From the IMG/VR virus record IMGVR_UViG_3300046837_000232, positions 1 through 42,745 of that record: DNA of 42,745 nt, one strand, 5' to 3'. The stretch is from a virus. Of this stretch, positions 1 to 42,745 are shown piece by piece. Positions within the stretch are counted from its first letter, which is position 1, and every line of letters starts with the position of its first letter. Below the pieces are notes generated by a model. The model searched no databases and was not told the DNA's origin. It saw only the letters and a list, made by a program, of their open reading frames with translations. Position numbers and translations under genes: made by a program.

Positions 1-170
1 AGGCCAGCGAGATCGTGCAGGCTGTGGCAGCTGGTGAGGCAGATCCACCACCACCACCACCAGCCCGGCCGACGTCACCACCCTCCTCCTCCTCATCCGC
101 TCCCACCCACACCACCCCCCCGGCCCGGGGGGGGGGGGTTGGGCCGCCCGCCGGGCCCGGCGGGCCCACT
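1..170. repeat. Terminal direct repeat, left copy (circular join)
   Basis: These 170 bases return at 42576-42745 with only about seven mismatches, all between positions 100 and 140 in a C/G-homopolymer stretch. This is the usual sign that a contig from a circular or circularly permuted molecule was assembled past its own start. The mismatches cluster at a run of about 12 G, so assembly or read error is the simplest explanation. The copy contains a perfect 20-bp GC palindrome at 146-165. Confidence 0.9.
146..165. other. Perfect 20-bp GC palindrome after a G-run
   Basis: Bases 146-165 equal their own reverse complement and are entirely G and C. They follow a run of about 12 G (127-138). The second copy lies near the right end. 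The stretch codes for a Gly/Pro-rich part of the wrap-around gene. Such a hairpin beside a G-run is hard to sequence and probably explains why the circle was cut here. Confidence 0.8.
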
Positions 171-212
171 GGTGCCGACTTTGTAGATTTGTCCACAAAG
201 GGACCTGTTTAA
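171..212 (+). CDS. C-terminal end of the HTH protein that begins at 42035
   Basis: After the terminal repeat, 13 more codons (GADFVDLSTKGPV) and a TAA stop complete the protein that starts at 42035. The apparent ORF beginning with GTG at 15 is only the duplicated part of this gene plus this tail. The stop shares one base with the ATG of the next gene at 212. Confidence 0.75.
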   Translation, partial: GADFVDLSTKGPV

Positions 213-868
213 TGCCATCACGCTACCTGCGCCCAGCGCTCCGCAACAGCGAGCGGTTCAACTCCGTGTCGCTGCTGGCGCAGACGCTCTGGGTGCGCAT
301 CCTGACGCTGGTGGACGACTTCGGGCGTTACAACGGCAGAAAAAGCGTGCTGCTGGGTGAAACATTCGCGGTTTGGAACGAAATCAACCCCGCAAATGCC
401 GTGGAGTTGCCACAACTTGCGGCAGCTTGTGAGGAGTTGCAGGATAAAGGGCTGGTGTTCTTCTACGAGGCGGACGGCAAAAAAGTGCTGCAAATGCTTC
501 AGTGGCAGGAACGTCCGCGAGCAGGCTGCAAGGAAAAGTGGCCGGGACCGGGCAAGTCCTTACAAGCCGCACCGGATTCAGGCAACTTGCCGCAAGTGCA
601 TACGGATGCAGACAAAAGCGTAGCTCCTACGCCTACGCCTACGCCTACGCCTACGCCTTGTGTACCTACGCCTACGCCCCCGCCTGAGAGAGAGAGAAAT
701 GGTGAAGTGGATCTCCAAGCGGAGCGGATCCAGTGGGTGGCGCTGACACGGCGGATCACAGAATTGGAAAAACGCGGGGACGAACTGGACCGGGAGGAGC
801 GGAGGGAATTGGCGACCAAAAAAATTTTGCGGGCTAAACTTCAGGAAAGGCAGGCGAGCGGACTATGA
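212..868 (+). CDS. Replication-initiator-like protein (winged-helix N-terminus)
   Basis: 218 residues. The first 110 residues match the pattern of phage replisome-organiser N-terminal domains: a RYLRPALRNSERF opening, a helix with WVRILTLVDDFGRY, then LQDKGLVFFYEADGKKVLQM and a WQERPR segment. In phages these proteins bind the origin and help load the helicase, which fits a DnaB-type helicase two genes downstream. Residues about 138-158 are a Thr-Pro linker encoded by a CTACGC hexamer microsatellite, and the last 60 residues are a highly charged, probably coiled helix. It starts in a TAATG overlap and ends in an ATGA overlap with the next gene, so translation is probably coupled. The role is inferred from the N-terminal pattern and position. 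Confidence 0.7.
   Translation: MPSRYLRPALRNSERFNSVSLLAQTLWVRILTLVDDFGRYNGRKSVLLGETFAVWNEINPANAVELPQLAAACEELQDKGLVFFYEADGKKVLQMLQWQERPRAGCKEKWPGPGKSLQAAPDSGNLPQVHTDADKSVAPTPTPTPTPTPCVPTPTPPPERERNGEVDLQAERIQWVALTRRITELEKRGDELDREERRELATKKILRAKLQERQASGL
626..672 (+). repeat. CTACGC hexanucleotide microsatellite
   Basis: About five perfect CTACGC units run from 626, with two further units after a short interruption near 664. They encode the Thr-Pro linker of the replication protein. Gain or loss of units keeps the frame and changes only linker length. Confidence 0.85.
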
Positions 869-1077
869 CACAACTGCAGCAAGTCAAAAAATTCAACCGG
901 ACTTATTCGCTGGATACGCCGGTGCGAGTGCATCTGGATGACGGTCGAACCGTGGACACGAAGCTGCGCGCACCTGCGCAACTCCTTGGCGGTCACACAG
1001 CGGTCGTATGGCTCGAGGGAATCTCCGGCTGTTACGCGCTAAACCGAGTGCAACCAATTCCTAGGAGCGAAGCGTGA
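865..1077 (+). CDS. Small conserved-looking protein, unknown function
   Basis: 70 residues. It starts in an ATGA overlap with the replication gene and ends in a GTGA overlap with the helicase gene, so it is almost certainly translated with them. The sequence looks like a small beta-rich domain (TPVRVHLDDGRTVDTKL, then AVVWLEGISGCYALNRVQPI). I see no signal peptide, membrane segment or metal motif. A role as a replication accessory protein is guessed from position only. Confidence 0.65.
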   Translation: MTQLQQVKKFNRTYSLDTPVRVHLDDGRTVDTKLRAPAQLLGGHTAVVWLEGISGCYALNRVQPIPRSEA

Positions 1078-2657
1078 AACCACGAAACATACCGAAGGAG
1101 GAGTTGCCGCCGCATGATGTGGGGCAGGAGCGGGCGGTGTTATCGAGCCTGCTGATTGACCCGGCGATTGCTTACGACGCGTGCCAGGAGGCCGGGGCGA
1201 GCGCGGACTGGTTTTACGATCTGCGCTGCAATACGATCTGGCGGGTGCTGCACGAGTTGCTGGGGAAAATGGCGGCGCAGGAAAATGGCGCGGGTTCGAT
1301 CGTGGGGCCGGACATGCTGATGTTGCACCAGCATTTGAGGCAGAACGATTTGATGGACGAGGCGGGAGGGGAGGCGTGGGTGCTCGAGCTGTTCGAAGCG
1401 GCGCACAGCGCGGCGAACCTGCCGGACTGGCTGGGCACGCTGAAGGAGCTGTGGCAACGGCGCAAGCTGCTGGAGCTGGCCTGGAAGATGAAGGACCAGG
1501 CGCGCACGGGTGAGACGGCCAAGATGATCGAGAGCGGGGTGATCGAGCTTGGGCAGATTTCAGAAAACGCGCAGGCGTGCGCGGAGGTGAACGTGCGGGA
1601 GGTGGCGGCGCAGGTGATCTACGAGCACGAGGAGTATCACCGGGGCAAGCCGCAGATGAAGGGGATCTCGACCGGGCTGGAGAGCGTGGACAAGCTGCTG
1701 CTGGGGCTGGGCCAGGACAAAGGAAATTTCGTGGTGCTGGCGGGACGGCCGGCGGCGGGCAAGAGCGCGTGGATGCTGCAATTCGCATTACACGCGGCGC
1801 TGGATTACGTGTGGTTCAAGCCGGTGCTCGACGGCCAGGGCCAGGCGGTGATGGAAGGGGACAAGTGGAAGGTCACGAGCGGGGTAGGGGTGCCGGTGGC
1901 GATTTTCTCGCTGGAAATGAAAACGCGCACGCTGATGCAGCGGATGCTCTTCCAGCGGGCATTTACGGACCTGCAGCGCTGGCGCACGGGCTACGGCGAG
2001 GGCGAGACGATCCACGAGCTGATACGGGCCGGGCAGCCGTTGATAGACCGGCACAACATCTGGCTGGACGACACGCCGCGATTGACGATCGAACAAGTCC
2101 GGGCCCGGGCGCGGCGGATGAGCCGGCAGTATGGGATCAAGGTTTTCATCCTGGACTACATTCAACTGTTGCGCACGTTATCAGTCCGGAGCGGGGACCG
2201 GGTGGCGGAGCTGACGTGGATCTCGAGCGAGCTGGCGGCGCTTGGCAAGGAGCTGGACGCGCTGTGGGTGGTGCTGGCGCAGATGAACCGGGACATTGAG
2301 AAGGAGGGGGACCGCAAGCCGCGCCTGGCGGACCTGAAAGATTGCGGGGCGATCGAGCAGGACGCGGACCTGGTGGGGTTCCTTTACAAGCCGCAACTGG
2401 CGGAGAAGGAGCGGGCGGAGTATCACGACATGATGGAGGCGGACTTTGGGGATGACTGGAGCAAGAAACCGGAGCGGGTGAATTTGTTCATCGCCAAAAA
2501 CCGCAACGGATTTGACGGGAACTGCAAGCTGCTGTTTCAGAGGAGCTGCACGCGGTTTTACGATTGGGAATGGTGGAAGCGCAACCGCAACCAGGTGGCG
2601 GCGGCGGCGCGGGAGAGAAATCAAACCGGAATGAATTTAACCGCAGAGAACGCATAG
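1074..2657 (+). CDS. dnaB: DnaB-like replicative helicase
   Basis: 527 residues from a GTG start coupled to the previous stop. The N-terminal helical domain (LPPHDVGQERAVLSSLLIDP, about residues 11-30) is typical of DnaB/gp4-type helicases. The RecA-like core carries a Walker A motif GRPAAGKS near residue 224, the FSLEM motif near 280, Walker B FILDYIQLL near 358, an AQMNRDIE segment near 403 and DLKDCGAIEQDAD near 420. This enzyme unwinds DNA ahead of the fork as a hexameric ring. A stretch of about 35 residues between Walker A and FSLEM is longer than usual. The last residues, NLTAENA, come from a junction repeat (2636-2668) that has become the C-terminus. Confidence 0.95.
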   Translation: MKPRNIPKEELPPHDVGQERAVLSSLLIDPAIAYDACQEAGASADWFYDLRCNTIWRVLHELLGKMAAQENGAGSIVGPDMLMLHQHLRQNDLMDEAGGEAWVLELFEAAHSAANLPDWLGTLKELWQRRKLLELAWKMKDQARTGETAKMIESGVIELGQISENAQACAEVNVREVAAQVIYEHEEYHRGKPQMKGISTGLESVDKLLLGLGQDKGNFVVLAGRPAAGKSAWMLQFALHAALDYVWFKPVLDGQGQAVMEGDKWKVTSGVGVPVAIFSLEMKTRTLMQRMLFQRAFTDLQRWRTGYGEGETIHELIRAGQPLIDRHNIWLDDTPRLTIEQVRARARRMSRQYGIKVFILDYIQLLRTLSVRSGDRVAELTWISSELAALGKELDALWVVLAQMNRDIEKEGDRKPRLADLKDCGAIEQDADLVGFLYKPQLAEKERAEYHDMMEADFGDDWSKKPERVNLFIAKNRNGFDGNCKLLFQRSCTRFYDWEWWKRNRNQVAAAARERNQTGMNLTAENA

Positions 2658-2668
2658 AACACAAAGAA
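2636..2668 (+). repeat. AACGCARAG-family repeat at a gene junction
   Basis: A degenerate nonamer array beginning TTTAACCGCAGAGAACGC. It encodes the helicase C-terminus and ends just before the ATG at 2672, so it also forms the leader of the next gene. Confidence 0.85.
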
Positions 2669-2671
2669 CCT

Positions 2672-3115
2672 ATGAGCAAAAGAAAGCACCGGATCAACGC
2701 GCACGCGTTTGCGATTCTAAACGGGGACTCGAAGTGGAACGACCTGTTTGGAGTGCCGATCGTGCCGCTGCGATCCAGCACAATCTGGACGTGTTACACG
2801 GAGCCGCCGTTTCGGTATTACGAAATGGATCTGAACTGGGTGAGGGGCGAAGCGCAGGAATTGGCGATCAAGGCGCTCAAGAGTTTAATGGGAAACCGCA
2901 AGATCGAACTGGGGAAGGTGTGCCGGCAGCGCGAAACCTTGCCGCTGGAAACAAAGCACGTGCGGGGTGTGCTCGACTTTGAGGAGCTGCGAATCACGAC
3001 GCAGGGAGCGCTGAAGGACGCGGCGCGCGTGGCGGAAGCGTTTGCCGATTCGATGGCGCCCATGGTCGAGAAATTGCTGAAGACGGCCAGGGGGATTGTG
3101 AAAGTGAGGCTGTGA
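2672..3115 (+). CDS. Unknown early protein
   Basis: 147 residues from the ATG at 2672, which directly follows a junction repeat; the longer frame from 2564 reads through the repeat and the helicase gene and is unlikely. The start MSKRKHRINAHAFAILNGDSK is basic. The second half is helical (REAEAL-like charged pattern ending in VEKLLKTARGIVKVRL). No motif is recognised. The place between helicase and terminase suggests a DNA-metabolism accessory protein, but this is only positional. Confidence 0.65.
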   Translation: MSKRKHRINAHAFAILNGDSKWNDLFGVPIVPLRSSTIWTCYTEPPFRYYEMDLNWVRGEAQELAIKALKSLMGNRKIELGKVCRQRETLPLETKHVRGVLDFEELRITTQGALKDAARVAEAFADSMAPMVEKLLKTARGIVKVRL

Positions 3116-3116
3116 G

Positions 3117-3359
3117 TTGAAAGTGACAATTACTCAGCACGACATAGATCACGGGCTTGCGGCGAGTTTTTGGCATTGTCCAGTTGCCTTGGCTGTCACT
3201 CGCAAAACTGGCCTGGGCTGGAAAATAGACAACGACCGTGCGACGTACGACGAGGAGCACCGGGTATTATCGCTCAGGGCCAGGCAGTTCATCCGCAACT
3301 TCGATTCCGGAAAGCGCGTCAAGCCGTGCTCGATGTTAGTGTGGAAAGAAAGAAAATGA
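3117..3359 (+). CDS. Small phage protein of the CPVALA type
   Basis: 80 residues from a TTG start one base after the previous stop (GTG at 3123 is the alternative). The pattern ITQHDIDHG, then CPVALAVTRKTG, and near the end ARQFIRNFDSGKRVKP resembles a family of short phage and mobile-element proteins of unknown function that share a D-I-D-x-G opening, a CPVALA motif and an FD-x-G segment. It ends in an ATGA overlap with the terminase gene, so the two are probably co-translated. Confidence 0.65.
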   Translation: MKVTITQHDIDHGLAASFWHCPVALAVTRKTGLGWKIDNDRATYDEEHRVLSLRARQFIRNFDSGKRVKPCSMLVWKERK

Positions 3360-5152
3360 CGACGGCGCCAACAGCGCAATTAAAGTGGACGGCGCATCCG
3401 GTGGCGGATGAGTTGGTGCCGGCGCTATCGGAGTCGGAGCTGGATGCGTGGCTGGCGCAACCGGGCGGGGATGCGGCCGTGCTCGAGTACTGGGATGCGC
3501 GGGAGCGGATGATTCGGGAGTCGGACGAGGACCCGCTGCGCTACGGGTTCGAGCTGCCCTTTTGGAAGGACGTGCGGACGATCCTGGAGAACCGGGACGA
3601 GTTGTATGCGCTGGGCGGCAACGGGCCGGGCAAGACGGAGATCGGCGGGAAGATCGTGGCCGAGACGCTGTGTTACAACTCCAACAAGCGGGTGCTGTGC
3701 GTGGCGACAAACGAGAATTCGAGCAAGCAGCTGCAGCAGCCGGCGGTTTACAAATACCTGCCTCGCGCTCTCAAATCGCGTAATGAGCTGACGAGTCCCC
3801 AGCGGCGGGAGCGAGTGGCCAAGGTGAAGTACACGCCGGCGGGCGGGTTCACGGAGGCGACGTTTGTTTTGCCAAACCGCTCGCAATGCTGGTTCAAGAC
3901 GGTGCGCCAATACCTGGATGATCCGAACAGTTTCGAGGGGCCGGAGTATGACCTGGTGTGGCTGGATGAACCGGCGCCGCTCAAACTGCTGGCCACACTG
4001 CGCTATCGCGTGCATAAGCGGGCGGGGAAAATTTTCGTGACGTTCACGGCGATCCATGGGTTTGACGCGGTGTGCAACGAGGTGTTGACGGGAGCCAAAT
4101 TGGTCAAGAGCTTGCCGATGAATTGGCGTTGGCGGACTAAGAATTTAACCGCAGAGAACGCAGAGAACGCAAAGGCGGTGGACGGATTCGCGGATCCGGA
4201 GTTGAAGATACCCGTCCTTGACCCGGGAGAGGTGCAGGTGAAGGGATGTCCGAAGGGGCACATGCCATACCGGATGCAGCCGCTCAATGCGCGGCAGTCC
4301 GTGATTTTTCTTTGGACGCACTGGAATGTTTTTCTGCCCAAGAGCAAGCAGCAGAAGGGGGCGCCGGCGGTGTTCGACGCGGCGCGCAACGACAACAAGG
4401 GGAAGGTGCGCACGCGGCTCTTTGGGTGGGCGGACAAACTTTCCGGTACCGCCTTTCCGTTGTTCAGTCCGGCGGTGCACGTGATCAAGCCCGGGAAGAT
4501 CCCAACGGAGGGAACGGATTATCGGGGCGGGGATCCGGCGACGGCGCGGAGCATGTTCATCTTGTGGGCGCGGGTGGACGAGCAGGGCCGGGCGTTTGTG
4601 TTCGATGAATCGCCGCGTTACGAGGAGGGGGAATGGGTGGGCAGCGATGGGGAGATAGGGGACGGGCAGAGGATCTACGCGGGCCTGGGGACGGTGTGGT
4701 ACAAGCAACATATCCGACAGCGGGAGATCGAGCACGGCCAGGAGGCGATCGCGGCCTACGGGGATCCGCGTGGGTTCGCGACGCAGGCGGCATCGGCCGA
4801 AGGGAACACGAGCCTGTTCAATTTGTTCCAGCAGCAAAACACGGGCGAGCACGGGGCGCCGATGGATTGGCGGCCGGCGATGGTTCGGCAGACGATTAAC
4901 CTGGACCTGGAGAACGTGAACGATTTGCTGGCGTATGACCCGGACAAGCCGGTGACGATCGAGAACGAGCCGCGCCTCTACATCAGCGAGCGCTGCCAGA
5001 ACCTGATCCGGTGCATGCTCAACTGGAGCCTGGACCAGGCGCGGACCAGCCCGTGGAAAGACCCAGTGGACACGCTGCGCTATTTGTTTGGGCAACCGCT
5101 TTACTATGTGGACCCGGAGATACCGGAGGTTGTTGGTGGGAGAGGATGGTAG
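3356..5152 (+). CDS. terL: Terminase large subunit
   Basis: 598 residues from ATG 3356 (ATGA overlap); the open frame begins earlier at 3170 but that part overlaps the preceding gene. The ATPase domain has Walker A GGNGPGKT at residues 87-94 and Walker B LVWLDE with D204-E205. The C-terminal RNase H-like nuclease part contains YRGGDPATARSM (first acidic residue) and a later AYGDPRG segment. The enzyme packages DNA into the prohead through the portal encoded at 7087. Residues about 263-274 (NLTAENAENAKA) are encoded by a junction-type repeat inserted in frame between the ATPase and nuclease domains. The length is normal for the family, so the insertion is probably tolerated in a linker. Confidence 0.93.
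   Translation: MTTAPTAQLKWTAHPVADELVPALSESELDAWLAQPGGDAAVLEYWDARERMIRESDEDPLRYGFELPFWKDVRTILENRDELYALGGNGPGKTEIGGKIVAETLCYNSNKRVLCVATNENSSKQLQQPAVYKYLPRALKSRNELTSPQRRERVAKVKYTPAGGFTEATFVLPNRSQCWFKTVRQYLDDPNSFEGPEYDLVWLDEPAPLKLLATLRYRVHKRAGKIFVTFTAIHGFDAVCNEVLTGAKLVKSLPMNWRWRTKNLTAENAENAKAVDGFADPELKIPVLDPGEVQVKGCPKGHMPYRMQPLNARQSVIFLWTHWNVFLPKSKQQKGAPAVFDAARNDNKGKVRTRLFGWADKLSGTAFPLFSPAVHVIKPGKIPTEGTDYRGGDPATARSMFILWARVDEQGRAFVFDESPRYEEGEWVGSDGEIGDGQRIYAGLGTVWYKQHIRQREIEHGQEAIAAYGDPRGFATQAASAEGNTSLFNLFQQQNTGEHGAPMDWRPAMVRQTINLDLENVNDLLAYDPDKPVTIENEPRLYISERCQNLIRCMLNWSLDQARTSPWKDPVDTLRYLFGQPLYYVDPEIPEVVGGRGW
4144..4174 (+). repeat. AACGCARAG-family repeat inside terL
   Basis: A near-consensus copy (TTTAACCGC, then three nonamers) lies wholly inside the terminase gene and is read in the T-A-E-N-A-E-N-A frame. 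It falls at the boundary between the ATPase and nuclease domains. Confidence 0.9.
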
Positions 5153-5154
5153 GA

Positions 5155-5191
5155 TTGGGAATTGAGAATTGAAAATTTGTGATTTGAAAAT
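5155..5191 (+). repeat. Heptamer repeat (ATTGAGA type)
   Basis: Tandem 7-nt units (TTGGGAA, TTGAGAA, TTGAAAA and so on) fill the space between terL and the next ATG at 5190. The same family appears at 10538, 28550 and 30380. Confidence 0.85.
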
Positions 5192-5399
5192 GAAGCGGCC
5201 GCTGAGTCGGAGACACGGGCCGGATTGTCACTGCTGGATTCGGGGGCCGGAGGTGCGGGAGTTGACGGGGTGGAACGCGCAGTATGTGGCGAAGCTGAGG
5301 AAGGCGGGGGTGCTGCGGACGCACCAGGTGACGGAGCGGGGCTGGCCGTGGTACGAGCGCAGCCAGGTGATGGAGATTTTGAACGGGGAAAATAAATGA
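5190..5399 (+). CDS. Small HTH (excisionase/MerR-type) protein
   Basis: 69 residues from ATG 5190, chosen because it follows the junction repeat; an in-frame TTG at 5169 lies inside the repeat. A C-x-C pair (CHCW) precedes a helix-turn-helix of the excisionase/MerR kind: IRGPEVRELTGWNAQYVAKL, then a wing ending YERSQVMEIL. Such proteins bind DNA as regulators; in this position a small-terminase or packaging regulator role is also possible. The stop overlaps a repeat-derived mini-ORF (5396-5455) that leads to the next gene. Confidence 0.65.
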   Translation: MKRPLSRRHGPDCHCWIRGPEVRELTGWNAQYVAKLRKAGVLRTHQVTERGWPWYERSQVMEILNGENK

Positions 5400-5455
5400 T
5401 GAACCTGATTAGCCGCGAAAAGGCGCAAAAGTCGCAAAGGGAATTACTACTATGA
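5396..5455 (+). CDS. Repeat-derived 19-residue bridging mini-ORF
   Basis: The frame starts ATGATG in an ATGA overlap with the stop at 5397-5399 and ends TGA overlapping the ATG of the next gene (5452). The peptide ([14 protein letters not shown] at its end) is encoded mainly by the repeat at 5410-5440. It may be a translational bridge that lets ribosomes cross the repeat rather than a functional protein. Confidence 0.4.
5410..5440 (+). repeat. CGCAAAA-type nonamer repeat
   Basis: TAGCCGCGAAAAGGCGCAAA followed by a third unit; a sister of the AACGCARAG family with 9-nt period. Other copies lie at 26149 and 33489. Confidence 0.85.
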
Positions 5456-6411
5456 GCCAAGTGACTAAGATTGAGTGGGCGGATCATACGTGGAACCCGT
5501 GGATTGGGTGCACGAAGGTGAGCACCGGGTGCCAGTTTTGTTACGCGGAAGCGATGGCCAAACGGCTGGGGGTGGAATGGGGCGGGGAGCGGCGGCTGAC
5601 CAAGGACTGGAACCCGCCTTATCGGTGGGACCGGAAAAGCTCTTATGACCGGAACAAGCCAAAGCCGCGGGTGTTCCCGAGCCTGATGGATTGGCTGGAC
5701 CCGGATGTGCCTGCGATCTGGCTGGCGCGATTCTGGTGCCTGATGATGGTGACGCGGCACGTGAACTGGCTGCTGCTGACGAAGAGGCCGGCTTTGTGGG
5801 CGGCGCGAATGACGGAGGTGGTGAAGGAGCTGCTGGTGATAGCGGAGCAACGTGGAGACTGGAAGAACCCGCTCAATGATTCGTACGACGGCACGCTGAC
5901 TAGATTCAATAGGGAGCAGATTAGAGACTATGCGGGCATGGCGGAGCAGTGGGTGATCCATCGGGAGCCGCCGGTGAACCTATGGATTGGGGCATCGGTG
6001 GAGAACCAGGCGATGGCGGATTACCGGATCCCGATCCTGCAACAGATCCCGGCGATGGTGCGGTTTCTCTCGTGCGAGCCGCTGCTGGGGCGGGTGGACA
6101 TCAAACCCAAATTGCCGTTTGAACATTTCCCGATTGACTGGATGATCGTGGGCGGGGAGAGCGGCCCGCATGCGCGGCCGTGCGTGCAGAACTGGATTTC
6201 GGAGCTGGTGTTTTGGTCGCAGACCCAAAAGGTGCCGTGCTTTGTGAAGCAACTGGGCGGCAACTCGATTTGGACGGATCCGTTTGCGGGGGACCCGGAG
6301 CGGTACCGGCGCAAACATAAACACCGAAAAGGGGGAGATCCGGCGGAGTGGATTGAGAGCTTGCGTGTAAGACAGTTTCCGATTACAAGCAGAGGAGCGG
6401 CCCATGAGTGA
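5452..6411 (+). CDS. Phage Gp37/Gp68 family (DUF5131) protein
   Basis: 319 residues. The start [14 protein letters not shown], the three cysteines C20, C27 and C30 in a C-x6-C-x2-C pattern followed by YAE, and [11 protein letters not shown] near residue 233 are hallmarks of the family. The cysteine pattern resembles radical-SAM-like iron-sulphur sites, but the biochemical role is not established. Members are common in phages and mobile elements. Here it stands between terminase and portal genes. Its end overlaps the ACP gene by 8 nt, so the two are probably made together, which is unusual company for this family. Confidence 0.9.
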
Positions 6412-6670
6412 AGACCTGATTTTGGAGAGCGTGCTCCAGCGATTGCGGGAGGATGGGCATAAGGCGCTGGTGGGGAGCGTGGATCCGCAAGCGTTGCGGC
6501 TGGAGGAGGACCTGGGGCTGGACTCGATGGATGTTCTGGAGCTGCTGATGGAGCTGGAGGAGGAGCACGGGATAGACATACCGGAGGAACTGACCGAGGA
6601 CGTCGAGACGGTGGGCGACCTGGCCAGGGTGGTGTGGCTGCTGGTGGCGAAACAGAAGGCGAATTTGTGA
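6404..6670 (+). CDS. Acyl carrier protein-like protein
   Basis: 88 residues with the ACP fold pattern: an N-terminal helix, then [20 protein letters not shown], with S41 of the DSMD motif as the expected phosphopantetheine attachment site, and a final [11 protein letters not shown] helix. If modified by a host phosphopantetheinyl transferase it would carry acyl groups as thioesters in the cytoplasm. No synthase, transferase or acyltransferase of fatty-acid type is adjacent; the nearest candidates are a GNAT-like protein (26174) and an ATP-grasp protein (36968) far downstream. It overlaps both neighbours (8 nt upstream, GTGA downstream), so it belongs to the operon. Confidence 0.88.
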
Positions 6671-6897
6671 GCAAGCAAAGACGAATCGTGCAGGTGATGC
6701 ACAAGCTGACCGCGAGGACGACCGGAGATCTGGCGGTGGGCAAGACCTTCAACTTTCAAAGCGGGGACGCGTACCTGGTGCAGCGCAACGGGAGTGTGCT
6801 GAGCCAGGAGCGCAAGCCATGGCGCAATAAGGCGGAGATGAAGGCGTACCACAAACGACTGCGCGACGAGGGGAGGGCTTGTGAACGACATCATTGA
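6667..6897 (+). CDS. Small unknown protein
   Basis: 76 residues from GTG 6667, which overlaps the ACP stop as GTGA; an in-frame ATG at 6634 lies inside the ACP gene. The sequence is basic ([20 protein letters not shown], later NKAEMKAYHKRLRDEG). I recognise no domain. It ends inside the start of the next gene. Confidence 0.6.
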   Translation: MSKQRRIVQVMHKLTARTTGDLAVGKTFNFQSGDAYLVQRNGSVLSQERKPWRNKAEMKAYHKRLRDEGRACERHH

Positions 6898-7084
6898 CGG
6901 GGACCTGATTGTGAGCCTGGACAGTGGCGTGGTGGTGGTGACGCTGCCATTGGGCAGGGGGCGGATCATGTTGCCGCCGGCGCAGGCGATGGACCTGGCC
7001 AAACTTTTGGTGAAGAAGGTGGACGAATCAATGAATTTTAACCGCAAAGAACGCAGAGAACGCAGAGGCAAGAAAGGAAAATAA
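6881..7084 (+). CDS. Small unknown protein with repeat-encoded basic tail
   Basis: 67 residues from GTG 6881, overlapping the previous gene by 17 nt. The core has two beta-like stretches and a helix (SGVVVVTLPLGRGRIMLPPAQAMDLAKLLV), a layout shared with the protein at 10915, so the two may be distant paralogues. The final 15 residues (NFNRKERRERRGKKGK) are encoded by a junction repeat and give a strongly basic tail that other members would not be expected to have. Confidence 0.6.
   Translation: MNDIIDGDLIVSLDSGVVVVTLPLGRGRIMLPPAQAMDLAKLLVKKVDESMNFNRKERRERRGKKGK
7036..7070 (+). repeat. AACGCARAG-family repeat upstream of the portal gene
   Basis: A consensus copy read in the N-R-K-E-R-R-E-R-R frame as the C-terminus of the preceding gene. 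It ends 16 nt before the portal ATG. Confidence 0.9.
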
Positions 7085-7086
7085 TT

Positions 7087-9207
7087 ATGATGACGGATGC
7101 GGATGCTTTGGCAGTGGCCGGCGCTGAGCCGGATTTGGACGCGTTGCAGCAGGAGTATGAATACGCGTGGAACCAGGACCCGGATGCGACGACGCGGATA
7201 GCCAACGCGGAGGACGTGCGTTACACCAGGTGGGCCGGGCAATCCACCGACGGGCTGAAGCACCAGGAGCTTTTGCGCGAGGGCGAGCGGGCGATGCCGT
7301 ATGACCGGGCGCCGGATACGCGGGTGAACCTGGCGGACTCAATCATCCAGGATCTGCTGGACCGCGACTGGATGAGTTTCTGGAATGCGCGGATGAAGAT
7401 CGCCCCGGCGAGCGCCTCGAAGCTGACCCTGGCGCAGAGCGGGGAATTGCGGGCGGTGAACTCGTGGATGATCCACGGCCCGATGCGGGCCAACCTGATC
7501 AACGATGTGGAATTCGCCAGCCAGGTGCGGCACACGATCGGCTGGGTGGTGCTGTATGTGAACTGGCGGCAGAAGCGGCAGATGCGCCTGCAGAAGCTGA
7601 CGCTAGACAGCATACTGCAAATATCGCGCCAGGCGCCGCCGGACAGTTTGCTGGAGAAATTGCCGGGAATGATCAAGGACCCGACGCAAACCGATGAAGT
7701 GGCGGAGTTGTTGCGGGCGTTGTTCCCGAATTTGAAGGCGGGGCGGGCGCGCAAAGTGATCGAGGAGCTGCGCGAAAATGAGGAGGCGGAGTTTCCGACG
7801 CCGGACAAGGGTTACGGCTGCCCGGAGGTGCGGGTGCTGGTGCCGTGGATGGATTTCATCATGCCGATCGAGAGCACGGCCAACCCGGAAGAGGCGCGGG
7901 CGATGTTTCACCGGCAGTTTTTGAGCGAGCACCAGGTGCGGACGCGGGCGGCGGAGGAGGAATGGAGCGAGGACTTCCTCACGGCGATCCTGGGGACCAA
8001 GGGCCTGGCGATGGAGAACGGGACGAGCACGGAGCACGCGGTGGATGAAAATTTTCAACTGATAGAAACGGTGTACGCCTACGCCAAGAGCGTGGATGAC
8101 GATGGCGTGCCCGGGATTTATTGCACGGTGATCAGCCCGCACTTGCGGAGCATCCCGGTGGCGCGGGCGCTTTACGGCCGGCATGAGCTGTGCGACCTGC
8201 CGCACGGGCAATACCCGTTTGTGATCATCCAGAACGAAGTGACGGGGCGCAGGCCTGCCGACTCGCGGGGCGTGCCGGACGTGGTGAGCACGACGCAGAT
8301 GGAAATGAAGCAGCAGCGGGACGCGACGTTTGTGTATTCGCAAATGAGCGTGACCCCGCCGCTGCAGAAACGAGGGACCCAGGCGAGCCGGCTGCCGCCG
8401 GAGCTTGGCCCGATGGGGATCATCAACAACGTGGGGGGCAGCGAGTGGGCCTGGTTCCCGCCGCCGCCGGGCAAGCCGGAGATCGCTTTCAAGCTGCTGG
8501 AGGATGTGCGGCGGGAGAAGGAGGACTATTACGGGGTGGCGCGGGCGGACATGCCGCCGAGCCGCTGGCAGCCGAGGCAGCAGCGGATCGCCAGCCGGTG
8601 GCTGGAAGGGTGGGGGATCGCTTTTTGGCAACTGGCATGTTTGGCCTACCAGAACATGGGCCAGGAGATGACGGAACTTTTGGGCAGGCCTCCATTGCTG
8701 CAGGCCATGGACGTCGCCAGGCAGCGGCTCCTGCTCTGGTTTGATACCCGAGCCATGGATCCGGCGTGGGTGGAGAGCCTGCTCAAGAACATCGGCGAGC
8801 TGGTGTTACCGGCGGATTCGGCCGGGGTGATAGACCGCTCGAAGCTGGTGCAGTTTGCGCTGGCTTACCTGGAGCCGACGCTGGCCGAAGAGCTGACGCT
8901 GGACCAGACGGGCGCCCGGCAGAAGACCTACAAGGACGTGCGCGACGAGATCTCCGCGATCATGGCCGGCAACGAAGGGCTGTATGTGGAGAACGATCCG
9001 GCGGCAAAAATGAAGATGGATTTTGCCAAGCAGATCGTGCTGAGCAACCCGGATTATGTGAAGCAGCTCCACCCGCAAAGCCCGGACCTGAACAAGGACA
9101 AGCGTGGGAAGCTGGACAAATACCTGGCGAACCTGCAGCAGAACGTGGCGCAGCAGGATAACAAGTTGATTGGCCGGCTGGGGGTGAAGCCGGGGACGCC
9201 GACGTAA
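7087..9207 (+). CDS. Portal protein (P22-type)
   Basis: 706 residues, the size of large P22-like portals. Features include an N-terminal helical region with WAGQSTDGLKHQ, a NLADSIIQDLLDRD segment, a central clip/stem part and a long helical C-terminus ending in a coiled, basic-acidic tail (NLQQNVAQQDNKLIGRL). The dodecameric portal occupies one capsid vertex, is the docking site for TerL and later joins the short tail. It is preceded by the terminase region and followed by scaffold and capsid genes, the standard head order. ATG 7087 is used; the adjacent ATG 7090 is equally possible. Confidence 0.88.
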   Translation: MMTDADALAVAGAEPDLDALQQEYEYAWNQDPDATTRIANAEDVRYTRWAGQSTDGLKHQELLREGERAMPYDRAPDTRVNLADSIIQDLLDRDWMSFWNARMKIAPASASKLTLAQSGELRAVNSWMIHGPMRANLINDVEFASQVRHTIGWVVLYVNWRQKRQMRLQKLTLDSILQISRQAPPDSLLEKLPGMIKDPTQTDEVAELLRALFPNLKAGRARKVIEELRENEEAEFPTPDKGYGCPEVRVLVPWMDFIMPIESTANPEEARAMFHRQFLSEHQVRTRAAEEEWSEDFLTAILGTKGLAMENGTSTEHAVDENFQLIETVYAYAKSVDDDGVPGIYCTVISPHLRSIPVARALYGRHELCDLPHGQYPFVIIQNEVTGRRPADSRGVPDVVSTTQMEMKQQRDATFVYSQMSVTPPLQKRGTQASRLPPELGPMGIINNVGGSEWAWFPPPPGKPEIAFKLLEDVRREKEDYYGVARADMPPSRWQPRQQRIASRWLEGWGIAFWQLACLAYQNMGQEMTELLGRPPLLQAMDVARQRLLLWFDTRAMDPAWVESLLKNIGELVLPADSAGVIDRSKLVQFALAYLEPTLAEELTLDQTGARQKTYKDVRDEISAIMAGNEGLYVENDPAAKMKMDFAKQIVLSNPDYVKQLHPQSPDLNKDKRGKLDKYLANLQQNVAQQDNKLIGRLGVKPGTPT

Positions 9208-9209
9208 GC

Positions 9210-9250
9210 AAATGGCAAATGGCAAATGGCAAATGGCAGAGAACGCAAAG
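9210..9250 (+). repeat. Heptamer AAATGGC repeat fused to a nonamer half-copy
   Basis: Four AAATGGC heptamers are followed by GAGAACGCAAAG from the main family. This composite lies between portal stop and the ATG at 9253. Confidence 0.9.
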
Positions 9251-9256
9251 CTATGA
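9212..9256 (+). CDS. Repeat-derived 14-residue bridging mini-ORF
   Basis: ATG 9212 begins inside the heptamer repeat (peptide MANGKWQMAENAKL) and its TGA overlaps the ATG at 9253. It lies 4 nt after the portal stop. Coding value is doubtful; it may couple translation. Confidence 0.3.
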   Translation: MANGKWQMAENAKL

Positions 9257-9450
9257 AAATTTCCCTCACAATCTCCGAGCAGCCCAATGGCAACGTGGAC
9301 ATTCGCTTTGTGCCGATAAGGGCGGGGGTGACGCGCAAAGAGATCCTGGCCTGGCGGGCGTTGAAGAAGATCTTTTCGGAGCACACAAAGGAAATGGCGC
9401 AAGCGTCCGGCGCGGACTTGGCGTTGCTCAGCAACCAGGAAACAAACTGA
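9253..9450 (+). CDS. Small unknown protein
   Basis: 65 residues from ATG 9253; the frame can be extended to 9226 but that adds only repeat-coded residues. The opening MKISLTISEQPNGNVDIRF suggests a small beta strand pair followed by a helix (WRALKKIFSEHTKEMA). No known motif. The next gene begins immediately after its stop. Confidence 0.6.
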   Translation: MKISLTISEQPNGNVDIRFVPIRAGVTRKEILAWRALKKIFSEHTKEMAQASGADLALLSNQETN

Positions 9451-10557
9451 ATGTTGCTGGACCCTTTATTGAGCCATGTGCGGCTGGCTTGTTCTGTGCC
9501 GCATCCGATGGACGGGACCTCGTGGCATCGCGCGTACGGGCCGCTGGGGCGGATGGCGCGGGAAGACCCGAGGCTGACGCTCAAGCGGGCCGAGCCGACC
9601 GATGACGGCAAGGGGTGGAAGCTCAACTGGGATTTTCTCTCGGATTGTCACGCGGTGTTTTTGCAGAGGCCCTGCCACCCGAATCACCTGACGTTTGTGA
9701 AGATCGCCAAGCAGATGGGGGTGAAGGTGTGGATCGAGTGGGACGATGACGTGACCTGCATCCCGCGCAGCAACCCGCATTTCGAGCAGTACGCGAATTT
9801 CACGGAGCTGCCGCGCATGCTGGGACAGCTGGCGTTTTACGCGGACGCGATCACGGTGGCGACGGAGGAGCTGGCCAACCGGGTGAGGGCGTGGATGCGC
9901 GGGTGCAACCTGCGCGGGGAGATCAAGGAGAAGAAGGTTTACGTGGTGCCCAATGCGTGCGTCTCGAAATTTTACGATGAGTTGCCGGTGCAAAAGGTGG
10001 TGAGCTGGCGGGGCAGCGCGACGCATGACGAGGACGTGGGGACGGTGCTGGAGGAGATCGCGAAAATTTCGCATGACCCGGGATTTAAGGATTGGCGCTG
10101 GCATTTTTCCGGCGGGACACCTTACCGGGTGATCGAGCGTGTGAAGCACCTGGAGGAGAGCCCGCCCAGCGGGCCGGTGAGTTTTCCCATGATGCTCTCG
10201 CTGTTCGCGCCCTACGTGCACATTGTGCCGCTGCAGGACAATCCATTCAACCGGTGCAAGAGCAACCTGGCGTGGATCGAGGCGACGTGCGCGGGGGCGG
10301 CGGTGATCGCGCCGGATTGGCCGGAGTGGAATTTGCCGGGGGTGATGACCTACCGCGGGCCGGAACAATTCGGACAGATCCTGCGGGAGTGCCTGGGCAT
10401 GGCGCATCAGAGTTGGGAGAAGGGCCACCGGCATCCGCGTTACCTGCTGAGCCGGGCGTATATCGAGGACAATTTGATGATCGAGCGGGTGAACGGGATC
10501 CGGTGGCAGGTGCTGAACGGGTTGCTGGTGCCGAAGGCATTGAGCATTGAGCATTGA
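9451..10557 (+). CDS. Glycosyltransferase, GT-B (family 4-like)
   Basis: 368 residues with the GT-B outline: FLQRPCHPN and VKVWIEWDDD in the N-terminal half, YADAITVATEELANRV, VYVVPNAC near 168, VSWRGSATHDEDV at the start of the donor domain, and NPFNRCKSNLAWIEATCAGA in the nucleotide-sugar site near 270-290. Such enzymes move sugar from a nucleotide donor to an acceptor. Its place in the head module suggests glycosylation of virion protein or of a host surface polymer; the acceptor is unknown. The final residues (ALSIEH) come from a heptamer repeat. A second, unrelated transferase is at 28589. Confidence 0.82.
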   Translation: MLLDPLLSHVRLACSVPHPMDGTSWHRAYGPLGRMAREDPRLTLKRAEPTDDGKGWKLNWDFLSDCHAVFLQRPCHPNHLTFVKIAKQMGVKVWIEWDDDVTCIPRSNPHFEQYANFTELPRMLGQLAFYADAITVATEELANRVRAWMRGCNLRGEIKEKKVYVVPNACVSKFYDELPVQKVVSWRGSATHDEDVGTVLEEIAKISHDPGFKDWRWHFSGGTPYRVIERVKHLEESPPSGPVSFPMMLSLFAPYVHIVPLQDNPFNRCKSNLAWIEATCAGAAVIAPDWPEWNLPGVMTYRGPEQFGQILRECLGMAHQSWEKGHRHPRYLLSRAYIEDNLMIERVNGIRWQVLNGLLVPKALSIEH

Positions 10558-10582
10558 GCATTGAAAATTTGTGATTTGAAAT
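10538..10582 (+). repeat. Heptamer repeat (GCATTGA then ATTGAAA type)
   Basis: Four GCATTGA-like heptamers followed by AAATTTG/TGATTTG units. It codes for the end of the glycosyltransferase and fills the gap to ATG 10589. Confidence 0.85.
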
Positions 10583-10588
10583 TTTCGG

Positions 10589-10918
10589 ATGAGAGCGTTT
10601 TTTGATTTTTTGAGGCCGGCGAGTTGGCGGACGCGGGCGCCCTCGAGGCCGGAGCGCAATGACGCGGTGCTGGCGCGGCTGGATGACAATGACCCGCTCT
10701 ACCGGGCGTTGATGGACCTGGCGCTGCAACAGTTTGAGAGCGACGCGACGCTGGTGATGGAGTCGCCCAAACAACTGACGGAGCCGGAGCGGCTCTGGCA
10801 CGCGGGCCGGGCCAGCGCGATGGGGGCTTACATGGTGGGGGTGCAGAGGTGGAAGGAAGGGGCGAGGGCGGATGAGGAGGCCAGGAGGAAGCAGAGGCAA
10901 GCGAGAAAATCCGAATGA
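10589..10918 (+). CDS. Unknown structural-region protein
   Basis: 109 residues. A basic N-terminus (RAFFDFLRPASWRTRAPSRP) precedes a helical part (DPLYRALMDLALQQFESDA) and a highly charged C-terminal helix. It ends in an ATGA overlap with the next gene. In related head modules small helical proteins in this place are of unknown function; no specific role is claimed. Confidence 0.6.
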   Translation: MRAFFDFLRPASWRTRAPSRPERNDAVLARLDDNDPLYRALMDLALQQFESDATLVMESPKQLTEPERLWHAGRASAMGAYMVGVQRWKEGARADEEARRKQRQARKSE

Positions 10919-10983
10919 CGAGGGCCGAAATCCGAAAGAAATCCGAGGGCCGAATGCCGAATTCCGAAGAAAATCTGAAAGAC
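10909..10983 (+). repeat. Heptamer repeat (CCGAANN type)
   Basis: About eight CCGAANN-like units with small interruptions (for example CCGAAAT, CCGAGGG, CCGAATG, CCGAATT). They encode the first 20 or so residues of the next protein. Confidence 0.85.
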
Positions 10984-11178
10984 GAAAACACTTTTGGGGT
11001 GGAGTTGAGGGAGGGGTATATCCAGCACGTGAGGTTTGAGGTGGGTGGGGTGGTGATCAACTTGAACCGGGTGGCGGCGCTGGAGTTGGCGGCGTGGATT
11101 GTGGTGGTGGCGGGGGAGACGGATTTTTGGAGGATGCTGGGCCGGGCGCACATGGCTCAACAAACCAACCAAAAGTGA
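10915..11178 (+). CDS. Small unknown protein with repeat-encoded N-terminus
   Basis: 87 residues from ATG 10915 (ATGA overlap). Residues about 2-22 (TRAEIRKKSEGRMPNSEE) are encoded by the heptamer repeat. The rest (VRFEVGGVVINLNRVAALEL, then AAWIVVVAGETDFW) has the same beta-beta-helix plan as the protein at 6881, suggesting a shared fold. No function is known. Confidence 0.6.
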   Translation: MTRAEIRKKSEGRMPNSEENLKDENTFGVELREGYIQHVRFEVGGVVINLNRVAALELAAWIVVVAGETDFWRMLGRAHMAQQTNQK

Positions 11179-11187
11179 GTAAACGCT

Positions 11188-11361
11188 ATGTTTGAATCAA
11201 AAGACACCTTCATTTTAATAATGTGCCTGATCGGCCTGTTTTTCATCACAAACGGGCACATTGCTCTGTGCTTTCACCGTTTGGAAGAGAAATTAAGAAG
11301 CGGTATGGCAGATGGCAAATCGCAGATGGCAAAGGGAGAAAACCCTATCAAACCCTATTAA
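11188..11361 (+). CDS. 57-residue single-span membrane protein
   Basis: ATG 11188, ten bases after the previous stop, begins a short frame ending TAA at 11359-11361. Residues about 7-25 (TFILIMCLIGLFFITNG) form one hydrophobic span; the rest is a basic tail partly encoded by a heptamer repeat. The AT-rich start differs from its neighbours. It could be a small inner-membrane protein of unknown role. Confidence 0.5.
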   Translation: MFESKDTFILIMCLIGLFFITNGHIALCFHRLEEKLRSGMADGKSQMAKGENPIKPY

Positions 11362-11363
11362 AC
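11308..11363 (+). repeat. Heptamer GGCAGAT/GGCAAAT repeat plus decamer pair
   Basis: Four heptamers (GGCAGAT, GGCAAAT, CGCAGAT, GGCAAAG) are followed at 11341 by two AACCCTATYA decamers. They form the gap before the scaffold gene. Confidence 0.8.
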
Positions 11364-11452
11364 TGAACAGAGGGGGTTGACGGGGTTGGGGGCGGGGGCT
11401 CAGGGTGGCATCAGAAAGAAAGCGGAACTTCTCTCTCCGCTCTAAACAAAAG

Positions 11453-12565
11453 ATGCCAAACCAGAACCAGGCCGGACAACCTGCAGCCGCCGCTAATACC
11501 GCGGCTGGAAATCCGCCAGCCTCAGCGCTCTCGAGCGCCGGGGCAATGAGCGCACTCGTGGACGTATTAGCCCCGTCTCTTGAGGACGAGCCGCTTGTCA
11601 TTCCAAACCCCCAAGAGCCCGCGCCGGGAGCTGGCGCGCAGCCCGAGCAGGTAGATCCTCCGCCAGGGGAACCTGCAGCCGGGACTGAAGAGCCCCAACC
11701 TGGCGACGAAATAGACCGAGCCGGTCAGGCCAATGAAGAGCCACCCGGCACAGAGACGGATACTGTAGGGGTCAAGAAACGCATCGCACGGTTGCAGAAC
11801 GAGATCCGGCTGCTCAAGGATGAGCTGCAGGATGCGTCGCGCAATCCACCGAACCAAACGCCAGCCAACACGGGCCTGGAAAGTGTCCAGGACATCGGTG
11901 AGCTGGCGGTGAGGCAGGAACGGGCTGAGACAGGATTGGAGGAAGCGGATTTGCTACTCTCCAAACTGGCGGCGGCGCCGGCCCGGGTGGAGGCTTACCT
12001 GCGCCAGCAAGGGATCGCGCTCAAGGACGAGGCCGGGAACGAGGATTTCTCAACCGAACGCATGGCCGATTTTTTGGCCAATGCCAAGGCGGATTTCCGG
12101 CGGACACTGCGCAACATTCCCAAGCGGGAGGCGTGGCTGAAGCAATACGCGCAGGCGCACGAGCAGGTGGGCAAGCTGATGCCCTGGGTGAATGACCCGG
12201 GCGACGAGCGTTATGCCCAGCTGCAGCAAATGGCGCGGCAGTTTCCCCAGCTCAAGACCCAGCCCAACTGGGAGTATTGGCTGGGGTGCGCGATCCACGG
12301 CAACCTGCAGATCCAGCGCGAGCTGCAAAAGCGCAACGGTGGCAACAATGGCAACGGAGCGGCGCCAGGCAATAATGCCGGCGGCGCACAACCGGCGGCC
12401 ATTCGGCGGCCGGCGGCGTTACCGCTCAACACGAGCGGGGGCGGCGCGGCGCGGCGGGTGCGGCCGGACAAGGCCAAGGTGGATGCGGCGCGAACGGCGG
12501 CGATGAAGACGGGCACCAAGGCGTCTCTAGCGGAGTATTTCGAGAAGGCGGACCTAATTCGGTAG
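11453..12565 (+). CDS. Scaffold-like protein
   Basis: 370 residues from ATG 11453; an in-frame GTG at 11405 would add 16 residues. The N-terminal 130 residues are acidic and rich in Pro, Ala, Glu and Gln (disordered), a coiled coil follows (KKRIARLQNEIRLLKDELQD), then a helical domain with W residues and a basic Gly/Asn/Ala-rich C-terminus ending ASLAEYFEKADLI. A disordered acidic start, coiled coil and basic C-terminus just upstream of the capsid gene is the typical scaffold arrangement. It would guide prohead assembly and then leave the head. Confidence 0.75.
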   Translation: MPNQNQAGQPAAAANTAAGNPPASALSSAGAMSALVDVLAPSLEDEPLVIPNPQEPAPGAGAQPEQVDPPPGEPAAGTEEPQPGDEIDRAGQANEEPPGTETDTVGVKKRIARLQNEIRLLKDELQDASRNPPNQTPANTGLESVQDIGELAVRQERAETGLEEADLLLSKLAAAPARVEAYLRQQGIALKDEAGNEDFSTERMADFLANAKADFRRTLRNIPKREAWLKQYAQAHEQVGKLMPWVNDPGDERYAQLQQMARQFPQLKTQPNWEYWLGCAIHGNLQIQRELQKRNGGNNGNGAAPGNNAGGAQPAAIRRPAALPLNTSGGGAARRVRPDKAKVDAARTAAMKTGTKASLAEYFEKADLIR

Positions 12566-12579
12566 AGAGAAGAGAGTTT

Positions 12580-13704
12580 ATGGCATTAACGACAGAACCA
12601 AATTTAAGGCAGGCAAACAGCTTGTACGCGGACCTCGCTTACGAGGATTTGATGGATGTGCTGGACCGGGTGGAGCCGGCCCAAACGCCGCTTTACACGA
12701 TGGCGGGCAGGGAAATGGAGCTGGGCAACACGGAATTTGCCTGGGAAGTGGATAGCTGGCCCAATGCGGCGGGCGCGGTGGGACCTGGCGACGGTTACGC
12801 GGTGCAGACGGCCGAGGTGCGGGACGTCACCAGCAACCGGCGCAAGATGGGCAACACCGGGCAGGCATTCCGGCGCGTGTTCGGGAGCGGCTGGATCGCC
12901 AACGCGGTGCCGCGGCTGCCCGGATCCGGGCGGGGCAAGATCCTGGCCGAAGGCGCGGCGGACGCGATGGTGCTGCTCAAGCAGGACATCGAGGTGGCCA
13001 TGGCCAGCTTCGACCAGGCCAGCTTTACGGACGTGGGCGGGGCATCGGGCTCGCTGATGGCAGGCATCCGCAACCTGATAGACCCGGCCAACGCCTACAG
13101 CGCTCCGAGCGCGTTCGCGTATGGCAAGCCAACGGACCTGCACAGCGCGCCGGCGGGAGCGATCATCACCGGGACACTGGCGGGGGCATTCAACCTGGCG
13201 GCGCTGCGGACTGCGGCGCAGGCCTTGCGCACGGCGGTGAAGCGCTACAAGGATTACCAGCTGCTGGCGGGGCTGGACCTGAGGGCGGCGGTGACCGGCC
13301 TGGTGGATCCGGTGACGGTATCCGCAACGGGCGGGGCCCTGGCGGCGACGCAAAGCCGGAACTTCACCCAGGCGCTGGCGGACTCGCAACTGGGCATCTC
13401 GATTGACGTGATCCGGACGGATTACGGGCGGTTTATGGTGATTGACACGGACTTCATCGGCAACACGACGACGGCGGCGAACGGGTCGGCGGAGAATGAC
13501 GCAAACCGATCGTTGCGGGTGTATGTGAACAAGCCGAAATACGGGTTGATCATTTCACGGGAAAAACTCTTCAAGCGCTGGGGTGTGCCGTTTGACACGG
13601 ACACACTGCAGAACGACGGCGGCGGCACGAACCGGCAGGTTCGCTGCTACGCGAGCGGGGGGCTCTATAACCCGGTGGGATTTGGTTTCCTGTTGCTGAC
13701 GTAG
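12580..13704 (+). CDS. Major capsid protein (DUF5309 type)
   Basis: 374 residues, preceded by a good ribosome site (AGAGAGAAGAGAG). The opening (LYADLAYEDLMDVLDRVEPA, then TPLYTMAG), the TEFAWEVDSW strand, VTSNRRKMGNTGQAFRRV and the C-terminal LFKRWGVPFDTDTLQNDGG match DUF5309 phage capsid proteins with the HK97 fold. It builds the icosahedral shell. It lies right after the scaffold gene and is followed by a strong terminator, as expected for the most abundant virion protein. Confidence 0.88.
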   Translation: MALTTEPNLRQANSLYADLAYEDLMDVLDRVEPAQTPLYTMAGREMELGNTEFAWEVDSWPNAAGAVGPGDGYAVQTAEVRDVTSNRRKMGNTGQAFRRVFGSGWIANAVPRLPGSGRGKILAEGAADAMVLLKQDIEVAMASFDQASFTDVGGASGSLMAGIRNLIDPANAYSAPSAFAYGKPTDLHSAPAGAIITGTLAGAFNLAALRTAAQALRTAVKRYKDYQLLAGLDLRAAVTGLVDPVTVSATGGALAATQSRNFTQALADSQLGISIDVIRTDYGRFMVIDTDFIGNTTTAANGSAENDANRSLRVYVNKPKYGLIISREKLFKRWGVPFDTDTLQNDGGGTNRQVRCYASGGLYNPVGFGFLLLT

Positions 13705-13750
13705 GATCCCCAACCTACGTCCAGTGAACTACCACGGGAAACTGGACACA

Positions 13751-13797
13751 GCGTGCCGGCCGCGTGAGGGCGGCCGGCGCGCTCCTGGTTTTGGTTT
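13751..13797 (+). terminator. Rho-independent terminator after the capsid gene
   Basis: A 13-bp stem (13751-13763 with 13770-13782, one G-T pair) encloses a 6-nt loop and is followed by a T-rich tract (CCTGGTTTTGGTTTT). It is the only strong intrinsic terminator I found in the late region. Confidence 0.85.
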
Positions 13798-13828
13798 TAG
13801 CCGCTAAAGAACGCAAAGAACGCAAAGA
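13796..13828 (+). repeat. AACGCARAG-family repeat after the terminator
   Basis: A copy beginning TTTTAGCCGCTAAAGAACGC lies directly after the terminator and before the TTG start at 13843. Confidence 0.85.
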
Positions 13829-13842
13829 CTGACTCACCGACC

Positions 13843-14241
13843 TTGAGCAAGCCGATTTACACTTTAGCCGACTATTGCGAGGGCATGGGATTGCCGATCT
13901 CGATGGTGCCGGACGTGATCGAAGTGTTTCAGCAGCGGGAGCTGGCGGAGCACGCGGCGCACGAGACGCGGATGCGGCGCTGCGCGGGCCGGCCGGACAA
14001 CCGGGCGCTGCCTTACCGGGACGAGAGCGGTTACGAATGGGGCCGGGTGGAAGCGCGGATCCCCAAGACGCTGTTCTGGAACCTGGCGACGCGCAAAAAT
14101 TTTGGCTGGGAAGGGCTGCACTCGGAGGAAGGGATCAAGGAGATCCTGAAGGATAACCCGCAATGCCGGGTGGAAACGGTGAGCCTGCGAACGGTGAGCG
14201 GGTGGACGCCGGGCAGGAAGGTCGTGAAGAAGTACGGATGA
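13843..14241 (+). CDS. Unknown structural-region protein
   Basis: 132 residues from a TTG start; an in-frame ATG at about 13885 is the alternative. Helical N-terminal part (YTLADYCEGMGLPISMVPDV), then a mixed domain with NRALPYRDESGYEWGRVEAR and IPKTLFWNLATRKNFGW. The place right after the capsid gene would fit a head-completion protein, but no family is recognised. Its stop overlaps a repeat-derived mini-ORF (14238). Confidence 0.6.
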   Translation: MSKPIYTLADYCEGMGLPISMVPDVIEVFQQRELAEHAAHETRMRRCAGRPDNRALPYRDESGYEWGRVEARIPKTLFWNLATRKNFGWEGLHSEEGIKEILKDNPQCRVETVSLRTVSGWTPGRKVVKKYG

Positions 14242-14282
14242 ATTTTGCCGCGAAAGAACGCAAAGAACGCAAAGGAAACTGA
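14238..14282 (+). CDS. Repeat-derived 14-residue mini-ORF
   Basis: It starts in an ATGA overlap with the stop at 14239-14241, encodes MNFAAKERKERKGN from the repeat and ends 6 nt before the next ATG. It may be a translational bridge rather than a functional product. Confidence 0.35.
   Translation: MNFAAKERKERKGN
14243..14275 (+). repeat. AACGCARAG-family repeat at a junction
   Basis: TTTTGCCGCGAAAGAACGCA followed by another nonamer; fills the gap to ATG 14289. Confidence 0.9.
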
Positions 14283-14288
14283 TTTTTT

Positions 14289-14648
14289 ATGCACTCAATT
14301 TCATTGGCAGCGGACGAGCACTATAAGAGCAGCGATGCGAACGGGAACCCGACGTTTGAGGCGAGCAAGCAGGTGATCGCCGCGAAGCGGCGCCTGGTCA
14401 ATTTCTATTGCTTCAACAATTCGGGCGCGCCGGTGTACCTGAAGCTGCAGGACAGCGCCAACGCTGGGACGGACAAAGGGCCATGCACGGTTTATCCGAT
14501 CACGGCGAACAATTTTTTGAGCGGGTCAGTGCACGGCGGGGACCGGATGGAGAATGGGATTTACATGGCGCTGTTCACCGACGCGGCCTGCACGATCGCG
14601 GCGGGTGCGGTGGGCCATTTCAAGGTGGATTGGACCGCTTACCTCTGA
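14289..14648 (+). CDS. Putative small virion/decoration protein
   Basis: 119 residues, beta-rich. It has a middle segment (LVNFYCFNNSGAPVYLKLQD) and a C-terminus (GIYMALFTDAACTIAAGA) resembling small phage structural proteins with a jelly-roll or Ig-like look. It sits between capsid and fibre genes. Head decoration or fibre attachment is possible; neither is shown by the sequence. Confidence 0.6.
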   Translation: MHSISLAADEHYKSSDANGNPTFEASKQVIAAKRRLVNFYCFNNSGAPVYLKLQDSANAGTDKGPCTVYPITANNFLSGSVHGGDRMENGIYMALFTDAACTIAAGAVGHFKVDWTAYL

Positions 14649-14653
14649 TTTTG

Positions 14654-17600
14654 ATGAAAACAATAATTCGACTCAAACCGGTGCTGATGCTGGTGCTGGT
14701 GCTGTGCGCTCTTTGCGTCCTTTCGCGGCAAGAGGCGCGCGCCCAGCAACCGGCGGTGTTTTCGCCTGGGGGCGGGGCGGGCAGCAATTTCTACTTCTTC
14801 ACCATTAACAGCAACATCAACGGCGGCACGTTCAGCAACGTGACGTTTATCGGGACCAATACCTTTACCGGCGGCACGTTCAGCAACTCCATCTTTGTCG
14901 GCAGCAATTATTTTCCCACTTTTGTTGGAGGCCAAATCACCTCGACCAACTTTGTGGGGGACGCCGGGAATCTGACGAACATCAGCGCCGTGTACCGGGT
15001 GTTCACCAACGGGACAGTGATCGGGCCGAAGGGCAAGCTGGTGACGACGGGGACGGTTTCGGCAGGGATCCAGGAGGCGATCAACGACATGCCGCTGGCG
15101 CCATCCTCAGCTGCGGCGAGCAAGTTTTTGATTCCGGGCGGCGGGACGATTGTGCTTGAAGGGCCGGGCCAGTTTGTGTGCACAGGGCAGATCATCATTC
15201 CGTCTTACACCAACAGGCCGTTTAACCTAAAGATCAGAGGCGAGGGCTTGCCGCAAGTTATTTACAACGGTCCAGGCGGATCGAACTTCGTCATCACGAC
15301 AGAATATATCGGAAGCACCTTGTTCAATGGTTTGCGGTTGGAGGTGGACAACATCTCGTGGCTGATGATCCCGAACACGACAAATATGATCTTCAAGATA
15401 GGGGCGTACCAGGACGTGCGTTTCAGGAACAACACATTCGCCTGGAACTTTGGGTTGACCAATCAATCGGCGCATGCCAATGGCGGTTACACCTACAACT
15501 ATGAATTGACGCAATCGGTGCAGCCCGGGGTAGTGGGAGTGTGGCTAGAGCCCAGCTCGTCCGTGTGGTCGGAGTTTACCGGGAACACTTTTTTTGGGTT
15601 GGCTTGTGCGATTGCCCATGGAGGAAATCGAGGCATAATCAGCGGGAACAATTTCGGCAGCATAGGATCGTTCTTCACCAATTCGGCTTACACCTATACC
15701 ACGCTCTGGACGAACGCGGATTACGCGGGGAGCCTGGATGTGGCGAGTTTCATGGGCTTAGGGCCGGCCATTGTTTACGAGACATTCGATTCGTCTGACC
15801 TCACCATTGAAAACAACAGCTTTCTGAAGTGTGGCGCGTCGGTGATCAATGTGGGTGGATCAATCACGGTGGCAAATGACTTTTACTTTGGAGGGAACTA
15901 CAAGGTGGTTAACTATAGTTTGGGCGGCCATTGCGCCGTGAACCATTCGCAAGGCGGATTCCAAGAAGCAGATCATGGAGATGCGATTATCAATGACAGC
16001 GGGACCACGCCGTGGTTTACATTCAGCCCCCAAACAAGCACCACGACGACCGGGCCATTCACCATCGTCTCAAACAGCATTCTTGGGTTGAGCATTTGGG
16101 GAAACCTCAACGCCTCGAACAATTTCGCCGTCAATGGCACGGCTACAATCAAAGGCGGCGGACCTGCGTTGGACAGTGTTCTAGTAAGTGATGCGGTAGG
16201 GTTAGCGCATTGGACAAATGGCTTGAACCTTTCTGGATCAAACACTTTTTCTGGAACCAACTTCTTTACTTCTATCCAGGTGAAAGTCCTTCTTGCGTCT
16301 AACATCGTAGGCGCAGTTACTAGGATTTTTACGAATACTGTAAGTTTAGGGTCTGACGTGGTTAGTAACCTGGACTTCATCGGGAATGGGGGGATCGCAA
16401 TCACCGGTGCGGTTGTGAATGGGCAGGCGGAAATTGGTTTTACAAGTACAGGGGGTGGAGGGAGTGGTTCGGCGAGCAACGCGATCGTGAATGTGCTGAC
16501 CAATGGCGTCTCGGTGGCGGCCGGGGGAACGGTGATCTCCAACCTGAACATACTGGGCAACGGCTCGAGCGTGGTGACGGGGGCGGTGGTGAACGGGCAG
16601 GCGAATATCGGGATCACGAGCACGGGCGGGGGCGGGGCGGGGACAGTCTCGAACGCGTTTGGGCTGGGGCCGGGGGCGGTGATCCTGGGGGCGGGCCTGG
16701 GCGGTGTGATGGCGAGCGGCAACGCCTTCTCCGGCACGGACGGTTTGTGGGCGACGAACGCGACGGCGAATTTTCCGTTGTTCGCCAACATCATTTCCAC
16801 GACGGGCCGGATGACGAACGGCTCTTTGACGGCCTCGACGCTGGTGGGCTCGGACGCCAACAAGGCGCTCAACAGCATCACGGTGGGGAGCGGGTTATTA
16901 CTGACTGGAAACACACTCTCCACTAACGGGCAAACCACAAGCGGCGGCGGCGGGGCGCCGACGATCACGCAGACCAACTGGAACATCAATCAAGTTTATA
17001 CGGTGGGGTCAGCCCCGATACTTGCATTATCGTCCATAGTATTGATTGGCCCTGCCACCACTGGTTCAGGCGTTATGGCGATAATGGCTGATCAGTCTGG
17101 TGGTTCTACTTTCACTACTCTCTCTGTTGTGTCAAACTCTGTGACCACACAACAGACGATTGTAGTGCCACTAGAGGGAATACTTAAAGCAGGGGCGAAG
17201 TTTTACTTTACTAATTCGTCTGATGGAACAGGTGCGACGAGTGATTTTACATTCGGGACAGGGTATTTTGTAACGTTGACAGGGGCAACGGGTCCACAAG
17301 GACCGACTGATCCGAATGCGTTAACCAATAACGACACCAGAGCGATAACGATTACTGGGCCTTTGACTAATAATGGGGTGGAGTTTGTTAAAGATGAATT
17401 AATGGTCAGCGCCAATGGAAACAACGTCGCAATAAACAGCAACTCGGTGGCGATTACGACCAGCGGAAATGCGACATTCTCAAGCAGCACTGGTCCTTTG
17501 GTTCTTGCGCCTCAGAATGGTATCGTGACGAATCAGGCTGACCTGTTCGTTACCGGAAAACTATCCGCTCAATTTGGTTTTGGTGGGACAAATGGGAACG

Positions 17601-18130
17601 TGCCTGTAGTGATCTATCGCAATTACAATGTCAGCAACGATACATCGTCAAGCGCATTGAGCAACTTGGTCGTGGTCCCAATTCCTGCGGCGTCTATGGG
17701 GACTAACAGGGCAGTCCATATTTATGTCGCGGGAGACTTTTTGCAAAACTCCGGCTCATCAACTGGGGCTGTCTTGGCGGTTACTTTCGGTGGCACTACA
17801 AACTATCACACCGGGGCTGTAAACACTCAGAATTTACTATTCCCGGCCAGAACCCAACGGCAGGGATTCTCGTTTGAGTTCATATTGCAAAACACAGGAA
17901 CCGTTAATTCGCAATCAATGGTTGGGAACATTTTGTTTGCCAGCGGTGGAACATCTCCGTTGATTGGTGCGGGGTTTCCTAATTCGACGGTATTCATGAA
18001 TCCTATCTGGGGGGCATCTACGGCCATAGACACCACTTCCGCTCAAAACTTTGTCGTGTATTGGCAATGGCAGAGTGCGTCTGCATCGTGCGAGTTCAAG
18101 GTTCAAAACGTCATCGCCATACTTGAATGA
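14654..18130 (+). CDS. Large tail fibre/spike with beta-helix and signal peptide
   Basis: 1,158 residues from ATG 14654; upstream extension to 14408 overlaps the previous gene. Residues 1-30 form a signal peptide (basic MKTIIRLK, hydrophobic LMLVLVLCALCVL, then EARA before QQ), the last part of the h-region coming from an inverted repeat copy. Residues 45-100 hold GGTFSNVTFIG-like beta repeats. From about 137 (GIQEAINDMP) to 445 a right-handed parallel beta-helix of the pectate-lyase type is likely, the usual architecture of receptor-binding or depolymerase spikes. Two copies of a module ending in ITGAVVNGQAEIG / VTGAVVNGQANIG lie near 565-660. A GATGPQGP collagen-like piece is near 876. Base use shifts to AT-richer at 16150-16480 and after 17000. 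It ends in an ATGA overlap. Confidence 0.8.
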   Translation: MKTIIRLKPVLMLVLVLCALCVLSRQEARAQQPAVFSPGGGAGSNFYFFTINSNINGGTFSNVTFIGTNTFTGGTFSNSIFVGSNYFPTFVGGQITSTNFVGDAGNLTNISAVYRVFTNGTVIGPKGKLVTTGTVSAGIQEAINDMPLAPSSAAASKFLIPGGGTIVLEGPGQFVCTGQIIIPSYTNRPFNLKIRGEGLPQVIYNGPGGSNFVITTEYIGSTLFNGLRLEVDNISWLMIPNTTNMIFKIGAYQDVRFRNNTFAWNFGLTNQSAHANGGYTYNYELTQSVQPGVVGVWLEPSSSVWSEFTGNTFFGLACAIAHGGNRGIISGNNFGSIGSFFTNSAYTYTTLWTNADYAGSLDVASFMGLGPAIVYETFDSSDLTIENNSFLKCGASVINVGGSITVANDFYFGGNYKVVNYSLGGHCAVNHSQGGFQEADHGDAIINDSGTTPWFTFSPQTSTTTTGPFTIVSNSILGLSIWGNLNASNNFAVNGTATIKGGGPALDSVLVSDAVGLAHWTNGLNLSGSNTFSGTNFFTSIQVKVLLASNIVGAVTRIFTNTVSLGSDVVSNLDFIGNGGIAITGAVVNGQAEIGFTSTGGGGSGSASNAIVNVLTNGVSVAAGGTVISNLNILGNGSSVVTGAVVNGQANIGITSTGGGGAGTVSNAFGLGPGAVILGAGLGGVMASGNAFSGTDGLWATNATANFPLFANIISTTGRMTNGSLTASTLVGSDANKALNSITVGSGLLLTGNTLSTNGQTTSGGGGAPTITQTNWNINQVYTVGSAPILALSSIVLIGPATTGSGVMAIMADQSGGSTFTTLSVVSNSVTTQQTIVVPLEGILKAGAKFYFTNSSDGTGATSDFTFGTGYFVTLTGATGPQGPTDPNALTNNDTRAITITGPLTNNGVEFVKDELMVSANGNNVAINSNSVAITTSGNATFSSSTGPLVLAPQNGIVTNQADLFVTGKLSAQFGFGGTNGNVPVVIYRNYNVSNDTSSSALSNLVVVPIPAASMGTNRAVHIYVAGDFLQNSGSSTGAVLAVTFGGTTNYHTGAVNTQNLLFPARTQRQGFSFEFILQNTGTVNSQSMVGNILFASGGTSPLIGAGFPNSTVFMNPIWGASTAIDTTSAQNFVVYWQWQSASASCEFKVQNVIAILE
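14706..14732 (-). repeat. Inverted AACGCARAG-family copy in a signal peptide
   Basis: The reverse complement of the main repeat (GCGCTCTTTGCGTCCTTTCG) encodes A-L-C-V-L-S-R of the fibre signal peptide. Confidence 0.8.
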
Positions 18131-19221
18131 GGACTCTTGCGCTATTGCTGTGCCTTGCTCAGACGCTCGGGGCGGCTGTGACGGGGACAATCTCCGGTCA
18201 AGCGAGTATTACCGGCAAGGCCGTTCTTAGTGGTAACGGAGTTTTCATTGCGCCCCCGGTTGCTGCCTTCAATGCCAGCACGACCGCAGGTGATCCAACG
18301 CTTTCCGTGACGTTCACTGATGCCTCGACTGGAACGCCAACGTCGTGGTTCTGGAACTTCGGAGACGGCAACACCAGCACCAGTCAGAACCCGACTCACG
18401 GTTTTGCATCGGGTTTAACGACTGTGACGTTTACCGCGCAGAACGCGGGAGGAAGTTCGAGCACAACGACAAACATCGTTGTCAACTATCTGGCGGACAT
18501 CTTCGTTGACTTTCACGGTGGAACAAGCGGACAGGCAGTAACCACAAACCTGCTCGCAGCCTCGTCTTACATCAGCACCAGTTTCAAAGGGACATGGACA
18601 TTACTCGGAGGTCAAACGGCCACCAATCTTCCGACTTCCACAGCAATGTTTTTCACCAATGTAAACGCCGCCTTACCTGCTCCAGTCAAGGTGGACGGTA
18701 CCGCACATGACGGGGCAAACGGAGTCGGGATGGCTTACTTCTTCAATGGCGCTTTCGAGCAGTATGGAGTGCTAAATTGGGCCACCAATTACCCAACTGT
18801 GTCCTTCCAGTGTATCATGTCTTTCGGTGAGGCAAACGGGAACTTCTTCGATCATGGCGTCATGGAGTCCACGACCAACGCGAGCGTCTATTGCTCGTTT
18901 CCAAACTATCATTCAGGATTGCCCGCATTGAGAACTGAAACCTGCCCCTCTCCTAATCCATGCGTGTTTGGATCAAATGTGACTATCTCCCGAAACACCA
19001 ATTACCGAGTTGTTGGGAAATGGGTCAGTGGGGATGGTGGCTATATAAACTTTTATGATATGTCCGGCAATCTAGTCGGCAGCACCTACTCAAGCAATGA
19101 CAGCATCGCTGGAGGTGTCGCGCTATTTCAACTCGGCATCCCTTCGAGCAGCGACGGGGGAAACACAGTGGCGTTCTGGGACAGCCTTGCAATCAAGTTC
19201 GACGGAAGTCTTTACCAATAA
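18127..19221 (+). CDS. Secreted-type PKD-domain adhesin-like protein
   Basis: 364 residues, starting in an ATGA overlap with the fibre gene. Residues 1-16 (MRTLALLLCLAQTLGA) are a signal peptide. A PKD domain covers about residues 42-120 (PPVAAFNAS, then SWFWNFGDGNTSTSQNPTH, ending NIVVNY), the Ig-like fold common in bacterial surface proteins. The rest, about 230 residues, looks like a lectin/LamG-type beta sandwich (IFVDFHGG, SFQCIMSFGEANGNFFDHG, VAFWDSLAIKFDGS). It is probably a receptor- or polymer-binding accessory of the tail, or a protein exported by the infected or lysogenic cell. Base use is AT-richer than in the head genes, matching the preceding fibre end. Confidence 0.75.
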   Translation: MRTLALLLCLAQTLGAAVTGTISGQASITGKAVLSGNGVFIAPPVAAFNASTTAGDPTLSVTFTDASTGTPTSWFWNFGDGNTSTSQNPTHGFASGLTTVTFTAQNAGGSSSTTTNIVVNYLADIFVDFHGGTSGQAVTTNLLAASSYISTSFKGTWTLLGGQTATNLPTSTAMFFTNVNAALPAPVKVDGTAHDGANGVGMAYFFNGAFEQYGVLNWATNYPTVSFQCIMSFGEANGNFFDHGVMESTTNASVYCSFPNYHSGLPALRTETCPSPNPCVFGSNVTISRNTNYRVVGKWVSGDGGYINFYDMSGNLVGSTYSSNDSIAGGVALFQLGIPSSSDGGNTVAFWDSLAIKFDGSLYQ

Positions 19222-19227
19222 AAACTT

Positions 19228-19275
19228 ATGACCAAACTCCTCACCCTCCTGTTGCTCTGCGTCGGCCTGGCCTAA
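19228..19275 (+). pseudogene. Orphan signal-peptide remnant
   Basis: ATG 19228 begins MTKLLTLLLLCVGLA and then stops (TAA). This is a clean n- and h-region of a signal peptide without a mature protein. It is most simply the stump of a deleted secreted protein, or a start captured between modules; a real 15-residue peptide cannot be excluded. Confidence 0.45.
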
Positions 19276-19295
19276 TCACAGCGCTCCACCACACC

Positions 19296-19604
19296 ATGGA
19301 CACCAAGCAATCCAAGACCAACACGATTCTGCTATTGATCATTGGCGGACTGGGCGCGGTGGCGTGGTTCCTGGCGACCCATACGCTGAGCGTGATCGAG
19401 GGAACGCAGGCGGCGTCCGCAGTGAGCCTGGCGGCGCTGAACAAGACCGTGGAGGCGTTGCACGCGGAGATGATGCCGCGGGTGGAGGTGCAAGTTGAGC
19501 TGCAGGGGTTCCGGGACCATTCGGCCAAGCAGGATATTGACCTGGCGGAGCTGAAACTCCGGACGACGGCGATGGAGCTGGAGCTGCAGAAGATGAGGAA
19601 GTGA
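19296..19604 (+). CDS. Membrane-anchored coiled-coil protein (i-spanin-like candidate)
   Basis: 102 residues. One membrane span near the N-terminus (TILLLIIGGLGAVAWFLAT, residues about 10-28) is followed by a long charged coiled coil to the C-terminus. This N-in single-span plus coiled-coil plan is that of inner-membrane spanins, and a two-span protein and a lipoprotein follow, so the three could form a lysis group. The family is not recognised by sequence. Z-type structural or anchor roles are possible alternatives. Confidence 0.55.
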   Translation: MDTKQSKTNTILLLIIGGLGAVAWFLATHTLSVIEGTQAASAVSLAALNKTVEALHAEMMPRVEVQVELQGFRDHSAKQDIDLAELKLRTTAMELELQKMRK

Positions 19605-19610
19605 ATTGAA

Positions 19611-19643
19611 TTTTAGCCGCGAAAGAACGCAGAGAACGCAAAG
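19611..19643 (+). repeat. AACGCARAG-family repeat at a junction
   Basis: TTTTAGCCGCGAAAGAACGC followed by two nonamers, ending next to ATG 19647. Confidence 0.9.
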
Positions 19644-19646
19644 ATA

Positions 19647-19904
19647 ATGAGAGTCAAAACTGAACAGTGGCTGAGGGCGCTGGCGGCGGCGGTGATCACC
19701 GGGGCGGCCTCGAGCGGATCCGCCTTTGTGGGGATCGCGGTGGCGGCCGCGGTGGGGGTGAATGTGCAGCGGCTGGACCTCAAGCAGCTGGGGGTGATGT
19801 GCCTGACCGGCGGCCTGGTGGGGATGTTCGCCTACCTGAAACAGAGCCCGGTGCCGCCTGAGAGCACCGGGGATACGGAAATGACTAAGAAGGACACGAA
19901 ATAA
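19647..19904 (+). CDS. Two-span membrane protein, holin candidate
   Basis: 85 residues. Two hydrophobic segments (about residues 9-36, ALAAAVITGAASSGSAFVGI and following, and 45-63, LGVMCLTGGLVGMFAYL) are joined by a short loop, with a charged, hydrophilic C-terminus. Size and layout fit small class II-type holins that open the inner membrane at lysis. It lies between the coiled-coil protein and a lipoprotein; its stop overlaps the lipoprotein start as TAATG. No endolysin gene is adjacent, which weakens the call. Confidence 0.55.
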   Translation: MRVKTEQWLRALAAAVITGAASSGSAFVGIAVAAAVGVNVQRLDLKQLGVMCLTGGLVGMFAYLKQSPVPPESTGDTEMTKKDTK

Positions 19905-20218
19905 TGAAACTGAGACTGATGGGACTGATGGGACTGATGGTGATCGCGGGACTGGCCGGCTGCGCGGTGCTGCACTCGACGACTTACAATGAGCAGGGGC
20001 AGCGAACCTCTTTCGTGCGGGTGGTGACGTTCATGGATTCAAAATCGGAGCTGACCAAATTCCGCAACGCGACGACAACGACGACCAACGGCCAATGGCC
20101 GGCGGGAACGACGATCGGCGGGTTAAACCAGGTGAGCACGACGACGAACCTGAACGCGCTGGTAGAGGCGGTGGTGTCCGGCGCGGTGCAGGGAGGAGTG
20201 AAGGCGGCGAAGCCGTGA
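19904..20218 (+). CDS. Small lipoprotein, o-spanin candidate
   Basis: 104 residues. MKLRLMGLMGLMVIAGLAGC is a lipoprotein signal with lipobox LAGC, so the mature protein should start at C20 and be anchored by lipid. The tandem GLMGLM comes from a GGGACTGAT direct repeat. The mature part is rich in Thr and Asn. Outer-membrane spanins are lipoproteins next to an inner-membrane coiled-coil partner, as here, but they are usually Pro-rich, so the role is uncertain. Confidence 0.6.
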   Translation: MKLRLMGLMGLMVIAGLAGCAVLHSTTYNEQGQRTSFVRVVTFMDSKSELTKFRNATTTTTNGQWPAGTTIGGLNQVSTTTNLNALVEAVVSGAVQGGVKAAKP

Positions 20219-20228
20219 GGGAAGCAAT

Positions 20229-20260
20229 CTAACCGCAAAGAACGCAGAGAACGCAGAGAG
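20229..20260 (+). repeat. AACGCARAG-family repeat at a junction
   Basis: CTAACCGCAAAGAACGCAGA and a further unit between the lipoprotein gene and ATG 20277. Confidence 0.9.
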
Positions 20261-20276
20261 AGAAAGGCAAATTATT

Positions 20277-20552
20277 ATGGGAATCGCAGTGCCCCCACCA
20301 TTACCGATCGGATCAATCATTCCATCGCAAGTTGAGTGGACAGGGTACTTCGGAACGGAGTATGCCCTTAACGTGTTTTGGGAGATGCCCGATCCGGGCA
20401 CTTACTCGCTGGAAAGCAGCCCAGGTCCCGGCAAGCCCTGGGTGCCTGCTGGAACACTGGGCCACACGCATCCGGGATCTTCCCGCTACTCGATAGATAA
20501 CGTGGAGTACACGGATCCGCAGGTGGCGTATCGGATGACCAAGACGGGTTGA
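20277..20552 (+). CDS. Small Ig-like/beta-sandwich protein, unknown
   Basis: 91 residues. The second half (GTYSLESSPGPGKPWVPAGT, then DPQVAYRMTKTG) follows the pattern of beta-sandwich domains abundant in Verrucomicrobiota exported proteins, with a YxLxxS strand, a WxPxG strand and a terminal YRM/FYRL strand. That resemblance is from memory. No signal peptide is present. It may be a small tail or capsid accessory. Confidence 0.55.
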   Translation: MGIAVPPPLPIGSIIPSQVEWTGYFGTEYALNVFWEMPDPGTYSLESSPGPGKPWVPAGTLGHTHPGSSRYSIDNVEYTDPQVAYRMTKTG

Positions 20553-20581
20553 TTTTTTTTAACCGCAAAGAACGCAAAGGC
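20553..20581 (+). repeat. Short AACGCARAG-family repeat
   Basis: A T-run followed by AACCGCAAAGAACGCAAAG; reaches the leader of ATG 20587. Confidence 0.85.
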
Positions 20582-20586
20582 AAGTT

Positions 20587-20844
20587 ATGGCAACGAAGAA
20601 CACGGAAACAAATTTGATGAAGGAAGCGGATGAGCCCGGCAAGGATCGCCAGTTTCAAGGGCAGCAGACCTGGCCGCCGCCGGCGCCGCGGGTGCTCGCG
20701 GTGGGGGAGGAGGTGACGCTCAAGGTGACGGTGGCCTCGATCCATCCGCACGCGCCGCAGTGGGTGACGGTGGATTTGGGTGACTCGGAATTCACCGGGC
20801 GGCCGGCGACGTGCGTGCGGGTGAATGCGAAGCAACTAAGCTGA
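20587..20844 (+). CDS. Small unknown protein
   Basis: 85 residues. A polar N-terminus precedes a small beta domain (GEEVTLKVTVASIHPHAPQW, then VTVDLGDSEF and TCVRVNAKQL). There is no membrane segment or metal motif. It could be a small structural accessory; nothing more is visible. Confidence 0.55.
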   Translation: MATKNTETNLMKEADEPGKDRQFQGQQTWPPPAPRVLAVGEEVTLKVTVASIHPHAPQWVTVDLGDSEFTGRPATCVRVNAKQLS

Positions 20845-20861
20845 GGCTGAGGGTGACCTGG

Positions 20862-20890
20862 CCCACGAATTGCACGAATAGCACGAATCA
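20862..20890 (+). repeat. CACGAATNN nonamer repeat
   Basis: Three tandem nonamers (CACGAATTG, CACGAATAG, CACGAATCA) between genes. Other copies are at 26576 and 27418. Confidence 0.9.
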
Positions 20891-20896
20891 GGACTG

Positions 20897-21190
20897 ATGA
20901 AATGCTCGAGGACAGGGTGCGAGCGGGATGCGGTGGTGGCGCTGATGCTCAATGTGCCGGCCAAGGATTGTCCGATCCCGGAACATGAGCCGATCCAGAT
21001 CGTGATCAACCTGCAGATGTGCGAGGGCTGCCTCTCGGAAGCGAAGGCAGCCGACTTTTTGACCAAGGACCTCGAGCACGTGGTGAAGATCGCCGCCAAG
21101 GGGATGCAGCCGCCGGACTTTGGGCGGGCGTTTGTGACCGGGATCCCGCTGGACGACCCGAAGATGAAGATGTTTGCGAGGAAACTATGA
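20897..21190 (+). CDS. Small zinc-binding-like protein
   Basis: 97 residues from ATG 20897. Two cysteine pairs, C3-x4-C8 (CSRTGC) and a later C-x2-C (MCEGC), probably hold one zinc ion. A helical C-terminal half follows (SEAKAADFLTKDLEHVVKIA). It ends in an ATGA overlap with the next gene, which is also a Cys-rich protein. Function unknown. Confidence 0.6.
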   Translation: MKCSRTGCERDAVVALMLNVPAKDCPIPEHEPIQIVINLQMCEGCLSEAKAADFLTKDLEHVVKIAAKGMQPPDFGRAFVTGIPLDDPKMKMFARKL

Positions 21191-21801
21191 GTAACCGCAA
21201 AGAACGCAGAGAACGCAAAACAGTCATACTGCTCTGCGCTGTTTGCGTTCTTTGGCGGCAAGAGGTTCCGGGGCAAACCATTCGCGAGGAGCAGAGGAAG
21301 CTGGCCACGTTTAAGGATTCGCCGGAGTTGACGACGGGGATCCTGCTCAAGATTGCCAGTTTGCAGCAGCAGCAAGCGGCGGAGGCGGCGACGATTACGG
21401 GGCTGGCGGTGTCGCAACGGACCATTGTGACGACGGACGGGACGAACACGACGGAGAAGCCCGATCCGGCGACGACGAAGACCTGGACGAATACAATAGT
21501 TCCGGCTAATTCACCGATGCGGATCGCGGCGCGCAGCTTGGGGGTGGACTTGCCGCCGGATTTGCCGGGGATGCCCTCGACGAACTTGTGGCAGGTGACA
21601 TGCCCGGAATGCCGGACGAGCTTTGTGAGCGGGGCGGTGTTTGACCGGGTGAGCGGCGGCCGGACGATGGGCGGTGGCCTGGTCGAGGAGCATCGGATGC
21701 GGGTGCGGTGCACCAGGCCGGGTTGCGGGCGGGAGATTTTCTGGACGCGGGAGGTGTATTTGAACCCGGTGGTGGCGATACCGATACCTTTGCCGAAATG
21801 A
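21187..21801 (+). CDS. Zinc-ribbon protein with hairpin-encoded signal-like N-terminus
   Basis: 204 residues from ATG 21187 (ATGA overlap). The N-terminus SNRKERRERK is encoded by a direct repeat copy and the hydrophobic ILLCAVCVLW by an inverted copy, together a signal peptide or N-terminal anchor. A coiled-coil-like stretch with QQQQAAEAATIT follows. Near the C-terminus CPECRTSF and CTRPGCGREIF form a four-cysteine zinc ribbon. It may be a membrane-attached or exported tail accessory; no family is recognised. Downstream ATGs would drop the signal, so the start matters; the overlap favours 21187. Confidence 0.6.
   Translation: MSNRKERRERKTVILLCAVCVLWRQEVPGQTIREEQRKLATFKDSPELTTGILLKIASLQQQQAAEAATITGLAVSQRTIVTTDGTNTTEKPDPATTKTWTNTIVPANSPMRIAARSLGVDLPPDLPGMPSTNLWQVTCPECRTSFVSGAVFDRVSGGRTMGGGLVEEHRMRVRCTRPGCGREIFWTREVYLNPVVAIPIPLPK
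21193..21262. repeat. Inverted pair of AACGCARAG-family repeats (hairpin)
   Basis: A direct copy at 21193-21220 faces an inverted copy at 21232-21262. The arms can pair with one bulge (CCGCAAAGAACGC against GCGTTCTTTGGCGG). Both arms are translated in the gene at 21187. Confidence 0.85.
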
Positions 21802-21905
21802 AGAATTTAACCGCAAAGAACGCAGAGACGGGCTTGTTCATTTTTGCCGCCTCATCTGAGGAAGAAGAAATGAACATGAGTCTTTCGCGGCTCAGCAATG
21901 AATGA
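21798..21905 (+). CDS. Repeat-born 35-residue ORF coupled at both ends
   Basis: It starts in an ATGA overlap with the stop of the zinc-ribbon gene and ends in an ATGA overlap with the next gene at 21902. The peptide begins MKNLTAKNAETG, taken from a repeat, and continues with an acidic stretch (SSEEEE) preceded by FIFAA. It looks like a short ORF that formed around a repeat and keeps ribosomes moving across the junction. Whether the product has a function is unknown. Confidence 0.45.
   Translation: MKNLTAKNAETGLFIFAASSEEEEMNMSLSRLSNE
21805..21829 (+). repeat. AACGCARAG-family repeat at a junction
   Basis: TTTAACCGCAAAGAACGCAG, read in the T-A-K-N-A-E frame of the mini-ORF at 21798. Confidence 0.85.
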
Positions 21906-22531
21906 AAACTGTTGCTTACCAGGACATACTTTACCGGGCGGCGGAGCTGGCGGGGCGTACGCGCGACAACATTCCGTTGTCGGAGGCGGTGATGATCCGG
22001 GGGTTTGTGGCGGTTGACCTGGCCGATGTGTGGAACAAGCACGAGTGGCCGGAGCTGAGGCCGGATCCGCCGAACGTGACAACGATCGTCAACCAGCAAT
22101 TCAGCAAGAACGAGAGCACGCCCTTGACGGAGATGGGGGACATATTGGCGGTGTGGACTGCGAACCCGCTCATCAGCACGCGGGCGCGGGAGGTGGGGTT
22201 TGTGGAGGGTGACGGCGTGGTGAAGCTGGACGAGCCGATAGCCAGTGTGTGGGTGGAATACATGCTGCCGGCGCCGGACCTGATGGCGGTGGCCGATAAT
22301 CTGCTGGCGGCTTACCTGATCCCAAGACGATTCAGCAATTACCTGGCGCTGCGTGCGGCGGGGCATTTGCTCAATAGCGACATCGAGGCGAGCGGAAACA
22401 GCCGGTTACAACTGGCGGAGGGTGCGCTGGCAACGGAGTTAAACCGGCTGGTGCCGCCGACCTGGCGCAATGTGAGGCTGCGAAGGGGCTATGCGCGGCC
22501 AAGGCCGGTGACGCCGCTGGCACTGCCATGA
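21902..22531 (+). CDS. Head-tail adaptor/connector-like protein (tentative)
   Basis: 209 residues. The opening (YQDILYRAAELAGRTRDNIP, then LSEAVMIRGFVAVDLADVW) is a helical start seen in phage adaptor or tail-tubular A-type proteins. A beta-rich middle and a helical segment (LAAYLIPRRFSNYLALRAAG) follow. It directly precedes, with an ATGA overlap, the nozzle-like protein, the common order of tail-tube A and B in short-tailed phages. The assignment rests on position and general form. Confidence 0.55.
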   Translation: MKTVAYQDILYRAAELAGRTRDNIPLSEAVMIRGFVAVDLADVWNKHEWPELRPDPPNVTTIVNQQFSKNESTPLTEMGDILAVWTANPLISTRAREVGFVEGDGVVKLDEPIASVWVEYMLPAPDLMAVADNLLAAYLIPRRFSNYLALRAAGHLLNSDIEASGNSRLQLAEGALATELNRLVPPTWRNVRLRRGYARPRPVTPLALP

Positions 22532-25191
22532 TGTATGAATTTAACCGCAAAGAACGCAGAGAACGCAGAGAACGCAGAGAAATGCCAGTTGCTTCCATGC
22601 TGGCCGCTGTTCGGCTTTGCGTTCTTTGCGTTCTTTGCGGTAACTCACTAGGTATGGCATGGCAATCTCAGGCACTGGCGCAGAGTGATGGGGATGCCTC
22701 GTGGCGCGGGGTGGATACGCAGAGGCCGCCGCACGAGCTGGAGCCGGGGATGGCGGCCGGGGCGATCAATAAGCGGTTCGAAGATGGCCGGGTGTGGCCG
22801 CGCTACTCGATCGAGCTGCAAAGCTGGGGACGGCTACCGTATAAGACCTGGCGCGGGCTGATCCCGGCGGCGCAGGTGTATGCGCCGGATTCTTTGGGTG
22901 AACCCCACTATATTTTCACGGGTTTGACCGTGGGTAAGGGGTATGCGCTGGTGACCGGGGCGCACGAGGCCGGGCCCACCCATTTCATTCTTAACGGGGC
23001 GCAGACGCTGACCAATCCCGGGGCGGGTGTGGTGCTGTATTTCATCGCGGCGGATCCGAGCCTGAATTTCATCGGGACCACCAATGGGGTGAGTGTGACG
23101 GCGCAGGTGTATGCCACCGGACAGAACCCGATGGCTTACAAGCGCTTTACGGATCCGGATACGCTGACGGATAACTTGATCCTGGTGACGGACGATTTGC
23201 GGGACGGGCCGGGCGAGGACGGGGGGCGCGGCCGGGCCTGGCGGATAATGAGCGGCCAGGCGCCGCAGGCTATCCCCCTCAACGGACATGACGTGTGGGA
23301 CGTGGCGAGGTTGATCCCGGTGTATAACGGGGTGATGCTGCTGCGCCATGGCAACGAGAGGCACTATTTCGGGGCGCCGGCGATAGACATCGGGACGAGC
23401 CAGATCCAGCTCAACTCGCCGCAGGCCTGGGCGAACGGGGATCGGGTGCTGTATGTGGCGTTTCCCTCGAGCTACATCCTGGGGACGAGCCCGCCGAACC
23501 CGAACACGCTGTATTTTGTGAAGCTGATCTCGGGCAACAAGGTGGAGCTTTACACGACGGCGAGCCTGACGACCAAGCTGGACATGAGCGGGGCGAGTTT
23601 GGGGATGTTTTACCTGGAGCGCCAGGCGTTGACGCCGGGGTTTTACGGGAACGGGGCGCCGACGCTGATTATGCAGCCGGACGGAGCGGGGCAGACGAGT
23701 TTCCAGACGGGTTTCAAGGCGGCCCAGCTGCAGGTGTATGTGAGCAGCCTGACGGGGACGACGATCGTGAACGCGCCCAATCACCGGTTGATACCCGGGG
23801 ACAAGACGGATTATGTGCACAGCGGGACGCCGACGACGTATTATGCCTTCCCGCTCAACAATGACGCGTTAACGTTGCACCTGACGCTGGCGGAGGCGTT
23901 GATAGGGGCTAATGCGCAGGTGATCACCTTTTCGGCTGGGGATTACGTGATCAAGACCGGGGCGAGCGGAGTGCCGCTGCCGCCGTGCCGGGAGGGGCTC
24001 TACTACGCCGGCCGGTTCCTGGGTGTGAACGGGGAGAATAACGTGGTCATCAGTGATCCGCTGGATTTCCTGCATTTCACGCCATTCAGCGCGACGTTGA
24101 ACGTGAACCTGGGGGAGAGCGACCCGATCACGAGCCTGGTGCCGTTGGGGACGGATCCGACAGGGAAAGACGTGGTGATTGTGGGCAAGGCAAACAGCGT
24201 GCTGGCGTTGATCGGTTTGACGGGGGCCTCGAGCGGGTGGCAACTCAAGGAAGTGACGCGGGAATACGGTTTCCAGGCGGCGCTGTGCAGCCTGATCGCG
24301 GGGACGGATGCGTGGGGCTTTTCGCGCAAGGGGGTGGTGAGCGTGAACCAGACGAGCCAGGCGGCGATATTGGGGGTGGCGGTGCCGGTGAGCCAGAGCA
24401 TGGCGGGTTACCTGGCCGGGGTGGATTGGACGCACATCGCGCAGGCATCGGCCGAGACATGGAACAACCGCTATTTTTTGAGCGTGGCAATGAAGGGTCA
24501 GACCGGGGATGGACAAGTGGTGAACAACTCGGTGTTGGTCTATAACTTTTTGAATGAGGCGGAGGATCCGGCGACGGGCGGCGCGGACACGAGTTACCGG
24601 CGCAGCGGGTGGGAGGGGCTATGGGAAGGGGCGGCGCTGCAGGTGCTGAAATGGGCGCGGCACAAGGTGTTTGGCGAGGAACGGCTGACGTTTGTGAACT
24701 ATGACGGGCAGGTGTGCTGGCTGGGTGAGGGGTGGACGGATTTTGGGGTGGTGCCGATCGCCGACGAGCTGTTGACGCGCAGCTATACGCGTGGGAATAA
24801 CTTGACCAAAAAGTTTTTGAAGGGGTTGCTGGTGCTGGACCAGCAGACGGCCAATATCACGGTGAGCGTGGTGGCGCCGGGTTACAACGAGGAAAAGGTG
24901 ATCAAGACCAAGGCCTACAGCCCGACCAAGTACGCGGTGTATGGCCAGGCCGATTACGCGCCGAACACGGGCCGGTATGATTTGCCCTACCGTGAAGACT
25001 ACAGCCTGACGCCGGGGGAGCTGGTGGAGGGGGCGCTGGACATTCACCAGAACATCAGCGAGGAGCTGAGGATGCGGGTGCGGGATTGGGGGGTGCAGCT
25101 GAGGATCCGCAACAGCGCCGGCAGCGCGAGGATACAGAGTGTGAGTGTGGATTTTGTGGTGACTGGGGAAGTGGCGAGCAGGAAGACGTAG
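22528..25191 (+). CDS. Tail nozzle/tubular-B-like protein with repeat-encoded N-terminus
   Basis: 887 residues from ATG 22528 (ATGA overlap). GVDTQRPPHELEPGMAAGAI followed by NKRFEDGRVWPR is the typical beginning of podovirus tail-nozzle proteins, and the long beta-rich body and the C-terminal RMRVRDWGVQLRIRNSAGSA agree. Before this, residues 5-18 (FNRKERRERRERRE) and 29-38 (RLCVLCVLCG) come from the two arms of an inverted repeat, then MAWQSQALA before QSDG resembles a signal cleavage site. ATG 22654 (residue 43) would remove the repeat part but also most of the signal, so the true start needs protein data. Confidence 0.72.
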   Translation: MMYEFNRKERRERRERREMPVASMLAAVRLCVLCVLCGNSLGMAWQSQALAQSDGDASWRGVDTQRPPHELEPGMAAGAINKRFEDGRVWPRYSIELQSWGRLPYKTWRGLIPAAQVYAPDSLGEPHYIFTGLTVGKGYALVTGAHEAGPTHFILNGAQTLTNPGAGVVLYFIAADPSLNFIGTTNGVSVTAQVYATGQNPMAYKRFTDPDTLTDNLILVTDDLRDGPGEDGGRGRAWRIMSGQAPQAIPLNGHDVWDVARLIPVYNGVMLLRHGNERHYFGAPAIDIGTSQIQLNSPQAWANGDRVLYVAFPSSYILGTSPPNPNTLYFVKLISGNKVELYTTASLTTKLDMSGASLGMFYLERQALTPGFYGNGAPTLIMQPDGAGQTSFQTGFKAAQLQVYVSSLTGTTIVNAPNHRLIPGDKTDYVHSGTPTTYYAFPLNNDALTLHLTLAEALIGANAQVITFSAGDYVIKTGASGVPLPPCREGLYYAGRFLGVNGENNVVISDPLDFLHFTPFSATLNVNLGESDPITSLVPLGTDPTGKDVVIVGKANSVLALIGLTGASSGWQLKEVTREYGFQAALCSLIAGTDAWGFSRKGVVSVNQTSQAAILGVAVPVSQSMAGYLAGVDWTHIAQASAETWNNRYFLSVAMKGQTGDGQVVNNSVLVYNFLNEAEDPATGGADTSYRRSGWEGLWEGAALQVLKWARHKVFGEERLTFVNYDGQVCWLGEGWTDFGVVPIADELLTRSYTRGNNLTKKFLKGLLVLDQQTANITVSVVAPGYNEEKVIKTKAYSPTKYAVYGQADYAPNTGRYDLPYREDYSLTPGELVEGALDIHQNISEELRMRVRDWGVQLRIRNSAGSARIQSVSVDFVVTGEVASRKT
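22540..22643. repeat. Inverted pair of AACGCARAG-family repeats (large hairpin)
   Basis: A direct array with an extra unit (22540-22580) faces an inverted array (22615-22643). The arms are complementary over about 28 bases with a few mismatches and a 34-base loop. Both arms lie in the 5' coding region of the nozzle-like gene. Confidence 0.9.
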
Positions 25192-25194
25192 GAC

Positions 25195-25287
25195 AAGTAT
25201 GAAGGATGAACTATGAAGTATGAAATGAACAGACACGGACGCTGGGCGGGCCTTTGGCTCATACTTCATACTTCATACTTCATACTT
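25195..25287. repeat. Inverted pair of GAAGTAT heptamer repeats (hairpin)
   Basis: A direct array of TATGAAG-type heptamers (25195-25229) faces an inverted array of four CATACTT units (25259-25287). The arms overlap the leader and signal-peptide codons of the gene at 25213. Confidence 0.9.
25199..25216 (+). CDS. Five-residue repeat-derived leader ORF
   Basis: ATG 25199 encodes MKDEL and its TGA overlaps the next ATG (25213) as ATGA. Another junction at which the repeat supplies a coupled mini-frame; chance is possible at this length. Confidence 0.2.
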   Translation: MKDEL

Positions 25288-26142
25288 GCTGGCACTGCCC
25301 ATGCCCAACTCACGGCCACCGTCACTCCCGGTTACCAGTTTTCGCCGAGTGAACGGCCGACGGCGGCGACGTTGAACCAGCTGGGGACGCCTTCGATCCT
25401 GATTTCGGGCACGATCTCGGGGACGGTGGGATTGACGGCCGGCAGCGTGAGCGGGGTGCACCTGGCGGACTCGGTGGTGGATGGGATAACGATCATGTTC
25501 AACTCCTCGAGCCCGCGGGCCCTGGCGGTGAAGCCGTATTCGATCGGGACCAACGTGGTGAGCACGAACCTGGCGGGTTTCTCGCTGACTGGCGGCGGAG
25601 GCCTGCCGCTCTCGCTGACCAATTTCCCGAGCACGCTGATCACGAACATAGGGCCCGGGCTTGCCGGCGGGGCGAACCCGACCAACCCGGCGCTGAATAT
25701 CCCGTTATTCGTGACGAACGTGGATTTTGCGCAGTTGAGCAGCAACGCGCTGGCGGGCCTGACGAATTTCGTGACAACGATCGTGACGACGATCGTGACG
25801 AACCAATTTATTTTGAGCGGAGTGCCGGTGCCGAGCGCTTATACGGTGACGACCAACGCGCATGGGCTGGGTGTGACGCCGGGTTTCGTGCGGGCGGTGC
25901 TGGTGTGCGTGACGGCGGACCTGGGCTGGGTGCCGGGGGACGAGCTGGACGTGCACAGCCTGGGCAACGCGAGCGGGGGATTGCCGGTGGTGATGACGAG
26001 CGCCAACTCGAGCAACGTGAACCTGACGCTGTATGGGACGGGGGCGCAGGCGTGGCTGGCGGTGAGGAAGGATAACGTGGCGAATACGTATGCGGGGATC
26101 ACGCCGGGGAGGTGGACGATCAAGGTGATTGCAAGGCCCTGA
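25213..26142 (+). CDS. Second tail fibre/spike with signal peptide
   Basis: 309 residues. Signal peptide: basic MKYEMNRHGRWAGLW, hydrophobic LILHTSYFILAG encoded by the inverted heptamer array, cleavage after AHA before QLTATV. The body is beta-rich with repeated SGTISGTVGLTAGSVSGVHL-like steps, and the C-terminal domain (NAHGLGVTPGFVRAVLVCVT, DLGWVPGDELDVHS, ending GRWTIKVIARP) is a form common at the tips of phage fibres. It probably takes part in host binding. It is separated from the next gene only by a mini-ORF. Confidence 0.72.
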   Translation: MKYEMNRHGRWAGLWLILHTSYFILAGTAHAQLTATVTPGYQFSPSERPTAATLNQLGTPSILISGTISGTVGLTAGSVSGVHLADSVVDGITIMFNSSSPRALAVKPYSIGTNVVSTNLAGFSLTGGGGLPLSLTNFPSTLITNIGPGLAGGANPTNPALNIPLFVTNVDFAQLSSNALAGLTNFVTTIVTTIVTNQFILSGVPVPSAYTVTTNAHGLGVTPGFVRAVLVCVTADLGWVPGDELDVHSLGNASGGLPVVMTSANSSNVNLTLYGTGAQAWLAVRKDNVANTYAGITPGRWTIKVIARP

Positions 26143-26143
26143 A

Positions 26144-26173
26144 ATGAATAGCCGCGAAAAGGCGCAAAACTGA
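26144..26173 (+). CDS. Nine-residue repeat-derived mini-ORF
   Basis: MNSREKAQN starts 2 nt after the fibre stop and ends directly before ATG 26174, so it exactly fills the junction. Confidence 0.3.
   Translation: MNSREKAQN
26149..26170 (+). repeat. CGCAAAA-type nonamer repeat
   Basis: TAGCCGCGAAAAGGCGCAAA plus two bases, same type as 5410-5440. Confidence 0.85.
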
Positions 26174-26569
26174 ATGAGTGAGCTTTTGATATTGGACCGG
26201 TTTCCCTTTTTGAAGACGCTGGAAACGCAGGAAGAATTCGAGGCGCTGGCGGCGGCGGCCAAGGAAGACAACCATTTTGGGTTGATAGCGCCGACGCACA
26301 TTGTGGTGCGGCAGAGTGACGCGGGCCAGGAGGTGGTGGGGTGCGCGTCGCTGGGGGCGGTGCACTGCTGCCATTCGTGGTTGCACAGCCAGAAGGTGAA
26401 GCCGCGGGAGACGGTGATGATGATGAGCTTGTTCGACCAGGTGGCCAAGGCGCGGGGGGTGGAGCTGGTGGTGGCGCCGGTGCAGGCGGGGAGCCCGCTC
26501 TACCCGTGCATGGAACACTGGGGCTGGACGAAGCTGCCGGATATGACATTGTGGCGGAAGAAACTTTGA
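26174..26569 (+). CDS. GNAT-like protein near ejection genes
   Basis: 131 residues. The order helix, strand (HIVVRQSDAGQEVVGCASLG), helix with MMMSLFDQVAKARGVELVVA and a final strand region (CMEHWGWTKL) is that of a small GNAT fold, but the acetyl-CoA loop is not clear. GNAT-like proteins next to internal virion genes are known in short-tailed phages. It may be structural or an inactive transferase; substrate unknown. Confidence 0.5.
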   Translation: MSELLILDRFPFLKTLETQEEFEALAAAAKEDNHFGLIAPTHIVVRQSDAGQEVVGCASLGAVHCCHSWLHSQKVKPRETVMMMSLFDQVAKARGVELVVAPVQAGSPLYPCMEHWGWTKLPDMTLWRKKL

Positions 26570-26575
26570 TTTTGG

Positions 26576-26602
26576 CCCACGAATAACACGAATAACACGA
26601 AT
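26576..26602 (+). repeat. CACGAATNN nonamer repeat
   Basis: Three tandem nonamers (CACGAATAA twice, then CACGAATTC) before ATG 26620. Confidence 0.9.
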
Positions 26603-26619
26603 TCGAGCCCAAACATTTT

Positions 26620-27417
26620 ATGTGCGATATAGGAAATCCGTTCAACCCGGGGACGCCATCGCCTTCTGCTGTGACGCCCGATTATTTGAAGCTGGTGCAG
26701 GGTTACGCCAGCGGCGAGCCGACGTTGCTCTCGACTGAGGCGGCGTATAAGCCCGGGTTTGTGAATACGAACCTGAGCGCGGTGGGCCAGGTGCAGCCCA
26801 ACTGGCTGAACCTCTACACGGGCAACCAGCCGACGGTGGCGGGCAGTGACGCGGCGCTGAACACGTTTTCGCGCACGGCCAACACGCAGGACGTGGCGAC
26901 GATCGGGCCGGCGGCGGCCGGGGCGGTGCGCGGGGTGAACCCGGGCCAGAGCGCGTTGATAGATTCCTACACGCAGACGGCCAGCACGGACCTGGCGGCG
27001 GGATCGCAACTGGCGCCGACGGACATCAAGCGGGTGACGGATCGGGTGCGCGGGGATTGGGCGAGCCGCGGCCTGGGGACCAGCCAGCCGGCGCAGCTCA
27101 ACGAAGCGGTGGATGAGGCGACGCAGGGGGAGAATTTGCGGCTGGCCAGGGAGCAGGCGGCGGGCGGGGCGATCGCGGCGAACCAGGACATCACGCTGCC
27201 GGCGCTGGGGCTGACGACGCCGGCGAGCCCGGTGCCGGGGCAGTCTGCCGATCTCTTGACGCAGGAGGCGGGGTTTGCCGGGGCGGCCGGGCCCACGCTG
27301 ATACCGGGCAATACGGCGTATGACATTTTTAACACGAGCTACAACGCGCACGCGGCGGCGCAGATCGCGAGCGCGAATAATAACGCGGCGGTGGTGGGGG
27401 CGGCGTTGAGCTACTGA
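26620..27417 (+). CDS. Internal virion/ejection-type protein
   Basis: 265 residues, Ala/Gln/Thr/Asn-rich and helical, with TDIKRVTDRVRGDWASRGLG, SQPAQLNEAVDEATQGENLR and a C-terminal Ala/Asn-rich helix (HAAAQIASANNNAAVVGAAL). This type of sequence, in this position between fibre and giant protein, is common for small internal proteins of short-tailed phages that leave the head with the DNA. No direct motif proves this. Confidence 0.6.
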   Translation: MCDIGNPFNPGTPSPSAVTPDYLKLVQGYASGEPTLLSTEAAYKPGFVNTNLSAVGQVQPNWLNLYTGNQPTVAGSDAALNTFSRTANTQDVATIGPAAAGAVRGVNPGQSALIDSYTQTASTDLAAGSQLAPTDIKRVTDRVRGDWASRGLGTSQPAQLNEAVDEATQGENLRLAREQAAGGAIAANQDITLPALGLTTPASPVPGQSADLLTQEAGFAGAAGPTLIPGNTAYDIFNTSYNAHAAAQIASANNNAAVVGAALSY

Positions 27418-27446
27418 GCCCACGAATGGCACGAATCACACGAATC
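27418..27446 (+). repeat. CACGAATNN nonamer repeat
   Basis: Three tandem nonamers (CACGAATGG, CACGAATCA, CACGAATCT). A 7-residue frame (MARITRI, 27426-27449) reads through it and ends one base before ATG 27451. Confidence 0.9.
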
Positions 27447-27450
27447 TGAG

Positions 27451-27897
27451 ATGACCAAGCAAGATGAGCAGATGCGGGCGCTGGATTGGGCGTGCAAGGG
27501 GGACCCGGATGCGGTGCGCTTTCTGATGGCCTGGCAGGAGTATGTGCACCGGGTGGATGACATCATAGACAAGGACCGGTGCAGCGCGGAGGATGTGCTG
27601 ACGGCCTTTGCGCTGGCGATCCGGCTCTACTCGGACCCGTTTTATTTGAGGAACATCGCGGCGCTGCGGCAGATCGCGCTCAACTGCACGAGCGCTTACG
27701 CGGACAGTGTGGAATGGGAGAGCAGCGTGATCCCGTGGCAACGGGAGTGGGCGGACCATTACCGGCATTTCGGCAACGAGATGGTGGTGGCGGTGGCGAC
27801 GATCGTGGGCGGGTATGAGCATGCGCGCAAGGTGAGTCCGTTCTTGCGCGTGGTGTGTTACACGGAGCATCATGGCCGGGACGGCAAAAGCGTATGA
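27451..27897 (+). CDS. Unknown helical phage protein
   Basis: 148 residues, helical, with MRALDWACKGDPDAVRFLMA at the start and a VHRVDDIIDKD acidic motif near residue 32 that could bind a metal. I have seen similar short phage proteins with DDxxD-like segments, but cannot name the function. It ends in an ATGA overlap with the next gene. Confidence 0.6.
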   Translation: MTKQDEQMRALDWACKGDPDAVRFLMAWQEYVHRVDDIIDKDRCSAEDVLTAFALAIRLYSDPFYLRNIAALRQIALNCTSAYADSVEWESSVIPWQREWADHYRHFGNEMVVAVATIVGGYEHARKVSPFLRVVCYTEHHGRDGKSV

Positions 27898-28289
27898 GTG
27901 TGAAAACTGGAACGCAGGGCGCGGTGCGCAGTCCAAAGGACGAAGCGCAGGCGCCCGCCAAACGTGTACCGGGCAAAAGCAAGTGGTCCCATTGTTTGCT
28001 GCCCGCAACCAAACGGGACATACAACGGTTAATAGAAATTATGAGTGCGTTATCTGACGAACTGGCAGCAGTGAAAGCTGACCTGACCACTGTGAAAGGG
28101 ACCGTGGCAAACGTCGCCACCGGGGTCAAAGCCCTGGATGACAAAATCACCGCCTTGCAGAATTCGCCCGGCACACTGAATCCGGCGGACCAGGCCGCGC
28201 TGGACGAGATACAGGCGGACAGCAAAGCGCTGGTGGACCAGGTGGCCGCGATTGACACGACGCCGCCGCCGGCGCCGAGTGGCAACTAG
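27894..28289 (+). CDS. Coiled-coil protein, structural accessory
   Basis: 131 residues from ATG 27894 (ATGA overlap). After a basic N-terminus (KRVPGKSKWSHCLLPATKRD) a long coiled coil with Ala/Val/Leu heptads covers about residues 45-120 (LSDELAAVKADLTTVKGTVA), then a Pro-rich end. Such small coiled coils are common near phage fibre or internal genes. Function unknown. Confidence 0.6.
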   Translation: MSVKTGTQGAVRSPKDEAQAPAKRVPGKSKWSHCLLPATKRDIQRLIEIMSALSDELAAVKADLTTVKGTVANVATGVKALDDKITALQNSPGTLNPADQAALDEIQADSKALVDQVAAIDTTPPPAPSGN

Positions 28290-28301
28290 CCAGGAGGCGT
28301 G

Positions 28302-28553
28302 ATGGCCGCAGGGCTATTGACGGATGTGGATCGGGCACGCTTACACGTGCTCGATCGGCTGGCATGCGTGCGCCTGGTGGACATGGGCAAGAACAGCGGC
28401 GGCCGGGTGTACGGGCGGGTGCTGGATGTGGTGGGGGAAGGGCTGCAACCCAAGCGGCTGAGGGTGGAGTGCGGGAGTTTGGAGCTGGCGGGGACGGTTT
28501 TGCACCCGTGTCAGTACCGGTTTCTTTATTGGGCGGATGAGGAGGAAGATTGA
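28302..28553 (+). CDS. Small unknown protein
   Basis: 83 residues from ATG 28302 (GTG 28299 is the alternative), with AGGAGG 7-8 nt upstream as a good ribosome site. LTDVDRARLHVLDRL is helical; the remainder (GGRVYGRVLDVVGEGLQPKR) looks like a small beta-barrel. No function is recognised. Confidence 0.6.
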   Translation: MAAGLLTDVDRARLHVLDRLACVRLVDMGKNSGGRVYGRVLDVVGEGLQPKRLRVECGSLELAGTVLHPCQYRFLYWADEEED

Positions 28554-28590
28554 GAATTGAGAATTGAAAATTTGAGATTTGAGATTTGAT
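28550..28590 (+). repeat. Heptamer repeat (ATTGAGA type)
   Basis: Six tandem heptamers (ATTGAGA twice, ATTGAAA, ATTTGAG twice, ATTTGAT) fill the junction up to ATG 28589. Confidence 0.9.
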
Positions 28591-29404
28591 GATCCATAAG
28601 GTTCATATTTTGGCGACGGTGAGGAACCCGGCTTTGCTGCAGGCGGCGTGCCTGGTGTTCAAAACGTTGCGGGTGGGGTTTCCTACCGCGCAGATCCTGG
28701 TGCACGGGAACCGGCTGGAATGGTTTGCGGAGCGGGAAATCAAACGGCTGGCCGATGGCTGCGGGGCGGCGTTTGTGAACATGACCGAACGGATGAGCCA
28801 TGACCGGTGGATCGAGAATTTAATGTGGCAGGAGCAGCCTTACTGGTATTGCGATACGGATATTGTTTTCTTCGGGCCGGTGGAAGACTGGTTTATTAGC
28901 CGCGAAGATTTTGCCGCGAAAGAACGCAGAGAACGCAAAGAGGAAGTGGTGCTGGCGGGCAGGCTTGAGCCGGCGTTTCGGGAGGAATGGACGCAAACGC
29001 TCCACGTGGAACGGTTGCATACGGCCTTGCTCTACGTGAATCCCTTGACATTGAGGCTGAAACAGCGAGGCTGGACCGGAGCGTTGCCCGCTCTGTTCGA
29101 TGGGGCGCTGTTACCAATGGTGAGGCAGTGCTTCATTCCGAACAGAAGCGGCGCAACGCTTTTTTATGACACGTGCGCGGGGCTGTGGCAGGCCGGGATC
29201 GGCACGCCATTTACGGAGGAGCAGAACGCGGCTTTCGAACATTTGCACTGCGCGACTTATGTGGACCAGATCGGGCCGCATTTGAGCCTGCCGGACCTGG
29301 CGGCGGCGCACCGGGCGATTTATCAGGATCCGCAAAGCGCCAAGGGATTGCAGCGGCAACAGGCGCTCTATTACGAAAGTAGAAAGGTGACTCATGCCAT
29401 ATAA
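28589..29404 (+). CDS. Glycosyltransferase-like protein (GT-A, DxD) with repeat insert
   Basis: 271 residues from ATG 28589. VHILATVRNPALLQAACLVF starts a Rossmann-like nucleotide domain; WYCDTDIVFFGPVEDW carries a D-x-D motif near residue 88-91, as in metal-using GT-A enzymes. Residues about 104-118 (REDFAAKERRERKEE) are encoded by a repeat inserted in frame shortly after this motif. The C-terminal half has TALLYVNPLTLRL and FEHLHCATYVDQIGP. It probably transfers a sugar; donor and acceptor unknown. It overlaps the next gene by 11 nt and lies among virion genes, so virion glycosylation is one possibility. Confidence 0.68.
   Translation: MIHKVHILATVRNPALLQAACLVFKTLRVGFPTAQILVHGNRLEWFAEREIKRLADGCGAAFVNMTERMSHDRWIENLMWQEQPYWYCDTDIVFFGPVEDWFISREDFAAKERRERKEEVVLAGRLEPAFREEWTQTLHVERLHTALLYVNPLTLRLKQRGWTGALPALFDGALLPMVRQCFIPNRSGATLFYDTCAGLWQAGIGTPFTEEQNAAFEHLHCATYVDQIGPHLSLPDLAAAHRAIYQDPQSAKGLQRQQALYYESRKVTHAI
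28897..28940 (+). repeat. Compound nonamer repeat inside the GT-A gene
   Basis: TAGCCGCGAAGATTTTGCCG followed by AAAGAACGC-type units: a CGCAAAA-type fragment joined to a main-family copy, translated in frame. Confidence 0.9.
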
Positions 29405-30347
29405 TCCACAAACACAATACCGCGGGGACCTGGCGCTGGGATCGGGGATCCGGGCAGGGCTGGACAAGCTGCTGGGCTATTGGCTGAGCGGCCAGGCGGA
29501 CGAGACGAAGGGATTGCGCACGCAACTGACAACGATCGAGCCGGACAAGGCCGACCAGTTCGACGCGATGAACGCCAGCCAGCTCAAGGGCTACGCGGCG
29601 GCGCAGGCGCAGATCCATGCCGGCCAGTTTTCGGACCTGCAGAAGACCAACCTGCAACTGCGCAACCAGCAGCTGCAGGGGGCCCAGGATCAGAAGAGCC
29701 AATTTGCGGCGGCGCTCGAGGAAAGCGCACCTGGACCGCCGCCGGGCGCGCAGGGGCCGGACACGGGCACGGGCGAGGGGACGTTGAGCGCCGTGGGCAA
29801 ACCGGACGCCAGTACGTTTGTGAGCAACCTGATGAGGCGGGGTGTGACCGGGCCGGAATCTGAAAGTGTGATCGGGGATTGGATGAGGAGCCAAACACCG
29901 GCGCGGGGCGGGCCGCAACCGGCGCCCTCGAGCGGGCTGCAGAAGGATCCGAGCGGGAAGTTTTACTGGACGGGCTTTGATTGGCGGCCGGTGACGGAGC
30001 TGAACCGGGAGGCGCCCTCGACGGCGCCGGTGAAGGATCCGAGCGGGAAATTCTTCTGGACGGGCAAGGAATGGAAGCCGGTGCCGCAACCCAAGACGGC
30101 GAGCAAGGGGCCCTTTGATCTGTTTGGGGCGGGTGCGCCTGGTGGCGCGGCCGCGCCGACCAAGACGGGGACCGGAGCGAGCGCGGATAATCCGTATCCG
30201 AGCTTTGGGACGCCGCGTGGCGGGCAGCCGCTGAGGACGCCGGCGAGCGCGGCGGATGCGATCGTAGGGCAGCGCTACGCGATACTGATGCCGGACGGGA
30301 GCCAGGGTGTGGGGGTTTGGGATGGGGAGAACTTTGTTCCGGAATAA
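29394..30347 (+). CDS. Internal virion-like protein with DPSGKFxWTG repeats
   Basis: 317 residues. The N-terminal half is helical with many Gln and Ala (FSDLQKTNLQLRNQQLQGAQ), the rest Pro/Gly-rich. Two short repeats, KDPSGKFYWTGFDWRPV near 184 and KDPSGKFFWTGKEWKPV near 214, may be small binding modules. The last part (YAILMPDGSQGVGVWDGENF) looks like a compact beta domain. It precedes the giant ejection-type gene and is probably a partner of it. It starts within the end of the glycosyltransferase gene. Confidence 0.6.
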   Translation: MPYNPQTQYRGDLALGSGIRAGLDKLLGYWLSGQADETKGLRTQLTTIEPDKADQFDAMNASQLKGYAAAQAQIHAGQFSDLQKTNLQLRNQQLQGAQDQKSQFAAALEESAPGPPPGAQGPDTGTGEGTLSAVGKPDASTFVSNLMRRGVTGPESESVIGDWMRSQTPARGGPQPAPSSGLQKDPSGKFYWTGFDWRPVTELNREAPSTAPVKDPSGKFFWTGKEWKPVPQPKTASKGPFDLFGAGAPGGAAAPTKTGTGASADNPYPSFGTPRGGQPLRTPASAADAIVGQRYAILMPDGSQGVGVWDGENFVPE

Positions 30348-30422
30348 TTACCAATGACCAATTTTCAATGTTCAATGACCGTTTATTGGGAATTGAGAAT
30401 TGAAAATTTGGGATTTGAAAAT
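30348..30422 (+). repeat. Double heptamer repeat before the giant gene
   Basis: ACCAATG/TTCAATG-type heptamers (30353-30378) are followed by TTGAGAA/TTGAAAA-type heptamers up to ATG 30421. The array fills the whole 73-base gap. Confidence 0.9.
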
Positions 30423-30428
30423 GCCTGA
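30354..30428 (+). CDS. Repeat-derived 24-residue mini-ORF
   Basis: ATG 30354 opens a frame (MTNFQCSMTVYWELRIENLG at its start) through both heptamer arrays; its TGA overlaps the first codons of the giant gene. Possible translational bridge; product doubtful. Confidence 0.3.
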   Translation: MTNFQCSMTVYWELRIENLGFENA

Positions 30429-33400
30429 GGAACTATTAGAGGCCGACGTCAATCCTGCTGCTGCTGCGGCGCCACCCAAGAAGGTGAGCTGGGAGCAGGC
30501 GACGCGGGCGCCTAAGGTGAGCTGGGATGTGGCGACGCGGGGGCAGAGGGTGGCGGGATCGGAGGACCTGGTGGTGCCGGGGTTTCCGATGCGGGGCAAT
30601 GTGGATCTGCCGACCGAACAGCCGCAGCGGCGAGGGGAGGGCGCCCGCCAGCAGCTGGCCAGTTACGATGTGCTGATGGAAAGCATGGGGGCGCGGGACC
30701 CGATCATTTCACCATTCACAGAGCTGAGCCAGGAGGAGCAGAAGGCGCTGAGGTTGAGCACGCCGCAAGAGCAGCTCGAGGCGGGGCTGGCGGAGGGATC
30801 GGCGCATGCGATCAACAGCTTGTTCACGCCGGAGAACGTGACGTTGATGGCCGGGACGATGGGTTTGGGAGCGGTACCGGTGCTGGGCCGGGCGCTCGCG
30901 TTGGGGTTTGCTTATTCGATGCTCAAGGATTTTCCGGACCAGGCGATCGAGCTGGGGACGGAGATGGGCAAGCCGAAGGGGGCGCGGGATTATCAGAAGG
31001 TGGGGCAGCTGGTGACCGAAGGGGCCTTTAACACGGGTTTTGGAGTGATGGCGGCGGCGCATGGGATCGGGCCGCGGCGGCCGGGCGGGCCGGGGCCGGC
31101 GGCGGCGCGGCTGCTGGGGGAACAGGTGCGGCGGGCTCGAGGGGTGGGGATGGAGGAGGCGGCGGCGATGGGTGGGGCGGGCATAGAGGAGACAGGCAGG
31201 ATGCCGGACCCGGAGAACCTGGTGACGCTGGACCAATTTTTTACGGAGGCTAAAGCCGCGCAGACGCGGGAGGAAGCGGCCGGGGCGCTGAAGAACATGG
31301 TGCTCCGGCGGGCGGCAAGCGACCGGCTCAAGCAGGAACAGGAAGCGCAACGGTTGCGCCCGCAATATGAGAGGGAACGGCAAAGGGCCAATGTCGCGGT
31401 CCCGGAGACGCCGGCAGAGCCGCAACGTAATCTTTCGGTGATCGAGGAGATCCGGGCGAACAATGCGCGGACCAAGCAGCAGGTGCAGGATCTATTTAAG
31501 GCCAGGGGCTTGTCGCGGGAGGAGGCGGGGCAGTTGCGGGACCTGGCTTGGGGGCCGAGCGAGGAACAGGGAGTAACCGCAAAGAACGCAGAGAACGCAA
31601 AGAAGACGGTGAGCTGGGAGCAGGCCACCGGGAAAGGAACAAGTGATCAGCAAGAAAGGGCACCAGTATCAGGTGCAGAGTCGCAAGGGGCGCAACCTGG
31701 GGACGTACAAGAGCAAGCGGGGGGCGAAGAAGCGGCTCCAGCAGGTGGAGTACTTCAAACACATGGAGCAGAGCCGGCGGAGGTATTGAGGCCGCAAGAT
31801 AAGGCGAAGCTGCGCGAGTTGTTCACCAAGGCGATCGAGAAGGGAAGCCAGGTCAATGCCGATAGCGCGGAGGAAGTGGGTTTGACCAAGCCGGAAGGCT
31901 GGATCGAGCATAAGGACGAGACGACCGGGAGCAGGAGGTGGTTTCCGCCGCAGCCGCCGGAGAGGCCGGGGATCGCGTTGGGGAGGCAGTATCGCGACCT
32001 GGTGAAGCGGATTAAGGCGGCGAAGGACCTGGATGAGCTGTCAGATTTGAAGGAGGAAATGGACAAGTTCGCGCCCGGGCTGGATCCGGAGGACGCGGAA
32101 ATGCTCTATGATCAGCATGAGCGGATGGTGGCTAAGATGCTGGCGCCGCCCAAAGGTGGCAAGGGCAAGCCGGAGCCGGTACCTAAACCGATTTGGGAGA
32201 TGACCAGGGAGGAATTTCTTGGCAAGCCAAAGGGGCACGATGCGAAAGCTGCCGCCGAATATCTCGACAAAGCCAATGCCCACGAGGCTGCGGTGGAACA
32301 AGCCCTGCTGGCTGGGGAGACTGTGCCACGTGAGGTCCTGGACGATTACTCGCCGCTAGACAATTTCCCCAAGATCAAAGCCGCGCAGATCGAAGACATG
32401 ACGCGGCTGAACAACAAGCAGGCCAAAGACAAATATGGAGTGACGTTGGCAGAGTTGAAGGGGAAGCAAGTCGGAACGAAAGGGCAAGGGCCAGAGGCCA
32501 CTAAGGCGCGTGCCCAGGCGGAGGCGATCAGCAAGAGGTGGCGGCAGTTTTTTGTCAAGAAGGCCAAGGCCGCCGAAGGACCGAACGAGCTGGCAGCGCT
32601 AGAGCAGCAGATTACCGACACGGCGCACCTCCTGGAGCATCCGGACGCAGTGATGGTGCGCAGCGCGATGAATGACCAGGCGGCGAAATTGGAGCAGCTC
32701 GCCAAGGGAATGGAGAAACAGCACACACCTACGCCCGAGCAGAAACCAAAGCCGAAGCCTGGACCGAAGGCGGAGAAAGCGGCGGAGGAGAAGCTGCTGG
32801 CGGATGCGCAGAAGGTGGTGGACTCGAGGCCGCGCAGCGGGACCGAGGGCGGGCCCAGCGCCAAAGAGGTGAAGGCGGACCTGGTGGGGCGGATCCGGGC
32901 GGAACTCGTCAAGCTGGTGGAAGACGACAACGTGAAGCTGACGCGCAACGCGGACGGGGGCTACGCGGCGCAGGGCGATGGTGGCGGGATCGCTTTTGGC
33001 GAGGTGACCGAGAAGACCGGCGGCAAAGTGCAGGTGACGATCAGGGAGGCGGGGGACAAGAAGGGCGCCCATAAGGTATCCGCGACGGTGGAGAACCTGG
33101 CGGAGGCGGAACTGATGATCAAGGCGATGGCGGCGCGGCGATCGGGCCGGGCAATCATCGCGGTGCCGGGTGACGGGATCTATCAGCTCAACCGGACGGG
33201 CAACACGATGCTGGGGGTGTGGCGGGATGCGCGGCTTTTGGAGACGGGCAAGGGAGAGGCGGGAATTCGGAGCAACGCGCCAGCCGCCGAGCGGCCGCCG
33301 GCACAAATCAAGACGGAGCAGGACTGGCGGGATGCGAAGGAATTTCATGGGCTGGAGCCGGATAATAAGATCGCGGAATTCTCGAATGCGCTGGCGGAGT

Positions 33401-36400
33401 TTGCGCGCAAGGTGAAGCCGGAGGATCCGGACTCTCTGACGACTAAGCAGGTGGATGATTGGGTGAAGGAACGGATGAAGACGGGGAGTAGCCGCGAAAA
33501 GGCGCAAGAGCCGCAAAAGGGGACTGAGCCGGAAACTGCCGAAATGGCCCCACCATCCAGCCAGGGGGAGGTCGGGAAAGCGCGTCCTGGGGCCGGCCAG
33601 GGGGCTAGTGAGGGGCAAAATCTGCCTACAGAGGAGGAAATGGCGTTTCCGAGCACGCGGACGATGGGGCGGACGGAGACGGTGTTGCGGGGGCAGGAGC
33701 AGAGCGCGGAGCCGGGGCTGGAGGGGGCGAGTATTGAGCTGGCCCAAACCGTGAAACAGGGACCCGGTTTAACCGCAAAGAACGCACAGAATGCAAAGAC
33801 GGGGACGGCGGCGGCGCCGACTGCAGGGGCAAAGCCTAAGTGGTTTCAGGGGTTGCGGCGGGTGTTTGCTTCGGCGAGCGTGGATGAGGACGCGCAGATG
33901 ATGGGCGGGATCCTGCGGGCGGCCATGGGTGCGGAGAACGCGGCGCTGGCCCGGGCGGATGCGGCGCTGAACCAGTACCGGTTTTACTTCGACAAACGGC
34001 CGGTGGGCCGGAACTGGCAGTATAACCCGAATGTGCCCTTGCCGCTCAATTACCAGATGATCGAGCGGGTGGAGAGCGGGGACCTGGCCGGGCTCACCGA
34101 GGTGGAGCGGCGGTTTGTGACGTCCATGCGCCAGCTGCTCGACGAGGGGGTGGACGCGGTGCATGCCGTCTCGCCGGAATCGTTGCGGGATTTGATCACC
34201 AACTATTTTCCGCGGCTGTGGAAGGATCCGGTAAAGAACCGAGACAAGATCGCGGCGCTGGTTTCGAAGCGGCCCTGGGAGGGGAGCAAGGCATTCCTGC
34301 GAAAGCGGACGCTCGAGTACTTCACGGACGGCCTGGCGGAGGGATTGCGGCCGGCCAACGATAACCCGGTGGACATGGTGATGAGCAAGCTGGGGGAGAT
34401 GCACCGGTTTGTGGCGGCGCGCACGGCGATCGAGGAGGCGAAGGCGCGGGGGCAATACCGATTTTTTTATGTGTTCGAGAAGAAGCTGGCCAACTGGGTG
34501 CGGGTGGAGGACCCGACAAGCACGCAATGGGCGCCGCCGCATGTGACGGTGAAGGAGGCGTTTGACGCGCAGGTGCGGGCCAAGACGCTGGAGCTGATGG
34601 ATTGGCTGGGGATCGAGCACAGGCGATCGGCGGCGATCGGCGGGCGGCGCTGGGGTTACGCGGTGGCGCCAGGCGGCGGGCAGACGGTGAGCGCCGGGGG
34701 CACGGGCAAGCCAAGTTACTCGAGCGGCTACGTGCGGCCGAAGATCGTGACGAAGTTTGGCGGGCCGGACTTTGTGATGTGGCACGAGATCGGCCACCAG
34801 GTGGACTGGCTTTACCCGGATCTGCGCGATCAATTCAAGGGCAAGAAGATGCAGGACGAGCTGCGGGCCCTGGCGGATGCGCGAGCGGCGAACGTGCCGA
34901 AGATCTCCAAGGGGTTCAAAGATTACCTGCACAAGGAAGTGGAGAAGATGGCGAACCTGCTGGATGCGCACGTGCGGGCGCCGGCGCTTTTCGAGAAGCT
35001 GGCGCCGACGGTGCGGGCGGCTTACCTGAAATGGATGGACCTGCACCCGGACCTGCGCGACAAGATCAACGCGATCCAGCCGAGCCTGACGCTGGAGAGC
35101 GCGAGCACGCAGCAGAAGCTGGCCGGGCCGGTGAAGCTGGGGGATTGGATGATGCCGGCGGGCGCGGCCGGGGTGGTGCAGAATTACCTGGCGCCTGGCC
35201 TGGGCAAATACAAGGCCTTCCGCGGGCTGCGCGATGTGGCGGGCTTGCAGAACGGGATCCAGCTGGCGGGATTTTTCCACGGGTCGGTGGTGTTCAAGGA
35301 CGCGTGGTATTCGAGCGTGGGCTTGACGGCGTACGACCTGATGAAGGCGGGCGGGCGGGTGGCGCTGGACCAGGATCTGCCGGACGCGGCGCGGTTGCTG
35401 GCGCGGGCGGGCCGGGAGGCGGCGCTGAGCGCGACGGTGGTGGGCCCGGCGATAGACAGCTTCATCCGGGGCCGGAGGATCTACCAGGCGACGCGAGAGC
35501 CGGGGAGCATGGGGCCCAAGGCGGACTTCATCGCCCGGCTGGCGCAGGAGGCGAACCTGAGGGCGGGCCATTCGAACTATGACGCGCAGTTTGCGCGGCG
35601 GTGGCGGGCGAACTTTTTTGAGGCGGTGAAGGCGCCTTCGATCGGGGCGGCGTGGGATGTGTTCTGGCGGACACCCTTTGCGGCGCTACAGCTCACGGTG
35701 ATGCCGGTGCTGCAATACCTGGTGCCGCGGATGAAGATGGGGATCTTTGCGCGGATGGCAGAGCGGGTGATGGCGGACAACCCGCGGATGGGCAAGGAAC
35801 AGATGCGCCGGTTGCTGGCGCAGGCGGCGGATGCGACGGAGGACCGGCTGGGCCAGGTGACGTATGACAATTTATTCCAGCATCGAGCGGTGAAGGACAT
35901 CGGGCAGCTGACCTTCCGCGCGTACGGCTGGCAGCTGACCAAATACCGGATGATCCTGGGAGCGGGCGTGGACTGGGGCAAGGCCGGGGCGGCGCTGGTG
36001 CGGGGCGAGCGGCCAAACCTGACCTTTCGAATGACTTACCTGCCGGCGATGATCGCGGGGCATGCGGCGATCGGCGCGGCGGTGCAGTACTTGCTGACGG
36101 GCAAGCCGCCGAAGGAGCTGCAGGATTATCTATTCCCGGAGTCGGGATTGATAGACGAGTACGGGCGGCCGATCCGGATCGCGATCGCGGATTTTGTGAA
36201 GGACATGGTGAACGATTGGAAGAGTTTCCCCAACCTTCGCAAGATGGGGGCGGAGTGGACGCGCAAGCTGAGCCCGCTGTGGAACACGGCGGCGGAGATG
36301 ATGCGCAACCAGGACTTTTACGGGACGGAGATTTTCTCGCCGGGCCAGCTGGGGGAGCCGGCGCTGGAGCACCTGCTCAAGAACCTGGGCGAGGGGGCGC

Positions 36401-36981
36401 AGTATTTCGCGACGGGCAACCGGCCATTCTCGGTGCAGGCGGGCCAGCGGATCGCGCAGGCCGGCGGCGGGCCGGGGCTGCAGGTGGCGCCGTGGTTCGG
36501 GTTCACGCCGGCGCCGCGCTACGCGATACTCTCGCCGGCGGAGGAGCGGGCGAGCGAGATCATGCGCGGGCTCTCGCCGCAGGGCAGCCGGAGCAAGGAA
36601 CAAAGCCAGCACGCGCAGCTGCTGGGCCAGCTGGTGCGTGATGTGCGCTCGGGCAAGGTGGGGGACGATGGGGAATTCGCGAAGCGAGCGGGGGCGGCCA
36701 AGGTGAAGGACCAGGCGGAGTTAACGCGGCTCAAGGAGCGGATCCTGTGGACGCCGCTGCAGTACCAGATCTGGCACATGCCGGTGGACAAGGCGATGGA
36801 GGTGTGGGACCTGGCCAATGAGAAGGAGAAGCTGAGCCTGGCGGCCGGGATCGCGGAGAAGATTGACCGCGCGTACAAGCGGGGCGGGATGGAGGATGAC
36901 AAGGCCAGGAGATACGTGCAGATGGTGGAGCCGTACTGGCGGAGGGCGAGGGAGGGGAAGGCGACTAATGGCAACAGATAA
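30421..36981 (+). CDS. Giant ejection/large polyvalent protein with HExxH motif
   Basis: 2,186 residues from ATG 30421 (just after a repeat). The first 400 residues hold three VSWEQAT-like motifs (near 20, 33 and 396) and a hydrophobic/glycine segment. The middle is charged, coiled and Lys/Glu/Pro-rich. Near residue 1455, VMWHEIGHQVDW is a zinc-metallopeptidase HExxH motif. The C-terminal 700 residues (including YLLTGKPPKELQDYLFPES and a large helical domain) match the style of phage large polyvalent or internal virion proteins injected with DNA. Three repeat copies (31574, 33489, 33768) are translated as TAKNAENAK, SREKAQEPQK and TAKNAQNAK in linkers, and a 48-residue ORF is nested at 31643. 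It overlaps the ATP-grasp gene by 14 nt. Fusion of formerly separate genes is possible. Confidence 0.78.
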   Translation: MPEELLEADVNPAAAAAPPKKVSWEQATRAPKVSWDVATRGQRVAGSEDLVVPGFPMRGNVDLPTEQPQRRGEGARQQLASYDVLMESMGARDPIISPFTELSQEEQKALRLSTPQEQLEAGLAEGSAHAINSLFTPENVTLMAGTMGLGAVPVLGRALALGFAYSMLKDFPDQAIELGTEMGKPKGARDYQKVGQLVTEGAFNTGFGVMAAAHGIGPRRPGGPGPAAARLLGEQVRRARGVGMEEAAAMGGAGIEETGRMPDPENLVTLDQFFTEAKAAQTREEAAGALKNMVLRRAASDRLKQEQEAQRLRPQYERERQRANVAVPETPAEPQRNLSVIEEIRANNARTKQQVQDLFKARGLSREEAGQLRDLAWGPSEEQGVTAKNAENAKKTVSWEQATGKGTSDQQERAPVSGAESQGAQPGDVQEQAGGEEAAPAGGVLQTHGAEPAEVLRPQDKAKLRELFTKAIEKGSQVNADSAEEVGLTKPEGWIEHKDETTGSRRWFPPQPPERPGIALGRQYRDLVKRIKAAKDLDELSDLKEEMDKFAPGLDPEDAEMLYDQHERMVAKMLAPPKGGKGKPEPVPKPIWEMTREEFLGKPKGHDAKAAAEYLDKANAHEAAVEQALLAGETVPREVLDDYSPLDNFPKIKAAQIEDMTRLNNKQAKDKYGVTLAELKGKQVGTKGQGPEATKARAQAEAISKRWRQFFVKKAKAAEGPNELAALEQQITDTAHLLEHPDAVMVRSAMNDQAAKLEQLAKGMEKQHTPTPEQKPKPKPGPKAEKAAEEKLLADAQKVVDSRPRSGTEGGPSAKEVKADLVGRIRAELVKLVEDDNVKLTRNADGGYAAQGDGGGIAFGEVTEKTGGKVQVTIREAGDKKGAHKVSATVENLAEAELMIKAMAARRSGRAIIAVPGDGIYQLNRTGNTMLGVWRDARLLETGKGEAGIRSNAPAAERPPAQIKTEQDWRDAKEFHGLEPDNKIAEFSNALAEFARKVKPEDPDSLTTKQVDDWVKERMKTGSSREKAQEPQKGTEPETAEMAPPSSQGEVGKARPGAGQGASEGQNLPTEEEMAFPSTRTMGRTETVLRGQEQSAEPGLEGASIELAQTVKQGPGLTAKNAQNAKTGTAAAPTAGAKPKWFQGLRRVFASASVDEDAQMMGGILRAAMGAENAALARADAALNQYRFYFDKRPVGRNWQYNPNVPLPLNYQMIERVESGDLAGLTEVERRFVTSMRQLLDEGVDAVHAVSPESLRDLITNYFPRLWKDPVKNRDKIAALVSKRPWEGSKAFLRKRTLEYFTDGLAEGLRPANDNPVDMVMSKLGEMHRFVAARTAIEEAKARGQYRFFYVFEKKLANWVRVEDPTSTQWAPPHVTVKEAFDAQVRAKTLELMDWLGIEHRRSAAIGGRRWGYAVAPGGGQTVSAGGTGKPSYSSGYVRPKIVTKFGGPDFVMWHEIGHQVDWLYPDLRDQFKGKKMQDELRALADARAANVPKISKGFKDYLHKEVEKMANLLDAHVRAPALFEKLAPTVRAAYLKWMDLHPDLRDKINAIQPSLTLESASTQQKLAGPVKLGDWMMPAGAAGVVQNYLAPGLGKYKAFRGLRDVAGLQNGIQLAGFFHGSVVFKDAWYSSVGLTAYDLMKAGGRVALDQDLPDAARLLARAGREAALSATVVGPAIDSFIRGRRIYQATREPGSMGPKADFIARLAQEANLRAGHSNYDAQFARRWRANFFEAVKAPSIGAAWDVFWRTPFAALQLTVMPVLQYLVPRMKMGIFARMAERVMADNPRMGKEQMRRLLAQAADATEDRLGQVTYDNLFQHRAVKDIGQLTFRAYGWQLTKYRMILGAGVDWGKAGAALVRGERPNLTFRMTYLPAMIAGHAAIGAAVQYLLTGKPPKELQDYLFPESGLIDEYGRPIRIAIADFVKDMVNDWKSFPNLRKMGAEWTRKLSPLWNTAAEMMRNQDFYGTEIFSPGQLGEPALEHLLKNLGEGAQYFATGNRPFSVQAGQRIAQAGGGPGLQVAPWFGFTPAPRYAILSPAEERASEIMRGLSPQGSRSKEQSQHAQLLGQLVRDVRSGKVGDDGEFAKRAGAAKVKDQAELTRLKERILWTPLQYQIWHMPVDKAMEVWDLANEKEKLSLAAGIAEKIDRAYKRGGMEDDKARRYVQMVEPYWRRAREGKATNGNR
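31574..31602 (+). repeat. AACGCARAG-family repeat inside the giant gene
   Basis: Perfect main-family copy translated as V-T-A-K-N-A-E-N-A-K. It lies 41 bases before a nested ORF and may mark an old gene boundary. Confidence 0.9.
31643..31789 (+). CDS. Nested 48-residue ORF of a conserved-looking phage type
   Basis: In another frame of the giant gene, GTG 31643 follows a strong ribosome site (GGAAAGGA) and opens 48 codons to TGA 31787. The peptide contains HQYQVQSRKGRNLGTYKSKR and RLQQVEYFKH. The pattern GKNLGxYxT/SKxxAxKRLxQVEYFKH is, as far as I recall, a recurring small phage protein found near internal virion genes. In the giant frame the same bases give a low-complexity Gln/Glu/Gly/Ala stretch, so the nested frame looks like the older or more constrained one. 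It could be a real overlapping gene, or a sign that two or three genes were fused. Confidence 0.65.
   Translation: MISKKGHQYQVQSRKGRNLGTYKSKRGAKKRLQQVEYFKHMEQSRRRY
33489..33520 (+). repeat. CGCAAAA-type nonamer repeat inside the giant gene
   Basis: TAGCCGCGAAAAGGCGCAAG and a third unit, translated in frame in a polar linker. Confidence 0.85.
33768..33799 (+). repeat. AACGCARAG-family repeat inside the giant gene
   Basis: TTTAACCGCAAAGAACGCAC and a further unit, translated as L-T-A-K-N-A-Q-N-A-K just before the metallopeptidase-containing part. Confidence 0.9.
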
Positions 36982-38302
36982 TTTCAAGAGCTGGCACGTG
37001 CGGGTGGTGGACAATGGATTGTTCACGGCGTTTGCGCGCAAGCTGGCGGCGGGATTTGGCAAGGTGAGTTACTGGATGCCCTGGCAGAAAGCATTCTCGA
37101 GCGTGCGGCAGCTGGCGGTGGGGCGCGGGTTTGAGGACATCGAGCGGGTGAAGGACCTTTGGAAGGATGAGGAGAGCGTGGACTTGTGGTGTTTCCTGGA
37201 CAGCTTTCAGGCCGATACGCAGATCCACCTCGAGAAGCTGGGGGCGCGGGTGTGGGGCGGCCGCAACGGGGAGGAGCTGGAGCACGATCGCTGGGGGTTT
37301 TACCTTTTGTGCCAGGAGCTGGGCTTGCCGACGATCGCCAGCGAGCAGATCACGGGCATGGCGCAGCTGGTGGCCAGGCTCAAGGCGCGGGAGGCGGCGG
37401 GCCAGGTGCCGGTGTGGGTGAAGGCGAGTTATCGCTGGGGCGGCCGGGCGGACCTGGAGACTTGGAAATACACGAGCTGGGCGATCAACCGGACGCGGAT
37501 CGAGCAGCAACAGTACGACCTGGGCCCGGCCGGGGACAGCTACGGGTTCATGCTGCAGGACGATATGCCGGACGCGGTGGAGATCGGCTATGACGGGCCG
37601 ACGGTGGATGGGCGCTTCCCCAAGGTGGCCATGCAGGCTTACGAGAACAAGGGGCTTTCGATGATCGGGACGATCCGGCCTTACCCGATGCTGGCGGAAC
37701 CGGTGCGCCTGGTGAACAGCAAGCTGGCGCCGGTGCTGGCGGAGGCGCGGTACCGGGGATTTTTTTCGATCGAGACGCGCTACGGGAAGGAGCGCAAGCC
37801 GTATCCGGTGGATCCCTGCTGCCGGCTGGGGTCGCCTTCGAATGAGCTGCTGCAGGAGATGCTGGGGAATTGGCCGGGAGTGATCGCGGCCGGGGCTGAT
37901 GGGATCGTGGTGGATCCGACGGAGGAGGCGCGCTACGGGATGGTGGCAATGATCTATTCGGAGGTGAGCGGGCAGAACTGGCAGGAGCTGCACTATCCGG
38001 ACAAGCTGGACCGGTGGGTGAAGCTAAGGAATCCGCTGGTGCAGGGCCGGGCGCGCTACAGTGTGCCCCAGGGCCAGCCGCAGAACCTGGCCGGGGTAGT
38101 CGGAGTGGGTAAAACGCTCCTGGAGGCGGCGGCGATGCTGGGGGAGCATGCCAAGCAGATCAAAGGGGACCGGATTGACGTGGCAACGGGGAGCCTCCTG
38201 GATACGTTGAAGACGATCGAGGAGGGCCAGAAGCTGGGGATCAGGTTTGGGGATCAGCCGTTGCCGACGGCGGAGCAGGTGCGGAAGGCGTTGAAGGTTT
38301 AG
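36968..38302 (+). CDS. ATP-grasp (PurD-like) ligase protein
   Basis: 444 residues from ATG 36968, overlapping the giant gene end by 14 nt; the longer frame from 36863 is a shadow. The pre-ATP-grasp part has LEKLGARVWGGRNGEELEHD and RWGFYLLCQELGLPT; PVWVKASYRWGGRADLETW is the lysine-containing ATP loop; YRGFFSIETRYG and PYPVDPCCRLGSPSNELL correspond to the metal/ATP site (acidic residue, D and R) of phosphoribosylamine-glycine ligase-like enzymes. ATP-grasp enzymes join a carboxylate to an amine or similar using ATP. The substrate here is unknown; possibilities include protein or small-molecule modification during virion formation. It is the last gene of the late unit. Confidence 0.75.
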   Translation: MATDNFKSWHVRVVDNGLFTAFARKLAAGFGKVSYWMPWQKAFSSVRQLAVGRGFEDIERVKDLWKDEESVDLWCFLDSFQADTQIHLEKLGARVWGGRNGEELEHDRWGFYLLCQELGLPTIASEQITGMAQLVARLKAREAAGQVPVWVKASYRWGGRADLETWKYTSWAINRTRIEQQQYDLGPAGDSYGFMLQDDMPDAVEIGYDGPTVDGRFPKVAMQAYENKGLSMIGTIRPYPMLAEPVRLVNSKLAPVLAEARYRGFFSIETRYGKERKPYPVDPCCRLGSPSNELLQEMLGNWPGVIAAGADGIVVDPTEEARYGMVAMIYSEVSGQNWQELHYPDKLDRWVKLRNPLVQGRARYSVPQGQPQNLAGVVGVGKTLLEAAAMLGEHAKQIKGDRIDVATGSLLDTLKTIEEGQKLGIRFGDQPLPTAEQVRKALKV

Positions 38303-38453
38303 GGGGATTACACAACGGGCAAAGGGAGTGTTCGCCTGGCTTGTGCCTGATGCCATGTTCCGATCGGAGAATTTCCGCTGCCTGGCGCAGCGTCTCCTCA
38401 TGCTTCCAGATGGCTTTGCGCACGCCGACCATTCCGCCTTTGCCCCAGCTCAT
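38241..38453 (-). CDS. Small CxxC protein at the end of the leftward operon
   Basis: 70 residues, start at 38453 in an ATGA overlap with the upstream gene. A helical basic N-terminal half (VRKAIWKHEETLRQAAEILR) is followed by HSLCPLCNPPK with one C-x2-C pair. The last 20 residues overlap the 3' end of the ATP-grasp gene on the other strand by 62 nt, so the two units converge without a visible terminator. Function unknown. Confidence 0.55.
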   Translation of the reverse strand: MSWGKGGMVGVRKAIWKHEETLRQAAEILRSEHGIRHKPGEHSLCPLCNPPKPSTPSAPAPPSATADPQT

Positions 38454-38662
38454 AGTAATTTTCCCTGGCCGGACTGGTCGAGCCGGCGCTCAATTTTTGA
38501 GAGGATCTCGCGCCTGACCTGTTGAGCCGGCCGGGTGACCAAAACGTATTGGCCGCCGGTGACGACTTCAACGGAAGCGATCTCCTGGCCTTGACGTTTC
38601 AAGCTGGCCAGCACCTCGTCAAAGTTTTCTGACGTGGCTTCGATGCGGTAGTAGTTGCTCAT
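38450..38662 (-). CDS. Small unknown protein of the leftward operon
   Basis: 70 residues from ATG at 38662; the frame is open further upstream but that part overlaps the membrane protein gene. SNYYRIEATSENFDEVLASL, then VEVVTGGQYVLVTRPAQQVR suggests a small alpha/beta domain. It ends in an ATGA overlap with the next gene. No function recognised. Confidence 0.6.
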   Translation of the reverse strand: MSNYYRIEATSENFDEVLASLKRQGQEIASVEVVTGGQYVLVTRPAQQVRREILSKIERRLDQSGQGKLL

Positions 38663-38664
38663 AA

Positions 38665-38877
38665 TCAGTTTCGGGAGGGTGATTGGCAGCGCAGGGCCCG
38701 GGCCAGCCGGCGCCGGCGGCGGCGCCAGGCGAGGGCCCGCTCGGCCAGGAGGGCAAGGGCTGTAACCCAAGTCCAGGGTGAGAGGCAAAGCCAGGTGATG
38801 GTGGCGAGGATGAAGAGGCCAACGGATAAGGCAGAGCTCGCCAGCCAGCTTAGCAGGTGCTCGAGAATTTCTTTCAT
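38665..38877 (-). CDS. Small two-span membrane protein
   Basis: 70 residues, start at 38877. Two hydrophobic stretches (about residues 8-30 LLSWLASSALSVGLFILATI and 31-47 TWVTALALLAERAL) are followed by a strongly basic tail (RRRRRRLARALR). It is coupled to the upstream zinc-ribbon gene by a 4-nt overlap. Possible roles include superinfection exclusion by a lysogen or a holin; neither is shown. Confidence 0.6.
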   Translation of the reverse strand: MKEILEHLLSWLASSALSVGLFILATITWLCLSPWTWVTALALLAERALAWRRRRRRLARALRCQSPSRN

Positions 38878-39161
38878 GGGATCTTTCTGTATTGACGGAT
38901 CAACCGTTGGGCCTGGGTGATCTGCTGCATGCCTGCCGGGTCGAGCGAGATTAAATCGTCAAGCGAGGCGGCGCGCAATGTGTAATCCGGCTGATAGACG
39001 TTCACCTCGGCGCAGCGAATGCAAACGGCTAAATCGCCCGGGCTCGGCCGGTGCTCGCCTTTCCCGGCGTAGGTGGCCGCGTCCATCTGGTAGCCGCATG
39101 TAGGGCAAGCGCTGGCCGGCAATGGCGTGCCGGCGGCGCTGGTTCGGGCATTCGTTTTCAT
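38874..39161 (-). CDS. Small zinc-ribbon-like protein
   Basis: 95 residues from the ATG at 39161, which overlaps the integrase stop as ATGA. CPTCGYQ and CIRCAEV form two C-x2-C pairs about 30 residues apart, a likely zinc ribbon. The C-terminal half is helical (LDDLISLDPAGMQQITQAQR). A regulator or nucleic-acid-binding accessory is possible. Confidence 0.6.
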   Translation of the reverse strand: MKTNARTSAAGTPLPASACPTCGYQMDAATYAGKGEHRPSPGDLAVCIRCAEVNVYQPDYTLRAASLDDLISLDPAGMQQITQAQRLIRQYRKIP

Positions 39162-40423
39162 GGTGCGAAGCGCACGCGGATGTTTTCGGGTTTGTAGAGC
39201 CGGGAATTGCAGAAGTGCGTGTAAGCCTGCTCTGTGACCTTGACGGTGGCGTGGCGCAGCCAGTTTTGGGCCCGGTAGATCCCCCATTTCATGGCGACCA
39301 GGCTGCCGGAGTAGGCGCGTAGGGCATGCGCCTTTTTTTGCGTGCGCCAGCCTAACCCATGCAGCCAATGGCTGAGGCGCCGGAATACATCATCGGTTGT
39401 TTCGGTGAGGGAACCTTGCAGGACGGTTTCATCCGGCCGGCCGCGCCAGCCGCGGCGCTCGATGCGGCGCTGCAGGACGGTCCAATACGGATCCAGCGGC
39501 GGGACTACAAAGCAGCCGGACTGATTCTTGACGCGGCCGCGGCCGTCCAGGAGGGCGCCGTCATGCGAGCGGTTGAACATGCCCCAGGTGACCTGGGACA
39601 CTTCACCTTTGCGCAGGCCGCAAGACAGCATCAGCCCCACGGCGAGGAAGGTGTTGCGGTCTTCGATGTTGAGCCAGTCGTGCATTGTCTTGCGGATGAC
39701 GGCTTGGGAGGGCGGATTGTAACGGGTGTTGATACCGGTGAAGCGCTCCGCCTCATAGACGGCCAGGAACGGCGCCAGATCCGGCAGGAGGAGCCCGGCG
39801 CGGCGATAGGCGGCGAGGAGCTTGGGGCGGAAGAGGCAAGTCATCTGTGACCAGGTGGAGTTGCTGGAGCGCTTGAAACGGTTTTGCTCTTCCTGATTCT
39901 TTTCGGACTGCACCTTGACCAGGCGGGCGTTGAAGTAGGTTTGCGCGGTGAGTTCTGAGAAGACCGCGCAGCTGATGGCGTCGAGATCGGCCGGATCCTG
40001 GCCGGACTGGGCCAGGAAGGAGCGCAGGGAATAGAGAATCCCCTCGCGGTGCTTGTCCCCGATGTCGAGCGGGGTGGAATCAAATACGCGCAGCATGGCG
40101 GCGATGCTCGAGTACTGGGGCGCGGCCGCGGCGGTGCCGGGATTGATGATGGCGCGCACCTCGGCGAGCTGCTTGGATTGCGACGCCTCCAGGAGGAGCT
40201 TCGCCTTGGTTAAGGCAGTAGCGGTGTCGTTTGTTCCCAGGCTGACGCGGGTGCGCTTCTGGCCGCGTTGGACCCCGAATTGCCAGGGGGCATTTTTCGA
40301 GTCGTGGCGCTTCCAGATCCGATAGACCCGGCCGCCCCAGGTGAATGTCTTCACCGGGAGCGTGGCGGGTGTGGCAGGTGTGGCAAGTGGTGTGGCAGTT
40401 AGTGTGACAATTTGAGCGTTCAT
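39158..40423 (-). CDS. int: Tyrosine integrase
   Basis: 421 residues. The C-terminal catalytic domain shows R271 in GLRKGEVSQVTW, H366-x2-R369 in HALRAYSG, H391 in WLRHATVKVTEQAY and the nucleophile Y401. The N-terminal part has an arm-binding-like segment (FTWGGRVYRIWKRHDSKNAP) and a core-binding helical domain around 100-230. It would join the phage circle to the host chromosome at an attachment site. Four phased decamers lie just upstream (40492-40531). The first residues include a Thr-Pro-Ala stretch from a short tandem repeat. It is followed, with 4-nt overlaps, by three small genes. Confidence 0.92.
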   Translation of the reverse strand: MNAQIVTLTATPLATPATPATLPVKTFTWGGRVYRIWKRHDSKNAPWQFGVQRGQKRTRVSLGTNDTATALTKAKLLLEASQSKQLAEVRAIINPGTAAAAPQYSSIAAMLRVFDSTPLDIGDKHREGILYSLRSFLAQSGQDPADLDAISCAVFSELTAQTYFNARLVKVQSEKNQEEQNRFKRSSNSTWSQMTCLFRPKLLAAYRRAGLLLPDLAPFLAVYEAERFTGINTRYNPPSQAVIRKTMHDWLNIEDRNTFLAVGLMLSCGLRKGEVSQVTWGMFNRSHDGALLDGRGRVKNQSGCFVVPPLDPYWTVLQRRIERRGWRGRPDETVLQGSLTETTDDVFRRLSHWLHGLGWRTQKKAHALRAYSGSLVAMKWGIYRAQNWLRHATVKVTEQAYTHFCNSRLYKPENIRVRFAP

Positions 40424-40491
40424 ACCTTTCCAGTGTCTTCCATGGTTTTCCGTGTGTCAAGTTGCATTTCGTTTCGGTGGGGTGCGGTGTT

Positions 40492-40531
40492 TGTGCTGAT
40501 TCTCGCTGATTTGCTCTGATTCTCGCTGATT
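40492..40531 (-). promoter_or_regulatory. Four phased AATCAG decamers upstream of the integrase
   Basis: Read on the minus strand, AATCAG occurs four times exactly 10 bases apart, with a larger unit of 16 identical bases repeated every 20. This is one site per helical turn on one face of the DNA, 70-110 bases before the integrase start. Integrase arm sites, an excisionase/regulator site, or another member of the short tandem repeats are the candidates. Confidence 0.5.
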
Positions 40532-40569
40532 GGCTGGGCCTGAATGCCATTCATCTGTTTACCCTCGAT

Positions 40570-40797
40570 TTATGGGCGTTTTTTGCGGGTGTGGCGGCGG
40601 TGTGGTAGTTCGCGCAGCGCTCGCGTCATCCAGGCTCTATTGGCGCGCCTTTCCTTGGTCTGCGGCCAGCGCTTCAACCTGGCCAGGGCCAGGCGGAGGC
40701 GCCGGCGAATCAGCTCTGCCTTGGAAAAGTGTTTCGGGATGCCGGCGGCGCGCCGCCCCAGTGCTGAGGCGGCGGCGTTTTTTGATTTGGGGCTCAT
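40570..40797 (-). CDS. Small very basic protein
   Basis: 75 residues, start at 40797 in an ATGA overlap with the RadC stop. It is rich in Arg and Lys (KHFSKAELIRRRLRLALARL, ending HRRHTRKKRP), consistent with a DNA- or RNA-binding protein. The overlap with radC is the main reason to accept it. Confidence 0.55.
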   Translation of the reverse strand: MSPKSKNAAASALGRRAAGIPKHFSKAELIRRRLRLALARLKRWPQTKERRANRAWMTRALRELPHRRHTRKKRP

Positions 40798-41270
40798 ATC
40801 GAAACGAAATAGCCCAACTCGCGGAGGGAGGCAAAATCCCGTGCCCTGCCCTGCTCTGCAGTGCCCATGATCACATGGTCGAGCACTTCGATTTTGAGCA
40901 GCTGGCCGGCGCGGATCATGTCGCGGGTTACTTTTATGTCCGCTTCGCTGGGGCTGTGATCGCCGGAGGGATGGTTGTGCATAAGGACGATTGCGGCCGC
41001 GTTGGCGACAATCGCATTGCGAAACGTCTCGCGGGGATGCGCCAGGATGGTGTCGAGCGTGCCGGTGGCTACCAGGTAATGGCCCAGGATGTGGCGGCGC
41101 GTGCTGAGCACTAGGCAGATTAGAGTCTCCACCTCGGGCACGTGCCGCGGATCCGTGCGCACGTGTGCGCGCCAGTAGGCGGCGGCGTCATCCGGTGTGG
41201 TGGCCATGCAGTCCGGCGCCGTCTCGCGCAGGGTCAGGACTTTGAATTCTCCGAGTCGTTCAAGTTTCAT
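40794..41270 (-). CDS. radC: RadC/JAB-domain protein
   Basis: 158 residues, only the C-terminal JAB (MPN+) domain of RadC proteins. The zinc site is complete: H98-N-H100 in MHNHPSGDHSPSEAD with D111. The preceding LICLVLSTRRHILGHYLVAT strand region is typical. RadC-like proteins are frequent on mobile elements; their role is not settled and they are not proven repair enzymes. Here it heads the leftward accessory operon behind an RHH regulator, with a 12-bp palindrome in its leader. Confidence 0.9.
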   Translation of the reverse strand: MKLERLGEFKVLTLRETAPDCMATTPDDAAAYWRAHVRTDPRHVPEVETLICLVLSTRRHILGHYLVATGTLDTILAHPRETFRNAIVANAAAIVLMHNHPSGDHSPSEADIKVTRDMIRAGQLLKIEVLDHVIMGTAEQGRARDFASLRELGYFVSI

Positions 41271-41313
41271 GGTGAGTTTTCTTTGCCCTTACTGGGGGCG
41301 ATTCCAATCTCGC

Positions 41314-41325
41314 ATAAGCGCTTAT
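41314..41325. promoter_or_regulatory. Perfect 12-bp palindrome upstream of radC
   Basis: ATAAGCGCTTAT lies 44 bases before the radC start, in the short gap after the RHH gene. A TTGCAA box sits close by on the minus strand. A dimeric regulator such as one of the RHH proteins could bind it. Confidence 0.45.
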
Positions 41326-41337
41326 CTGTTGCAAGCC

Positions 41338-41538
41338 CTATTTACCGGGCGGCGTTTCGTCGCGTTTCAACTCGCGTTTGTAGCGCACCTCGAGCCGTGG
41401 CAGTCCGGCCGTCAAGGCCAGGTGCACTTGAAACGTGATGGGTGTTGCTGTCTTCCTGGCCAGCCGATCGAGGCGCCGGCGGACATTGGGTGTGATTCGG
41501 AATTTAAGGGGGTTTCCCTTTTTGGTGGTGTTGTTCAT
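41338..41538 (-). CDS. Ribbon-helix-helix regulator, leftward
   Basis: 66 residues from ATG at 41538; the frame is open to 41631 but that would cover the divergent control region. GNPLKFRITPNVRRRLDRLA supplies the ribbon strand and first helix, and the end (AGLPRLEVRYKREL) parallels ALPSLEARCARAL of the divergent protein at 41619. RHH proteins bind operators as dimers through the strand. It is probably the repressor or anti-repressor partner of its divergent neighbour. Confidence 0.65.
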   Translation of the reverse strand: MNNTTKKGNPLKFRITPNVRRRLDRLARKTATPITFQVHLALTAGLPRLEVRYKRELKRDETPPGK

Positions 41539-41603
41539 TCCGTAAGTGCTGCCATGTCCTACGCTGTACCACAAGTTTTTCCTCGCACGTATTACGGGTA
41601 TGA
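41535..41603. promoter_or_regulatory. Divergent control region with mirrored TTACGG...ATGA sites
   Basis: Between the two RHH genes, TTACGGAATGA reads leftward at 41535-41545 (touching the leftward ATG) and TTACGGGTATGA reads rightward at 41592-41603. The rightward one lies in two abutting 9-mers, GTATTACGG and GTATGACGC (41589-41606). These are plausible operators placed over both starts. Clear -35/-10 promoter boxes were not found. Confidence 0.5.
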
Positions 41604-41618
41604 CGCTACAAACGGGCC

Positions 41619-41822
41619 ATGCGAAAGACACAAAAGGCCAACGGGCGCAACCGTCTCCTCACGGTGCGAATGGATCCCGGCCTACAAACCCGCTTTGAGA
41701 AGGTGGTGCGCTCGTCCAGGCGCACAAAAACCTCCGTGCTGCTCGAATGCCTCGAGGCGGCGCTTCCTAGCCTTGAGGCGCGCTGCGCTCGAGCCCTGGC
41801 TGCCTGGAAACGGGCCGCCTAA
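41619..41822 (+). CDS. Ribbon-helix-helix regulator, rightward
   Basis: 67 residues. After a basic tip (RKTQKANGRN), LLTVRMDPGLQTRFEKVVRS is the RHH strand and helix, then RTKTSVLLECLEAALPSLEA. It aligns end to end without large gaps with the divergent protein at 41338, so the two are probably paralogues. As first gene of the rightward early unit it is well placed for a Cro- or Arc-like role. Confidence 0.7.
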   Translation: MRKTQKANGRNRLLTVRMDPGLQTRFEKVVRSSRRTKTSVLLECLEAALPSLEARCARALAAWKRAA

Positions 41823-41837
41823 ATCCCTTTCCGTGCC

Positions 41838-42038
41838 ATGGCCAGCAATCCAAAGCTGGAGCCCTACTATTCCCTGCGGGATGTGCGGCGCCTTTTCTTT
41901 CCCTCGCGCTCGATCCGGTGGCTGACTGACCAGGCCAAGGCCGGCGCGTTCGGCCAGGTGGTAAAGGACGCCGGCGGATGGCTGCTGCCTGAAAGCGGGA
42001 TCCTCGAGTATCTGCGCCAGCGAACTGTGACCCCATGA
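41838..42038 (+). CDS. Excisionase/MerR-type HTH protein
   Basis: 66 residues. YYSLRDVRRLFFPSRSIRWL is the helix-turn-helix and the tail GGWLLPESGILEYLRQR the wing-like end of helix_turn_helix_17/excisionase-like proteins. It may act as excisionase for the integrase or as an early regulator. It ends in an ATGA overlap with the next HTH gene at 42035. Confidence 0.7.
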   Translation: MASNPKLEPYYSLRDVRRLFFPSRSIRWLTDQAKAGAFGQVVKDAGGWLLPESGILEYLRQRTVTP

Positions 42039-42745
42039 ACCAGCCGGCTCTATTCGATCACACCGAGGAGGCGAGTTTTTTCCTCCCTAAGGAGGAGCTG
42101 CGAAAGCGCTACACGGGGAACCAGGTCGCGGCGCTCGAGGCCAAGCAGACCGCGGCGCTCCTGCTGGTGGCCTGGGGCTGCCCGGCGGAGATCATCGCCA
42201 GGGAGCTGCAGCTGTCCACCCGGACGGTCGCAGCCTGGACCAGCCAGGAGAGCGCCAAGGTAGCAGGCTGGCGCCGGGAGTATGCGGACAGCCTCTTAAA
42301 ATCGGGCGCGAAAGCCTTCGCCCTGGCTGACACCAAGGCCGGCGACGCGTCCTACCTTCAGCTCGTCACCGGTGGCGGGATCCTCACGGACAAGGCGATT
42401 GCCCTGGCTGCGATGGGTGAGATGGGGGAGGAAAAGATTGTAAAAGAGGGGGTCAGCCTGGCGGAGGCCGCGGCGGCGATCCGGGCCCGGATGGAGCGGC
42501 GCCGGCCGGCAGAGCTGCTCGAGCCCGGCGGCCAGGCGCTCGAGGCTGATTGCCTTTCAGGTGATGGAGATCGGCAGGCCAGCGAGATCGTGCAGGCTGT
42601 GGCAGCTGGTGAGGCAGATCCACCACCACCACCACCAGCCCGGCCGACGTCACCACCCTCCTCCTCCTCATCCGATCCCTCCGACACCACCACCCCGGAC
42701 CCGGGGGGGGGGGTAGGGCCGCCCGCCGGGCCCGGCGGGCCCACT
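42035..42745 (+). CDS. HTH-domain phage protein, 3' part across the join at 171-212
   Basis: The gene starts with ATG at 42035, overlapping the previous stop as ATGA, and stays open to the window end. On the closed circle it continues at 171 and stops at 210-212 (TAA), about 250 residues in all. Residues around 45-75 (GCPAEIIARELQLSTRTVAAW) form a clear helix-turn-helix. A helical region follows (GILTDKAIALAAMGE), then a Pro/Ser/Gly-rich tail. The LTDK pattern resembles phage HTH proteins that are sometimes annotated as small-terminase-like, but its place in the early operon next to replication genes fits a regulatory or replication role equally well. The downstream start at 212 overlaps its stop as TAATG. 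The precise function is not known. Confidence 0.75.
   Translation, partial: MNQPALFDHTEEASFFLPKEELRKRYTGNQVAALEAKQTAALLLVAWGCPAEIIARELQLSTRTVAAWTSQESAKVAGWRREYADSLLKSGAKAFALADTKAGDASYLQLVTGGGILTDKAIALAAMGEMGEEKIVKEGVSLAEAAAAIRARMERRRPAELLEPGGQALEADCLSGDGDRQASEIVQAVAAGEADPPPPPPARPTSPPSSSSSDPSDTTTPDPGGGVGPPAGPGGPT
42576..42745. repeat. Terminal direct repeat, right copy (circular join)
   Basis: Right-hand copy of bases 1-170. Removing one copy leaves a circle of about 42,575 bp. The reading frame of the gene beginning at 42035 stays open through this copy and continues in frame at base 171, which supports the closure. Confidence 0.9.

Follow-up and report, generated by a model that had tools for sequence, protein, structure and literature searches.

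Genes that lie out of frame within other genes are known in phages, and the classical examples are E within D of phiX174 and Rz1 within Rz of lambda. The usual account of both E and Rz1 is overprinting, in which a new frame arises in an older gene, and nested genes in general are commonly attributed to it. A further described system is the ShiLan methylase, which carries an insertion that hides an out-of-frame HNH homing endonuclease of 195 amino acids (PMC11855218).

In this study, we analyzed a small open reading frame (ORF) that lies within a giant ORF of a virus. The window, that is, the whole stretch of DNA analyzed, comprises the 42,745 nucleotides of IMG/VR record IMGVR_UViG_3300046837_000232. 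Our analysis indicates that the 147 bp of the small ORF are likely a genuine out-of-frame (+1) gene within a giant gene of the large polyvalent protein type; the small gene was probably captured and most likely serves in head assembly or packaging. No expression evidence supports this conclusion, which rests on homology, composition, and comparison with related loci.

Results

The small ORF is read on the same strand as the giant ORF, in frame +1 relative to it, and is wholly included in it (Table 1). Its translation is VISKKGHQYQVQSRKGRNLGTYKSKRGAKKRLQQVEYFKHMEQSRRRY, a strongly basic protein in which 15 lysine and arginine residues were counted against 2 acidic residues. The giant-frame reading of the same bases is referred to here as the shadow. 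The window is rich in GC and contains 353 ORFs of at least 40 amino acids; therefore, a length of 48 amino acids provides by itself no evidence for a gene.

Table 1. Features of the nested gene and of the giant ORF around it (window positions).
Feature	Position	Strand	Description
Giant ORF	30400..36981	+	2193 aa, TTG start; codon-phase composition follows this frame before and after the overlap
Repeat copy TTTAACCGCAAAGAACGCAGAGAACGCAAAGA	31572..31603	+	Interspersed repeat, mostly intergenic elsewhere; giant frame reads TAKNAENAK
Giant-frame motif VSWEQA(T)	31609..31626	+	Otherwise found only twice, at the giant N-terminus (30484, 30517); possible former gene start
Shine-Dalgarno-like stretch GGGAAAGGAA	31630..31639	+	Moderate, seen in the sequence upstream of the nested GTG; duplex energy -5.6
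Giant-frame shadow of the nested gene	31642..31788	+	Hydrophilic stretch rich in Q/P/G/E/A; probably an interdomain linker
Nested gene	31643..31789	+	48 aa, GTG start, TGA stop; supported by homology, codon-phase composition, and predicted fold (pLDDT 92.4)
In-frame giant TTG overlapping the nested stop (TTGA)	31786..31788	+	Possible restart codon

The GC content by giant codon position was approximately 0.66/0.45/0.8 on both sides of the nested ORF and 0.90/0.54/0.35 within 31643-31786. This flip of the codon-phase GC at the borders of the nested ORF is the signature of a gene whose codons begin one base further on. When the giant was scanned in 2145 sliding windows, the nested ORF gave by far the largest excursion into the +1 frame (LLR 32.6), and the best excursion not overlapping it reached an LLR of only 5.1. 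The duplex energy of the ribosome site of the nested gene was similar to that of the other genes of the window and was equalled or bettered at 29 of the 75 start codons in the +1 frame of the giant. A first-pass annotation, made without database searches, had described a 48-residue frame nested in a giant gene and had credited it with a strong ribosome site; the former claim was confirmed in its coordinates, GTG start, TGA stop, and frame, whereas the latter failed, the site being only moderate.

The nested protein was used as a tblastn query and matched 271 of 50,697 phage records (best E value, 1e-4); in addition, 45 viral loci on uncultured viral contigs matched it at approximately 50-65% identity. 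It also matched a hidden Markov model (HMM) built from the relatives plus the nested sequence itself (E value, 3e-20) and a phrog_3684-like family (E value, 8e-5). The family consensus is MIxKxxxGYxVxSExGKNLGxxxxSKxxAxKRLxQVEYFKH. The nested protein met the family criterion of a whole-domain sequence match including the conserved G..L..A.KRL.QVEYFKH, and that of the beta-beta-beta-alpha fold common to the relatives, the fold being predicted by a model. The 48-amino-acid protein is thus a member of the QVEYFK beta3-alpha phage domain family (phrog_3684-like).

The AlphaFold model of the nested protein predicted a beta-beta-beta-alpha arrangement of three strands and a long helix with high confidence (Table 1). 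Viral models annotated as XkdF, cytidyltransferase, and others superposed on this model with TM scores of up to 0.94 and a probability of 1.0; the Foldseek E values of these superposing family models were 4e-3 at best. Fold matches in the PDB were weak, namely yaiA (VIA Z, 5.2), the AP2 domain (4.8), and HVO_2922 (4.4), with Foldseek E values above 1. Matches at Z values of 4.4-5.2 may reflect only a common arrangement, and a known fold is neither shown nor excluded. A search of solved structures by sequence with the nested protein yielded nothing convincing.

After the HMM was run over all fetched loci and duplicates were removed, 62 copies of the domain were stand-alone, 58 were fused in frame to other proteins, and 33 were nested. 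The loci had been sampled through patterns around QVEYFK, and the 62/58/33 split does not represent population frequencies. The in-frame fusion partners include a head maturation protease, a portal protein, a DNA ligase, and a cytidylyltransferase, and in cultured enterobacterial phages the domain forms the N-terminus of a DUF2213-type protein encoded beside head decoration and capsid genes. Some stand-alone copies were located after the terminase large subunit gene (loci L013, L039, L102, and L164), next to the portal gene (L013, L020, and L164), and before the major head protein gene (L041). The ten head-gene neighbours considered were chosen for looking like head genes and do not constitute a survey. 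Because terminase, portal, and head maturation protease occur as neighbours or fusion partners of relatives, a role of the small protein in head assembly or packaging is likely, although it is inferred from neighbours and fusions alone. The head role is not unique, because the fusions also include DNA ligase and cytidylyltransferase.

Among the cultured-phage records examined, family members were found only fused or stand-alone. Of the phage records, only that of Aeromonas phage 1233 came near the nested consensus; it was rejected as a nested case because the shadow of its gene contains four stops. This stand-alone member (L179; OR359403.1, 54724-54852) is unannotated at the match in a sparsely annotated record.

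The nested arrangement recurred in 34 other loci, all from uncultured viruses, making 35 with the window, and the small gene was always in frame +1. Frame +2 is impossible because an ATG-ATN or GTG-ATN start contains a TGA in that frame. Nested loci were recognised by the openness of the shadow and were sampled through the patterns around QVEYFK; further ones surfaced when giants served as queries. Among the 35, L135 is near-identical to L150, and the copy in L126 is broken. The apparent overlaps at L008, L009, and L017, where the small gene immediately precedes another gene, were not counted as nesting in a giant.

Most of the long ORFs around the nested copies had 800-3500 codons. By overall similarity, the giants fell into 12 groups and were mosaic, or had little in common beyond the shadow of the small gene; several had nothing detectably in common with each other or with the giant of the window, the shadow excepted. 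Because modules are shuffled, the independence of every giant group remains unproven. The nested copy was the sole family member in 32 of 33 contigs, and in L126 the only copy is split. In that contig (positions 2992-3640), the nested gene lies in two pieces approximately 190 codons apart with the giant frame open, an arrangement indicating a decaying nested gene.

Shine-Dalgarno (SD)-like sites preceded the nested gene in contigs that use them and were missing in contigs that do not, as expected of a real start; this finding rests on few contigs. In most nested-type contigs (e.g., L021, L022, L089, and L157), genes almost never have SD-like sites. The hosts of these contigs may be organisms that do not use such sites, such as Bacteroidota, but the host is a guess.

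To the extent that related giants could be paired, both frames were found to be under constraint. In ten related pairs, the substitutions at giant codon positions 1/2/3 numbered 93/30/18 in the overlap and 392/262/874 in the flanks, a shift from position 3 to position 1 (Fisher p=5e-28); therefore, conservation follows the nested protein within the overlap and the giant in both flanks. Given the protein and the codon usage, the probability of an open shadow was <0.02 in all loci but L022 (0.05) and the GC-rich window (0.18), and the shadow was open in only 3 of the 58 fused copies. At nested third positions, which are position 1 of the giant codons, T was found in 0 of 382 cases where a stop would result; where no stop was possible, its frequency had dropped to 5.5%, from 38%. 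Because nested loci were recognised by their open shadow, the definition leaves only the latter comparison unaffected. Below 90% protein identity, nested copies showed less synonymous change than stand-alone copies of equal identity in most identity bins. These results show purifying selection on both frames in related phages; the giant of the window itself has no relatives in which this could be seen.

Over all nested loci, Q, P, G, and E were overrepresented in the shadow and L, F, Y, and M underrepresented. In a model of a segment of the L021 giant, the shadow (residues 139-186 of the segment) was a low-confidence coil between ordered helical parts; this model was weak, with a mean pLDDT of only 57.5 from nine sequences. 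We consider it likely that the shadow is a linker-like stretch of the giants.

The first-pass annotation had further held that the giant frame is of low complexity at these bases and that the small protein resembles a recurring phage protein. Both claims held, the former in the composition of the shadow and the latter through homologues in phage records and uncultured viral contigs. Of the checks it had proposed, the protein search for homologues of the nested frame came out in favour of a nested gene, and the analysis of codon substitutions was favourable in related phages with the same arrangement, the window's own giant lacking relatives.

The giant of the window matched no known family in Pfam or PHROGs and had no relatives among the viral contigs and phages searched, and against profiles of the other giants it matched at the shadow only. 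A search through the major head protein recovered only a near-identical contig, which stops short of the giant. Polyvalent-protein domains, present in some nested-type relatives, were not detected in it. By analogy with the other nested-type giants, it is probably a large polyvalent-type protein; its unity and the selection on it are inferred from other phages.

The repeat copy in Table 1 lies 44 bp upstream of the nested start. A direct mismatch scan of the window found about 14 copies of this interspersed repeat, TTTAACCGCAAAGAACGCAGAGAACGCA(AAGA), on the + strand, most of them right after a stop, with the next start close behind (positions 2636, 4144, 7037, 13797, 14244, 19613, 20228, 20558, 21190, 21806, 22540, 28910, 31572, and 33768). 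The two copies within the giant (31572 and 33768) read in frame as TAKNAxNAK linkers. The TTG at the nested stop could be a restart codon, but other nested loci do not conserve it. Elsewhere in the window, positions 18127-19221 encode a predicted protein with a PKD domain (E value, 1e-13), possibly a virion surface protein.

Discussion

We propose that the small basic beta3-alpha protein, most likely with a role in head assembly or packaging, is encoded by an old and portable phage gene that a giant gene took in at an interdomain junction. Ribosomes would start at the internal GTG and produce the 48-amino-acid protein, and for those translating the giant, this stretch would specify a flexible linker in frame 0. 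Selection would retain the small protein with its third positions nearly free of T, which would keep the giant frame open and hydrophilic, and frame +1 would be forced by the start itself, where the TGA falls in the other frame. Translation of the nested gene, the route of its capture, and the production of the window's giant as one protein are inferences.

No giant is as widespread as the small gene, which was therefore probably captured, not born, in the overlap. Identity in the flanks often changes abruptly at the nested gene (between L032 and L096, 56% upstream and 98% downstream; between L024 and L174, 88% upstream and 24% downstream), and giant domains lie at varying distances from it; therefore, the nested gene appears to lie at a junction of module exchange. 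Abrupt switches of this type were observed in L024, L032, L096, L108, and L174, as if giant modules recombine there. In the window, the mostly intergenic repeat so close to the nested start is the reason that a swallowed neighbour fits, and the repeat and the N-terminal-type motif together raise the possibility of a former gene gap turned coding. The first-pass annotation had offered a true overlap or a swallowed neighbour as alternatives; this is supported, and the two readings are not exclusive, the likely course being that the small gene was first captured and then kept as a true overlap.

An unlikely but not negligible alternative is that the giant of the window is two adjacent genes without a stop between them, or the product of a sequencing indel, in which case the small gene would be an ordinary one in the gap after the usual intergenic repeat and the downstream gene would start near GTG 31609 or TTG 31786. 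In favour of this reading, the repeat at 31572-31603 is mostly intergenic elsewhere in the window, the N-terminal VSWEQAT motif reappears just past it, TTG 31786 overlaps the nested TGA, and an open shadow has an 18% chance in the window. Against it, the giant frame is free of stops from 30400 to 36981, so that a ribosome translating the first part would have to continue into the second; the second repeat copy at 33768 is also inside the giant and reads in frame; and 34 other loci, many of them AT-rich, hold the same frame open against the odds.

The remaining alternatives are weaker still. Programmed frameshifts, one into the +1 frame and one back, could place the small domain within the giant without any separate protein, and the domain does occur fused in frame within larger proteins. 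This is very unlikely, since each passage would need two frameshifts, each nested ORF has its own start and stop at the usual ends of the family, and the SD-like sites at the nested starts track the SD use of the contig. We find it equally hard to view the nested element as a selfish homing insertion, moved between giants by its own activity. The layout of the ShiLan HNH gene is admittedly similar (a GTG-start gene out of frame, with the host-frame reading open and loop-like; PMC11855218), and flank identities change abruptly at the nested gene. Nevertheless, the protein has 48 amino acids and no nuclease domain in Pfam or PHROGs, its relatives are neighbours of and fusions with head genes, and no clean empty site was found among giants without the nested gene, which do not align on both sides. 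A chance ORF without function, for which the many ORFs of similar size in the window might speak, is all but excluded by the codon phase, the predicted fold, and above all the homology of the nested frame.

Returning to the captured gene, a bolder reading is possible, in which large accessory polyvalent genes have, time and again, grown around a useful small head gene and so taken it over, in a frame fixed by the TGA in ATG-ATN. The overlap would make the giant hard to lose, because its deletion would delete the head gene, and would anchor module swapping; if this is true, the conserved nested gene is a recombination anchor for the exchange of giant modules. The process would be the reverse of overprinting, a big gene growing around a small one, and could be studied here with many replicates, often in otherwise unrelated giants. 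Gene callers tend to drop such ORFs, and a likely head-assembly protein would thus be missed in these phages. Methods for detecting dual coding may also be tested on the nested set, which is a natural counterpart of the overlaps engineered to stabilise genes (PMC8528312).

The open-access literature searched yielded no report of QVEYFK genes nested in giants, which is weak evidence of novelty. The description of large polyvalent proteins (PMC5512222) did not mention overlap or nested genes in a term search. Some nested-type giants resemble those proteins in their mosaic domain order and in matches to LPD38-like, RadC, endolysin, and DarB-like domains, whereas the giant of the window itself matches no known family.

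Among the closest known counterparts of the small protein are, for example, the QVEYFK domain at the N-terminus of the DUF2213 head maturation protease in Salmonella phage PJN025 and the corresponding protein in Escherichia phage Bas78, both homologous over 41-48 amino acids. In these phages, the domain is fused in frame and is the sole reading of its bases, whereas that of the window is a free protein overlapped by a giant. The ShiLan system is alike in that a small out-of-frame gene lies in a phage host gene whose frame is open throughout, at a predicted loop (PMC11855218); it differs in that a homing endonuclease of 195 amino acids lies in a methylase, as opposed to a 48-amino-acid non-nuclease of a head-associated family in giant genes. 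With phiX174 E/D and lambda Rz1/Rz, the locus shares complete out-of-frame nesting and an internal start. In contrast to E and Rz1, the small gene of the window is widespread outside the overlap, so that the linker of the giant is the newer reading. What appears to be new in this arrangement is an old, portable gene probably captured, not born, inside giant genes.
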